A stretch of DNA of 64,000 nucleotides from Zygnema cylindricum (taxonomy: Eukaryota > Streptophyta > Zygnematophyceae > Zygnematales > Zygnemataceae), in assembly GCA_037447655.1 (NCBI GenBank), contig JBBHKE010002700.1, positions 52,966-116,965 of the forward strand, given 5' to 3'. The notes below the pieces were generated by a model. It did no database searches. It was not told where the DNA came from and worked only from the letters and a program-made list of their open reading frames with translations. The position numbers were made by a program, and so were the translations under genes. Positions 1-64,000 of this stretch are shown here, one piece after another (within the stretch, counting starts at the first letter, position 1; every line of letters begins with the position of its first letter).

Positions 1-36
1 GGGCCCCAACTCTCCTCGCGAGGAGAGTTGGGGCCC
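1..36. repeat. 36-bp perfect palindrome at the window edge
   Basis: Bases 1-18 are the exact reverse complement of bases 19-36. The arm begins GGGCCCCAACTCTCC and the centre is CGCG. Because it starts at base 1, the palindrome may continue to the left of the window. It is far more GC-rich than its surroundings. It could be the fold point of a transposon end or an assembly join; the sequence does not decide. Confidence 0.9.
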
Positions 37-427
37 ACGAGATGATGTGCCCGATTGATTCGCAGATCTATAATAGGGAAACATCCAACGGTCAGGAATC
101 ACTCCTACATCATTGGAGCTTCCCGACAGCTTTCCAGTAGCGATGTTTCGTCTTACAAAAAAAAATTAATGGTACGGATATGTACGGTGATGTACGAATA
201 CGTACGGCGTCCAGTAGCAACCCTCACTTTTCGCCTAATGGAACCTTACCCTAATACAATAATTAATAAATAAAGCTTTTCGTACAAGTTATTTCAGCTT
301 GTACTGTCCTGTACTGTACTTTCCGCAAATTAAACGCGTTTGGTGGTTTTTTCGTACAGAGATATTCGTACACACGTCCTATGTACCATGAAGTTACAGT
401 ACTGTGGTACAATTCAACCGCTATTAG
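37..427. other. No gene seen; GTAC-rich intergenic DNA
   Basis: AT-rich DNA with many GTAC tetranucleotides (cgtacg, gtacag, tactgtac). I see no coding pattern, RNA gene or bounded repeat in it. Confidence 0.5.
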
Positions 428-608
428 TAGTGTTGGGTATCGAGGACCACTTGCCGATATTCGATATATACCGAATTTTAGGTACCCGATAATCGATATA
501 TCGCTTCGATATATCGATTATAGAAATATCGCGATGTATTGCCGATATATTGCCGATATATCGTATCGACGATATATCGAAAATGAAAATTTTATTTTAT
601 TTTTCAAA

Positions 609-642
<34 letters not shown>

Positions 643-644
643 CG

Positions 645-682
<38 letters not shown>

Positions 683-867
683 ATTTCCGTACGTTTTTCC
701 GTACAGTTTTTCGTACTCTCACTGTACGGACAAGCAATTTTTGCGATATATATCGCGATAATTTATGTTGGTCCCGGTACGATATATCGAGGAATCTGTT
801 CGATCAATATTCGATATATCGAATATCGAAATTATCGCGATATAAAACTACCCGATACCCAACACTA
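428..867. mobile_element. Foldback MITE, family B (TIR TAGTGTTGGGTATCG)
   Basis: The left end TAGTGTTGGGTATCG is mirrored at the right end by CGATACCCAACACTA, a perfect 15-bp terminal inverted repeat. The interior is full of palindromic CGATATATCG motifs and has a C-run/G-run hairpin at its centre. It encodes nothing convincing. Related ends occur near 21736-21797, 44090-44222 and 49317. The superfamily cannot be assigned from the ends alone. Confidence 0.75.
611..681. repeat. C31-GCGC-G36 homopolymer hairpin
   Basis: A run of 31 C, then GCGC, then 36 G, in the middle of the family-B foldback element. It would fold into a nearly pure G:C hairpin. The length of such runs is unreliable in any sequencing technology, so the exact size and even the junction may be artefactual. 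Confidence 0.85.
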
Positions 868-1115
868 GTTATTAGTGCTAATGTTTTTTTTTGCCACTTA
901 AAATATTTTTCCTGCGTACATTCTTGTGAGAAAGAAAGTCTTTATTTCAAAAATTGCGATGGTACATTCTTGTTGGATTGTCAATCGTAGACCGCCAATA
1001 GGAAGGTAAGAAACTTGCATTTCAATAGCAACCATAGGATTAACAATGCGACAAGTGTGCACGAAAAAATATGTTTTAAGTAGCGAAATAAATATTAATA
1101 ACGATGGGCGGTGTA
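866..1115. mobile_element. MITE family A, copy 1 (left end frayed)
   Basis: The right end reads AACGATGGGCGGTGTA, matching the family-A terminal repeat. The left end keeps only TTATTAGTGCTAATG. Interior blocks typical of the ~210-bp subfamily are present: CACTTAAAA..., CGTACA.TCTTGT near the left and their mirror (ACAAGTGTGCACG, TGTTTTAAGT) near the right. It abuts the family-B element, sharing its last bases. Confidence 0.7.
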
Positions 1116-3980
1116 CTGTACTTTGGGAGATGAAATACGGTTGTAATATCCACTCCGCATGCCTTGCGATACGTGTCGGAAATGCGTGCATGTCCGTACG
1201 GAACAACAACTTTGCAAGAATCTCAAAATCAGTTGTACGCTATAGATTAAGCATTTTGGGACATTTTTTATTTGGGGGAATTAACCGTTAAAGTAACTTC
1301 AAAGAAAAACCAACGCACTATACAACAAATTTAACTAGAAACAACACTTTCCGCCCACAAAAGTCTCCCGTGTTTATTTGCCATACAAGGGAAGTAACAT
1401 ATATTTGTGCAAGTATTGTAGTCTCATAAGAGGAAACCAATGATGGTAAAATCCCACAACCCCCCGCCAATTGTTTACTAAAAATTCTTATAATATCCTT
1501 TATAAAGGGGGGGGGGGGAATTCGTACCCAACCCTTTCTGGTAAAATCTTTGAAGAGCATGGTAATGTTTTTTCTTTAAAGTTTTTTTAGAGATTTTCCA
1601 CCAACAATTGAAACGGGCATAAATGCAGATGAAAGGAGGTGGAAACCGCCATTTTGTCATAAGTTCAAGTATCGTGGAAGACGTTCTTAAACATCATTTT
1701 GTACACATGTTACACATTTCCAATTTAATGTTTTGTTTTGTACTTTCACTAATGTTTTACCATGTTCCTCATACGTCATGAACGATGAGTTATATCACTC
1801 AAGTTGTTTTTACAACTTTGTTTCAACAATATCTATATGTCAGTTGAGCTCTTTGCACATTCATGCAACAATAAATCACATGTCTATATCACACTGCGAG
1901 TAACAACCGTGTTCATTTGGATGATAAAAAATTGTATCGTGTAACTAAGTGGGATGTGCCCATAATTGTGTTCAAACTTCGGTCAATCTTAAACTTTGCT
2001 GATTATTTAAAATACAAAATTGTCTAAAGGTTTTTGCAACTTGTCACAACTGAGAAAGAATATGTAAAGGCAACAATTAGATTGGATTAGGCCATAAAGT
2101 GTTATAGGTATTTGAAAGTGTTAAACGAAATGTACGCACCAATACTTACTCACGCTTATCGTCTACATCTTTAAAAGGGGTTACCATATACCCATTTTGT
2201 TAATCATATGTGGTCTTGTGGTCAGAGGGTTGTAATTATTTTATAACTAAGGCTCGTTAACTAGATTTAAACATAATTTTTTGTTATCGAGTAAGAAAAA
2301 GTAACAGTCGTGTCGTCCCTATTCGTATATCAATGATACAACGAGGGGTCTAAAGGTTTGTTAACCATAATTATCCACAAGCTTATCACTTATATTGCTT
2401 AGCCCCACAATTTATCGCGCCGTTAGGCCAAATTGGTTCATTCGTTGTGCAAGGTGAACAGTCCTTCGCAAATTCGATTAGATAAAAATGACTTTTAAAA
2501 TTGACATTGAAGTGTTTTTTATAATATGAAAGAAAAAAACAACACACGGAGGCGAAAGTGATCATTCGAATTCATTGCACGTTTTATACGATCCCCAACA
2601 AACCCCGTAAAATGGTAGATAATCTGACTTTATTTTCATTTAATGAACGTTTCACGAGGCATACTATCATAACATGTGGCTTTAAGGTGTTGAAAAATCA
2701 TTTGACAAATGAGCGGTAAGTTAGAAACTATATTGTAACATACCGCAGTTATAGACGAAAAAATAGGCCATTGATCGCCATACGACATAGCATCAATATT
2801 AGCATATCGCATGAGGCATAACGTTATCGCCATGGCATATTGGGAAGACGAAGAGACACCACATCGGTAAACAGCATCGCGTACTAGACGATATGTACAG
2901 GTTTACCGAACCAATCAGCTAATTATTAAGGTACCGATGCGACAGAATGTGCATGCCTTGACTTAGGACGGCACCATCTTGCAATGGGACACACTAAATT
3001 CCTGTACCGCAGTGTATCGAAGAATACCGTAAATTCTGGCATACTTAAATGTGAAACTCTTCCCCTGTCGTGAACTTCTTAAGACGAGATATGGAAAACT
3101 TAAAATCAAACTGAACAAAAGTATTGTATACGATCATAATTAAAATTCATCGAAATGCTCTGCCACGCTGTAACAGACAGCCCCCAGCAAGTGACTCCAC
3201 GTGGAATATTTTGGCGATATTTCCTGTTCATATTTCGTAGATACGATCTGTCGTTCTGTCCAGCACAGCGCCATAAATTTTGGCCAGAAAATATTTTCGC
3301 ACTTACATGACTTGCATTTTGGCACAAGCTATGGTGTGCGATAGACAACATAAATGAATATTATAACGAAAATGGCACATGGGTCTGTTGGTGACTTGGT
3401 GTCCATGATTTTCCCGTCGCTATTAAAATTCCGTCCCCACTAAATTCATGCTGCGACTCAAATCAATCATTAACACGACGTGATGAACACCGATGGGACC
3501 TTTACATGCAGCATGATTCATTAATTGCTAATGTACCGTACCAAAAGTGTGTTCTAGGAAATTTCTGAGTTCGCCAATTACATGATGACCAATGGTCATT
3601 GTCCCGGTTTGCTCAAAACCAATAGGGTTCAGTGTCTGGCAGCTCGAACATTTTAGCATAGGACACGTCAGATAAAAGTACGACTATTGTCGTCATGTGA
3701 GCATGGAAAGCAGGAAAACTGTACCTTCCATAGTCCATTCTGACTTTTATACTAGTTCCATAGTGGAACGCAATGGAAACGCAACTAAAACGTGATGAGA
3801 CGGCAAGTTTGGGTTCCTGCGTTTGGAAAACCCTGCACAAATAAGGCCTGTGACCTTGCAGATGTCTGAAGGGAAATTCGGGATGTCTTGCGCCACAACA
3901 TCGTAGCCGCCTCGTTCATTTCATCTCTGCAGCCAAATGGTTGATTACATCCATTTGTCGTCTTTTCATTCAGTGTTCCA
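1116..3980. other. No gene seen; intergenic DNA
   Basis: Short reading frames on both strands lack any recognisable family signature, codon regularity or splice pattern. A poly-G stretch lies at 1507-1518. Nothing else stands out. Confidence 0.45.
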
Positions 3981-5089
3981 AAGAACAAGAGGACTGTCGG
4001 TGAGTTTTATACACTGTCTTAGCTTTACTTATGCATGTGTTTATTCATGTTGTATCTTTTTAACCACATTCGTACTCTGATGTTATTTGCTTTGCTTGCA
4101 AGAACATCAACAATTTATGTCATACGTCTGGAATGCAACTGCATTGTGTGTGTTTTTTGCACAAATATGATCGGATTTGTCTAATTTTACTTTGCTTATG
4201 CAATTTTCTTTTCTGGCACCATCGTCAGCAAGTTATCCTGAAGCAATTTATGGTTAGGGTTCAATTTGTATGAACGCATTATGATTATGACTGTTCTTTA
4301 CCGTCGTATCTTGCTTTTGGTTAACTTCAGAAGTGTAATTGCTGTCACACACTTGACTTATTTTGGGTTCAGAAGCCATTTTATGGAATTCAATTAAAAA
4401 TTAAATTAATTATGGTTCGTTTCCACATTTGGTAGCCGTCATCATCGCTTGTGCGTCTGGTTTGTTGGGGTTCAGGTCGTAATTTAGATCCCATACCTAC
4501 AAGCTTTTTTCATTGTCCTTTTCAACATGTACGTGCTGTATTTTCAAATTGTCCTACAGGGATCTAATGCTGTTCGGGCAGATTCTCAGCAGATACAGAA
4601 ATAGGCAGGGTTTCCCTTAGTGGAGTTGCAGCAGCCTTGTTAATCTCTGGCCATTCATGTTTACATCTGTTATAATCAATTACATAGTTTATTTTGCTTA
4701 AAGCACTTTTGCTGGTTCTTGCAATATCTCTTTTTGCCTGCTGTATCTGACTACTCTTAAAGCCTTCCCAAGTATAAATATTTATATTTAAAAAAAACAG
4801 CTTCAATGGTTGTTATTAGCCACAGTGCCGATGATGCATTTGCCCTTGGCCTTTATGTTGTCTGCCAGCTTAATAAATTCAGCTGGTATATTGAGTTATA
4901 GTTGTGATTTGGAGAATTTTCTAATAATTTTATATCAAGACAAGTCTAGTAGTCACGCGGAATACTAGCTGGACCATTTATGTGTAACTTCATTCGTTTT
5001 CAAATATTTTAATTTTATTCCCGATGGTGATATTACAGGGTACAATTTCAGTGGTTTAGGTCCTCTTGAAAGGGCTCACTGTAATTTAC
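3981..5089 (+). promoter_or_regulatory. Possible 5' UTR and 5' UTR intron of exportin-T
   Basis: Inference only. A strong donor (CG|GTGAGT) begins at 4000 and a good acceptor (TATTACAG) ends at 5038, 51 bases before the exportin-T ATG. The DNA between is T-rich like the gene's other introns and has no coding potential. An untranslated first exon ending near 3999 would explain it. No TATA box was identified. Confidence 0.3.
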
Positions 5090-8000
5090 ATGGATGATTT
5101 CGAAAAAGCTATTCTGTTTACTTTCGATCAGAGCGGGGCTGTTGATGCTCAGCTCAAGTCCCAGGCCCAGGCTTACTGCGATCAGGCTAAACAGTCAGCT
5201 GGGTTCTGGCGTGCTTGCCTGGAGCGAATAGCAGTTTCACAATATGTGGAAGTGCAATTTTGGTGCCTTCAAAGCCTGGAGGAAATTATTCGACAGCAAT
5301 ATGGCTCTTTTAGAGCGGAGGATTCTCTTCTTCTTCGGCAGACTCTAACGTCCATTGTTTTGTCAAGTAATGAACAAAAGCTGCCTCCTTCAGACGTTGG
5401 GTTCAAGAAAGGTTTGTCTGTGATGGAAGACAGCAGATTGGCAGGCTGTGGGCCTGGGAACGCAGTAGTTTCTAGTGAAGGTTTGCAGAACCAGACTCGG
5501 CCTGCCTTTGTGCGCAATAAATTGGCACAGATAGTAGTTCTCCTCATCTTCTGTGATTATCCTTCCGGGTGGCCTTCTATCTTTTTAGACTTGTTGCAAG
5601 AGCTGGAACAAGGGCCTCATGTTGTGGATATGATGTGTCGTATTTGCAATACCCTTGATGAAGAAATCATCAGCTTAGATTATCCTCGCACTGCAGAGGA
5701 GAATGCAGCAGCCACACGGATTAAGGATGCTATGAGGCAGCAGTGCATTTCACAAATGGTGGACTCATGGTACAGACTGGTAGTAGCGTATGAGAGGGTA
5801 GAGCCTGGACTCAGTGCTTCTGTCCTTGAAACTATGCATCGATTCATTGCATGGATGGATATCAATCTTGTCGTCAATGATAAATGGGTGCCATTATTTT
5901 TCCAACTACTTTCTTCTTCTGAAGTTCTTGAAAGGCTTCGTGGAGCTTCTGCTGCCTGTCTCTTGGCCATTGTATTAAAACGCATGGACGCATTGCAGAA
6001 ATTAGCACTCCTTCAGCGCTTACAGATGATTCAAGTCTGCTCTGGAGTTACGGAAGCCAGGGACACAGATTTTGCAGTCAAGTTGTCTTCTCTCCTAACT
6101 GGCCTGGCTTCTGAATTATTAGAATGTTGCAAGAAGTTGGAGGTTAATGGTGCAGTCACTGCACCTGAGGCAGTAGGTGCTTCTGAATTGGCTCATAATA
6201 TGTTAGACGAGGTACTTCCAATTGTTTTGCGGTTTTTGGAACATGGTGAAGAAGATATCTCGATGACCACTTTTCAGTTTCTTTTAGCCTATGTTGGAAA
6301 TATAAAGAGGGTGGGTGCCTTGAGCATAAAACAACAGGAGCACCTGGCTCAAGTTCTGGCTGTCATAAGGTCCAGGATGCGTTATGATCCATCATTTGAA
6401 GAGTCTTTAGCTGATCCCGACAAGGAAGGATTGGAGGAGGAAGAAAGGATGAGTGAGTACAGACGGGATCTTTTTACACTACTGAAAAATATCTCTCGAA
6501 TTTCCCCTGAAGTGACCAAGGCATTCATGCATTCATGCCTTTTAACAACTATTGCTGGGCAAAACACTTCTTTTGAAGACATGGAGGTCGCCTTGACCTT
6601 ATTTTATCAGTTGGGGGAGGGTATATCCGAGGAGGCTCTGAAGCCAGGAAGTGGCCTCATGGCTGAAATGACTGCTGTGGTGATTACATCAAATATTCCT
6701 CATCACTCCCACAGAACAATTGCACTTCTGTTTTTGGAAATTGTTGTCCGTTATGTTCGGTTTATTGAGCAGCATGGAGAGTATATTCCGCCTGTCCTGG
6801 CTGTGTTTTTGGGAGACAAAGGCATTCATCATCCAAATATAAATGTGGCCAGTCGAGCAAGCTATCTCCTTATGCGCCTTGTAAAGGTTCTGCGAGTGAA
6901 GCTGTTGCCTTATGTGGAATCTATTTTGCAGGTAATTTACATTCATTCTATTTGGATAACTAATTGTTTTGGTTACTTCCATTCTTTTTTTGGTTGTTTT
7001 TTGGAGTCTGTACATGTACTCGGGTTTCTCAATAGTAAGCTGGATACATGTACAATTTATGGAGCCCCGTTTATGAGGACAATGAAACAAATTTAACGAC
7101 ATTGGTGTCCACCTAGATGTGGTTTTTAAGGTCCAATGCTGTGGACAATTCAATCTGGTCAATTCTAGGATGATCGTGCTAAAAGAAGAAATAAAGGTTC
7201 TATTCTGATCGCCCATGGGTTTTATCACGTTTTACATGTTTGTTTTAACAGAGCTTACAAGATGTCCTTGCTGTAATTGCAACTTCTTCATCTTACAAAG
7301 TCATTACTGGCCGGGTTGAGGGGCCGTTAGATGAACGGATTTACGCATTTGAGGTAATTTTAAGACTGACAATTTTGAGAGGTCCTTTAATCCAACATAA
7401 TCAATGTATCATGGTCATTCATATCCTCAAAATATCTTTCTTTTCTCGTTGTGAATGCATGTGACTTCTTTTTCTGGATATATCCGTCTGCCAAAAGATG
7501 TGCTTTTATAATTCAGCAATTGACATTGTTAAATGGCTTTACTTTGACAGAGCTTTTGACCATGCATTGTGGTTGTTAGTTTGCATGAAGATGTCTAAAC
7601 TTGCTAGTTCTGTTTCACTGCTTTTGGAACGAGAATACATGGTTCAAATTTTGTGTGCCCCTCTTTTCGCAACCCATATTTTTTAATGTCTCTCTCTGGA
7701 TGTTTCTTGCAGGTTGACGCGAGTATTCCTTGCTTTCACATCAGTAGCATAATTATAAAGCTAGAAGGACCTCAAGTTTAAATTGGCTGCGGTCAGCTGA
7801 CATTTGCTTTTTTCTGTTTGTTTTGTCCTGGTTCAGGCAGTTGGGCTGTTGATTGGACTTGAGGATTTACCAGAGGAAAGAATGTCCAAGTACCTTTCAG
7901 CACTCCTTGTCCCTCTCTGCCAGCAGGTTTGCTTCATATGCTCATTTTTTTTTATGCTGACAGTTTTTGATTTGCCAGCTATTCTTTCTTTTGCTAAAAT

Positions 8001-11000
8001 TCCATGCCTGCAATGGCCTCATCTCGCAGGACCTAGCTGGAGAGTTAAATGAGGCTTAGACGCTTTTTTTGCTACGTTTTGGGTTGAATGAATGCACTTG
8101 AAGCATGACTTATCTAAACGTTATGGTACCATTTGAAGTATTTTTTGATTGATTTTGCCATCCACATTTGGCTTTCTGATTTTAGCTTGTTGCTGCCCAT
8201 CTTTAAAGTAAGGATGTTTGTGAAGCTTTGTTGTTTTTTCTGGAAGGAAATCAGGTTTCCATTTATAATGGATGTCGAGAATGTATCAGAATCTTGTTGG
8301 TCATGTTGATATGCCTGCCGTTTGCATTTTTTTTTGGGCTTGCTAGCTTTCTAGTTGTTGGGAATGTTATAATTGCTTTTGTCTGTGAACAGAGGTGCAG
8401 TTCACAAAACATTATTTTATGAGGCCTAATGTTCGTAAAAGTTTTTTTGTCTGGGTCAGGTTGACAATATTTTGTTGAAGGAATTGCGACCAGGAGATCC
8501 AGTGGGCTCACAAGCTACAGTTTGGTCTTTGCAGCAAGTTATTCTGGCCATCAGTTATCTTTCAAAGGTGGATGTCCAACGAGACTAAGTTTTTCAAAAT
8601 AAATTTTGGACTCTAATTTGTGATTTCGTTCCTTAGAAATCTCCCTAATTGCATTAGCAGTTGATTTCTCTCTGCCTTTCTGCTGTATGGACTGCTTATA
8701 ATATGGATGGACAAAATGGAATATGGATGTTTTTTTGCCACATTAACTTCTCTGTTCCAGATGAGATTTTTAGGCTTAGAAAGCTGGGACTTAAAATGAA
8801 TCTCTTTTATACTTTTCACGGTAAATTATTTAGCTTAGTCCTTATTCGCAGGTTTTATTCATGATATAGTGATCATACTGGATCTTTACCTCTTCGGAAC
8901 TGATTTTTGTAGGGTTTTGGAGAGCAACTTACTACTTCCAGAAGGCCTGAAATTGGAGGGTTATTCAAACAGGTGGGTGTGATGACTTATGGTGTTAGCT
9001 ATCTGCAATACTTGCTTGAGCTGGTATTGTCAATTCCATCAAATACACTTCAAGAAAACTAAATTGTTAGCAAACTACACTAATTTAAAAATTGTGCTGA
9101 ATGTTGCGGTTTGTGCATCATGTTAAAATCTCCGTCATGATAGATGCAGCCTTAGTCTGTCTGGATTTTGTTGCAGTATTTTATGGCAAGTTTACATGTT
9201 TTTGGTCTTATTGGATAGGGGCGGTCCACAATATCTTGCGTCTGTACAGATCTTATTTTCTCAAACCTTTTTCTTGGATTAGTTCTTGGATATTGTAGTC
9301 AAGACAGAAGTTCATGGGCAGTGAAGCAACTACAGACAAGTGAACGAGGTTTATGTGTGGAAACGAGTTTAAGAAGCTTAAGAGTTCTGGATGAGTTCTT
9401 ATTGCAGGCTCTTGATATGGTTCTTCGGGTTCTCCAGGCCTTGCCAAAGAATAAGCCTCTGAGGGCTCGTGTAAGTTGCCATTGTATTCCCTTGTTTTTA
9501 TTACAATAATATGGCACATTTAAATTAGGGAACCATTTCTGTTAAAGTTAAGGCAGAATAGAAGAATCCTAATTCTGGAACATGTTCATTTCAGTATTTA
9601 TTTTGTAGTAATGACGCAATTTTATTTTTTCCATCATGTTTTTATTCTTTCATGTTATTGAGTGGTTTCACGATGCGGTATTGTTTCTTTACTCCAATCA
9701 AATTCGGTGAATTTAGAGTTATTGAGTCTTTTTTCTAAAAATGGGCTTATTTTAGTTCACTGTTATTTATTTGGCCAGGTCATCTCATTTCTGCATAGGA
9801 TGGTGGAGACTCTTGGAACATCCATATTTCCTTTTCTTCCCACTGCTATTCAACAGTTGCTTCAAGAATCAGAGGTTTGTGGCCGGGAGGGAATATTGAT
9901 ATGCCGTTGAAGCATGTTTGGGACTCTAGTCTAATGTTGACAAGTGTATTGACCTGATGAAAGACTTTCTACTTTCTATGTTCATTTGACAGAACTTTAC
10001 CAGGCTTGTAATCCTTGATATGTACCCACTTCACAAATGATGTTTCATCGTGCTTGCAATAATGGATTATGATGACCTTACAATAATTTGTTTGACTTCA
10101 CACCCTCTGTTGTTTTCTTTTTTTGGAGTGGTTGTTCAGGCCAAGGACATGGTGGACTTCATCCAGCTCATGAGCCAACTTATGAATAAATTCAAGTCAA
10201 GTGTGTTACCAATTTTGTCAGAAGTTTTACATCCTTTGGTCAATCGCGTAACTGCTTTGTTGCCAGCCAGTGGTATTCCGCAAGGTTTGGGAATGAATAC
10301 TGAGGTACAGTTGCCTCTTTTGGCTAATGAGTTTTAAATGCATAACATGTTCTGGTTAATGGGTGGGATCCATGTTTCTGCTTGTTTCTTGTTGTTATTG
10401 CTTAAGCACACTCTGTGATCCCCTCCTGGTGTGTAGAGGAGAGAATATCAACTTTTTTTCGTAATAACTGTTGCTTGTTTCTGTGTCATTATTCACATGG
10501 TTCCTTTATCGTTTACAGCATTTTACTTCTGTGAAATTGATTGGGAATGGGATAGAGCTGCAGCTTTCATGTTTGCACGTTTTTGTTTATATCACTTTGT
10601 TTTTTGTGAATTGTTGGAAACAGGAAGTGAGAGAACAGTTTGAACTTCAACGAACATTCATCATAATGTTGCAAGCTATTGCAACCAACAACCTCATCGA
10701 TGTCTTTTTATCCCCACCAAATAATCTCTGTTTGCCTCAGGTTATTGGCTTTTTGCTAGAAGCGTGTGCAAGGCATCCAGACATCCTTCAACGCAAGGTG
10801 AGTCACAGTGGTTCAATATTTCAGCAGCATAATGTTACCCATCCTTTGTATGGACTTATCACTTCTGTTTGGAGTCGATTTATTCAATACTTTCTAAGGT
10901 GGATCACGTAAAGCTGCTTAGATTTTACATCAGTTAGTATAGAGCACCTGTGAGTAGGGAAGCGTATGTGTCCATAACTGTGTGTAAATGTTTTAAACCT

Positions 11001-13476
11001 TGTTGTCAAAAGTGTTACTTGGGTGGTAATGGTGTATAACATGTGTGATTGACATTTTTGGAAAAAAAATGCCAGCTGAACTTAAGGTTCATTATGATTG
11101 CTTCCAACTGTCGATTTAAAAATTAAATTTCCTTGGTTGTATCATGTGTTTTTTTTCTGGTCGAGACTAATTGCAGGTTTTCATAGTCAGCGGTTCACCA
11201 CTTTGCATCTTGCCTAGAAAATTGCAATAGATTTATCATTGTGGCTAGCTGGTGGATAATGTTTTATCGTTTGTTGCATTTTTTGTACAGGCATGCATCG
11301 CAGTATTTTTGAAGCTAATTTCAGACTGGTGTGGATTCGGCAATGAGCCTGAAAAGGTCAGGTCTTTAATGTATTTTTCTTCAATTTTGTTTGCCAAGCC
11401 GTATATTCGTCTTTCTCTGTCAATCTTTCTCGCAATTGAACGGAAAGTAATTATTGGCGATATTTGTCCCAAAATAGATTGGCTTCTGCTTATGAGTTTA
11501 AAAAAATGAAATTTTGCTCTCTTTTAAATCCACCTTAAACCCTTATAGTCTGTTGCAAACTTTCTCAATTTGTAACGTTTCCTGGTTGTGCAGGTCCCTG
11601 GCTTCCGCCGTTTTGCAGTGGAGCAGTTTTTTCCAGAATGCTGTATTTTGTCGGTTCTAAGGTCAAATTTTGACTTGAGAGATGCAAATACAGTGAGCCC
11701 TAAAAACCTTACATGTTCAATGGTTCTTTAATTTCATTATCCATGCAATCCTTTTCAGTTTATGTTCAGCCAATCTGGTTGTATTTGCCTGTTGTTTCTC
11801 ATGTTCTGATAACTTTTTGGAACAAAATCAAAGGTAAACTTGCTCTTAGATGTAACTTTGGACTGTACCTATCGTTTTCACAAGCTTCCTTTGTATTAAA
11901 GTCTTATCACAGCTTGGTGTCTTTATATTTGACTTTGCCACCACTTGCTTCTTATTTTCTTTACAATTATTCTATAAATGTATGTTTCTCTCACAAGTTA
12001 GCCAGAAATATATTTTTTAGTATTTTCCCATTTTTTAATGCTTTCATTATGTCAATTTGATACCCGTTTCTGCAGTACACGTTATTCGGAGATATTGCTC
12101 AAGCTCAAAAAGCTTTATATGAGAAAGTTGGCGACGAATTTTTACTTCATGTTGCAACAGTTGTTTTGCCCTCTGTTCATTGCCCACCCAATTTGGCAGA
12201 GCAATATTGTTTTCATCTGCAGGTACACAATGATTTCCTTTTTTTTTTTTTCTTTTTTGGTTTCCTTATTGTTCTTTGTTTACAAGTTTTCGGTTTGGGT
12301 CCCTGATAACCCAATGGTTAAGTTGCAGTTATTAGTCGCACCTTTTATGCAAAACAATGGAATTCTCTGAAAAGTTAATTGAACGTTGACGATCTAATGT
12401 TGATGTTCTACGTAGAGTCGCATATCATATCAAATTTCTGATGGTATTTTTTTGATACACTACACCGCGAATCGTAATTAGAGTAATGAAAAAATTAGAG
12501 TACAAAAACTAAAAGAATAAATTAGAGTAATGAACGCTAATTTATGTGATAGAGCTTTTTCAACTATGAAGTTTACTCTAATTTATTTAAGTACTCTAAT
12601 TTGGCACGCTAATATCCTCGACTGTAAATAAGGTATTCGTACAGAATTTGGCAAAACGTACAGTTTATCGTCACTATGACGCTTGCACTACGCAGTTTGT
12701 TAAAACGCAGTTACTTGATAACTGCCTGTATTAAATCATTATTTGTACTTTTTTACTTAATAAAGTACAATTTTGCACGGTCGGAGGTCGTCCGTACTCC
12801 ACACTATTTAAAACGAGCCTATATTAGAATTAAAAACGCTAATCAAACTTTACCTTAAATAGAATAATGAAAAAATTAGAATCGTTTACTCTATTTCATG
12901 TGATAGAGTCGAAATTTCGAGCGACCGAATTAGAGTAATTTACTCTAATTACGATTCGCGGTGTACAGAAATGTCGTGTACTGCATCCCAAAGGTAATTT
13001 CATTTCTAATGTTTATTGAGATTTTTTTACTTTGCCTTTTTTTCTGTTCCCTGTTGAAAGTATCGCCTTTTGAGATACGCTTAGGAGAGCTCAATTTTGT
13101 AAAAAAAAAAACTTTTGTTTATTGTGACACATTTTTGACCCATATCGTGTAAGGCCTCGATATGCAACTCTAGTTTTACTTGATCTTTGTTGTATCCTGT
13201 CTTGTATCTTTCGTATTTCCGAAAGTGTCTTGCATGTCTGTGCAATTTGAATGGCTCCAGCTGGCTGGAAATAGATTGTTCTGGTGTAAGAGCTTTTCTT
13301 TTTCTATCAGCACGTTTTTTATAACTTCTATCTTTTCGTGAACATTACTTTGTTATATGTGAGTTTTGCAGAGGTCTTCTGCGAAGGAGCTTAAGGCATT
13401 TTTGAAGCCTCTTATGGAACAGCTTCGACCTTTGCAAAACGGAAACACTATGCTCCAACGACAACCTTATGGATAA
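5090..13476 (+). CDS. PSD/XPOT-like: Exportin-T (tRNA nuclear export receptor), PAUSED/XPOT-like
   Basis: Importin-beta family exportin that carries mature tRNAs out of the nucleus with Ran-GTP. Thirteen exons can be read: 5090-6931, 7252-7353, 7837-7926, 8460-8567, 8913-8972, 9408-9470, 9779-9874, 10140-10304, 10624-10797, 11291-11356, 11594-11692, 12076-12222, 13372-13476. They give 1038 aa, near the roughly 990 aa of Arabidopsis PAUSED. All 12 introns are GT-AG and phase 0. Recognisable blocks include VEVQFWCLQSLEEI, FVRNKLAQIVVLLI, ISLDYPRTAEE, VKDAMRQQC, FIHRMV-like FLHRMVETLG and the C-terminal DANTYTLFGDIAQAQKALYE. I start at the ATG at 5090 (MDDFEKAI), because the open frame upstream of it has no ATG. 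Residues about 95-145 form a low-conservation insertion. HEAT repeats fill the rest. A MITE sits in intron 12. The first exon is unusually long (614 codons). Confidence 0.93.
12461..12965. mobile_element. MITE family A, 505-bp subfamily, in exportin-T intron 12
   Basis: Ends are TACACCGCGAATCGTAATTA and its mirror, followed inward by AGAGTAA; flanking TA fits a TA target duplication. It lies wholly within the intron between exons at 12222 and 13372, so splicing can remove it. It is nearly the same length as the copy at 20236-20741 and shares its interior (GCACGGTCGGAGGTCGTCCG, ACTCCACACTATTTAAAAC). No transposase is encoded. Confidence 0.88.
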
Positions 13477-15005
13477 AAAATGAATATCAGTCAACTTTTT
13501 GTTGAAGGTTCAAAAGTACCTATGTTCTTGAATTAGAGCCTCTTTTTGGTGTCACTTTGACTTTTCCTCATCATGTATCTATGGTTAGAACTTTCTCTGG
13601 CCCTGCATGTGCAAGACATATGCAAGTTAACATTTTCTTTATGGAATTCTCGAAGGAATAAAGCCAGGAAGGAGCAAAGGCAAACTGACCTAGATTATAG
13701 CTGCCTCATTTGTCAGTAGTGAGCGCAATTTTTTTTCAACGATCACTAGTGTCAATTTTCCCGTCATTTTTGTTCTTTCACACAGCATGTTGATCTTATT
13801 AATTGCTCACTGTCTTGGGGAGGTAAAAAAAACCTCTCTCCAGCTGGTCTATTCTTTTTTTTTGACTCCTTGAGATTCCGTCAAACAATGAGCGAATTTC
13901 GCTCTGTGGATATTTTTTCTCTTATTCCATTGTTTGTCCAGTAAAGAGGTTGTCGAATCAAGCCAGAAGGGGTTAGATGATTAGAATAGAGGTGGAAAAT
14001 GGTAATGGGATTTTTTGGTAGGTTCATCTGGCCGCGTTCACTCTATGCTGATCCCTTATTCCAATTTTGAAGTTACTTTTCACCTTATTGTTGTTGTAAG
14101 AGTGTTCTCAAGCCGGCGAGATACCCGAAAAGGGCAATAAGAATATATTCAAGACTCTTCTCCTGTTTATTGTGTCAGAGAGCCCTCTGGGACCTTTAAT
14201 TTTCATGAATGTTGGTGTTTTTCGATTTACGACTCTGAAGGAGCTTCAAAAAATCCTGCTGTCTAGCATCAACTTATTGAAATTTGGAGTGGTGAAATGA
14301 GTGGGATGGCAGGAACTCTGGCAGTTCAAAGGTATGAATCCTCTCCTTTTCGTTCTTGTTCTCTTCCTTACTCTTTCCATTTTCTCCTTTTCCTGTTTAG
14401 TGGTTGCTGGTTGTTGTTGGTGTACCATCTTTGTTCAATCATAATATTTATGCTGTTCTCAGTGTTTTAAGCCGAGTTCACGCATTATTTTCTTTCAAGC
14501 ACATAAGTTGTAGCAACCTCTTAGTTCATAATTAAACCAAACTATCTCTACACTTGGATTCTCATAATGATGAGATGGTGAAAGAAAATGAATGTGTTTT
14601 AATAAAAGCATCATGCCCTGGTTTTTGGAATCAGATATCCAGAAGTCATCGATGTCAGTGAACAGTCTAGTATGGCATGTACTTTTCAAGGCTTGGATGT
14701 GTTTCGTTGTTAATCTTGTCTTTGTAAGAGCCCATAGGAGCGGTGCATTGTGGTAAATACGTCGTTCGCTGGTGGGCTTTGATTTATTTTTGTGGAACGT
14801 CTCTGAATACATGGTTTTGTATAAGTTTTGTAATTTAGTTTGTATAAGGAGTCTGATTTAATTTTGTGGAAGGCTCTCAATACCTAGATTTGTAGGTCTT
14901 TGGTGTAGTTTTTTAGATGGCCTCTGATTTAGTTTTGTATATGGCTGATTTAGTTTTGTGGAAGGTCTTTTAATCCATAATTTTGGGGAAGGTTTTGAAT
15001 TAGCT
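13477..15005. other. Exportin-T 3' flank and degenerate T/G-rich repeats
   Basis: The first part is presumably the exportin-T 3' UTR and downstream DNA; no clear poly(A) site could be fixed. From about 14780 to 14990 a degenerate tandem pattern recurs (TGATTTAGTTTTGTGGAAGG and variants). No coding sequence was recognised. Confidence 0.4.
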
Positions 15006-15101
15006 GTTGTCCATTCATGACGTCAACTTGAAAGGCAGGAAACATATCCAAAAGGAATGATGATATAATTATTATACTGTTGAACTTCTGATGTGGACAT
15101 C
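15006..15101 (+). ncRNA. Box C/D snoRNA-like unit 1
   Basis: First and most diverged of four units. Terminal stem TGTCCAT (15008-15014) pairs with GTGGACA (15093-15099) including one U-G pair. A degenerate C box ATGACGT is at 15017-15023 and the D box CTGA at 15088-15091. The conserved core GGCAGGAAACATATCC and the AAGGAATGATGA block are present; the inner C'/D' motif is degraded (CTGTTGAAC). It may be an inactive copy. Confidence 0.5.
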
Positions 15102-15298
15102 ATTGCTTCCTTTATACTAGTCTGATATTTTCGACGTTCATGAGATAGTCAAGTATCGGTAGCGTTCTTGGTGGAATAGATGCGAGGAAAGGAGGGGTAG
15201 GAGGGGAGAGGGCAAGAGATGAGAGAAATGGGGGAGGAGAGTATGGAAGTGGAGTGTAGTATTGAGAGGGAAAATATTGGTAGGACATGATGTAGGAG

Positions 15299-15394
15299 GT
15301 TGTCCATAAATGATGTTAACACAAATGGCAGGGAACATATCCAAAAGGAATGATGATATCTTTATAATACTGATGAACTCCTGATATGGACAAC
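15299..15394 (+). ncRNA. Box C/D snoRNA-like unit 2
   Basis: A perfect 9-bp terminal stem (GTTGTCCAT with ATGGACAAC) encloses a C-box-like ATGATGT (15310-15316), the conserved core GGCAGGGAACATATCC, an inner CTGATGA motif and a D box CTGA (15381-15384). C and D boxes sit just inside the closing stem, as in box C/D snoRNAs. The rRNA or snRNA target was not identified. Confidence 0.6.
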
Positions 15395-15627
15395 ATAGTT
15401 TTTTTCTATTTTAGTCTGGAAGTGTGGAGGCTGATGTTGAGGTTGAAGTAATTTGTGAAAGTGTCTTGGTGGAATAGTCAGAAGGAAAGGAGGTGTGGGA
15501 GGGGACAGGAGAGAAGAGAGAAGGGGTAGGGGAAACGGGAGTAGAGGAGTGGAGAGGCGAGAGGAAGAGGAGAGGGGTAATGGTGAAACTTTGCTAGGAC
15601 ATATCATAGGAAAAGATGGCTTAAAGA

Positions 15628-15724
15628 GGTTGTCCATAAATGATGTTAACATGAAAGGCAGGGAACATATCCGAAAGGACTGATGAGTTTCTCAAATACT
15701 GATGAACTTCTGATCTGGGCAATC
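15628..15724 (+). ncRNA. Box C/D snoRNA-like unit 3
   Basis: The stem GGTTGTCCA pairs with TGGGCAATC over nine positions using G-U pairs where unit 2 has Watson-Crick pairs, so the base changes keep the stem. C-box-like ATGATGT is at 15640-15646, an inner CTGATGA follows the core GGCAGGGAACATATCC, a second CTGATGA is at about 15699-15705, and the D box CTGA is at 15710-15713. Confidence 0.6.
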
Positions 15725-15876
15725 TCTTTTAGCTTGTATTTTTTTTGTTCGACAAGATAAATTGGATTAAAGTTTTTGAAGTGTGGATCAAAGTTTTGGG
15801 AACTTTTATTGGAGAAAAGTCAAATTTGACGTTAATTTGAAGTAGAAACAGAGAGGACTTAATCTTCTTTGAAAAT

Positions 15877-15984
15877 AAAAAGTGTTGTTCACATATGATG
15901 ACTAGCTTGAATGGCAGGGAACATATCCGTAAGGAATGCTGAATTTTGATATACTGATGAACTCTGATGTGAACAACACTTTTT
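15877..15984 (+). ncRNA. Box C/D snoRNA-like unit 4 (best match to consensus)
   Basis: An 18-bp perfect terminal stem (15877-15894 with 15967-15984) closes a module with consensus C box ATGATGA (15895-15901), core GGCAGGGAACATATCC, D'-like CTGA (15939-15942), C'-like TGATGA (15955-15960) and D box CTGA (15964-15967). Both outer boxes touch the stem as expected for a C/D snoRNA. If the D' box is used, the guide would be the segment ending ..TCCGTAAGGAATG. Its stem sequence differs from the other units but the pairing is kept. Confidence 0.68.
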
Positions 15985-16325
15985 ATTTTCCGCAGATGGC
16001 TTTGTGGTTTTGTGAAAATTAGCGTTGTAAAGCTGAGAGTGTCGGAAATATTTTAACTGGTTGGGAAGGGTTTGAGAGGAGGATATGAATCTAACCCACA
16101 GATCTTTAACAAACAAAAGTAGGGAAATAAGTTTGTTTGCATCCATCCCTTTTTTTCTTATTTTAGATTTTCAAATGTGTCTGAGTGCACGTTTTTAATC
16201 CTCTCTTACCTATTTTCAGTTGTTTCCCTGCCTAATTCCATCTTATATACTGATAATGGATATGATGTGGGTTTTTAACTGTGAGTCTGAAACTTTAGAA
16301 CTGTGTTTGCATCCGGATTTTGCAG

Positions 16326-16449
16326 GAGCTTTGAATACTTTCGTTAACTCCTTCAGAAGAATTTTTACTCCATCAATGGATAAGGAAAACATCAGTCCTA
16401 ATCTCTGTCCTTTCACGAGGAGCTGGGGAAAGGTTCTTTTAATTTTTTG
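16326..16449 (+). CDS. Possible isolated exon with a KEN motif
   Basis: After an acceptor-like TTTTGCAG the frame reads through about 35 codons with ordinary protein composition, including FVNSFRRIFTP and MDKENISPN, before a GGAAAG|GTTCTT donor-like site near 16432. KENISP resembles a KEN degron, but a three-residue motif is weak evidence. No partner exon was found nearby. It may be a gene relic or chance. Confidence 0.2.
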
Positions 16450-16459
16450 ATAAATTTTG

Positions 16460-17019
16460 CAAAAGTTGAATCGGAATTAATTTTTATTCGATAGATTTGT
16501 AAAGTGGCACTGGGTTTGTCTTTGATTTCATAAATTTATGAAAATGAAGCAAAATTTTCTCAAAGTTAGTTGATTCATACAGGTTTATTTTTGCTTTTAA
16601 GGATATTCAAATAGAAGCAGGGATGGTCTTCCTATAGAATTGCAGAGTTACCTCTTTCTTTTTCTTTTGCTTCATTTGACCCTTTTGTACATATCAATTC
16701 AAATAATTTCAAAGAGCAGGATTTTTTTTTTTTTTTTTATTTAATGCTTTCTTCTGTTCAGACCAATTTTTTTTATTTCTTTTGGTTTTGCTTGGATTCA
16801 CATAACAGTAGTGTGGAATCTTATTTAAGGCTGAATTATGGAATAGTGGAAATCATGTATGGTTTGTGCATGTTTAAAGCTGGAGTATTGCCACTTAGAG
16901 TGTGCCATTAGATCCGTTCACCACACTATGATCCTCCTCTTACTTTTGCTTCCCTTGATTTTCCTTGGTCTAAAATAGTCACGGTGTATCTATTTCATAA
17001 GCTACCAATATAATGTAAA
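16460..17019. other. No gene seen; T-rich intergenic DNA
   Basis: AT-rich DNA with a T18 run near 16721-16738. No family signature, RNA gene or bounded repeat was recognised. Confidence 0.4.
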
Positions 17020-17901
17020 ACTTTATTAAAAAAGAACCTGAGTGGTAAATCATTTGAGAGTACATGGAACATCAAAACAAAGGCAAATACGAAATTGAAA
17101 AATCGGATACGGGTAGAAGCAAACAAAAAAGTAAAAATACGTGGCAAGAATGAAACTACCACACAAATAAGGGCAAGCCAACAAAAGACATCGAAAGGGA
17201 CAGCAAATATGAAATCAAAATGAAATAGTGCATCCAAAACCCCTTAAGTTCCCTAGACTTCACATAGTATGCTGAGGCAGTGCCAAAATAAGACAATGTT
17301 CCATATCAGTTTGTCTATCCGGAAAACCAAACGACAACAAGAAGTAAAGACGAAAGCATAAAAACGCCTTATAACCACTCCTTTTAAAAGAACGCCGACC
17401 ACAAGTGCGGAGGAACTTGTTCAAAACAACTCCTGAACGAGGAAATATCTCGATTGCCGACAGGATAAATTCGTCGATAGAATCACGGTGTGCACAATCA
17501 CGCTCTTTCTTAGCACCGTCACGCGAAGCCGCTCCACCGTGCCGAGCCGCATGTGAGGCAAGCTTCGCCTAAACAATATTCTAAAAATACGAAGGTCAGC
17601 ATCAAGTAAACCAGTATCAACCTGAAACCTCCCAACAAAAAAAAAAAAAAAAACTGGGAAGCAATAGCCACAAAGAGTCGCGAATAGTGTCGTGTCTGGG
17701 TCAACTATTCTTTATGGGAGCAACGAAGCAAATGGATGCCATCAGGCTTAAGGACATGATCACACGAGCAATTGAGAGGGTTGGGTAATTGTGCATGAGG
17801 TGGGCTACGCCTGAACTCGAGGACGGTGGTGAATTGAGGTGGTGTGAACAGTAGAGTGGAAAAAAAAGATCTAGTTAGTAACCAAGACCCAAAACCAAGG
17901 G
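17020..17901. repeat. Dispersed repeat I, copy 1
   Basis: Shares diverged blocks with 19370-19830: AGGGCAAGCCAACA..., ATCGAAAGGGACAGCAAA and GGGAGCAACGAA. Its last 142 bases (17760-17901) are almost identical to 18941-19082. No coding capacity was seen. An A16 run lies at about 17638-17653. Confidence 0.5.
17760..17901 (+). repeat. 142-bp direct repeat, left copy
   Basis: Begins TCACACGAGCAATTGAGAGG and ends AACCAAGGG. The right copy at 18941-19082 has the same length and differs at only a few positions. The two copies flank about 1 kb of unrelated DNA. Confidence 0.88.
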
Positions 17902-18940
17902 TGTAGAAATTAATGGTTTTAAAGTATTTTCTAGGTCTGAATAGAAATAAAGAAGCCGAGGCAGTCTACCTCTAACTTCTCTCTCCAAACTCTCAAACAT
18001 GTCGCAGTCACTGAGAAATTGGAGAGGAAGCTAGAGCCATGGCTACCTAGGCTATCCTGAGGTTTACGGGACATTTATACTAGTTAGAGAGGAGATTATT
18101 TACTAAAAGGTATATGCCGGCCACAATTGATCCTAGTACCTGCCGGCCGACAGATAGTAGGGAGCTGGTAGCCTAACCGTTAGGTCTAGAAGTAGTCTTA
18201 CGTATTATATAGTACGATAATTAATTAAACATTAATTCGTAGGATAAATCATTTAACTATAACTGTTAACGAGATACATAGATCTGGTATGTAAAAATAC
18301 GAATTGCGGTACGGATAAAGAATCAATACCGCGCATAGATTTCGTAAGCGAAACAAATACCGCGCATGTATTTATTACGGCTACGATCAAATACGAGTTT
18401 AATCGGACGGCCGGAATTAGCGCCGAGATCGCGGAAGATGAATTTGGCGGTTTGTGGGCATCGCCACATCGGATGACACGTGGCGATGTCACATTGGAGC
18501 ACGGCATCTCCGAGGATTAAAGGAGCGAATCCGGACATACCACGTGTCGACATTTAGGGCATGTCGTACAGTGTCCGTACATACAGTACACCGGCAGCTG
18601 TACTTTTGCGTACGGAACTGTAATCTGATTGGTTCCGTACATCAGTAGATAGAGTCTGTGAGAGAGAACGGACTTAGAAAAATTAGAAGATAGGACCCTC
18701 TCTCCCAGAGAGCTTCTGTACAAAAGGTCAACTTTGACCCTCCATAACTTACTACTCAGGGGAGCAAATTCAGAGATTCTTTTTGCTATCGACTCAGGGG
18801 AGTCTTCTCTTCACAAGGGTGAAGTTGGTCAGGTTTTTGTCTGTCAGGGTGGCAGTTATTTTTGCCGAAACATAAAGGGGTCAGGGTTATCCTAGAGGCT
18901 TCTTCGAAGCTGTCCACTCTGAGGACTTATGGAGGTCTCA
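17902..18940. other. 1-kb segment between the 142-bp direct repeats
   Basis: Contains no gene I recognise. Its right part has a repeated ACTCAGGGGAG motif and a CTCTCTCCCAGAGAGC hairpin. It may be an insertion, such as a solo LTR or non-autonomous element, or simply the spacer of a local duplication; no clean termini were found. Confidence 0.35.
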
Positions 18941-19082
18941 TCACACGAGCAATTGAGAGGGTTGGGTAATTGTTCATGAGGTGGGCTACGCCTGAACTCG
19001 AGGACGGTGGTGAATTGAGGTGGTGTGAACAGTAGAGTGGAAAAAAAAGATGTAGTTAGTAACCAAGACACAAAACCAAGGG
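18941..19082 (+). repeat. 142-bp direct repeat, right copy
   Basis: Near-identical partner of 17760-17901. Too long for a target-site duplication, so a local duplication or repeat-mediated event is more likely. Confidence 0.88.
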
Positions 19083-20007
19083 CGGGTGAAACATCACATG
19101 GTAACATATTTTTACAATTGTGCCACATTTACATCAATATTTAGTTTTTCAGTTTTGGCGTTGCCGCCCCTTTTTGTTCCCATGGACTCAGATGGTTTAC
19201 CATCACGCTTTTTTATGAAGTCCAAATTTTTTCTTTCTCTTTTTAATTTAAACGTTATTCTATTTTGCGTTCACGATGTCCACACCATTCATCGGAAATC
19301 TTATTATTAACATTAACACAGTAATCATATTATTTACTTGTTAGTCGTTAATAACGATTTAATCGATATGGAAAATACTTAATGAAGGTAGCACGATGGT
19401 AAACAATCCGAGTACACAATGACAAAAAAGCAACAAGAAAACTGAAAAGTCAAATGTGGCGGAAACAAATTAAAAGGAAAAGGAGTCTAAAACAAAAAAA
19501 AATAACACACAAACAGAGGCAAGCCAACATTGAAAGGGATGACAAGCACAAAAAACTACATCATAAAAGCATTCTAGAAAAAAAAACTACCAAACCATAT
19601 CTTGATATAGTTTAAATAGTTACTAAAAGGAACTCCGCAATCCCTCATGCGTCACCTTTGAGCAAAACAGCATCAATCCCTTTTGAATGAAAAATATGTT
19701 GAACCTCCCACCATACAGATTACCCTCGCTCAAAAGCAACGATGGCTATAGTGGCGCAACATCGTCATGTTCCTGAACCAACTACTCCCCCATGGGAGCA
19801 GCGAATCAACTTTATGGGAGGCTGGTGGACAAGGTCGCACGAGCTAACGAGAGAGCCTAGAAATGGTTTAGTTTATGTCAGTGATATACATGGTGATATA
19901 CAACAACCGACCCTTATTACTGCTTTGTAGTATTTTGATACACCATGTCAACCATCGTATGTTAGCTGTATCGGCGTCAATGGATCCGAAACCCCTTCCG
20001 ATAGAAC

Positions 20008-20217
20008 TACACCGCGTATCGCTATTAGTGTTAATCACCTAAAACATCTTTTCTTCGTACACGCTTGTCGGATTATGGATCTGACGACGGCAATTACAAG
20101 CTAAGATTCTCATCTTTCGATTGGTGGTCTTTTATGTGAAAATTGGACAAGTGTGAAAGGAGAAAAAATGTTTTAATGGCGAATTTTTTTTTAACACTAA
20201 TAGCGATACACTGTGTA
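20008..20217. mobile_element. MITE family A, 210-bp subfamily
   Basis: Ends are TACACCGCGTATCGCTATTA and AATAGCGATACACTGTGTA. The interior mirrors itself: ACCTAAAACATCTTTTCTTCG near the left and its complement (AGGAGAAAAAATGTTTTAAT) near the right, so the whole element can fold back. No coding capacity. Confidence 0.85.
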
Positions 20218-20235
20218 GAGTACAGTTCAGTACAG

Positions 20236-20741
20236 TACACCGCACATCGTAATTAGAGTAATGAAAAAATTAGAGTAAAAAAAGAGAAAAAAATAATTAG
20301 AGTAATCTACTCTAATTTATGTGATAGAACTGTTTCAGAAAGGAATTTACTCTAATTTATGCGATGTACTCTAATTTGGCAAGTTAATATCCTCTACTGT
20401 AAATAAGATATTCGTACAGAATCTGACAAAACGTACAGTTTATCGTCACTATGACGTTTGCACTACGCGGATTGTTAAAACGCAGTTACATGATAATGGC
20501 TTGTATTACATCATTATTTGTACTTTTTTTATTTATAAAAGTACAATTTTGCACGGACGGGAGTCATCCGTACTCCACACTATTTAAAACAAACATATAT
20601 TTGAATTAAAAACGCTAATTAAACCTTACCTTAAATAGTATAATGAAAAAATTAGAATCATTTACTCTATTTGATGTGATAGAGTCGAAATTTCGAGCGA
20701 CCGAATTAGAGTAATTTACTCTAATTACGATTCGCGGTGTA
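20236..20741. mobile_element. MITE family A, 505-bp subfamily
   Basis: Ends TACACCGCACATCGTAATTA and its mirror, then AGAGTAA inward. It is closely similar along its length to the copy in the exportin-T intron (12461-12965). It begins only 18 bp after the 210-bp subfamily copy ends. Confidence 0.88.
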
Positions 20742-21735
20742 CTGTACTGTAATGTTGTACTTCTGTAGCCACTTATCGATTATGATTTGTACTTTTTTGG
20801 ACCTAGCTATAATCAATATAGCAGTTCGATACATCGGAAATTTATCGCTATATTTCAGTACAGTAATATACCGGTCCGATATGCAGCTAAAACATATTGC
20901 GATGATTGGACTTGGCTATTGGAGACGTTTGTAGGGTTTCATGTGGTTTTATGCCCCCATACCCCTTCCACATAATGTCTTTAGCCTAAAACTGTTTTTC
21001 TTTACTTATTTGTAAGTGGTAGATTTGTTACTGCAAAGGGAGAGAGAAACTATCATAGACATAAAAAAAAAGGTTTTTTATGATAAAAAGAGACCAGCAA
21101 ATTAAATTCTTTTAAATATGCAAAACTCTATTTACAAAAAAAAGCATGGTAATATTGAAAACTTGTCTACATCGTACATAGTTTCTCACTAATCTGTTTA
21201 ATACAATGTTGTCTCATGTTATTGTATGTTTAATATAATGTTGGTAGTTATTTAAGATAGCAAAACCAAAGAGAAAACCACAAATCAGTACCTTGTGTAC
21301 ATATTCTCACCTAAGAAAAAGGTAAAACATTGTGTCTCCAAGCAACTTAAGTACGGTACATCCACAAGCATAAAAAAGATTGCACACAATTTTGTGTACA
21401 GTAACTTTGAGAAAGTCCGTAATTGTTTTCTCCTCTTTTGAAAAAAGAATCCAGTCATGTACTTTTGGTCTTGGAAAAGTACGACTAGCGACGCTTCAGT
21501 GAACCGCAATATATATATCGGGATCCCGCCGGAAGCGTCCGATTTCGATTCGTGAAGTTATGTTTTGTTTGTCTGTTAATGAAGCCGTTGGGCATTGCTA
21601 TCAACGATTTCACGTCCGGTCCTATAACAATATTACTGGGTGCAGTAAATAGTTAAATACTAAATACACACACACACACACATGCCGTATATACATCAAA
21701 TCACAGAGCGACACAGCGTGATCCCTTGCCGTTCG

Positions 21736-21797
21736 ATAACCGTCGATGTCGGTTTTCGTAATTATCGTGATAGTAAATTTACCGATACACAACACTA
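21736..21797. mobile_element. Right end of a family-B foldback element
   Basis: The sequence ends CCGATACACAACACTA, the family-B terminus, preceded by palindromic TAATTATCG/CGATGTCGG motifs. A matching left end was not found, so this is a remnant. A (CA)9 microsatellite lies just before it at about 21665-21682. Confidence 0.5.
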
Positions 21798-21806
21798 ATA
21801 AAAAAC

Positions 21807-22042
21807 TATTTTGGTGTAGACTGGAGAGAGGACACAAATCGACGGGAACGGAATTTCACCATCACGCAAACTGCCAAAGCAGCGAGACCGTACGCAACCT
21901 CACTACAAAAGAACTGCACTTCATTACGAAAGCACGAACCTTTGCTTCGTGAAGTCTTCAACAGTAAACACTATATTCACCTCATAGATGGTGAAATTCC
22001 GTTCCCGTCGATTTGTGTCCGCTCACCAGTCTACACCAAAAT
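21807..22042. repeat. Inverted repeat with 57-bp arms upstream of the FBPase gene
   Basis: Arm 1 (about 21807-21863) and arm 2 (about 21987-22042) are reverse complements with only two mismatches. They start at TATTTTGGTGTAGACTGG and reach the loop at TTTCACCATC. The loop of about 123 bases holds a smaller hairpin (CTTCATTACGAAAG... and CTTTGCTTCGTGAAG). It ends about 410 bp upstream of the FBPase ATG. Confidence 0.8.
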
Positions 22043-22451
22043 ACTCAAAATCAGAAATCCGAACATGCTCCTGAAGATCCCTTTTCTTGAGATTCTGTTT
22101 CCGAGCTTAAGAGGTGTGAACAATCATAAGTGGCCGAAAATTATCCTGTTTTCTCCGTCCTCAAATTTGTCCACCGTGGGAACTCCGGATTGAGCGCCAC
22201 TCTGGGCCTCTCGATACCGATAACCATTCTCCCTTTTCCATGTTCCTTTCTCATCCCGAGCGTCGCGCAGCGTCGTACACTAGTAATCCCAGCCTAGGAT
22301 CAAGTGCTATCAGCATGCGCGGCTCACCGCAACGTACGCTAAAATTCTGCTAGAAATTTTGGTTACAAGTTCCTTTTTGAAATTTATTTTAATTCGTCCT
22401 GCTCTTCTTCTACTTTCAATTTTGGTTTTGTGTTTATCCTACCAGGCAGCC

Positions 22452-24884
22452 ATGGCTACAGCCACTGCTTCTTTCCTTTCAGTTCCATCATCAGTTGCAG
22501 CTCACGTGGCTGCATCTGATTCCAGCAATGCATCACCTTCAACCAGCCTGTCTTCTGGCCGGATGAGCTCCTCGTTCAAGGGCGCTTCTTTGAATTCTAA
22601 AGCTGCCAGCATTGCCAGGAAGGTCTCTGCCAAAGGAAGCTCAGTTGTGAAGGCAGCTGTTTCTACCGAAGCACCTAAACCTAAGCTTAGGGGGCAGTAT
22701 GAGATTCAAGCTCTAACTAACTGGCTTCTTTTACAAGAACAGGCTGGGGTGATAGATAATGAGATGGCTATTGTCTTGTCGTCTATTTCTCTTGCTTGCA
22801 AACAAATTGGATCACTAGTCCAGCGAGCAGGCATTTCAAACCTGACTGGTGTTCAGGGAGCTGTGAATATTCAAGGAGAGGATCAGAAGAAGTTGGATGT
22901 TATTTCCAATGAGGTAAATTCAGACTTCCACGTGAAATTTTGCTAGACCAATCTCTACTTTATCAGCACAATATTTACAGATTTGTGTAGCTAAACACGC
23001 CTTTCATGTTTGATTTATCCGTATTTATTTCCCGTGTTCACTTGTCTATTCCGACAAACCAGTCGTTTATTTTGATCGACCGTTCATACTTTTTATTGAT
23101 TCACAATGTGGTTACTCATCTATTTTTTTCTACCAAGCGCATGCTTGTGTCTTCAGGTATTTTCTTACTGCCTCAGAGCCAGTGGAAGGACTGGGATCAT
23201 TGCGTCAGAAGAGGAGGACACACCTGTTGCAGTGGAGGAGTCGTACTCTGGAAACTACGTGGTTGTGTTTGATCCGTTGGATGGTTCATCCAACATTGAT
23301 GCTGCTGTATCGACTGGTTCCATTTTTGGCATTTACAGGAGTGAAGAAGGCTGCTTTACCGACCTTGGTGACAACCCTGATGTAGGATTTACTCATCCCT
23401 CATCCTGCCAGCAGCGTTTTACCCATTAGCAATGTCAAGCTGATAAAAGTTGCTGTATGCGAAGGAATTAAAGCTGGATGATATTGATGACTTGTGAGCA
23501 TGTGCCAATCGTTATTTTTTTGTTTTAGAAACTAAGGGCAGATTCTAAAGCTCTATGTATCTTTTTATTTTGCAGCTTGGTGATGTTGAAAAGGCTTGCA
23601 TTGTGAACGTTTGCCAGCCAGGCACCAGTCTGTTGGCTGCTGGCTACTGTATGTACTCAAGCTCTACCATTATGGTGTTGTCTGTTGGCAACGGTGTATA
23701 CGGTTTCACTTTAGATCCTATGTATGGCGAGTTTGTGCTCACTCATGATAATATCAAGATCCCTACTTCTGGCAAGATTTATTCTTTCAATGAGGGTAAT
23801 TACGCGCTTTGGACTGACAAGCTTCGGAGCTACATGGACTCCCTGAAGGTCAGCCGTAACCATTCATGCTCCTTTTTAGAAAGTTGATCTGGACTGGGTT
23901 CATCCTTATTGATGAATGCATGTTCTGTTGCCTGGTCATTACTCTGTACTATCTGTATAGCAGTTGATCTGTATAGTAGTATATTTGCTCCACAAAGGAC
24001 TGTCACTGTTGAGTTTTGAAACGTTTTGTCGCACCATGTATTGCATCTGCTTCTTCGTTTAAATGTTGTTCGCTGGTTTTACTTGGGGTAGAGTGCGTGA
24101 TTTTGCTGTTTTTTTAGTTGACAAATTGTTGAAGTACTGATTCGCATCATGTGCGTCTGGGAGTTTGAGAGTGTGGATCCTTTTTTATGATCGCCAATTT
24201 AGACAATCTGCACGCTTCAATTTTCTATTTATTTCTAGGCTTTGTTTTTCTAGCTTCCTTATTCTCACAAGGGTTTGTTTTGTTCAATATGGCAGGACCC
24301 CGGTCCCCAGGGCAAGCCCTATTCTGCGAGATACATTGGAAGTTTGGTGGGAGATTTCCACCGAACAATGCTCTATGGAGGTATCTATGGTTACCCTGCA
24401 GATTCTAAGAACACTACTGGAAAGCTTCGATTATTGTATGAGTGTGCTCCCATGAGCTACCTGGCGGAGCAAGCTGGCGGCAAGGGCTCAGATGGTAAAA
24501 ACAGAGTATTGGACATTGTCCCTGAGAAGGTGAGGATCATAAGTCTGATGTAATTGTGGAGGCCAATTCTAGAATTTGATGTCTTGCTCCTTTGTTTCCT
24601 CCTGGTAATGTGATCTGGTGGCACTGTTTTGCTTATAATGGTCCCTGGGTACTGTTTTTCTTTGTTTGCGTCAATAAGAGAGTCCTTGGTAAAGGTTCTG
24701 TGACTAATTGCTGCGATTGTTAGTATGGATGTTAAAGTTGCTTGCTCATTGTGATGTGTTGATCTGACTCCATTCAACAACTGACTGCCTATAAAAAAAT
24801 CAATGATTGCAGGTGCATCAACGTGTTCCCCTCTTCATTGGCAGTGTTGACGAGGTAAACAAGCTAGAGGAGTACTTGAAGTAA
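22452..24884 (+). CDS. cFBP1-like: Fructose-1,6-bisphosphatase, chloroplast (redox-regulated form)
   Basis: Removes the 1-phosphate from fructose-1,6-bisphosphate in the plastid stroma (Calvin cycle, starch synthesis). Exons: 22452-22913, 23157-23381, 23576-23848, 24296-24529, 24813-24884; 421 aa, all introns GT-AG and phase 0. Residues 1 to about 75 are Ser/Ala-rich, as in transit peptides. Metal and substrate motifs are intact: [53 protein letters not shown]. The plastid-specific redox loop is present with three cysteines (EEGC, EKAC, VNVC), equivalent to the thioredoxin f-reducible set, so light regulation is expected. The start is the ATG at 22452 (MATATASF), since the open frame before it lacks an ATG. 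An acceptor-like CTACCAG lies just upstream, so a 5' UTR intron is possible. Confidence 0.96.
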
Positions 24885-27675
24885 GAAATATATGTATACA
24901 ACTTATTTGGCGAGGACACTGAAGCTGACGGTGTCCTAAAGAAGAAATTTTAGCATCATGAGCATATCTATTGTTCTTTTTGCCCCCCGAAAGAGTAGTG
25001 AAAAGGTTTTGTCTAGCTGTAGTGTTTCACTGAAATTAAGTTTTTAGGCCAAGAAAAAGGAAAAATGAATGTTGTAGTTTTTTCATGGATTTTCATGCTC
25101 GGCTCCGCTTAACGGGGCTTTTGATAAGACATGCAGAAAATCTTCAGAACAAGTAACTGACATAACCAAGAATCGCTAGTAGTCATCTTAGGCTTCTCGC
25201 TCCTGCTCCATGTATTATGAGCGCTTGTTTTTTTTTTTAACAAATGCCTCGAATATGTGGCAAGGTTCAATATTGTTTGTGATTGGATGGCATTTTGTGA
25301 TGTAATTAATGTGATGTAATCAACTTCGTCAAGCAGTTGAAGAGGCAGTTTTCTGTCTTTTGCGCTGATAATATTTTGATGATTGTCTTAGCTTCAAATG
25401 GAAGTATGCGTTGTCACCCCTGTAAAGAAAAGAGAAGCAAAATTCCCCAGGAAGGCTTGATGCAAACCATGCTTATTTATACCATTATCTAGGTCATTTT
25501 TTATGTGATCTGAGAATGTTAAATGGCACTCACTAGCCATTTTTTTTTAGTAGCTGACCTAAAATAATAACTTGGTGCTATTAGCATTATTTAGTAATGG
25601 CTTATAATGAGGCATCTTGCAAATAATGTAGTTTAGTTGATTCTGATCGACTGTTGTGCTATTAATTCAATTACTCTAATAGGGGGAAGCCGCTGTACTG
25701 TTACTTGGAATTTACCTGATGTACAAGACTTTTTTCTGTCAATCAAATTTTAAAGTATCTGAAAGTGTATCTATATGTTCCAACCTACTTTTTAGTCAAA
25801 ATGCCATCTTACTTGAAAGCAACCCAATCTCTGCGCCTCCTGGTTTTGTAGAAAAAGGGTACACAATGACATTATGTAGCTACATTGCAGGAAATAGTAA
25901 GTTTTTATCACGCAAACAATTGTACCTCAAGTGTGGCAAGTACAAATATCTAACACAATTCCGTTGAAATTGTATACTTTGAAATATTTTACACTGTTTA
26001 AGGCGTGGTTTCTACAAATATTTACCATGTTGCTTTTAACATAGTGATTGGTCTTCAGAAGAATCTCCTCTACATTCTCCACGTAGTCAAGTCCAAAAGG
26101 TGTTGCCTAAGGGAAGAAAAAGATGTTAGAGTGCCTGAAACTATGAACTTCTCCAGCTTTTGCCTTTCTATGACTAATTTTTTAACCGCTATTTGTGTTC
26201 GTGGGGGCACTCTTTCTAAACCAAACCAAAAACCCCTTATCCAATTTTGTTGAAAGTAGAACTGTCATCTATTGCATCTGTTTGCCTACAAACCACGTCT
26301 TAAGAAACCTGACATGAGTTGCACAAGGGAACCTACTAAGTAGAGTAGACTAACCGAGTGCGAAAGAGCCTGAAAAAGGCCAATTCTGCGCAATTGACTG
26401 ACTTATTGACTTCCAACAATCAAGAAGCAATGGTGTGTCCAAAATACTCCCTGGTGACACACTTTTTAGTGTAGAATTTTCTATGCTGAATAATTTCAAA
26501 TGCGTACACAGCTCAACTCTCTCCCTCAGTCTTTAGTTCAGAAGAGAATCCAGAGATTCGAGGAGTACCGAGTTCAAGACAAACATAATTGTGTGAGAAG
26601 ACAACATTACAAAGGATGGCAAAAGAGGATAAATTCAACAAAAACCGAAACAATGACCTTCGTTGTAAGTTGTAATTATAATGTGCTATAGTACTATTAA
26701 ACCCAAGGCTTGCAGGTTATGATAAGCTTAAAACAAATAAATACAACGATCCATACTAATTCTTATTTTACATATATCTACAAAGCCAAAGATGAAGAAG
26801 ACCCGCTACTTCATCTTCTTTCCTCGAACAAAAATGGAAGAGAAGACTGATGTGCCAATCTAGCTCAATACACGCCATCAAGAAAAAAAAACTACAATTT
26901 CTTACAGTTAACAAATTTGTGGTAACCTAAAACCCTCCGAGGCCATCATCTTATATCAGGAACAAAACTGCAAAACTGTTTTCCCTGTTAGTCAGCAAAG
27001 TGATCCGTACTGACGACTCTCCAATTACTGGCGACTCTGCCTTTTGCTTAAACTCCGATTTGTCGTTTAAACAGAAAGAAACATTACGAGGAAAGAACAC
27101 GACAAAAGACCAAAAAAAAAAACCAGATCACGTTACTTCGTCGATTTGTACCTTTATTACCAAAAGGTACCTTTATTGCTTTTCGTTATTTGTTTTTTGT
27201 GAAAGTTAAGTCACGGCGAAATTCTCAAGGCATGCTGCATGCGTGGTTCGTTCGGGAATCGCAGGAATTATATAAAGATTGAGTATCTCGCTTCACTGAT
27301 TCGTCAATACAGACTCCAAGGGCGAGATTTTTGGGCAGCATTTATTTCTGGTGCTTATCTGTCAATTTCATTTCAAACTTTCCAGACGAGATTCTGTACA
27401 CGTCACATTTGGAAAAAATAATATCAGAAAAAAGGTTCAAATAAAAGTGATTGTACTCTTTGCAAATATCCTTTCTTATTTTATGTGCTTGGCAGGTTGA
27501 CTTACAAAAGTACAAAATATTGTCAGCTGACTGCCGTACGTTTTGTCGGTCCGCATAATTACAAGTATTATCCGTACCTTATCCAGAAAATAACAGTATA
27601 TACTGTGGCTTGCCCTACGAGGGGGGAGAAAAAAACGCGACATTCATGTCGACCCAATTGAATCTTCGGTATCGA
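24885..27675. other. FBPase 3' flank; no further gene seen
   Basis: The first few hundred bases should include the FBPase 3' UTR. The rest is AT-rich DNA with only short frames on either strand and no recognised family. A short poly-T/poly-A pattern is common; no clean repeat boundaries were found. Confidence 0.4.
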
Positions 27676-28159
27676 CCATAGTTGTTCACGGCGTTTAGTG
27701 CGAACGATTTAATCGCGACGAATTATACGTAACAAACGCATTGAACCTTTTGAAAAAATCGTAAAAATCGTTAATGAATTTTCGTCCGTACTATTCCGTA
27801 CATGTAAACAAAAATAAATTTCACATATACCGCAGTTTGTACAATTTTCGTACATTTTCCGTATCTTTTCACAATATTTTGTACATTTTTGGTACAATTC
27901 TGTACATTTCCGTAAATTTTCTGTTCAGTTTATCGGACAGAAAGTACTACGAAGTGCAACGTATCTTTTCGTCAAATTTCGTACATTTATCGTACAAAAC
28001 CGTACATATATCGTAAACTACCGTACAGTTTCCGTGAATTAGACGTTCAGTTTACCGGACAGAAAGTACATCGCGTTTTTTTCCGATTTATTCAAAAGTC
28101 ACGAATTATACGTTTTAATCGGAAAAAAGGAAAAAATCGCGCGATTTGAACAACTATGG
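27676..28159. mobile_element. Foldback element D, GTAC-rich (TIR CCATAGTTGTTCA)
   Basis: Left end CCATAGTTGTTCA at 27676 matches right end TGAACAACTATGG at 28147-28159. The interior is dense in CGTACA motifs and carries two direct copies of TTCAGTTTAYCGGACAGAAA followed by GTAC (near 27923 and 28050). It ends a few bases before element C1. No coding capacity. Confidence 0.65.
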
Positions 28160-28165
28160 TATCTA

Positions 28166-28652
28166 CCATAGTTCAAATGTAGGTGAAGGTAGGCCCATAC
28201 AATATGCCTATTGTACGCAAAACATACAATACCATATTGTATTGGTCACAAAATGAAAAAAAAAAAGTAACAGGGTTGAGTTACACATCGTTCGATAGAG
28301 AATTAAGCGTCATCGGACGGTCGCTGATCAAAGTACACCGCCAATCGCTATTAGCGTTGTGTACGCTAATCCCGTCCTGCTTTTTTTTTGTTTTATTCTC
28401 AAATAGAATTATCCACACTATTTAAAAAAAGCCCTAATTCCTAATTAGAGTAATCGATTTCTTCCAAAATTTCCAAATTCCCAATTAGCGTACACAACGC
28501 TAAATAATAGTATACGCTAATCAAACGTACACGCTAATAGCGATTGGCGGTGTAGCGATCAAAGTAGCGATCTAAGAAGATCACATGAAAATCCCATAAC
28601 ACTACTTGCGCCTACCAAAGGCCTACCATAAAACGCATACTTTTGAACTATG
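28166..28652. mobile_element. Foldback element C1 (TIR CATAGTTCAAA) with nested MITE
   Basis: Ends CATAGTTCAAA and TTTGAACTATG. The interior shares blocks with 32341-32797 in inverted orientation (ATACAATATGCCTATTGTACGC, GTAACAGGGTTGAG, ATCAAAGTAGCGATC). A family-A MITE (28334-28554) sits inside, so C1 inserted first. Confidence 0.7.
28334..28554. mobile_element. MITE family A nested in element C1
   Basis: Ends TACACCGCCAATCGCTATTA and its perfect mirror TAATAGCGATTGGCGGTGTA. The terminal repeat is at least 20 bp and continues inward (GCGT). The interior differs from the 210-bp subfamily. Flanked by GATCAAAG on the left and GCGATCAAAG on the right. Confidence 0.88.
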
Positions 28653-28712
28653 CTTTTCATGCAATGAAAAATAAAGAATTGCCAAAATAAAAATCCAAAC
28701 CTCCGGTATCAG

Positions 28713-28934
28713 TACAACCGTGAATCGTTATTAGGGTTGATGTTTTTTTCGTCTCTGTGAACATCATTTTCTCTGTACACGAATTTCGGCTTTTATATCT
28801 GACGGTTGTTTTTGAAAGGTAAGATTGCCAGCTTCCGATTGACGGTCTCAAATCGAAAATCGGACAAGTGTGTACGGAAAAACGATGTTTTAAGTTGGCG
28901 AAAAAATATTTAACACTAATAGCGATACACGGTA
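28713..28934. mobile_element. MITE family A, 210-bp subfamily (worn ends)
   Basis: Ends TACAACCGTGAATCGTTATTA and TAATAGCGATACACGGTA. The interior has the subfamily blocks ATTTTCTCTGTACACGAATT and ACAAGTGTGTACGGAAAAAC in mirrored positions. Confidence 0.8.
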
Positions 28935-29045
28935 TTGCCAAATCGAATTCTGCATGTGTGCATGGCCATTGGTGTAAGAACCACGATCGGACGGCCGAGA
29001 CAGAGCCAAGCGTTTTCGGAAAATTAAATCGTTCTGCGTTTGCAT

Positions 29046-29244
29046 TACACCGTGTATCGCTTTTAGTGTTAATAATTTTTTCACCACTTAAAACATCTTT
29101 TCTCCGTACACACTTGTCCGATTTTCACATGGAAACCGAAGGTAAAAATCTTGGATTTCAATCGCAACCGTCAGATCTATAATCCGACAAGCGTGTACGG
29201 CTATCATATGTTTTAAGTTAACGCTAATAGCGATACACGGTGTA
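29046..29244. mobile_element. MITE family A, 210-bp subfamily, next to the metallothionein promoter
   Basis: Ends TACACCGTGTATCGCTTTTA and TAATAGCGATACACGGTGTA. Interior mirrored blocks AACATCTTTTCTCCGTACAC and CGTGTACGGCTATCATATGT. It ends about 50 bp upstream of the TATA box at 29294 and could contribute regulatory sequence. Confidence 0.87.
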
Positions 29245-29293
29245 CTGTACGTCCATAGCAGCTTCTCCGAACTCTCCGTAGTAGACGCTCTCT

Positions 29294-29301
29294 TATAAAT
29301 A
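29294..29301 (+). promoter_or_regulatory. TATA box of the metallothionein gene
   Basis: TATAAATA in CTCTTATAAATAAGCG, 189 bases before the ATG. A transcription start around 29325 would give a pyrimidine-rich leader of about 155 bases. No metal-response element was recognised. Confidence 0.55.
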
Positions 29302-29482
29302 AGCGACGCTGTCCTTCAATCTGGGCAAATTTGATCTCTCTTGTCTGCTCCTATTATGTACTGAACTTACAAGTTAAGATACGTCCTGTCTTTCTCCTGT
29401 AACTGCGTGAGAAAATAGGCGTCTCTTTTCCTCGCTAATTTTTCTCTCTCGCCTTTCTTTTACTTCCAAAGACTAAATCAAA

Positions 29483-30392
29483 ATGGCCGACTGTGCCTCG
29501 TGCGGTTCTGGCTGCACGTGTGGCGCCAACTGTCACTGCGGTTCTTCTTGCATGTGCAAGACTTGTAAGACGCAACCTGCTGCCATGGCAGAGGTGAGGG
29601 AATTTTATTTTTTTTCTTTTCGCCTCTTTTTCTTTTATTATTTTTCTTTTGGAAATACCAGTGTTTTTTTGTAGAAACAGGATTTTTGGACAATTATAAT
29701 CCTTATGTGGATGGTCATTTCTTTTCTTGGAGATTTCAGACCAGCTTTGAGAGGACGCTATTGTTGATTTAGGAAGCAGTTGACATGCTTATTTATATGG
29801 TTGTTTTTTAATGGTTTTATTTCCTGTTTTGGGAAGTTTGATGTCTATGTTTTTCAACATGTTTAAAAGTGTTTGTTACAGTTAGAGCAATTGATGTATT
29901 TGAATGGCTGCTACTTATTTTTTTCTTTTTTATGGGGATGCCTTGCTGGCTGGAAATTTCCTTATACTCCTATATTCTGTCAGTTTATTAGTTAACAGGT
30001 TGGTTCAGGAACCTATGACGCCTAATAAAATTTTCCACCTTTTTGTTGTATTTAGGAGTGGAGTTGAGAGGTAGCGAGAGCCGGTGAGAGTGGAAGCGAG
30101 AGTGGTGTTTAGAGTTTTTTTATATTTTTTTTGGAATTCTAAGGTTGGTACAGTACCGTCTCATACTTGCTTACTTATAACAGTATAAGAATCATCTTAC
30201 TTATTTCAACAGCATGCGATTCTGTTGCAGGAATCCTGCGGTTGTGGTGAGACATGCAGTTGCAGCGATTCCTGCGGCTGCAAAAATTCCTGCAGCTGCC
30301 GCTCTCGCAGCTGCATGACAGGATAGGCCTGCACGTGTGGACCAACCTGCAACTGCAGTACGGATTGTTCGTGCAAGACCTCCACGGCTTAG
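29483..30392 (+). CDS. Metallothionein-like Cys-rich protein with an in-frame TAG
   Basis: Exon 1 (29483-29593, 37 codons) starts MADCASCGSGCTCG and has nine cysteines in C-x-C and C-x-x-C spacing. The GT-AG intron (29594-30230) is phase 0. Exon 2 from 30231 adds nine cysteines (ESCGCGETCSC...), then meets TAG at 30324-30326. The same frame continues after the TAG for 21 codons with six more cysteines (ACTCGPTCNC) to a second TAG at 30390-30392. As written the protein is 68 aa; without the stop it would be 90. Metallothioneins bind Zn, Cu or Cd through cysteine thiolates in the cytosol. A single C-to-T change from CAG would explain the stop; sequencing error, a real truncated allele or read-through all remain possible. 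No alternative acceptor keeps the Cys frame past the TAG. Confidence 0.82.
30324..30326 (+). other. In-frame TAG inside the metallothionein reading frame
   Basis: The codons before (SCMTG) and after (ACTCGPTC) are in the same frame and have the same Cys-rich character. The 21 downstream codons have kept their cysteine spacing, so the stop is recent, erroneous or bypassed. Confidence 0.8.
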
Positions 30393-30677
30393 GTTCGTTT
30401 ATTTCTTCGAAGCCGCTCAACGTTTTTAGTTTGTGGATTTTGATTTGTTGAGTCGAGGGAGCTCTGCGTTTTTTTGTTTTTAAATTTTTTTTTTTTTTGT
30501 TTACAAGGGTAAGACATCTGCTAGGTGAAAAAGATTTTCCTAGATGAGATGCAGGCGTTGTGTTTGACGACTACAGTAAAATCCCTTGGCTGGTAAAGGG
30601 GGCACAATGAGTAGATGGAAATTTTTGAGAACTGACCGTGGGTGTATCATGTGCAGAAATCTGGAATCGTTGCTGTG

Positions 30678-30709
<32 letters not shown>

Positions 30710-31247
30710 TAGGATGAAGGAATTTTGAGCTTCGATGCTTCCAAGATAAATAGGCGGTCTATGTTGGTGGCATATGTGGGAACTTGTTTAGCATCTAGAA
30801 TTGATATCTACTATGTCTCTAGGAAATACCTAGATTGTCAAGAGGTTCTCAAGCCGCAATATAAGAGTATTCCCACTTTTGGTTTTTCGTATGATAGAAA
30901 TCTCAGCTTGTCATTGCAGCTGATAGCATGAGGAATGTTGATTGGAACAATGGTTAAAATAGAGATGAACTAGTGAGAATCGCTTTTTGTAAAGGACTTC
31001 TGATTGTATCCGACATAAATTGATGCTTTGATTGATACATAAATTGATGCTTTGATTTCGATATTTGGTGTCATATGTATGAATTGTTTCATAGGCTTTG
31101 ATACGTGGGAGCACTAGGGGTCGTGTGCCTCTATCTTTATAAAAATGCAACTCTACTGGTTTCTGGGTTGTTGCCCAACTTTGCAATAACTCTAAAATTT
31201 AAAGATTCAATTTGTTAATATGTTAACTGGTAAGTTCTATTCAAAGC
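30393..31247. other. Metallothionein 3' flank; no gene seen
   Basis: Likely 3' UTR followed by intergenic DNA. A (GA)n microsatellite lies at about 30677-30709. A short tandem copy of ATTGATGCTTTGATT is near 31018-31055. Confidence 0.4.
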
Positions 31248-31341
31248 TGTTGACGTACGTGAAACGTGCGCTCGATATCTGGAATTGTGGTAAAATCCAC
31301 ATCAAAAGCCATATAAAATTGGACCCATTAGCGTAACATCT

Positions 31342-31639
31342 GAGCTGGTGGTACAGTGGTTAGTACGGTTCCCAGCTACACGTTCACAGCTACACATTCA
31401 CAGCTACACATTCACAGCTACACGTTCACAGCTACACATTCACAGCTACACGTTCACAGCTACACATTCACAGCTACACAGCTACACATTCACAGCTACA
31501 CATTCACAGCTACACAGCTACACATTCACAGCTACACGTTCACAGCTACACATTCACAGCTACACATTCACAGCTACACGTTCACAGCTACACAGCTACA
31601 GTGAGTGAAAGGTCCCAGGTTCAAATCCTGGCCGACTCA
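31342..31639 (+). other. tRNA-like module in the 5' LTR, interrupted at the anticodon loop
   Basis: Acceptor-like GAGCTGG pairs with CCGACTC (six of seven, one wobble). The A box TGGTACAGTGG (31349-31359) fits the Pol III consensus fully. The T arm CCAGG-TTCAAAT-CCTGG contains the B box GGTTCAAATCC (31618-31628). The two halves are separated by the CAGCTACA minisatellite, whose position corresponds to the anticodon loop. Confidence 0.72.
31373..31600 (+). repeat. Minisatellite, unit CAGCTACACRTTCA
   Basis: The array is exactly 228 bp: fourteen 14-bp units (CAGCTACACATTCA or CAGCTACACGTTCA) and four short 8-bp units (CAGCTACA). LTR 2 has a single CAGCTACA at the equivalent place. The expansion therefore took place inside the 5' LTR after or during insertion. 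Confidence 0.93.
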
Positions 31640-31694
31640 TCAATCCCTTTATTGGGATCGTCTATTCTATCCCCCGATTCTAGGAATCTTAACA

Positions 31695-31760
31695 TGGTAT
31701 CAAGGCCAAGGGGACTAGGTTTACATGGACAACTATGACCGGCTACCTTTCGAAGGGGGG
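31695..31760 (+). other. TRIM internal domain: primer site and polypurine tract
   Basis: 66 bp. TGGTATCAAGGCC (31695-31707) resembles the canonical TGGTATCAGAGC complement of the initiator tRNA-Met 3' end and starts directly at the LTR border. CGAAGGGGGG (31751-31760) abuts LTR 2. Nothing else is needed for template function apart from a packaging signal. Confidence 0.78.
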
Positions 31761-32025
31761 TGTTGACGTACGTGAAACGTGCGGGGTGTTCACATACGTG
31801 AAACGTGCGTTCGATATCCGGAATTGTGGTATAATCCACACTAAAACATATATAAAATTGGACCCACCAGCGTAACATCTGAACTGGTGGTACATTTGAA
31901 CTGGTGGTAAAGTGGTTAGTACGTTCTCAGCTACAGTGAAAGGTCTCGGGTTCAAATCCTGGCCGGCTCATCAATCCCTTTATTGGTATCGTCCATTCTA
32001 TCCCCCGATTCTAGGAATCTTAACA
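31761..32025 (+). repeat. TRIM 3' LTR
   Basis: 265 bp. The first 26 bases are a second, partial copy of the LTR head (TGTTGACGTACGTGAAACG, then GGG, then TGTTCACATACGTGAAACG). A 17-bp duplication of GAACTGGTGGTACATTT precedes the tRNA-like module. Otherwise it matches LTR 1 without the minisatellite. Confidence 0.85.
31898..31970 (+). other. tRNA-like module in the 3' LTR (73 nt, full length)
   Basis: Exactly the canonical 73 nt. Acceptor GAACTGG with CCGGCTC, a partly paired D arm around GTAAAGTGGTTAGTAC, anticodon stem TTCTC/GTGAA with one mismatch, loop AGCTACA and T loop TTCAAAT. A box TGGTAAAGTGG at 31905-31915 and B box GGTTCAAATCC at 31949-31959. The anticodon position would read CTA but position 33 is G instead of T, so it is probably not a working tRNA; the Pol III promoter parts are intact. 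Confidence 0.68.
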
Positions 32026-32042
32026 TAAGCTTTGATGAGAAG

Positions 32043-32264
32043 TACAACGCGAATCGTAATTAGCGTCAAGGTTTTTTTCGCAACTTAAAACATTTTTTCT
32101 CCGTACACACTTGTCGGATCATGGATCGGACGGTTGCGATTGAAAGGTAACATTCTCAACTTCCGATTGGCGGTCTCAAATTGAAAATCCAAGAAGTGTA
32201 TACGGAGAAAAGATGTTTAAAGTGGCGAAAAAAACCTTGACGCTAATAACTATTCGCGGTCGTA
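32043..32264. mobile_element. MITE family A, 210-bp subfamily, beside the TRIM
   Basis: Ends TACAACGCGAATCGTAATTA and AATAACTATTCGCGGTCGTA. Mirrored interior blocks AACATTTTTTCTCCGTACAC and TGTATACGGAGAAAAGATGT. It begins 17 bp after the TRIM ends. Confidence 0.83.
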
Positions 32265-32340
32265 GTGTTTAAGATGATAAAATAGCTTCATAATACTCAC
32301 CAATATAAAATGACAAACAAGAAAGTAATGCCCTTCAATG

Positions 32341-32797
32341 CATAGTTCAAAAGTAGGCGCTTCTATTGTAGGTCTTTTGTCGGCGCCTTCATCGTAAGTT
32401 GTGTTATGGGCTTTTCATGTGGTCGTCTTAAGTCGCTACTTTGATCAGCGACCGTCTAATCGTCCAAATCTGACGATAGTCCTATCGTAAGTTGTGTTAT
32501 AGGATTTTCATGTGATCTTTTAAGATCGCTACTTTGATCAGCCACCGTCCGATCGTCCGAATCTGACGGTTTAAATAAAAAGTCGCTCAAAACTCGCAGA
32601 CAAATATTTTTTTGTCCGTTTTTTTTTTCAAATTTAGACATGCCGGTTAATTCTCTATCGATCCATGTGCAGCTCAACCCTGTTACCATTTCATTTCATT
32701 TTGCGGCCAATACAATATGGGTCTCAAGGGTATATTGTATTTTTAGCGTACAATAGGCATATTGTATGGGTGTACTTTCATTTACTTTTGAACTATG
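32341..32797. mobile_element. Foldback element C2 (inverted relative to C1)
   Basis: Ends CATAGTTCAAA and TTTTGAACTATG. Carries the C1 blocks in reverse order (CTCAACCCTGTTAC, GCGTACAATAGGCATATTGT). Two internal near-copies of a segment containing CTACTTTGATCAGC occur at about 32400-32455 and 32480-32560. It lacks the nested MITE of C1. Confidence 0.7.
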
Positions 32798-33556
32798 CTT
32801 CAATGTGAGTACACCATAGCAACGATAAGGTTATTCTGGCGAAACTTTTAAACCAATCCAAGAAGTTTTCTTGGCATTCAAACTGATATACAGAAATACA
32901 GGTCAGCTGTGCAAGTGTCACGATGGAAGGATAAAAAAAAAAGGAAAATCAGTTGTGCAAGCTACCGTGTTTCATCTATTCCATAAATTTTGCATGAGTG
33001 CATAAAACACTTTGTCCCTACTTAAATTCAACATTTGAAATAATGGGATTTTTGTCGTTTAGTCTGGAGTGGAAAATTATTTAAAGTGAAAAATTCTCCG
33101 CTGTATGAGATACCACGAAATGTCGGAATTGTGCGGACACCCAAGAAATAGTATTGAAATGTCCATCAGATTGACCATACATGTGTACCGGGTGGAAGGA
33201 AAAAGCCTAATTAGAGGATTTTTAATTGTTTATAAAGCCCTAGCCAAGCAACGTGAATATGGTGGAAAAAAGGACACTGTGCGTTGGGAGATTCTTTATT
33301 TCATATCGAAAAAGTTGTGGATAATGTTTTCAAAAAGGAATGATAATTGTAATGAAGGCGTTGCAATGAAGGCATTGACTTAGGAATCTGCAAAAGTCAA
33401 ATCTGGGCTGTATATGCCGCTTTCTATTATGGGCGAAGTCGGCGTCATTTTATCTCGCCTCTATTTTTCGTTTTTACTTTTTAAATCCTGGATCGACCTG
33501 TCCGTCCACGTGTCACGTGCGCTAGACATTCACTCCCCAAAATCGAAAAACTGTAT
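32798..33556. other. No gene seen; intergenic DNA
   Basis: AT-rich DNA with short frames only. No repeat ends, RNA genes or coding families were recognised. Confidence 0.4.
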
Positions 33557-33741
33557 TCAGTAGGGGTCACAATCCCGGTACCCGAATCTGGTCGTACCCG
33601 TTTTTTTTTTATTTTTGAATCACCCGGCCGAATCTGGCTGGCCTCCAAATTTCGGCACCCGAATCCGTTCCGGATGCGACGCGGCCGGCCGGGTACGGGA
33701 TAAGGTATTGATTCGAGTACCCGATTGTGACCTCTGCTGAA
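33557..33741. mobile_element. Short foldback element with hAT-like ends
   Basis: Left end CAGTAGGGGTCACAATC and right end GATTGTGACCTCTGCTG form an imperfect inverted repeat starting CAG and ending CTG, as in hAT elements. The GC-rich interior repeats CCCGAATCTGG/CACCCGAATCCG and contains CGGCCGGCCGGG. No clear 8-bp target duplication was found. Confidence 0.6.
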
Positions 33742-34082
33742 CGCAGTAATTTCCAATTTTCTAAATGGAATGTGCCGATTATAATACACATGGAAAACAC
33801 AGACGCGATGTGTGAATCCGATTCTAACGTGCCGATATGAGTCTGATAGTACAATTTATTTACATATTACTATAAATCTGGTTCAGTACAGTACCGTACA
33901 GTACAGTACTGTTTTGAGTCGTGAATTGATGGTCAATCCGTTGAAGAGCTTTGACTTGCGAAAAAGTGCAATGAACCAGATAAAATTTTGCCGCGCTTGT
34001 GAACGTCGACCGTCATAAAAAGTCAGCAATCCACACGACCGGCCAGCATTTACGCTAACAAAACTGCGACGACCACATGTAA

Positions 34083-34860
34083 GGGTGTGTCCCCATGTGC
34101 ATAAGTAAGGGTTTTTTCCTGTCGTTTTGCTGTAAAACTTAGCGCCGTACTGCCTAAGTTGCAACCGTACGAAGGAATCTCAAATTTGTAGAGTACAATT
34201 TGCGTCATCCCTGAACTTAGGATGTACGAAAAGTTGTCATCTTGTGCTTTTCGACCCACTTCGACGACAAAAAACGTCATCTTCAACCTTATCTTTAAAA
34301 CACATGCGCGATGTGATTTAAAATTAGGTTTTTTCGATTGACAAATAGGAACATACTTTCGCAATGCCGTAAACTTCGACAAAAATCCTACGATTTCCAA
34401 GGACAAAGAAAAGTACATAGTTCGCTATGTTTTGTCCGTTTGCGTTCTAATACGACAAAGAAAAGTACACAAAATGTTTGGATTTGTCCGTTTTCGTCTA
34501 GTACGGATTTCTTTTTTTGCAGGGGTCTTCAAATTCCGATGCCATTTCACGTCGAGGGACAGGCGACGCGAAGACAAAGCGCATCTTCTTCGACCGTGAA
34601 ATTGCACAGGCTCGAAGGCGCTACGTCTACAATGTCACGGTAAGACATGCGACGTCACACGCAGGTACAAAAAACAACGTGCGACCACAGATTGTAGACG
34701 TTGACAACCGTCACAGGTATTGTCGACGTATACAATCGTCACAAGCGTTAGTTACGATTTCGTCCTTACAGACATAGGGACACTTGAACACCGGGTCCGG
34801 CGGATCCGCGCTAAAATAGAAAGTAATTTCGCTAAGTTACAAGTACATGGGGACACACCC
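34083..34860. mobile_element. Harbinger-like MITE E (TSD TAA)
   Basis: A perfect 16-bp terminal repeat GGGTGTGTCCCCATGT/ACATGGGGACACACCC flanked on both sides by TAA (34080-34082 and 34861-34863). A three-base TWA duplication with G-rich ends is typical of PIF/Harbinger elements. No transposase domain was recognised inside. Confidence 0.8.
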
Positions 34861-34863
34861 TAA

Positions 34864-35596
34864 GTAGAAATGCTGCGCGAAAGCCCTACTTTTCTCACCA
34901 AACCGGCTGATTTCAATTTTTCGCAAGTCAACGCTCGTCAACGGATTGACCGTCAGATCACACAGCTCAGCATACCAGATCTGTACTAATGTGTACCTAA
35001 ATTGTACGATTTTGCACAGGCTGACATAGGCTCTTGGGCCCAACCAAAATGACCCATGCGCTGATCATTTCCCTTCTTTTTAACAGTCACGAATACATGC
35101 TTACGTGTACCTAAAGGAAAATGATTAATGTTTAAAGCTGACTTTGTTGTCTTTGACATTCTCGTCCTTTGTTTTTGTTTTTTTTTTAAATCTGAACTTT
35201 TCTCCGCTTCCCGTAATTTGGTGTTGTGGTAAAGGTCAAATACAGTACGTAGGACAACAACGACATTTTGTCCTGACGCTCTACATTGATCGATTTTCAT
35301 TGGCGGAAGCTTTTCAGCCTCTCTTGAGCGTCCACGCCGGGGGAACCGAGGAAGTGAACTCCGATTTCTTGTCGGGGAGGAATCGTACTGCCTGATCCTT
35401 TTGCCTTTTGTCCTTTTGTAAACACCGAAACCAAAGGTCTTCGATTTCAACGGAAATATGTCCTTAAACTATTTCGGTTTGATACTACGGTACGGTGAAG
35501 CTACATATACTTGTAAACTTGTAATGATCGGGGAAGTTTCGAAAACGTAGGCGGTAAATTCGGCCGCGCTCGCTCATATCTGGAGAATCCTGTAGC
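34864..35596. other. No gene seen between two Harbinger-like elements
   Basis: Contains a T9-11 run and short frames without family signatures. The start (TTGACTTGCGAAAAA-like in reverse, near 34918-34950) resembles 33945-33975 in inverted orientation, so it may belong to an older element pair around element E. Confidence 0.35.
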
Positions 35597-35599
35597 TAA

Positions 35600-36885
35600 G
35601 GGTAACCTTCCATCAGGCGAAAAGTGGGGCTGTTTACTGGAGAAAGTACCGTTCCGTACTAGGCCGTACTGTTTTTTTTTTTTTTTTTTCAAAAGATGTT
35701 TACTAAAAATTCGTTGAGATTCTCCAGACTTCTTGGAGAGAACTACCACCGTCCGATTTTCAATTTTCGACGCAAACGCTTCTTGTTTCCAGTACGTAGC
35801 TAGTCTCCTCCAACTGTCCTCGGGAGGAGAGTTTGTGATTACTGGACGCGTGTTTTGATCCACTTGTAAAGTCAGAGTCGATCCACGACAGACGTGAAGC
35901 AATAAACTTACATGTGGCAATTGGAGTGTACCGTGTGACATAAAAGCCAGCCTGTTCGACGACAAATAAATCTTGGTTGTATGCTCGACGACAAAAAAAT
36001 TTTGGTTGTAAGACATCCTGTGACGTCTCCTTCATAAATGTGCGATACAGCGATTCACGTACAAATGGTACATCCTTGGACATTTGTACAAACTTTAATT
36101 TTGCAACGGTTTTCGTGGCCGTTGATACCACAACAACCGTAAGAACGTTCAGATTGTACATTAGCGTGACGCTACTACACCGCGAATCGCTATTAGCGTA
36201 CATGACGCTAATTGGGGTACCCCTTTTTTTGGGGCAAATTCTCAAATAGAATAAAGTACGCTAAATGTTTTTGAACGTTATTTGAGGTACCCCGCTCAAT
36301 GCGGTTCATAACTGTAATTTAGTGCCCTTTTAAATAGTGTGGTGTACGGACTGCCAGATCTGTACTATTTCGTACATTTTTAAGTTTAAAGGTACAGAAA
36401 ATATAATAATATATAATTGCGTAAATATTTTCCGGCAAACGCAGATGTCAAAAAAACGCGACGGCGTACGAATTGAACAGTTTCGTACAAATACATGTTT
36501 TAGTGTGGACATATTATGTGCTGAAAATTTTTACAAAGCAGTTTACAAATTAGAGTACATGATAAATTAGTATCATGGTGTACCCGAAAAAACACAATTT
36601 ACCGTAAAGTACGCTAATTGTTTCATTACGCTATCTATTTCATTACGCTAATAGCGATTCACGGTGTAGATGTTTTAATCGGCGTCCGCCCGTACACATA
36701 CGCAGCTGCGATTTTGTCCTTTTGGAAATGATGATTATTCCTGGGCGGCTCAACAGGTCCTACGTGGTACCAATCGCAATCTAACACCTCATTCACTGGC
36801 ACGACCTGATGGAAGGGTGCTACAAATTTTACTCCCAGTAAACGTGTTCGTACGATTACTGGGAACGCCTGATGGAAGGTTACCC
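35600..36885. mobile_element. Harbinger-like element F (TSD TAA) with nested MITE
   Basis: The 20-bp ends GGGTAACCTTCCATCAGGCG and its perfect mirror are flanked by TAA at 35597-35599 and 36886-36888. At 1286 bp it includes a family-A MITE (36176-36668), so the original was about 790 bp, near the size of element E. A second end-like CCTGATGGAAGGG lies at about 36806. No transposase seen. Confidence 0.83.
36176..36668. mobile_element. MITE family A, ~490-bp subfamily, nested in element F
   Basis: Ends TACACCGCGAATCGCTATTA and TAATAGCGATTCACGGTGTA. Interior blocks TTTAAATAGTGTGGTGTACG and GAATTTGCCCC-like segments differ from the 210-bp subfamily. Its right part is shared with the remnant at 44676-44787. 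Confidence 0.86.
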
Positions 36886-37233
36886 TAAATTAATTTTTTT
36901 CCTGCAAATATGGGGTTTTGTCCTTTTGCTGGGTACGATGAGAGATTGTTATTTTAACATTGTATTCTAGAATAAACGCTGACTGGAATTCTGAACAAAA
37001 CAATAGAATCTGGATTTTTTGTGACACAGCCGGCACACTGCTTTATAATAAAGGCGGGGAAAAGTACGAACAAACTTCACCACTGTATATGTCATTTTCT
37101 TTTGCCGATTGACGTTTCCCGGACGCGTTTAGCTGGTCGTGAGATAGATCTTCTGAAGCTAAATAGTAAAAAAGTAGGCAATCTTGTTTGCTATCAACTT
37201 AAGTACAGTACCAGGCCTGTATGACTGTACTGT

Positions 37234-37590
37234 ACGTTACTCTACCCGTATTGATAACACGACATTTTGGCGTGACGTCGAATTTGTCAGTCCGTTTATC
37301 ATACCATTACAGCCACGCGAAATACAACAAATAGGATTGTACCACGTGTCTCTTTTCATTACATCAATATCGGAACATGAAAAGGGCAATCAAAACTCAA
37401 GTCACTCAACGGCTCACAATCTTACACAAAAGCAATCGACGATCAATTATCGTTGTCACCAGAGACGCCAATCAAACCTCGAAACACTCAACGGCTCAAG
37501 ATCTTACAAATAAAAAATGACGATCCGTTGTCACCAGAGACGAATGCGACTAGAATGCTTTTCCCTTTTAGAAAAAAGGCAAAGCAAAAA
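37234..37590 (+). repeat. Dispersed repeat H, copy 1
   Basis: Shares its full length with 44311-44674 and 44927-45288: CGACATTTTGGCGTGACGTC, a repeated ACTCAACGGCTCA motif, and CTTTTCCCTTTTAGAAAAA near the end. Function unknown; probably the body of a non-autonomous element. Confidence 0.75.
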
Positions 37591-37591
37591 C

Positions 37592-38603
37592 GGTACAAGA
37601 CAACCACATTTCATATAAATTCTCTGTACTGTCGCCGGTCGCTTTTTTCACATAGAGAAACTTTTCAACATTTGAGAAAAGGTATTTGACACTAATTAAT
37701 CCTCGGCTATAATAGCTTAAGGAATGAAATAGTATTATTAATTCTATTTTAGGTTCAAGAGTCGTAATTTACAGGCTCCGATTATGTGTTGTCAGCAGTA
37801 ATAGCGATTCACGTTGGAGTCTCGAAGATTTGCTGTTATATCTTAACATTTCTGCAACGATTCCGTATTTTATTGTACCTATTTACGTCAACGTTGTCGT
37901 CAAGCGAAAGTGACGTTTGCGAAAAGTCTTTCGTTGAGTATTGAACCATTTTCGCCTTTTCGGATCCAACAGGGTGGATACTACGGGAGTGCACGGGCAA
38001 CCGAGAAAAATGTGCAGGTGAGCCTATGATTGGATGTTTGTTCAGGCGTGTTTTCATTCTACAGTACTTTTTGTTTTTCACTGTACTTCTTTACGCTTCT
38101 TTGTTTTTCTGAACCAATTCGATTGATAAACTTCATAAGTGTGGTTGACTCACCGCCAAATTGCCATCGGAGGTTCTGTACTTTCTGTACTTTTCACCGC
38201 CCGTTTGCTGAATCACTGGTCTATGACTTTTGACTTTCAGCCTGATATTTCTTCTCCTCTTTTTTCAATCCATTTCAGGCGGTCTCCGCTAGGTACAGTT
38301 CTGTATTTGTCTCTTATCTCTTCACTACTAATACTTTATTTTTTAATTTTATTGCACCAATGCGGATCTCTTTCCTTTCTTTTTTTTCTGAATTTACAAT
38401 TGCTTTAATTTTGTGCAGAAACTTTCTTCCTTTCTTTTCCCGTGAACACTTATTTTCTTGCCCTTCTTATCTTTGTTCCCTGTTACTATTTTAACTCTCC
38501 GTATTTTCCCCTGTTCTCTGCAAGATTTCTTCGCTTTCTGGTTTCCCGTTCGTCTCTGCCCTCTCCCTCTCTTTTCTTCTCCTTTCCCTCCTTTCTCCTA
38601 GCC
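37592..38603 (+). promoter_or_regulatory. Upstream region and pyrimidine-rich leader of the pseudokinase gene
   Basis: The last 300 bases are very T/C-rich, like a long plant 5' UTR. Possible 5' UTR intron from CCGCTAG|GTACAG (38294) to TTGTGCAG (38418). An open frame runs in from 38442 but lacks an ATG before 38604. Confidence 0.35.
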
Positions 38604-39707
38604 ATGTCGTCTTTCCGTAGTATGTTTTTCAGTAAAAACAAACAAACCTCTTCTTCTTTGACGGCACACCTTATTGATGGAAATCCCGCGTTCACCGGAT
38701 CATCATCATCAGCTGGAAGCTATTCCGCACATTTTGAGCAGGAGGGTGGAGTATCGTCTCCACGTTCAAGTTTTATGAACCCTATTTTGGAACCAGAGGT
38801 CCATATGAATCCTATGGATCTTCTATTTGGAGGTGGCAGTTTCCAGCACCCTTTTACTACGATGTTTGACGTACAACAAAACTCAGGACCGAAACTTACA
38901 ACTTTAACTGTACAACAAGTACAACACATAACTGGTAACTTTTCAAAGCTTAGGATTATGATTGAAAAGGACTCCTGGAGTGTTTTCAAAGGAGAGTTTT
39001 CAGGGAAACCGGTGGCTGTCCATAAGATTCTGACGAACAGCGAAGAACTTGATTCAATGGCAAAGAAGATGCAGTCCGTAAGCCACGATCATGCAGCAAA
39101 AGCAATTGCTTGGTGTCCAGAGAATGGCTGTATTGTTGTCGAAATATTGAAGGGAAAAAGCTTACGAGAAAAACTGTCCGATGGAATAAGATGGCAGGAT
39201 CGCTGCCGAATAGCAGTTGACATTGCATCAGCAGTTGAATATTTGATAGACAACGAGGTTGCAGTGAATGGGATTGATTCTGCTGCAATTTCTTTGGATA
39301 AAAGTAATACAAAGAGCAAGCTTATATACTCCATTGCTGGGGATCGTATGGACAAACAGTCATCATTTGAGGGTATCGGGCTGCTGTTTCTTGAGCTTCT
39401 GACGACTTCATCAAATAAAGAGGTTCTGAAGCTTTCTTCTATTCTCCAAACGAGCAAGAAACCTACGTCACTTTTAATAGAGAGAATTGGCTCTCGAGTG
39501 GGCACTTGGCCGGAGGATGTGTTGACAGCCTTTGTCAGTATAACTATCACATGTTTGAATGCCAGCAGACAAAAAATGAATTGGAAGACACTGGCGGCAG
39601 AGTTAGCCCACCTTGGGAAGTTGGTGACAGAGGCAGAAAAAAACTCTAAAAAAAGTCCAGCCAGCTCTTCCTCAAGTTCTGGGAATGTACCTCCTCCAAA
39701 GGTATGA
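38604..39707 (+). CDS. Protein kinase-like pseudokinase
   Basis: 367 aa from the ATG at 38604 (MSSFRSMFFSKNKQ). Residues 1-100 are Ser-rich and disordered-looking. Residues about 112-340 follow the kinase fold: VFKGEFSGKPVAVHKI (strands 2-3 with a VAIK-like Lys141), EILKGKSLREKL, IRWQDRCRIAVDIASAVEYL (helix E), and FEGIGLLFLELLT (helix F). Catalytic parts are lost: the glycine loop is EKDSWSV, the HRD/HGDLKPEN region reads VNGIDSAAIS, and no DFG is present. It resembles plant RLCK or U-box-associated kinase domains. The tail (345-367) is Lys/Ser-rich. The stop follows directly on a good donor (AAAG|GTATGA), and an acceptor TTTTGTGCAG precedes an N gap, so a spliced longer 3' end is possible. 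Role: probably a scaffold or allosteric partner, by inference. Confidence 0.72.
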   Translation: MSSFRSMFFSKNKQTSSSLTAHLIDGNPAFTGSSSSAGSYSAHFEQEGGVSSPRSSFMNPILEPEVHMNPMDLLFGGGSFQHPFTTMFDVQQNSGPKLTTLTVQQVQHITGNFSKLRIMIEKDSWSVFKGEFSGKPVAVHKILTNSEELDSMAKKMQSVSHDHAAKAIAWCPENGCIVVEILKGKSLREKLSDGIRWQDRCRIAVDIASAVEYLIDNEVAVNGIDSAAISLDKSNTKSKLIYSIAGDRMDKQSSFEGIGLLFLELLTTSSNKEVLKLSSILQTSKKPTSLLIERIGSRVGTWPEDVLTAFVSITITCLNASRQKMNWKTLAAELAHLGKLVTEAEKNSKKSPASSSSSSGNVPPPKV

Positions 39708-39938
39708 TATTGGTTAGTTGTCAAATGAAAAGGCTGGTTATTAACTTACTGTTTTCTGACTTTTTCTTTTCAAGGCATGAGCACCGCATATCAGTGCTGT
39801 GACAAATACTTTTACTTTTACACTGTAGAGGCAGTAGAGACAAAAAGGTTCACTGTATGTTCTTACCTTTGTCCCCTGCAGGTTTGATGCAACACATGTA
39901 TGTGTGTTTAACAGACTATTATTTTTTGTGCAGCTTGG

Positions 39939-39948
39939 NNNNNNNNNN
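39939..39948. other. Assembly gap (10 N)
   Basis: Ten N directly after an acceptor-like TTTTTTGTGCAGCTTGG. The true size is unknown. Sequence right of it may not be adjacent in the genome. Confidence 1.
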
Positions 39949-40263
39949 CACAACCCTCTAATTGCTCGCCTAACTGCTTTAGCCTGCTTGCTTTGTGTTT
40001 AGCGTATAGACCTTTTAATAGCATGCCAGTCGGTTCTTCCCGGCAACTAACTGTAGCTTAACTGCCTGCGCTAAGTCTTCCCTGGTGTTTACTGCTTCGT
40101 GTGAACCTGCCATACTCCACGAAGCATGATGTGTTGTTATCAGTCGGCCTACGATACCTGGTGTTGAATGATTTGTGGTACTCGTAAATTACATGCCGGA
40201 AGATAGACAATTATAGATCTTTGTTCTTAAACATCAAATCGATTAAGATTTATCACAGACTTA

Positions 40264-40835
40264 CTATTATAAGAGTACTTTTGAAACCTAATTTTGCCAT
40301 TTCTCTAAATCTGAATAGTGCGACACTATTTAGAATTAGCTAAACTACAAATTCTTGTTTCTAGATATTAACAGATAGAAGGCCGTACATTAAATGCTCA
40401 TGGTGTTTAGTAAGTTGTGGTCCATAGCATCCGGCTGACTATTGTTGTGTAGTACGAAGCACCTCATACCGTCCAAGTGTGCTTCGTCATTTGTGGTCCC
40501 TTCTGAATCGCGTCCGTCAATTCGATGTCAATCAACGGCCCTTCTTGGCTGACCGTACGATAATTTTCCAGATATGCGATTTGTGTTTCGTTCGTCCGAT
40601 TTCGTCAATCCGCTCGTTAATCTCCCAACACGTGTAACGGTTCTACTCCGTGAAACTTGCAACACCCTTTTCATGCCGACGCATGTCCAATTGGTTCTAC
40701 AGTACACTCTCTTAGTCTTCTATTACTGTAACACTATTTGAGGTAAGTATTACATGTTTTCATTTCCCAAAATATTTTAAGTCTTTATTCCTCCTCACAT
40801 CTCTATCTTCTGAGTAAAGATTTCGAATTTCAACA
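40264..40835 (-). repeat. Copia element 1, 3' LTR
   Basis: Runs from TATTATAAGAGTAC to GAATTTCAACA (the reverse strand begins TGTTGAA). Similar throughout to 43508-44089 with scattered differences. The outer boundary is uncertain by several bases. Confidence 0.82.
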
Positions 40836-40858
40836 CTCCCCTAAATCTTTAGACTTAG

Positions 40859-41287
40859 TCACTCACTTAGCCTAATAGCCTTTCTACCAAACTGCACTTT
40901 AGGAGCAAGAAAGGGTTTGGTTAGCATGTCAGCAACCATTCTCTCATCCGGTAAATAACACAATTTTAACAATCTTGCAAGCACATTTTCTCTCACAAAA
41001 AGAAGTCTGACATCTATGTGCTTGCTCATAAAATGATGACTTGGATTAGTAGCAATAGCAATGGCTTCCTGGTTGTCACACCAAATAGTATGTGGACCTT
41101 TCTGCATGTATCCAAGTTCCTGCAAAATGGACTTAACCCATAGGAGTTCCTTAAGTGCAGAAGCTGCTGCCATGTACTCTAACTCCATTATAGACTGTGC
41201 TATAACCTTTTGCTGCTTGCTGCTCCAGCAGCAAGTTCCTTCTCCGATCTTAAGAACGAAGCCGAATGCGGATTTTCTGTTTGGCAT
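40859..41287 (-). pseudogene. Copia element 1 RNase H fragment
   Basis: The reverse-strand frame contains QKVIAQSIMELEYMAAAS, IWCDNQEAIAIATNP, SKHIDVRLLFVRE and ERMVADMLTKP, the hallmarks of copia RNase H. It reads as a 142-residue uninterrupted segment, but the upstream pol is broken. Confidence 0.85.
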
Positions 41288-41442
41288 ATCTCCATAGTTG
41301 CCGTCACTCCAAGTCTACATTTTCACTTCTCCTACTTCGAGTATCAGCTTACGATCTCAGGTGCCTGCAAGGTATCTCAAAACTCTTTTTGCAGCTTCCC
41401 AGTCTACCCTTTTATGATTCTGCACACCTCTACTTAGGACTC

Positions 41443-42134
41443 CTACAGCTGCTGCATGTCAGGTCTTGTACAATTCATGAAGTATATGAGACTTCCCACT
41501 ACCTGTATATACGGCTTTGAAGCCATAAATTCTTCCTCTCCTGACTCTAGGCTCTCACTAACCGTTTTGCCTGAGTCTGACTCACTTCCATCAAGCTTCT
41601 GTTTGAGTTCCATGGGAGTAACAGATCCTTTTACATCGTTTATTTCAAATTTTTCGAGCATATTAATTATTGCTTCCTTTGGGGTTAACATAATGAGTTT
41701 TCTCTTTCTATCTCTCTCTACCTGTATTCCTAAGATATACTTAGATTCACAAAGGTCGTTCATCTCGAACCTCGACCTTAAAGCCGTTTTAATTCGATTT
41801 ATTTCATCCATAGACTTGTTACTAGAAGCAAGTCATCAACATATACAAAAATATATAGAATCTCATCCTCCCCTTGTAGTAGATACACTGAATGATCTGA
41901 ACTAATCCTTTGCAATCATAGTCTAGTAAGAAATTCATCTAGTTTTAAGTTCCATTGTTTGGGGGCATGTTTTAGCCCATATAACGATTTTATTAGTTTA
42001 CAGACTAAGTTTTCTTTCCCTTTCTCTGCATACATCTCTGGGTGTTTCATGTAAATGGTTTCCTCTAACTCTCCATGTAGGAAAGTTGTCTTAACGTCCT
42101 TCTGGTGGACTTCCATGTTTTCTATAGCAGCCAA
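41443..42134 (-). pseudogene. Copia element 1 reverse transcriptase fragments
   Basis: Reverse-strand segments include VHQKDVKTTFLHGELEETIY, LIKSLYGLKHAPKQWN (42134-41916) and then RFEMNDLCESKYILGIQVER (41811 down). They are in different frames with stops between them, so the polymerase is inactive. A YVDDLL-type catalytic motif region lies around 41820-41850 (its reverse reads IFVYVDDLLL). Confidence 0.83.
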
Positions 42135-42599
42135 ACTTAGTAAGTTTCTGACAATGGGAAATATGACAGCCGGAGAGAAGGTTTCCTCAAAATCAATACC
42201 TTCTTTCTGATTGTAATGGTTCCTACAGCATAAGACAAGGGATCATATTCTTCAGTTGCGGAACTTGAGAAAAGAGCAGTTCCCCGAGAAGATTTCCCCA
42301 AAAAGCCCTTAGGATATGGGCTTTGCTGCTAGCCTGGACGATATAATCCTGTTTCATTTGCCTTTTTCAACTTCAAACAGTAAGTTGTATCCATGTCTGT
42401 TTTCAGAGTAGTAAAAGTAAGTAGTAGAGTATCTATTTGGCCTATTATTATACTGAATCAGATTGTGATTCCTATCTTGATTTTCGTTGTGATTTTATAA
42501 AGTTTTTCGGTTAAAATATGTGTTCAAAGCTTATACCTTTCTCTCTCCATGAAGTATTTTAGTAGTTGCTTCTTCTTCTAAGATCAGATTGTATACTAA
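42135..42599 (-). pseudogene. Copia element 1, degenerate middle
   Basis: Short reverse-strand match to the start of RT (KKEGIDFEETFSPAVIF around 42150-42205) at the right frame order. The rest is too decayed to assign; integrase was not recognised. Confidence 0.5.
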
Positions 42600-43165
42600 A
42601 TGAAATGTCCAGCTACACTTATCATGAGTTTTCAGTTAGACAGACACTCCTTCATATTATTAGGGAGTCCTCTAACAAGTAAAGCTGCCTGCTGGAACTC
42701 AAGAAATGAGCAACCACCTGACGAATGTGAATCAATAAGAACACGAAATTTATCACAATATGTCACCATACTCCCCCTAGAGTATTTATAGTCCCAGATT
42801 TGTCCAGCCACCAGAAGTTCTTCATGTACATTAGATATTTCAAAAGCTGTTTTTAGTTATTCCCAGATTTCTTTTGCATTTTTCATTTTGAGCCGAGACA
42901 TTACCAAATTCTCTGAGATGGACAAGATCAGATTTTTTCTCTCCAATGAGTTTTTCTTCGCCCAGCTTGGATCTATTTCATCTAAAGTACCATCCAAGAT
43001 CCCCTATAAATCAACAGTTTTAAATGTGGATTCAACCATTGCTGGCCAATATGCATACTTTTGGCCATTGAATATGGGAATTCTTGATGAAAGGTCCATA
43101 ACCTGTAGTTCTACAACCACAATTGTAGGAGGAGAACCAGCAGCAGTAGTAGTGGAAGTAGACAT
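42600..43165 (-). pseudogene. Copia element 1 gag remnant (UBN2-type)
   Basis: The reverse strand begins MSTSTTTAAG at 43165 and continues with IPIFNGQKYAYWPAMVES, IDPSWAKKNSLE and MKNAKEIWE, as in copia gag. An in-frame stop follows TFKTVDL and another follows KEIWE. Confidence 0.75.
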
Positions 43166-43507
43166 CTAAAACCGAAGCTATCAAGCACCATACTCAACAA
43201 CCAACTTCAAGATGTAATAGAATGCAACTCAGTGATCTATGCAGACTCAAATTTTGCATAACAATAGTAAACAGAATGTAGAATCACTCCTGAAAGATTC
43301 AACTTGATTGGTCCAGTCAATCATAAGATATTCATACTGCAGATTTACAAAAAACTGCCTTTGTTTATTAATATCCCAAGACTTGGATGATCATAATTTG
43401 TCTAAGTCCTAAACTATATACTCACAGTGATTTTCTATTGGTCACACTAATTGAAGTGACTGTATTATAGTACTGTCATATGCTACGACAAAGTACTAAA
43501 ATTGTAC

Positions 43508-44089
43508 ATATTATTATAAGAGTACTTCCAAAACCTAATTTTGCCATTTCTCTAAATTTGAATAGTGCGACACTATTTTAAATTAGCTAAACTACAAAAA
43601 AAAAATCCAGATATTTACAAATAGAAGACTGTACATTAAAAGTTCCTGGCGCTTAGTCAGTAGTGGTCTATAGCATCCGGCTGATTGTTGTCATATAGTA
43701 CGAAACACCTGATATCGTCCAAGTGTGCTTCGTCATTTGTGGTCCCTTCTAAATCGCGTTCGTTAATTCGATGTAAATCAACTCCCCTTCTTGGTTGACC
43801 GTACCATACTTTCCCAAATATACGGTTTGTGTTCCATTCGTCCGATTTCGTCAATCCGCTGTTATTCTCTTGAAACGTGTAACTGGTCATCGGCGCTACT
43901 CCGTAAAACCTTCAATACCCTTTTCATGCTGACGCGTGTCCAACTGGCTGTACAGAACACTCTCTTAATCTTTCATTTCTGTAACACTATTTGAGGTAAG
44001 CATTACAGGTTATCATTTCCCAAAATATTCTAAGTCATTAATTCCTCTTCACAGCTCTATCTACTGAGTAAAGATTTCCAAATTCAACA
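43508..44089 (-). repeat. Copia element 1, 5' LTR
   Basis: Direct copy of 40264-40835, ending AATTCAACA. The expected tRNA primer site just inside it is not obvious, so the border may be eroded. Confidence 0.82.
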
Positions 44090-44222
44090 AATTATTGCCG
44101 ATATATCGAAATGCATCGCGATATTCAACTCTTCGATATATCGAAGAGAATATCGTTTATCGGGTACCCAAAATTTGGTACATATCGATTATTGGCATGT
44201 GGCCCTCGATACCGAACACTAG
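44090..44222. mobile_element. Family-B foldback element, partial
   Basis: Rich in CGATATATCG palindromes and ending CTCGATACCGAACACTAG, matching the family-B terminus. The left end is missing where the copia LTR starts, so the copia insertion or a deletion removed it. Confidence 0.6.
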
Positions 44223-44223
44223 A

Positions 44224-44674
44224 AATTACACTAGCGCGGATATTGAAAACACAACAACGGGGTGTGATGTGACGAGATCGCACGTGCATAAATAAAAGTA
44301 CGATTCTGTAGGTTACTCTACCGGTATTGATAACACAACATTTTGGCGTGACGTCGAATTTGTCTGGCCGTTTATCATACCATTACAGCTACGTGAAGTA
44401 CAACAAATAGGATTAGACCACGTGTCTCTTTTCATTACATCAAAGCTGAAACATTACAAAGCCAATCAAAGCTTAAATCCCTCAACGGCTCACGATCTTA
44501 CACAAAATCAATCGTCGATCAAGTATCGTTGTCACCAGAGACGCCAATCAAAACTCATAACACTCAACGGCTCAAGATCTCATACAAACATAATCGCCGA
44601 TCCATTATCGTTGTCACCAGAGACAAAGGCGACTACAATGCTTTTCCCTTTTAGAAAAAGGGCAAAGCAAAAAC
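44224..44674 (+). repeat. Dispersed repeat H, copy 2
   Basis: Includes an upstream extension (GCGCGGATATTGAAAACAC..., GATCGCACGTGCATAAA) shared with copy 3 but not copy 1, then the same body as 37234-37590. Confidence 0.75.
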
Positions 44675-44675
44675 A

Positions 44676-44805
44676 AATTAGAGTAAATGATTTCCTTCAA
44701 AACCCCCGAATTCTCAAATAGCGTTGATAATGCTATTTGTTTCATAACGCTATCTATTTCTAAACGTTTATAGTGATTCATGGTGTACTTACGATTCGCG
44801 GTGTA
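44676..44805. mobile_element. MITE family A remnant (right half)
   Basis: The sequence CATAACGCTATCTATTTC and AGTGATTCATGGTGTA match the right half of the copy at 36176-36668. A second terminus, TACGATTCGCGGTGTA, follows at once, so two MITE ends lie back to back. Confidence 0.65.
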
Positions 44806-44837
44806 GTCTACAGATGTTGAGATGTCACGCTAACACT

Positions 44838-45288
44838 AAAATTACGGTAGCGCAGATATTGAAAACACGACAACGTGGCGTGATGTGACGGGATCGCACG
44901 CACATAAAAAAAAAGTAAGATTCCGTACGTTACTCAACCGGTATTCATAACACGACATTTTGGCATGACGTCAAATTTGTCCTGTTTACCATGCCATTAC
45001 AGCCACGCAAAATACAACAGATAGAATTGTATTACATGTCTCTTTTCATTACATCAAAATTGGAACATGACAAAGCCAATCACAACTCAAATCACTCAAC
45101 GGCTCACGATCTTACACAAAAAAATTGACGATCAATTATCATTGTCACTAGAGACGCCAATCAAAACTCAAAACACTCAACGGCTCAAGATCTAACACAA
45201 AAAAAATCAACAATCAATTTTCGTGGTCACCACAGACGAAGGCAACTACAATGCTCTCCCCTTTTAAAAAAAAGGGAGAAGCAAAAAT
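44838..45288 (+). repeat. Dispersed repeat H, copy 3
   Basis: Direct repeat of copy 2 about 610 bp further on, with the same upstream extension (GCGCAGATATTGAAAACACG). Confidence 0.75.
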
Positions 45289-48200
45289 GATGTAGAGTGA
45301 AACTAAAGTATTGTAGACAAAACATCACCACCAAAGATTTTGTACGTAAAAATTTAACTCAAACCGTGTACACGAATCGAAACGTTCACATGGGAAATCG
45401 CCAACGAAACAAAAGGCTCTCCGTGACCCGCGACGGGAATTAACCACACTATCAATGCACCAACATTGCTAAAAGCGTCATCTAAGGATGAAGTTCCATT
45501 TAGACAAAAAGTGAGGTTGTTTACAATAATTGGGACCTCTCTGTACTTCGTCATTTCTTTTAGTTTGTTTTTATCTAGAAAACAACATTACAAATAATCT
45601 TGTCAATATTCTTTAAAAGTCAAGGAGTTAATAATGACTGTTGGATATTTTTTGGAGGAGCTTTAACTTCTAAAGTTTTTTCAATTGGTGATATACCACG
45701 CAAGGTACATCACCATTTAAAAAAAAAATTGAGCCGCGACACATTGGATAATGAGAATACCCGTCAAGATGGCAACCAATGGAAATCAAAAAAATTGCAC
45801 ACGATATATGCATTCAAAAAGCCAACAAAAAATACAAACGAAATGTCAAAACGCACTTTCGTCACGCTATTTTTGTTAACTCTCATTCGTCCCACTATTT
45901 TTGGCAACGCTCATTCGTCACGAAAGTGGAGGTCCGAGACCCCTGCAATTTTTTTTTCAGTACATGCGTGTGACAGGCACCGAGAAAAATAGCTTGTACT
46001 CTATCTCGTCCAAAAAAATTATCACTCGTGTGGCGCGACCATGGATAGTTTTTCATTTGCTGTTTGGGCGGTACTCTAACTCAAAACACCCCCTCGAGGT
46101 GATTTTGGATGAAGTTTTTTGACGGGATGGATTATCTTGCCTAGGGGTCGAAAAGAGGAAGTCGCCAAAATGCGATCACACGACGACAAACATGCAATTC
46201 ATTCAAAGTATAGAATTGACATTCACTTACTTTGGTAAAATTGATTTTCTCGTACGGCTAAATATTTTCTCAAAGTTCCTTGAATTTTAGGGCAAAACGA
46301 CAAAGAAAAGTCGGTACTTTAACACATGGGGACGACCCCTTACATAGATATGGTTTACAAAGTAGTGTTACACTATATTTTATGACGAATACAAAGATCA
46401 TATTGCATAATATGCCCTGTCATGGCCCATCACTATCGGACGCGCCTTTTGTATCATAGAAAGTACATGAGATCAAAGCAAACCTTGCCATAATCGTGTC
46501 CCACTTGACACCAATATGACAACACCATCTACTACTAGCAAGCAAAGTCGACGTCGAAAATCACTATTTTCCATGTGCCAAGGTCAAGTAGATTCAAGTT
46601 GTATGTTTTTACAATACTTTCTTTTAACATCTCACCCTTGCCGCTTTTAGTATTTCCAAATAAAAATTCAATTTCATCATTTTATTTCTCACAATATCAT
46701 TTTATGCAGGATCCATTTTTTAATATAATAAGAAACTTTGTGGGACACTTTTGCAATATTGTTTTCTGTTTTTCTCCATATTTTGGTGTTTTTATTCTTC
46801 TAGTTTTGTTATTTTCATATTTGAAGTCTTTTTATTTCAGCATGGCTAGTATTATAACAACGGCACATGGTCCTTCTCCAAAAAATGTTGTTGGTAATTT
46901 GTAAAAGGCACACATTAGTCATCAAAAAATTGAGTAACAATGCATACCGATACACCATTGTTTAGGTAAGAATATGTTAGCGAGATATTTGGAATTAGAT
47001 AAGGAAGCCATCAACCACCATTGAAAAAGAGGAGCTGAAATATAAAACACATAATTTCCGATATTCCGACAACTAGATAGTCTTTTACAATGTAAAGTCC
47101 TACATGTTTTTGGTAGGTGTCACTTTCTCAGTCTCACCCCTTTCACACATTAAGGCGTTCACTTGTTCATTCATATTCTGTCATCTAAATAATTTAGAAA
47201 ACTAAAATACATTTTCCATTGATGTGTAAATAAATGTTCCAAACTGGTCCCACCTTAAACAGAACCAAATTAAACACAGTACCGCTGGAAATATAACACT
47301 CCAATTCAAATATCCTATGTAAGGGGATGAGGACATTCCAAACAAAAACGTAAGGAAATCAAAACAAACAAAAAAACCCAAAGGCCAGAACAACCACCCA
47401 CCACCTACCACCCACCACCCACAAGACAATTCGAATTTCTTTGTAATCCTCTACGGCAACAAAATTTCTTTTTGACCTTTCAAAAGTGTTGATCAAAACC
47501 ATTGCTCTTTTTCAAATCCTATCCCACATTCTACGTCTCAAACTTCCACCTGAAGCTCCAAATAAACTGATGGTTGCCGCAGAGAGGGAGGAATGGGGTC
47601 ATGAGAAGTTGGTATCAAAGACGACGAGAGAGAGGAGGGACACGAGGAGGTGGCGGTTGTGACATCACTACAAAACAAAGAGAGAAGAAGCTCCATCGTC
47701 AGTCACACTGTTCTTTGCTAGAAAACAAACAATGCCATTCAAAAAATCAACTTCAAAGGATGGTAGGCATATATGAAATGGGTGAAGAGTATGGAGGTAG
47801 TAAATAATTTAGTGTTCTGAAGATTACTTTTTTTTTTAAATATACCAATAGGCCGAGGTAGGATGGTTGAGAGTGAGCGGAACACACTATAGAAAAGTGG
47901 AGAGGGAGGCCAGGAAATGTTGAGAGGGTGGGAAGAAGAAGTTGGTGATGGCAAAGTTGAAAAGGGATGTGGGAGAAGGTCATTGGGCTTTTTCATTGGG
48001 GAGTGGAGAGAGTGGTACGGGGAGGGTAGAGAGATTTTAAACAAGGGAAAATGGACGGTTACTTTTGCTGTGTATACGTAGATATACAGTTTTTTTGTCT
48101 TTATAACAAAATTTTAAACAATGAATACCCACATCATCTTTGAACCCTTGCTACATGTTTTTAGCGAATAAACTTCTTCAAATCATGTAATTTTCATTTG

Positions 48201-48449
48201 AACAATGGTTTATTAAAATAGGAGTGACGGAAGGTTGTATTTGTTGGAAAATTTCATAACACGTCGATTTAATGTCGAAGACAAACGAAGTAAGTACTCC
48301 ATCAAATAAACATCTTTTTTTCCAAATGCAATTTGTTGGTTTAACAGTACTCACCTCTATGCCTTTTTGTAACAAAAAACTTGCTAAACTATTGCCTAAA
48401 CTTTGAGACTTTAACAACTTTTTTGGCCATAAAAAATCAGAATTTCAAC
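45289..48449. other. No gene recognised; repeats and intergenic DNA
   Basis: Contains ACACATGGGGACGACCCC at about 46323-46340, resembling a worn right end of Harbinger-like element E. Purine-rich tracts run from 47575 to 48030. Short frames on both strands lack any family signature. Confidence 0.4.
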
Positions 48450-48651
48450 TACACCTTGAATCGTTATTAGACTTATGTACTCTATATCGGCGCCCCAAAA
48501 TTTTGACATTGATACCTTAAATAGAATAAATTATACTATTTAAGGACGTGGACCATAATCTGCCATGTGTCCGGCACTAAATTAGCATCAATGACACTAA
48601 TTAATTTTTGACACTAATAATTTCTTTAGTCTAATAACGATTCACGGTGTA
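48450..48651. mobile_element. MITE family A, worn copy
   Basis: Ends TACACCTTGAATCGTTATTA and CTAATAACGATTCACGGTGTA over 202 bp. The interior has CCTTAAATAGAATAAA and TTATACTATTTAAGGACGTG. Confidence 0.8.
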
Positions 48652-49316
48652 GCACTGAAATAAATTCGTTAATTGCGTCAATTATATTGCAGTCAAAACA
48701 TAATCCTTGGTTGGCCCAAAAACGTCGTTTTACCCTCAATTTAAACATTATAGACAAAGGTTATAGAAAACCGCGTCAAACACACTTTGTTCTCATTTTT
48801 AATGAACTTTAGTTTCCATATTCGTTAGATGTTTTATAAGTATTTAAAATATTCAAATGATACTCTTATATTCATGAATAAATCCATGATTGGCCCAAAA
48901 TCGACCTCTAGACTTGAAATAGGAAATTTTAGACAATGATTATGAAAATCGATTCAAACTATCTACATTTTGAAAGAATAGTAGGTCCAATATATTTGGA
49001 GTATTTGAATGATCCTTTAGTATTCAAATTAAAAATGAAATATTCGCCACTATGAGGGTAACACTTCTATTTTTCAAGTTTAAAATATTTGTCCGAGGTA
49101 AATGCGCAAAGGATCTGGACATAGATGAAAATACCGTAGAAACCATTTTATACAGCCAGATAGTCATAAAGAATCATATTTTTGATACAGTTAATAGATA
49201 TGGAAATTCGTGACATGATCATCACCATGCTAATTATGAACTATCTTGAGTTTTACAATTATTGTAGCGTGTTAACAACTACTTTGTTACTAAAATTTTT
49301 GAGCTTCCCCAAAAAA
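48652..49316. repeat. Degenerate ~190-bp direct repeat
   Basis: Two diverged copies, about 48697-48880 and 48885-49045. Each starts near AATCC-TGRTTGGCCCAAAA and includes CTTGAAATAGGAAATTTTAG-like and TATTTGAATGAT-like blocks. No gene seen. Confidence 0.45.
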
Positions 49317-49745
49317 TAGTGTTGTGTATCGGCAAGGTTTTGCTGAAAATCGATATGTACCTTTTTTTAGCTTGCCGATGATCGATACATTGGCACGATA
49401 TATTGAAACTGGTGTTATCGACGATAAAAGACTGATAACATCGGTTTTTCAACGCGATAATACCGGTACGGATAACAATCAGCGATAATTGTACGGTTTA
49501 TACAATACGAGTGTACGGTTTACGCCGTCATATTGAACCGCAGTTGTTTCATTACACTGATTATGGAACAGTTTTTTTACACGTGACATGCCACGCTATA
49601 CATAGTAAAAAATACAAGACAGTATATTATAAAGTAATATTATACAGCGGACTATATTTTCCACTTATTGCCGATAAGTAATTTGTTGGTCTCGGAGCGA
49701 TACATCGGGACACCTGACCGTTGGATAACCGATACTATCAGTGTT
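49317..49745. mobile_element. Family-B foldback element, diverged
   Basis: Starts TAGTGTTGTGTATCGGC and is rich in GATAAC/CGATA palindromes throughout. The right end is not clean, so the boundary is approximate. Confidence 0.5.
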
Positions 49746-50042
49746 ATCGCAATAAATTTCTTGCCGATAAACAAGATTACCAAAATTACCAAAAACAATA
49801 AAAATAAAAACGTTGGTGCATTGGTGATTAGTAATGAGAAAATTTGTTGAATTTATTAACAAATATCAAAGTTCAACTTATTGACTTTGGTTTGCAAATC
49901 CTACACTTTCACACTTATATCATAATAATCTGCTTGACTGGTAGTTATTTTTATACAGGAAAATGCTACTATAAATGTCTTATTTGTGAAGCAAACATGA
50001 GAAAAGAATAAAAAAAAATTGGCAATTAGTTGTTATTTGCTT

Positions 50043-50370
50043 CTAAAACGACATTTTAATGTGAGTCTTGTGAAAGGGGAACCTACATTCGCAAGTGAAC
50101 TTGTTGGCTTGGTTGTTGTATCCTTCATTGCATGCGCATGTGGGTGACGTCACGTTGGTGACTTTGGAGCAAATACCGCCTCCCCCACAAGGCCCTCCTG
50201 GTTGGGTCGCATTGCAAAATGTTCCGCAACTGCTTTTACTTCTTTGTGTTGACCATTTACACTTAGATGGAAGGTTTGACCCAAAAAGGCAATTGGATCT
50301 TAGCGCACCACACAATGAGAATCTATTGAAACTAGAAATTGGCCCGGTAAAGTAGTTGTTTGAAAAATCA
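50043..50370 (-). CDS. Terminal exon: last LRR and EGF-like module
   Basis: After acceptor ATATTTACAG the frame reads DFSNNYFTGPISSFNRFSLC, then a cysteine-rich stretch with CGTFCNATQPGGPC, GGGGICSKVTN and CACNEGYNNQ, typical of an EGF-like domain. It runs to TAG at 50043. A donor-like TGTAG|GTTCCC near the end leaves open a further exon, but no kinase or membrane exon was seen downstream. Confidence 0.7.
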
Positions 50371-51134
50371 CTGTAAATATACTCCAACAATGTAAAAGAA
50401 AGAAACTTGGTAAGCCATAAAACGTTATAACACTTTTGTAAAACGCTAATATATTGAATGCACAAACTTTGATTCATATACAACAATTTTATAAAAAAGA
50501 GGCATATACTAAACTTCTCATATCACTTTATTTGACTGACATATTTGTTATAAAATACAAAACTTCTCCACATGAAATGCTCATATGACATTATGATTGA
50601 TTAATGAATATTGTATTTGGAAAATAAATGGACGATTGTCACTAATGGTTTTGAAATTTCATCGACCTTTTTTGAATATGTCACTTGTTTAAAATCAAAA
50701 CAAAATGATATGGCGTAAGGAAAACCTCAAAGACCCTATAACATCGATCTTTTAAAAAAGGTTAAGAAAAAACAATGTGGAGTATAACTTTGGTTATTAT
50801 CTCCAAAAACACCCTCCTAAACTGCTGAATTGTACAATGTGGCCCGATTGTTTTTGCAACAAATTAACAGCGTTTTGTAGACCCAGTTGATGAGTATAAA
50901 TTATAAAATTAATAAACAGAAAAATGATAATCCATAGAGCCATTAAGAACAAAAGACACTTTGAAACGGAAAAATAAAATGTTATTCCACCACATGAATT
51001 TTGTCACAATTCCCCTCCCTCTTTTTTCCCTCCGTTTAGTTCAACAATCCCAAAAAAAATTTAAGGAGAAGTACAAATCTGTTATTTTCACAGCACATTG
51101 ACCTCTACCCCGACCCCCACCCCGACCACTACCC

Positions 51135-51584
51135 TGTTGAAATATAAATAAAGGATTTTTTAGTTTTCTTCCATATTTTATAATCCTACACGCTACGCTA
51201 TTAGACTGTGGTTTGACGTTCCGTACTTGAAATAGTGGATTGTACAAATTTTTGTTAATGTTGATTATTATTTCATATGAATCCTTTTTGTATTTGATTC
51301 CTTTTAGCGTAACTAGTTGTACCTTCTTAAGATACGCCTAAATTAGATGTACCTTGAAGAGCCTTTTCGGCTACCATTTACTTTGTCTTACTTTAAGACT
51401 CCTTTGTGTCTTAGTGAATATCATCCAATTGATAAGACACTCAAACGACAAACCTCTCTCTTGTTTTCTTTGTTTGTCGTTACTCTTTTTAGTCTCTTCT
51501 ATCTAGACCTTCTATTCTTTTTTGGCCTCTTTTGCTATTTTGACATATTAGCTTTATTGGCTTATTATGGCCACTTATTCAATA
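51135..51584 (+). repeat. Copia element 2, 5' LTR
   Basis: Starts TGTTGAAATATAAATAAAGG and ends TTATTCAATA. Similar along its length to the 3' LTR (shared CCTACACGCTACGCTATTAG, TTGATTCCTTTTAGCGTAA, GACTCAAACGACAAACCTCT-like blocks). Confidence 0.83.
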
Positions 51585-51599
51585 GGTTATGGGCCAACC
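51585..51599 (+). other. Primer-binding site matching the initiator tRNA-Met anticodon arm
   Basis: GGTTATGGGCCAACC immediately follows the 5' LTR. It is complementary, with slight mismatch, to the anticodon stem-loop of plant initiator tRNA-Met (GGGCCCATAACC), the half-tRNA priming known for Drosophila copia and yeast Ty5. Confidence 0.7.
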
Positions 51600-51716
51600 C
51601 TTTCCTCTGCCCCAAAATTTGTTCCTCAATTTTAGGGGGACAACTTCTATGACTGAAGTTTTAAGTCCAACATTTGTTTTCTTTTGAAAAGATTTGAGGC
51701 CACATTAATGGCACAG

Positions 51717-51860
51717 TGAACATACCTGTCTTTCTTGCCGATGAACATACCTGTCTTTCTTGCCGATGATACCTGTTTTTAAACCGCTGTGTCTTTCTTG
51801 CCGATGATACCTGTCTTTAAACCGCTATCTTTCTTGCCGCCACTATGTCTTTCTTGCCGC
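51717..51860 (+). repeat. Short tandem repeats in the copia element 2 leader
   Basis: Degenerate repeats of ATACCTGTCTTTCTTGCCGA, with TTTAAACCGCT spacers, between the primer site and gag. Confidence 0.75.
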
Positions 51861-51889
51861 TTGTGCAAACACTATTGTTGTCGCCCAAA

Positions 51890-52340
51890 CAATTGTTGCT
51901 TTGTGGAAAAAGAAAATTATGTTGCTCTTTCTCGACTTTATTTTCATTGGATGACCAGATTGCAAATCGTATTCGCACGGCGACATCTTCCCATGAAGCA
52001 TGGTGAACTGTGTGCAGAGCTTACGAAAATGAACATGGCCACATCGATTGGCGTTGCGTCTTCAATGCTTCGATTGGCACTATGTCGCTAATTCAACAAT
52101 GTTCAAAAAGATCCAAAGGAATCTATGCTTGACTTTACTCATGGAGTTATATCGCTAGCCGGCCGCTTCAAATGCATTAATTACAATGTCACGCATGAGG
52201 ATTTGATAAGAAAAATTATGGGCAGCTTGCCACTTTTGTTTTACTCTTTCGCAAGTACACTTAGTACTGACACTGTTAGGTTGCCTGATCTTACTAATCG
52301 TCTTTTGCATGAGGAAAAGTCTTTTGCATGAGGAAAAGTT
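51890..52340 (+). pseudogene. Copia element 2 gag relic (UBN2-type)
   Basis: Frame-shifted pieces show ANRIRTATSSHEAW, then LAGRFKCINYNVTHEDLIRK and IMGSLPLLFYSFASTLSTDT, LTNRLLHEEKSF. These are typical of plant copia gag proteins. Confidence 0.78.
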
Positions 52341-52779
52341 CGTAAGTGTCGTTTTTTTTTATGGGTCCTCTTCCCGCGAAAAATCTTCCAATCTTGTATG
52401 ACATCTTACTTCCTCCAAATATTGCAAGAATTGTGCCAATGTGGTGGATGCGAGTCTTGCATTGGCCAAAATACGTTACTTGTATCAAAAATAACGTACG
52501 GTATGGACCCCACGAGGACTTCCATCCACAAATCTAAACATAAAAGTCTTTTGCATATCCTCATGCCTCCACACCGCTCGTTGGTCATTTAATTTTCCGT
52601 ATGGCCTTCCTCTACCGTAGTACCCTCCTAATTATTACTACTTTTGGCAAAATCCGTCGGTTTCTAACGTACATCCGGTCCTCCCTACCGCCGACCATAA
52701 CGTTGGATCAGCGTGACATACAATTGTACCTGTCATAGATGTGATGTACTTGTCTTAGTTCCACCAATCAATTATAGGT

Positions 52780-54070
52780 AGGCTTTTTCCGATTCAGGTA
52801 AAAAATTTGATCGGTCAGTAAATTTTGGTGCATCTCACCATATTTGTTGTCATCTTGATATCGTGACAAATGTTGTTCCTCTTCAAGTTCCTTTACGCAT
52901 GGTTTTTTAGCAACATCATGATAATTCAAATCCTGTTGTACAAATGTATTTTAACAGCGATTCGGGCGTTTTGTGTCTTATAATCTTGGACAGAATTTAT
53001 TTTGTTTTGAACCTCATAAAAAAGCTTTTTTCAGCTAGTTTTTCTTTACGCCATGGGAGATTCGGCATCATCACTAAATCCAACGCTCAATTTTTTCTTC
53101 CACTCGAAACCGTAAAAGTAGTGGCACTTGGTCGGGAAATCTCTATATTATATTTTTTTAATAATATTGCCCAAGTAATTACAGCTTTTTCTCCTTTATC
53201 TTGCTCTTTTTTACATGGCACTTCATTATGGCCATTTAGATGGTGCTTGCCCAGCTTCCTTTGGAAAAGGACTTGTACTTGGAATTGATAAATTTAATGA
53301 AAGCAAAGTTAACCTTTGTCATGGTTCTGTCTTTGGCAAGATGTCGCGTTTACCTTTTCCTTCCTCTCCCTCTCGCTTTTTTTCTCCCTTTGGTCTCATT
53401 CATAGGGATGTTTGCGGTCCCATTGCCATTACAAGTCTTGGTGGTGCAACATACTTTCTCACTTTTATCGATGAATTTTCTCATTTTGCATACATTTATT
53501 TTATACTCCATAAGGTCAAGTATTTTACTCATTTTTAACAATTCAAAACACTTGTCAAAAATCACATGTCATCCCGTATCAAAACCATACGCATGGATAA
53601 TTGAGGAGAATTCGTCTCCGTTCTTTTTCTCAGTTTCTACAATCGCATGGTATTGTTTATCACACATCTTCCCCTTACACTCTACAACAGAATGGTGATG
53701 CTGAGTGCTTAAACCGCAACTTTTATTTATATAGCTTGCTCTTTTCTCCATTTTGCTTCATTACCATCAAATTTTTGGGCTGAAGCTTTACTAACATCCG
53801 TATATATACGCCGTCGCTCCCCAATTTCGACTCTATCTAACAAAACCCTTTTAGAGGCGTGGCATGGTCATAAACCGAATGTCTCCCCTTTAAGCATTTT
53901 TGGTTGTGAAGCCAATTATAAAATCTTTCCCTTTTCCAATGGAAATTTAGGTGATCATGCCATGCGCGAATTTTAATGGGATATTCCCCTAACTCAAAAG
54001 CCTATCGCATATGGTGTCCCACTTCACGTCATATTGTCACCACTCATGACGTCAATTTTCATAAAACTCC
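52780..54070 (+). pseudogene. Copia element 2 protease and integrase relics
   Basis: VNFGASHHICCHLD (52817-52860) is a changed protease active site, normally DSGASHH. Integrase pieces follow: LIHRDVCGPIAITSLGGATY, FLTFIDEFSHFAYIYF, HGHKPNVSPLSIFGCEA. Several frameshifts separate them. Confidence 0.78.
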
Positions 54071-54576
54071 TCTCATACATATGGTTTTTCAGTATTTTCC
54101 TGTCACTTTTTTACTAAATTTATTCTTTTTAGGGAAACTATCCCTACTAATTTTGTTACAACCATGCCTCCGTCCCTTTTAACACCTTTCCCATCTTCGC
54201 CTTTTTCGATCCTTTTGATTTCTCCCATTCCCTTAGGTGTTTCCATTTTTTCAAATTGTGTTACTTCCTCTAATTCTGGCAATTTGTTACATCTATTACA
54301 ATCCGCGAATTCCAGTGGCCACCCATTTGCGGTATAGTCCAAATCAAGTGACGCTTTGATCCTTCAAACGACAAATTTACTACCACCATCTTTAGAAGTT
54401 TTGTTGCTGCCCAGATTGGTTCGCACTTCGGTTACTATTTCGCCGTTGATGCCAATGTTGTCGACAGCCTACCCGTCTTACTCAACCAACTTCGAAGATT
54501 TGCAAAAATCTTGACCACGCTAACCTTGCCGACGTCATAGATCTTCCCACATCGATAGCCGCTTATACACGCCCAA

Positions 54577-55200
54577 ATGACGACAAGTGGACAATGGAAG
54601 GTTGTTGCTACACAAGAGTACGACGCACTTGGACCTTATGTACTCTTCCACCAAATCGGTGCGCGATTGGATCTAAGTGAGTCTTTAAAATTAGATGGCA
54701 GATGGATCCGTCAACCATTACAAAACACGTTTGTCGCCAATGACTACTTACAAACAGATGGCATTGACTATAAAAAGACCTTAGCTCCTGTTGCAAAGTT
54801 TGACTTCATCCGTACGATTTATCTCTTGCCGAAGTTTGACTTCATCCGTATGATTTTGTCGCTTGTCGCTCTTCATGAAAGGGGGTTACAACAACTTGAC
54901 ATCAAAATTGCTTTTTTTTATAGCAGTATCTCAGAGGATGGTTTTATGGAACAACTACCTGGCTACACAGTCATTAGGAAGGAAACTCTAGGAAGGAAAC
55001 TCTTGTCTTTCATTAACGGAAGTGTATTTATGGTCTTACACAGGCACCAAGAGTGTGGCATCAAACCCTTGTCACAACATTAATTAAAGAAGGTTTTAGG
55101 GAAATCAGTGAAAATCTTAAAATCTATATAAGCGGTACATAATCATTATTATCATTTACGTTGATGATTTAATTTTTGCAGGACCAAATAAGTCATTAAC
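54577..55200 (+). pseudogene. Copia element 2 reverse transcriptase relic
   Basis: GIDYKKTLAPVAKFDFIR and GLQQLDIKIAFFYSS are RT motifs. The catalytic YVDDLIFAG is present at about 55158-55184 in another frame. An in-frame 36-bp tandem duplication repeats KFDFIR. Stops and frameshifts inactivate it. Confidence 0.82.
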
Positions 55201-55339
55201 TCACCAAGTGAAAGGCATTCTCTCTTCCCACTAACATAGGACCAATTGAGGAGATATTGACTATCGTTTAGGTATCACTATTCTACGTCAAAGGTTTACA
55301 CGCATTTTGCAAATGAATCAAAAGCATTACATTCTCAGT

Positions 55340-56115
55340 CTCCTCACCGTTTTGACATGACCGATTGCAATCCTGTGCCTTCTCCCATCGATCCCAACAC
55401 CACTCTCACCAAAATGTCCTCCGATGGGAATTCCCAAAGACAAACAAGTTTACTCTATCGGTCTATTGTAGGAAAATTGATGTTATGCTAGGTACATGGT
55501 CGGAAAATTGTATCGTCTTTTGTCTTCTTTCTCAATTTCCGCATTACGCCACTCTTACCCATCTCCAAACCGCTAAACGTTTTTTTTCATTCCTTCAAAA
55601 AACCCAGCATCATCATCTTGTTTTTTCTCTTCTTTCTTCTCCCTCCCCTTTTTCTTTTTATTTTTCTCCGAACACATCAATTATTGCGTTTTGCAACGTC
55701 GATTAGGGCTATTAACCAGACGATCGTCGCTTCATTTTTGGTGTATGATTTTCTTTTGGTGGTAGCTTTGTCACTTGGTCGTCCCCTAAGCAAGCTACTG
55801 TTGTTCTTTCCTCGACCAAGGCCAAATACATGGCCGACACTTAAGCCACGAAGTCGGCTATTTGGTTCCGACGATTTCTTTGCGATCTTTTTTTTCCTCT
55901 TTTTTCTCTTGCCTCCATCTTTTGTGATTTTCAACAGGCTTTGGCCCTTATAAAAGACCTTATCCACCACACTCGCACTAAACATATCGATATCCAAATT
56001 AATTTTACGCGAGACAAAATTCTTGATGGCATCGACTCTTTCTCTCACTGTGCCACTCGCTCTCAGTTCATTGATTTCTCACAAGACCTCTCTCTCGCCT
56101 TTTATTCAATCACTT
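55340..56115 (+). pseudogene. Copia element 2 RNase H relic
   Basis: Pieces in several frames include MTDCNPVPSPIDPNTTLTKM, SIVGKLM and ALIKDLIHHTRTKHIDIQ, the last being the usual copia RNase H end. Extended insertions of T/C-rich DNA separate them. Confidence 0.75.
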
Positions 56116-56163
56116 TCCTTTCCATGCTAGTCTTTGTGACTAACCATGCTTTAATCCAAACGG

Positions 56164-56677
56164 CGAGTTAAAATACAATTCAAGCATTTTTTAGTTTTCT
56201 ACACAACTTTAGTCCTACACGCTACGCTATTAGTCTAAGGACTTGTCCCCATGTGCTCAAGTAAGGGTTTTTTGGTTACATGGGGACACGCCCTAATACT
56301 ATTGTTTAGAGTTTTGTACTTTATTTAGTAGATTGTATATACATTTTTTAGTGTTGATGATTCTTTTGTAGGAATCTTTTTTTTCTTTGATTCCTTTTAG
56401 CGTAATTAATTGTACCTTCTTAACTTACGCCTAGATTAAATGTATTTTTTAGAGCCTTTTCTGCTACCCTTAAATTTGTCGTACTATAAGACTCACATAT
56501 AACTTCGTGAAATATCATTCAATTGATAAGAGACTCAAACGACAAACCTCTCCCTTGTTTTTCTTTTATTTCCGTTACTCTGTTGTCTCTTCTATTTTGG
56601 CATTCTCTTCTCTTTCGGCCTCTTTTGCCATTTTGGCATATAAGCTATTTTGGCCTTTCATGGCCACTCATTCAATA
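56164..56677 (+). repeat. Copia element 2, 3' LTR
   Basis: Matches the 5' LTR apart from a 58-bp insertion (MITE plus TAA duplication) at 56239-56296. Without it the length is about 456 bp. Ends CATTCAATA. Confidence 0.8.
56239..56293. mobile_element. 55-bp Harbinger-like mini-MITE in the 3' LTR
   Basis: GGACTTGTCCCCATGTG at the left mirrors CATGGGGACACGCCC at the right, flanked by TAA on both sides. Its GTAAGGGTTTTTT segment also occurs in element E (34083-34860), so it looks like a deletion derivative. It is absent from the 5' LTR. Confidence 0.82.
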
Positions 56678-57579
56678 CTTCCTCCGTCATGTCTTTTTAT
56701 GTTTTACAATTAGATAACATAAAAATAGATAAAAAAAAGCAAGTCTTCCTATTAAAAAATAAAGTACAATTAAAAAACGAAAAATAAAAAAACTGAAATT
56801 TAGTAATTCTATACCCGTTTCCTACATTTATTTTTACTGATCCTTGTGAATTATTAGTATCATTCATCTGAATTTAATAATATTTTTAGATATTATTTTT
56901 AAATTTATTTTGTATATTATATGCATATTTTATATTCATTTCTTATCTTTGGTTATTATCGTTATTGATTAGTTTACGTTGTTAGAATTAATTACTAGGA
57001 GTAGAGTAAGTTGTGATTACTAGCTAAATATTTATTTATATATTTATTTATTAACTATTCCATAGTATTATCAAACGTTATATATCTTCATAAAATTTTT
57101 AACTTGCTACTGTTGATATTTTTATTGCTATTTTTATTGTTACAATTGTTTTCACTTTCTTTTCGTTTTTTTCTATCATTGCTTTTATGCTTCCTTAAAT
57201 TTCAGATTAATTTATTCATTATAATTATATTATTATTATTACGATTTCAAATTTTATGATTACTTTCATTATAATTATTTCATAGATCCTTATTAGACAT
57301 TTGCAAAACATTACACTTAAATATATGAACATATGGATAACATTACACGTAAATATATGAACATATGGATAAATGTATGAACATAAAGACTTGTATCTTC
57401 AAACAAAAAAAACAAAAAAACAACTTTTCATTTGAGTATCTGTGCCAAAACTCTCAACAATTGTAAAATTATGATTTTTACAATATTCACCTCGATATGT
57501 TTCTTACAGTAAACCATCACATTTTGGAGTGCGCCATTGATGCGCAAAAATACAATTAAGAAAAAACCATGTATCTTAC
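56678..57579. other. LRR gene intron; AT-rich, no gene seen
   Basis: Very AT-rich. Two tandem copies of a 32-bp unit (AACATTACACTTAAATATAT...) lie at about 57309-57372. No exon-like LRR sequence was recognised here. Confidence 0.5.
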
Positions 57580-57651
57580 AAGTCTATGAGGGATTTCAGT
57601 TGATCGATGGACGATGTAATGCCTCCACTCAATTGGTTGCTATTTAGCCAT
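57580..57651 (-). CDS. LRR exon (72 nt)
   Basis: Reverse strand reads WLNSNQLSGGITSSIDQLKS and ends LIDL across the next junction. Acceptor ATATTTTAG, donor GTAAGATAC. The usual IP is IT. Confidence 0.72.
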
Positions 57652-58181
57652 CTAAAATATCGATCATTCACTTACCCCCGCCCCCCCAACCTCGCCCAAA
57701 GTGCCTCACTTTAGTATAGGTGCAAGCTTATAGACCGAGAACCTTTTTCCTCCATGTCATTTTACTACCCATGACTGTATTTCCTTTATAACAGATAAAA
57801 ATTGTGTAAGAATGGTGAACATTACGAAAGAGAAATTGCATTTTTTTAGATAATATAAAATGTCAATAATACAAACTCAAAAGGTAAAATTATTTTAGTT
57901 TCTTTTTTCTCGTTGAAAATCTCTTATCATTGAAAAACATTAGGAAATGGAATTACTAATTAGGACTAATATTTTTAAAAACTTGTAGCTGTTATTTATC
58001 AATGATGTTTATTACTTCTAATTTTTTTTTAAATATTTTTTCAAAAAATTGAGCAACTTAAATAGAAATAAAACCTAATTTCAACAATCAATGACGCATT
58101 TTAATAGTTATTATCCTTAAACCATAACCATTTTATATATACTTTTGATGCGTAAAATAATCATGGTTGCATGTGACTTAC

Positions 58182-58253
58182 AAGTATTTGAGGGATTTTA
58201 GTTGACCAATGGACGATGGAATCGGTCCACTCAATCGGTTGAAGGGCAAATAC
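58182..58253 (-). CDS. LRR exon (72 nt)
   Basis: Reverse strand reads YLPFNRLSGPIPSSIGQLKS then LKYL. Acceptor GGTGTCACAG, donor GTAAGTCAC. A full plant-type LRR. Confidence 0.78.
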
Positions 58254-58498
58254 CTGTGACACCACGTAATTTGCAGTTTTAATACGTTTTGTTGTCAGAT
58301 TGAACATGTAATTATTTAAGTTTAAAAAATGAATAAATATTGAAAAACAATTAATCACTCTATTTTCAAATAGTTGTGTCATCTCTATTTAATCATCTTA
58401 CAACTTTTTTATGTGGTGAATTGTTATTCGGCAACAAACCATAACCATTTACAACGCACTTTTGATGCTTAACACAATCATGGTATCATGTTCCTTAC

Positions 58499-58570
58499 AA
58501 GTCTTGGAGTTTTGTCAGTTGACCGATGGACGATGGAATGCTTCCACTCAATCTGTTGCTATAAAGATAT
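58499..58570 (-). CDS. LRR exon (72 nt)
   Basis: Reverse strand reads YLYSNRLSGSIPSSIGQLTK then LQDL. Acceptor TTGTCGTAG, donor GTAAGGAAC. Confidence 0.78.
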
Positions 58571-59580
58571 CTACGACAATAGATATCCCAACCTGTCATT
58601 CCCCACCTCCAGGCAAGTGCCTCCAAGTTAGTTTTAGTTATATAGTTATAAGCCAATAAGCGACAAGATTAGTAAATAGATCTAATGGGATTCTATCCAC
58701 AGTCATATTTCAAAGGCTGCCATCATATATATAAATGTCGCCTCTAGTAGCCTTGATTGGCCTATGCGCTAGGCCTGCCTCTTTAACTTCCTTTTTCCAA
58801 AAAGCGCCTTGAAAAAATTGTATGCAAACCAGCTTTATAAACATAATGTATTCAATTCTTTCACTTTTTGATTTGATCATTGAGCACACAATGTCCACAC
58901 ACAATCGCATTTGTTTATGCGCCTTCCGTGCCCTTGTGCCCTTTGTTGTTTTTCGTGTTTTTTCTAAAAATTATATACAATAAAATAACATAATAAACTG
59001 TTAAAAACTCGTAGGGTAAATACTGTTTTAAATGCATGCTTTTACACCATATCGATTTCCGTCACAATCTGGCCAACCACCCTTCCTTCCTCAATCACAT
59101 CATTCAATGTTCCATTATTTTTCAATATAAAAAACCAAAATTAAAACCCCTAACGTTACACAAGAAAAGGAAAAACATAAAAAAAACAAAATTTATTGAT
59201 TATGAAAAATCAAAAGGTTAATTTGCATTTGAAAAATCATTTATGAATACATAATTTAGTTTTGTTGAAAAAAATGATACATTAAGTATATTACAAATAA
59301 TTATAGCACCCGGTATTATGCTTTCAATATTCAATTCTTATTCAACACTCATAATAGTGCATAAATTTTAGTATATTAAATTTTAGCTTAAATGGTATTT
59401 ATTATTAATCATTATCATACTCCATTTAAAAAACATAATAATTTATTATCTAGCTGTTATTACAAATAGCTATTACATTTTTATTCGCGATCGTCCTTCC
59501 CTCTATCCTCCACCACACACCATAACCATTTAGAGAACACTTGGCGTGACACAACATAACCATAGTATCATGTGTCTTAC

Positions 59581-59612
59581 AATTTTAAGAGTGGATGTCA
59601 GTTTACATCCAC
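59581..59612 (-). pseudogene. Relic of an LRR exon
   Basis: The flank before it (ACCATAACCATTTA, ATGGTATCATG-like, TCTTAC) matches the flank of the other LRR exons, and GATGTCAGTTTACATCC matches the end of the exon. The rest is deleted. Confidence 0.5.
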
Positions 59613-60369
59613 CATTCTCCTCCAACCTCCCTCCCTCTCCCCCCCCAAGTGCCTCCCAATTAGAATGGACTACAAGGTTATCACCAAAAAAGGAAACTCA
59701 AGTATAAATATTCCGAAGTACATATGATGAATTTTTATCAACCACATCTTCTAAAAATTGATGAACAAAACTTTTTTGGACTTTTATAAACATTTGTTAA
59801 TATTTTTAGTTGTTTTTTTTGTAAAACATGAAAAGTTCATCGCCCCAAAAGTCACATATTTCTGTCAAATTTCATCTCCCGAATACTCTTCTGTGGTTTT
59901 AATATTTTAGTTTTCCAAAAGCATTTTCTATATATCTTGAATGTCTCTATTTATAAACTACAAAAAAAGGCAAAATCAAAAGATAAAAACATCAAATAGT
60001 TAAACAATTTTGACTGTTCTAAGAGTTTTTATCCCTCTTTATCTCCCAACCTCTGTTTAAAATGTGCAATTTTGACAATTTTGATAGCGAGAAACTCGTG
60101 AAATATATTTTTCTTTGAAGCTTTTTCGCAATATACTTTTGGCTTTCGCTTGGTAAATAAATATATATCACCTCCTCCAAACCCTCCCTCCCTCCCTCCC
60201 TTTATTGTAAATGAGGGTTTTTTATGCTATTCCAGTCTTTTGCTACAAAAGAAATACCCAGCCCCTCCCTTCCCCTTCCCTCCACTCCTTTTCCATCCCC
60301 ACCCAAACATCCCCTTCCCTCCCACAGCCATTTCCCCAAACTCCGCTGTTTTGTCTAATATGAGATTCG

Positions 60370-60600
60370 AGTGGAAGTGGGAGTTGGAGGGTAGAGGGGA
60401 AGGAAGGGTCGAGAGTTGAGGACAAAGGTTTGGAAGGTAGAGGGCAGAGGATTGAGGGTAGAGAGAAGAGGACGGGGAGGAGGCATGGAGGTAGAAAACG
60501 TGGAGGCATGGAGGTAAAAAACGTGGAGGCGTGGAGGGTAGAGAGAAAGGTTGGGAAGAGGGTAGAAGGTAAAGAGGGTTAGAGGGTAGAGGAGCAATTT
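60370..60600 (+). repeat. Purine-rich degenerate minisatellite
   Basis: Repeats of GAGGGTAGAGR and AACGTGGAGGCATGGAGGTA within an LRR gene intron. Strongly strand-asymmetric (G/A on the + strand). Confidence 0.65.
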
Positions 60601-60774
60601 TTGCAGAGTATTATTCAGAATTTTATAAACATAAAAAGCAAAAATTACAACATGTGGTTCCACACCGCATGACATTTGTTACAATCCCCTCCCTCTCTCC
60701 CCCCCCGCACAGTCACAAAGGAATAAAAATCATGAAAACAATAGGAAAAAAACAAACGTTACACCATTTCTTAC

Positions 60775-60846
60775 AAGTATTGGAGGGATTTCAGTCGACC
60801 GATGGACAATGGAATGCTTCCATTAAACTTATTGTAAGATAGAATT
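60775..60846 (-). CDS. LRR exon (72 nt)
   Basis: Reverse strand reads ILSYNKFNGSIPLSIGRLKS then LQYL. Acceptor GGTGTCGCAG, donor GTAAGAAAT. Confidence 0.77.
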
Positions 60847-61386
60847 CTGCGACACCAGGCATTTCCAAAACACCAATCCCCCCTCCACTGCGTCTCGGTT
60901 AGCATGAGCTACAAGGTAATACACTAAAATAAAAAACAGAGTAAGATAATTTAGCAACTAAAATTGGAAAAGACATGTAAAAAGCCCATTTTATGAATGT
61001 TATTCAACATAAGTTTGTTAAATTTCAACTTGTAATTAATGGTTTTGACCACTCATATTTTAAAAACTCAAAAAAAACACCTTTTTCCATGATTATAACA
61101 TTTTTTCCTAGAAAATGGAGAAAGAAAAACATAAAACTTACTGAATAAAAAATCTACCCCCCCTCTCTCTCCTCCACACCCACCCAGCTTCCCCATCTCC
61201 CAACCCTCCCTCCCCCCCCCAACTCCCTTGCCTGCTCCCGTAGTTTTATAAACGAAAACACAAGTTCAAAAGAAAAACAAGTGTGACGGTAAATTTTCGG
61301 ATTTTCATTATCAAAATTGTGAAATTACTCATTTCTTTTTCTTTTCTTGTACATCAGATACATTCCCCCTCTTTGAGTTCACTCAC

Positions 61387-61458
61387 AACTCTGACAACTT
61401 TGTGAGGTTGCCGATCTCCGGCACAATGCTCCCCTCCAAATGTTGGTTAAATAGATCT
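61387..61458 (-). CDS. LRR exon (72 nt), most upstream found
   Basis: Reverse strand reads DLFNQHLEGSIVPEIGNLTK then LSEL. Acceptor GAGTGCAG, donor GTGAGTGAA. More diverged from the other four, as expected for an outer repeat of the array. Confidence 0.72.
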
Positions 61459-62420
61459 CTGCACTCCCTATTCAGCAGCCGGTGAACAACATCAAATTTG
61501 TTTTTACCTACCCTTTTCACACCACTCACACCCAATTTTATATGACTTAAGAGATATTTTCATCCCCTACAATTCTTGGTCGAAAAGGCTCTTGATTCAT
61601 ACTCTTACACCCCACCCTCCACCAACTCTCTCCTATCGCAGATAGTCACAAAGCACTTAACCACCTTCCTTTTTCGTACAACAAGTTATCGAATTATCTT
61701 CAAACTCGACCATTCCCCCCCCCCTCCTCCTCCCCCCCCCCAGTTGGAAAGATACCAAATATATATTTGAACGCCATTGAATGATTTTCCTGATTCTCTC
61801 ACCTCCCCCTCCTTGACCCTTCACCCCCGCACTTTTAAAATACATGAAAGCACGACATTTTTTCTACCTTGCCCCTTCCCCACTCTCCCCTCTCCGCTCG
61901 TCTTTGAAAGGATCGATTACACCATATAAATACAAGCCGAAGCACTCAAATTGAATACATTCAACTCACAAGGTTTCATACATATTCATCCATTATGTAA
62001 TAACCAAAAATGACATTTCTTCTTCTTCTTCTCTCCTTCTCTTTTCCCTACTTCCACAAAATACATTCAAAACTGATTCTAAGACAACACATTCAATCAC
62101 TACTACCTCCATACTTAAGCAAGGGAATAAGGTTTCAACACCTCCGAACGTGCCCCGTTGGGCAACCTTCAAAAAAAAGCTACTTGTTGACATAGAACCC
62201 TATTGTTATACTAAGTACCTAGACACAAAATGAAAATCGAAACCAAGAAATGCAGACAATACTAGACAAATGACAAAATAAACAAATCTAGCGCAAAATT
62301 GAAAATGGAAGTACCGACACTAAAGCTATTGATTTCGCACACAGCCGATTTCCCATTGTTATCCTTAAATACTACATCCCATCCCATCAAACAGGAGGCG
62401 TGACACTTGCGCCAATAAAG
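61459..62420. other. No further LRR exon recognised; C-rich intergenic DNA
   Basis: Several C-rich runs (around 61717-61740) and short frames. If the LRR gene extends upstream, its start is either outside the window or too diverged to recognise. Confidence 0.4.
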
Positions 62421-62929
62421 TACACCAAGAATTGCTATTAAAAAAAAGTTAATGTTATTACCTCTGTTTTGGGTTTAAGGGCTTAACACCAACAAAACTT
62501 ATCGCCCATTTATACACGTGACACTACTTTGGATATACATTCCCATATTGTAAACGTAATAATTTGATCACATATAGACGCTTGAACATGTGCAAAAAAG
62601 TACTCGATATTTTCCCTCGTCTTTGTTACAAGGAATCAATTTTAAGAGCACTTTTCTCAAGCAACGCTTTTAGTTTCTCGTATCGACGCCTTTATTTGAC
62701 ACTCATTTTGTATGTCTATAAGAAATAATGAGCAGTTTTAGTATAGATTGACACACTTCGTACGTTACACTATTTTAAAAAATCTACAATCAGAGTAATT
62801 AACGTCGATTACACCACCTACGTCAACATAAAATAAAAATAGAGTCATTGATTCTATTTTATTTTCAAAGGGTCAAATTTTAGGGTCGTCGAATACGCGT
62901 TATTAAGGCTAATAGCAATTATCGGTATA
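62421..62929. mobile_element. MITE family A, ~505-bp subfamily, worn
   Basis: Ends TACACCAAGAATTGCTATTA and CTAATAGCAATTATCGGTATA over 509 bp. The interior is diverged; CACTATTTTAAAAAATCTAC near the right resembles the family. Confidence 0.65.
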
Positions 62930-63924
62930 CATCACATGTCACAAGCAATGACCAGTACGACTCAAACAACGCAGTATTCTAGTAAACAAAACACTTCGAG
63001 TGAAGATCCATTGGGAAAAAAAGATGTTGCGTACTGAACAATTTGGGTGTAGTTCAATTGGGTAAAAAATGAGATAGTTCCATTGGGTAAAACATGAGAT
63101 TGTTTACTGGATGTCGTACTATTTCGTATAGTGTCGTATCTTTTTATTTTGATAGGAAAAAAAGGCTACTTAATGACTGATTTGTTTCTTCAAGGTTATA
63201 GGTATCAAACTTGACCATCGGATGCAAAATCAGATACGCCATCGGTCAAACATTTATGTTTGCAACAAATGACGTGAAGTCAGTTTTAAGAGCCTGAACG
63301 TATAGCATTGTGCCGCACGTAAAAGTCAAAAAATATCCACAATGAATGCGCGATCAGGTGGATACACGTCGCGTAAGCCATGTGGCTTCCGCCAGGGTGG
63401 ATACGAGGCCACAAAAACAACAAGAAAATCTTTGACGGAGGATATTATTTCATGCTCCTATTGCCATCCACTAACCATTCTGACATTTATGTACGCACTT
63501 ACAAATCTGAACTTTCACCCGCTCATACTGATTTCATTCGATAAGTCTTACGAGTCACTATTTACCACCAGATGATATTTTCGTACACTTCTACAAATCA
63601 TAAGTATAATCCGCTCGTACAGATTTTATTCGATAAGTCGTACAAGCCACTTTTTACCTCCGGTGGTACAGATATTGCGTTACCTCCTTCCTGTCAAAAA
63701 TTCTATATAGATTCTCACGGTCGAAAATATTTTCTTACGTGGAACCAACCAACATGTGCCACGCAATAAAAAAGTCAGTTACTTTTACTGACATAACATA
63801 GTGGAACAAAGGCTTTCGTAATGAAGGCTGAACACATTTTTACGTTTACTGACACCGCCTAATAGAATCACGGCCTTCAGAGGATGTAAACCTTGACACA
63901 AATATAAACGACCAATTTCGATGA
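62930..63924. other. No gene seen; intergenic DNA
   Basis: A repeated ATTGGGTAAAA-ATGAGAT motif near 63060-63100 and two diverged direct copies of a TTCGATAAGTCKTACRA segment (63537 and 63628). No coding family recognised. Confidence 0.4.
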
Positions 63925-64000
63925 TACACTGTGAATCGTATTAGCGTGTACAAATAACTAGTGCAAAAAAAACAACTAACGTTATTAACTCTAATTTGGG
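63925..64000. mobile_element. MITE family A, left end, cut by the window edge
   Basis: Starts TACACTGTGAATCGTATTAGC, the family-A terminus, and runs off the end of the window. Confidence 0.6.

Follow-up and report, generated by a model that had tools for sequence, protein, structure and literature searches.

A TRIM with tRNA-like sequences in both LTRs in the streptophyte alga Zygnema cylindricum

The 64-kb stretch of Zygnema cylindricum DNA that was analysed (hereafter the window) contains a non-coding LTR element of 778 bp at positions 31248-32025, both LTRs of which contain a tRNA-like sequence. This raises the questions of whether these sequences act as a Pol III promoter that drives the RNA of the element, and whether elements of this kind are already known. 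The paired LTRs with TGTTGA/TTAACA ends and the 66-bp interior with an initiator-Met-like primer site and a polypurine tract, both reported in a preliminary description of this DNA, were borne out. The element and its flanks are composed as follows.

31243-31247, plus strand: left flanking pentamer (target-site duplication), aaagc; 4 of 5 bases match 32026-32030 (sequence)
31248-31694, plus strand: 5' LTR, 447 bp, TGTTGA...TTAACA (pairs with the 3' LTR)
31695-31760, plus strand: interior, non-coding, 66 bp (between the LTRs)
31695-31707, plus strand: primer-binding site (PBS) TGGTATCAAGGCC, initiator-Met-like (11 of 13 positions agree with the presumed complement)
31753-31760, plus strand: polypurine tract (PPT) AAGGGGGG, adjoining the 3' LTR (sequence)
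31761-32025, plus strand: 3' LTR, 265 bp, with two tandem duplications, TGTTGA...TTAACA (pairs with the 5' LTR)
32026-32030, plus strand: right flanking pentamer (target-site duplication), taagc; one mismatch to the left pentamer (sequence)

The PBS directly adjoins the end of the 5' LTR, and it was compared with TGGTATCAGAGCC, which we take to be the complement of initiator-Met tRNA. The exact word TGGTATCA occurs four times when both strands of the window are considered, one of these occurrences being located directly at the LTR end. The flanking pentamers form a near-perfect target-site duplication (TSD), and 2.0% of random pairs of window pentamers agree equally well. None of the listed open reading frames (ORFs) of at least 120 aa overlaps the element. 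A second copy was not found within the 64-kb window, and screening of the viral contig and genome contig collections with a 29-base pattern spanning module and LTR sequence resulted in 0 exact matches, as expected for a eukaryotic repeat.

tRNA-like sequences in the LTRs

A tRNA-like block consisting of an A box, a B box, a T arm and acceptor halves had been described for each LTR. Such a block is indeed present in both LTRs, but the one in the 5' LTR is split by an array of short tandem repeats. The modules, the array and two other duplications are located at the following positions.

31341-31641, plus strand: split tRNA-like module of the 5' LTR, A box at 31349-31359 and B box at 31618-31628 (ARAGORN, intron mode)
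31369-31594, plus strand: minisatellite, 17 copies of the 14-bp unit TTCACAGCTACACA, interrupting the 5' module in its anticodon region (TRF)
31757-31809, plus strand: tandem duplication of 26 bp comprising the PPT end and the LTR start (alignment and TRF)
31875-31909, plus strand: tandem duplication of 17 bp where the 3' module begins (TRF)
31897-31972, plus strand: continuous tRNA-like module of the 3' LTR, A box at 31905-31915 and B box at 31949-31959 (ARAGORN and Rfam RF00005)

When run on the whole window in default mode, ARAGORN made a single call, tRNA-Val(tac) at 31897-31972, and none in the 5' LTR. In intron mode, a split cloverleaf was detected in the 5' LTR at 31341-31641, in which the 207-nt "intron" corresponds to the array. 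Allowing introns over the whole window gave two calls, one for each LTR, and no third, and the same two calls were obtained when the window was cut into 447-bp pieces (143 non-overlapping and 636 overlapping). Not one of 1000 dinucleotide-shuffled versions of the 3' LTR (searched in default mode) gave a call, and neither did any of 1000 such versions of the 5' LTR (searched in intron mode). Only calls at the default thresholds were used, lowered thresholds having led to several spurious calls within and near the element.

Rfam analysis identified a tRNA match at 31898-31970 with a score of 35.3 bits (gathering score 29; E 0.0011 over 64 kb and 4227 families), which is the sole match in the window at the gathering threshold. 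The 5' module was not recovered by Rfam at E values up to 5; only the 3' module is scored because its 5' counterpart is split by the 14-bp array. When both strands of the window were screened for A-box/B-box pairs within 25-300 bp, only the pairs starting at 31349 and 31618 and at 31905 and 31949 were detected, and 200 mononucleotide shuffles contained on average 0.01 pairs per strand. From start to start, the two boxes are 44 bp apart in the 3' LTR and 269 bp apart in the 5' LTR.

We rejected the possibility that the module is an intact, working tRNA gene. The module RNA folded on its own does not adopt a cloverleaf, and its stability does not exceed that of shuffled sequences (z +0.24), 110 of 200 of which were at least as stable. 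Moreover, the isotypes called by ARAGORN disagree, being Val for the 3' LTR and SeC for the 5' LTR, in which the array blurs the anticodon. That the RNA is no more stable than its shuffles argues against a working tRNA and leaves room for a role as promoter, as is argued for Helenus elements in the accessible text of Kojima (2024; PMC10886601).

The LTRs align as two blocks, one of 108 nt (88% identity) and one of 92 nt (95%). They differ at 18 of 212 gap-free positions (13 transitions and 5 transversions), corresponding to a K2P distance of 0.091. At 7e-9 and 1.3e-8 substitutions per site per year, values that apply to flowering plants rather than to the host of this element, the distance would place the insertion about 6.5 or about 3.5 million years ago.

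The minisatellite, which is missing from the preliminary description, has a total length of 226 bp. The 5' LTR contains 18 occurrences of its repeated core, AGCTACA, against one in the 3' LTR and six elsewhere on the plus strand of the window. In the 3' LTR, this core overlaps the anticodon loop of the module (31930-31936), with the anticodon itself positioned at 31932-31934 by ARAGORN. The array is restricted to the 5' LTR and the 26-bp and 17-bp duplications to the 3' LTR, and all three look as if they arose after insertion, although a contraction in the 3' LTR could also account for the asymmetry of the array. According to the ARAGORN drawings, acceptor pair 3-70 is broken and pair 4-69 is intact in the 3' LTR, and the reverse is the case in the 5' LTR. 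Since the LTRs break different pairs, the simplest reading is that the acceptor stem was probably whole at insertion and that the two copies have decayed separately since.

Proposed transcription of the element and alternative explanations

We infer that, most likely, a tRNA-type Pol III promoter drives the RNA of the element and a Copia element supplies the enzymes, and that the element is mobile. Pol III would be recruited through TFIIIC bound to the A and B boxes, perhaps aided by a TATA sequence 30 bp upstream. Transcription would begin in the 5' LTR, close to where the tRNA-like sequence starts, cross the interior, and continue into and past the 3' LTR; the promoter, being downstream of the start, would be retained in the RNA. 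This RNA would then be copied by the enzymes of a Copia-type element, with initiator-Met tRNA as primer; the U3 part would be restored by strand transfer to the 3' LTR, and integrase would insert the DNA copy, generating a duplication of 5 bp.

What we count for the Pol III reading is the TRIM anatomy, the two tRNA calls exactly in the two LTRs, the confinement of A- and B-box pairs to these same places, the Rfam score of 35.3 bits, the acceptor stem that was probably whole at insertion and the Helenus-like layout (see below). Against it we count that the 5' module, which would have to drive the RNA, is now split by the array, that the fold of the module RNA does not exceed that of shuffled sequences, that the TSD has one mismatch, that a single copy was seen, and that TATAAA, which is present at two positions, also fits Pol II.

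31312-31317, plus strand: TATAAA in the 5' LTR, 30 bp upstream of the first tRNA-like acceptor base at 31342 (sequence)
31851-31856, plus strand: TATAAA in the 3' LTR, with the first GAACTGG (31881) 30 bp and the continuous module (31898) 47 bp downstream (sequence)

An upstream TATA suits a plant-type tRNA gene and a Pol II promoter alike, and a TATAAA at -30 would fit the two polymerases equally well. It is therefore possible, though we think it doubtful, that the TRIM is transcribed by Pol II from TATAAA and that the tRNA-like block is a passenger or has a role at the RNA level only, in packaging or structure. The first GAACTGG of the 3' LTR belongs to the first copy of the 17-bp duplication. 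Counted to this copy, the distance from TATAAA is 30 bp, the same as that to the first acceptor base in the 5' LTR, and a Pol II start would fall on nearly the same base. The lack of unusual stability of the module RNA is also compatible with Pol II transcription. What argues for Pol III instead is that the A and B boxes fit the consensus in both LTRs and that the B box is identical despite the 18 differences in 212 positions, a point weakened by the chance expectation of just about two differences over the boxes.

The sense strand of the element does not contain TTTT, and a T run does not occur until 32072, 47 bp past the 3' LTR. A Pol III transcript could thus run through the element. We rejected this absence as strong proof of Pol III transcription: TTTT is also absent from 317 of 1000 shuffles of 31601-32025, making its lack permissive rather than positive evidence. 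Among 689-bp stretches of the window (both strands), 39 of 2534 are without TTTT.

It is very improbable that these are ordinary LTRs that resemble a tRNA by chance. The conflicting isotypes (with the blurred 5' anticodon) and the non-cloverleaf fold would agree with such a resemblance, but the shuffled LTRs never gave a call, the window as a whole gave two, and the Rfam E value was low. We give still less credence to a SINE or tRNA pseudogene that landed by chance in an unrelated repeat after the element had inserted: tRNA-derived SINEs are common in plants, but the block has the same position in both LTRs and must therefore pre-date integration, and by eye neither a SINE tail nor a target duplication of its own surrounds it.

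Relation to Helenus, Cassandra and other elements

The element had been proposed as the tRNA counterpart of Cassandra, perhaps using Pol III, and no named plant family of this layout was known to the author of that description. The anatomy was read correctly, but the counterpart has already been published: Kojima (2024; PMC10886601) defined Helenus, and as one of its families is from a plant, the layout is not new. As described in the accessible text of that paper, Helenus comprises TRIMs whose LTRs contain a tRNA-like sequence; its members come from fungi, animals and a single plant, Selaginella moellendorffii, whose family has a 120-bp LTR and an 85-bp interior. Helenus is grouped there with Cassandra and Ajax as TRIMp3; the lengths given are 311-1263 bp (the screen used <1000 bp), and the plant and fungal members have a 5-bp TSD.

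The Zygnema element fits a Helenus-type element by its layout, a comparison made by description and not by sequence homology to a named family. It shares with Helenus the tRNA-like LTR sequence with A and B boxes (continuous in the 3' and split in the 5' LTR), the non-coding character and TRIM size (778 bp, within the 311-1263 bp of that text), the PBS after the 5' LTR and the PPT before the 3' LTR. In both cases, going by the same text, the tRNA fold is probably non-functional. Of the box motifs given there, YGG and GGTTC are present, and box A reads TGGTA instead of TRGCY. The element differs from Helenus in its host, a streptophyte alga, the sole plant family in the accessible text being that of Selaginella, and in the 14-bp array in its 5' LTR, which stretches the distance between the boxes from 44 to 269 bp.

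Cassandra, as far as the accessible text of PMC7215508 describes it, contains a 5S RNA sequence with promoters and terminators in its LTRs and the PBS TGGTATCAGAGC. The likeness lies in the PBS and in the promoter of a small-RNA gene within the LTRs; the difference, with respect to that description, is that the Zygnema LTRs contain a tRNA-like block, and no T4 run is present in the element. A 5S rRNA in the LTRs was not found, as Rfam at the gathering threshold identified the tRNA alone in the window. Relaxing the E value to 5 added a single match within 31200-32080, to a miRNA model over the array (16.5 bits; gathering score 100). To our knowledge, SINEs have no LTRs, PBS or PPT, unlike the element at 31248-32025. 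What SINE2 elements, the tRNA-derived SINEs, have in common with it is a tRNA-like head with A and B boxes, as also appears from the accessible text of PMC10886601.

The survey of plant TRIMs by Gao et al. (2016; PMC4717578) names, in the text accessible to us, TRIMs in three algae (Chlamydomonas, Volvox and Chondrus), and the word tRNA occurs 0 times in its main text. Among the open-access papers listed, to which the literature search was confined, titles and abstract beginnings gave no further tRNA-carrying plant TRIMs.

If the element is of the Helenus type, Helenus would extend to the algal relatives of land plants, which would favour a repeated origin of TRIMs with Pol III promoters. A speculative and rather improbable extension is that it belongs to an active, Pol III-driven lineage of streptophyte-algal TRIMs independent of the Selaginella Helenus, whose promoter would tolerate a minisatellite of variable length in the anticodon region, the A-to-B spacing varying between copies and tuning transcription. 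The two LTRs of this single insertion, with spacings of 44 and 269 bp, provide a ready test of the stretching of a tRNA-type promoter. For annotators, the element calls for caution because a tRNA finder reports a tRNA-Val inside it.

Other features of the window

Five copies of a repeat family (pairwise identity 75-77%) are present at 28711-28933, 32041-32260, 29049-29219 (inverted), 20008-20217 and 969-1117 (inverted). The copy at 32041-32260, which begins 10 bp past the target duplication of the TRIM, contains a hairpin with 72-nt arms that are 89% complementary.

Five pairs of repeats in the window were inspected for LTR ends and primer sites of a Copia partner. A probable Copia remnant is located at 40259-44089 on the minus strand, between 84%-identical repeats that start with TGTTGA, and contains RVT_2 similarity at 41443-41811 (E 2.5e-6, under Pfam's cut-off). 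Its repeats (40259-40835 and 43506-44089) share the TGTTGA start with the TRIM, but their inner ends are the ends of the alignment and not CA, and no TGGTATCA primer site follows them. For these reasons, we do not name an autonomous partner. A second Copia-type reverse-transcriptase fragment at 54577-55083 (RVT_2, 37.1 bits) lies between two direct repeats (51205-51584 and 56298-56677) that share 80% identity.

A 421-aa ORF at 38442-39707 shows modest similarity to kinases (26.2 bits), and a search for its homologues gave none at E 0.001 among 8000 scored candidates. FBPase was likewise no guide to the placement of the host, as most of the 120 matches listed out of 394 were fragments, full-length proteins lying beyond the length limit of that search. 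The ORF at 5066-7096 is a gene fragment of exportin-T, the tRNA export receptor. Among the best 120 of 165 matches, it is 87-91% identical to one sequence and at most 56% identical to the other 119. A midpoint-rooted tree was built from 33 rows, namely the window sequence and 32 of the 120 matches listed, with no hornwort or gymnosperm knowingly included. In this tree, the window exportin-T groups with streptophyte algae and not with seed plants: it forms a group of six rows together with Klebsormidium, Chara, a row that we take to be Spirogloea from its gene name and two further rows. Ferns, flowering plants, mosses, liverworts and lycophytes fall outside this group, the split having 100/100 support. 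The placement of the window sequence inside the group, next to the putative Spirogloea row, is less firm (89/87), and three rows of the group have long branches.
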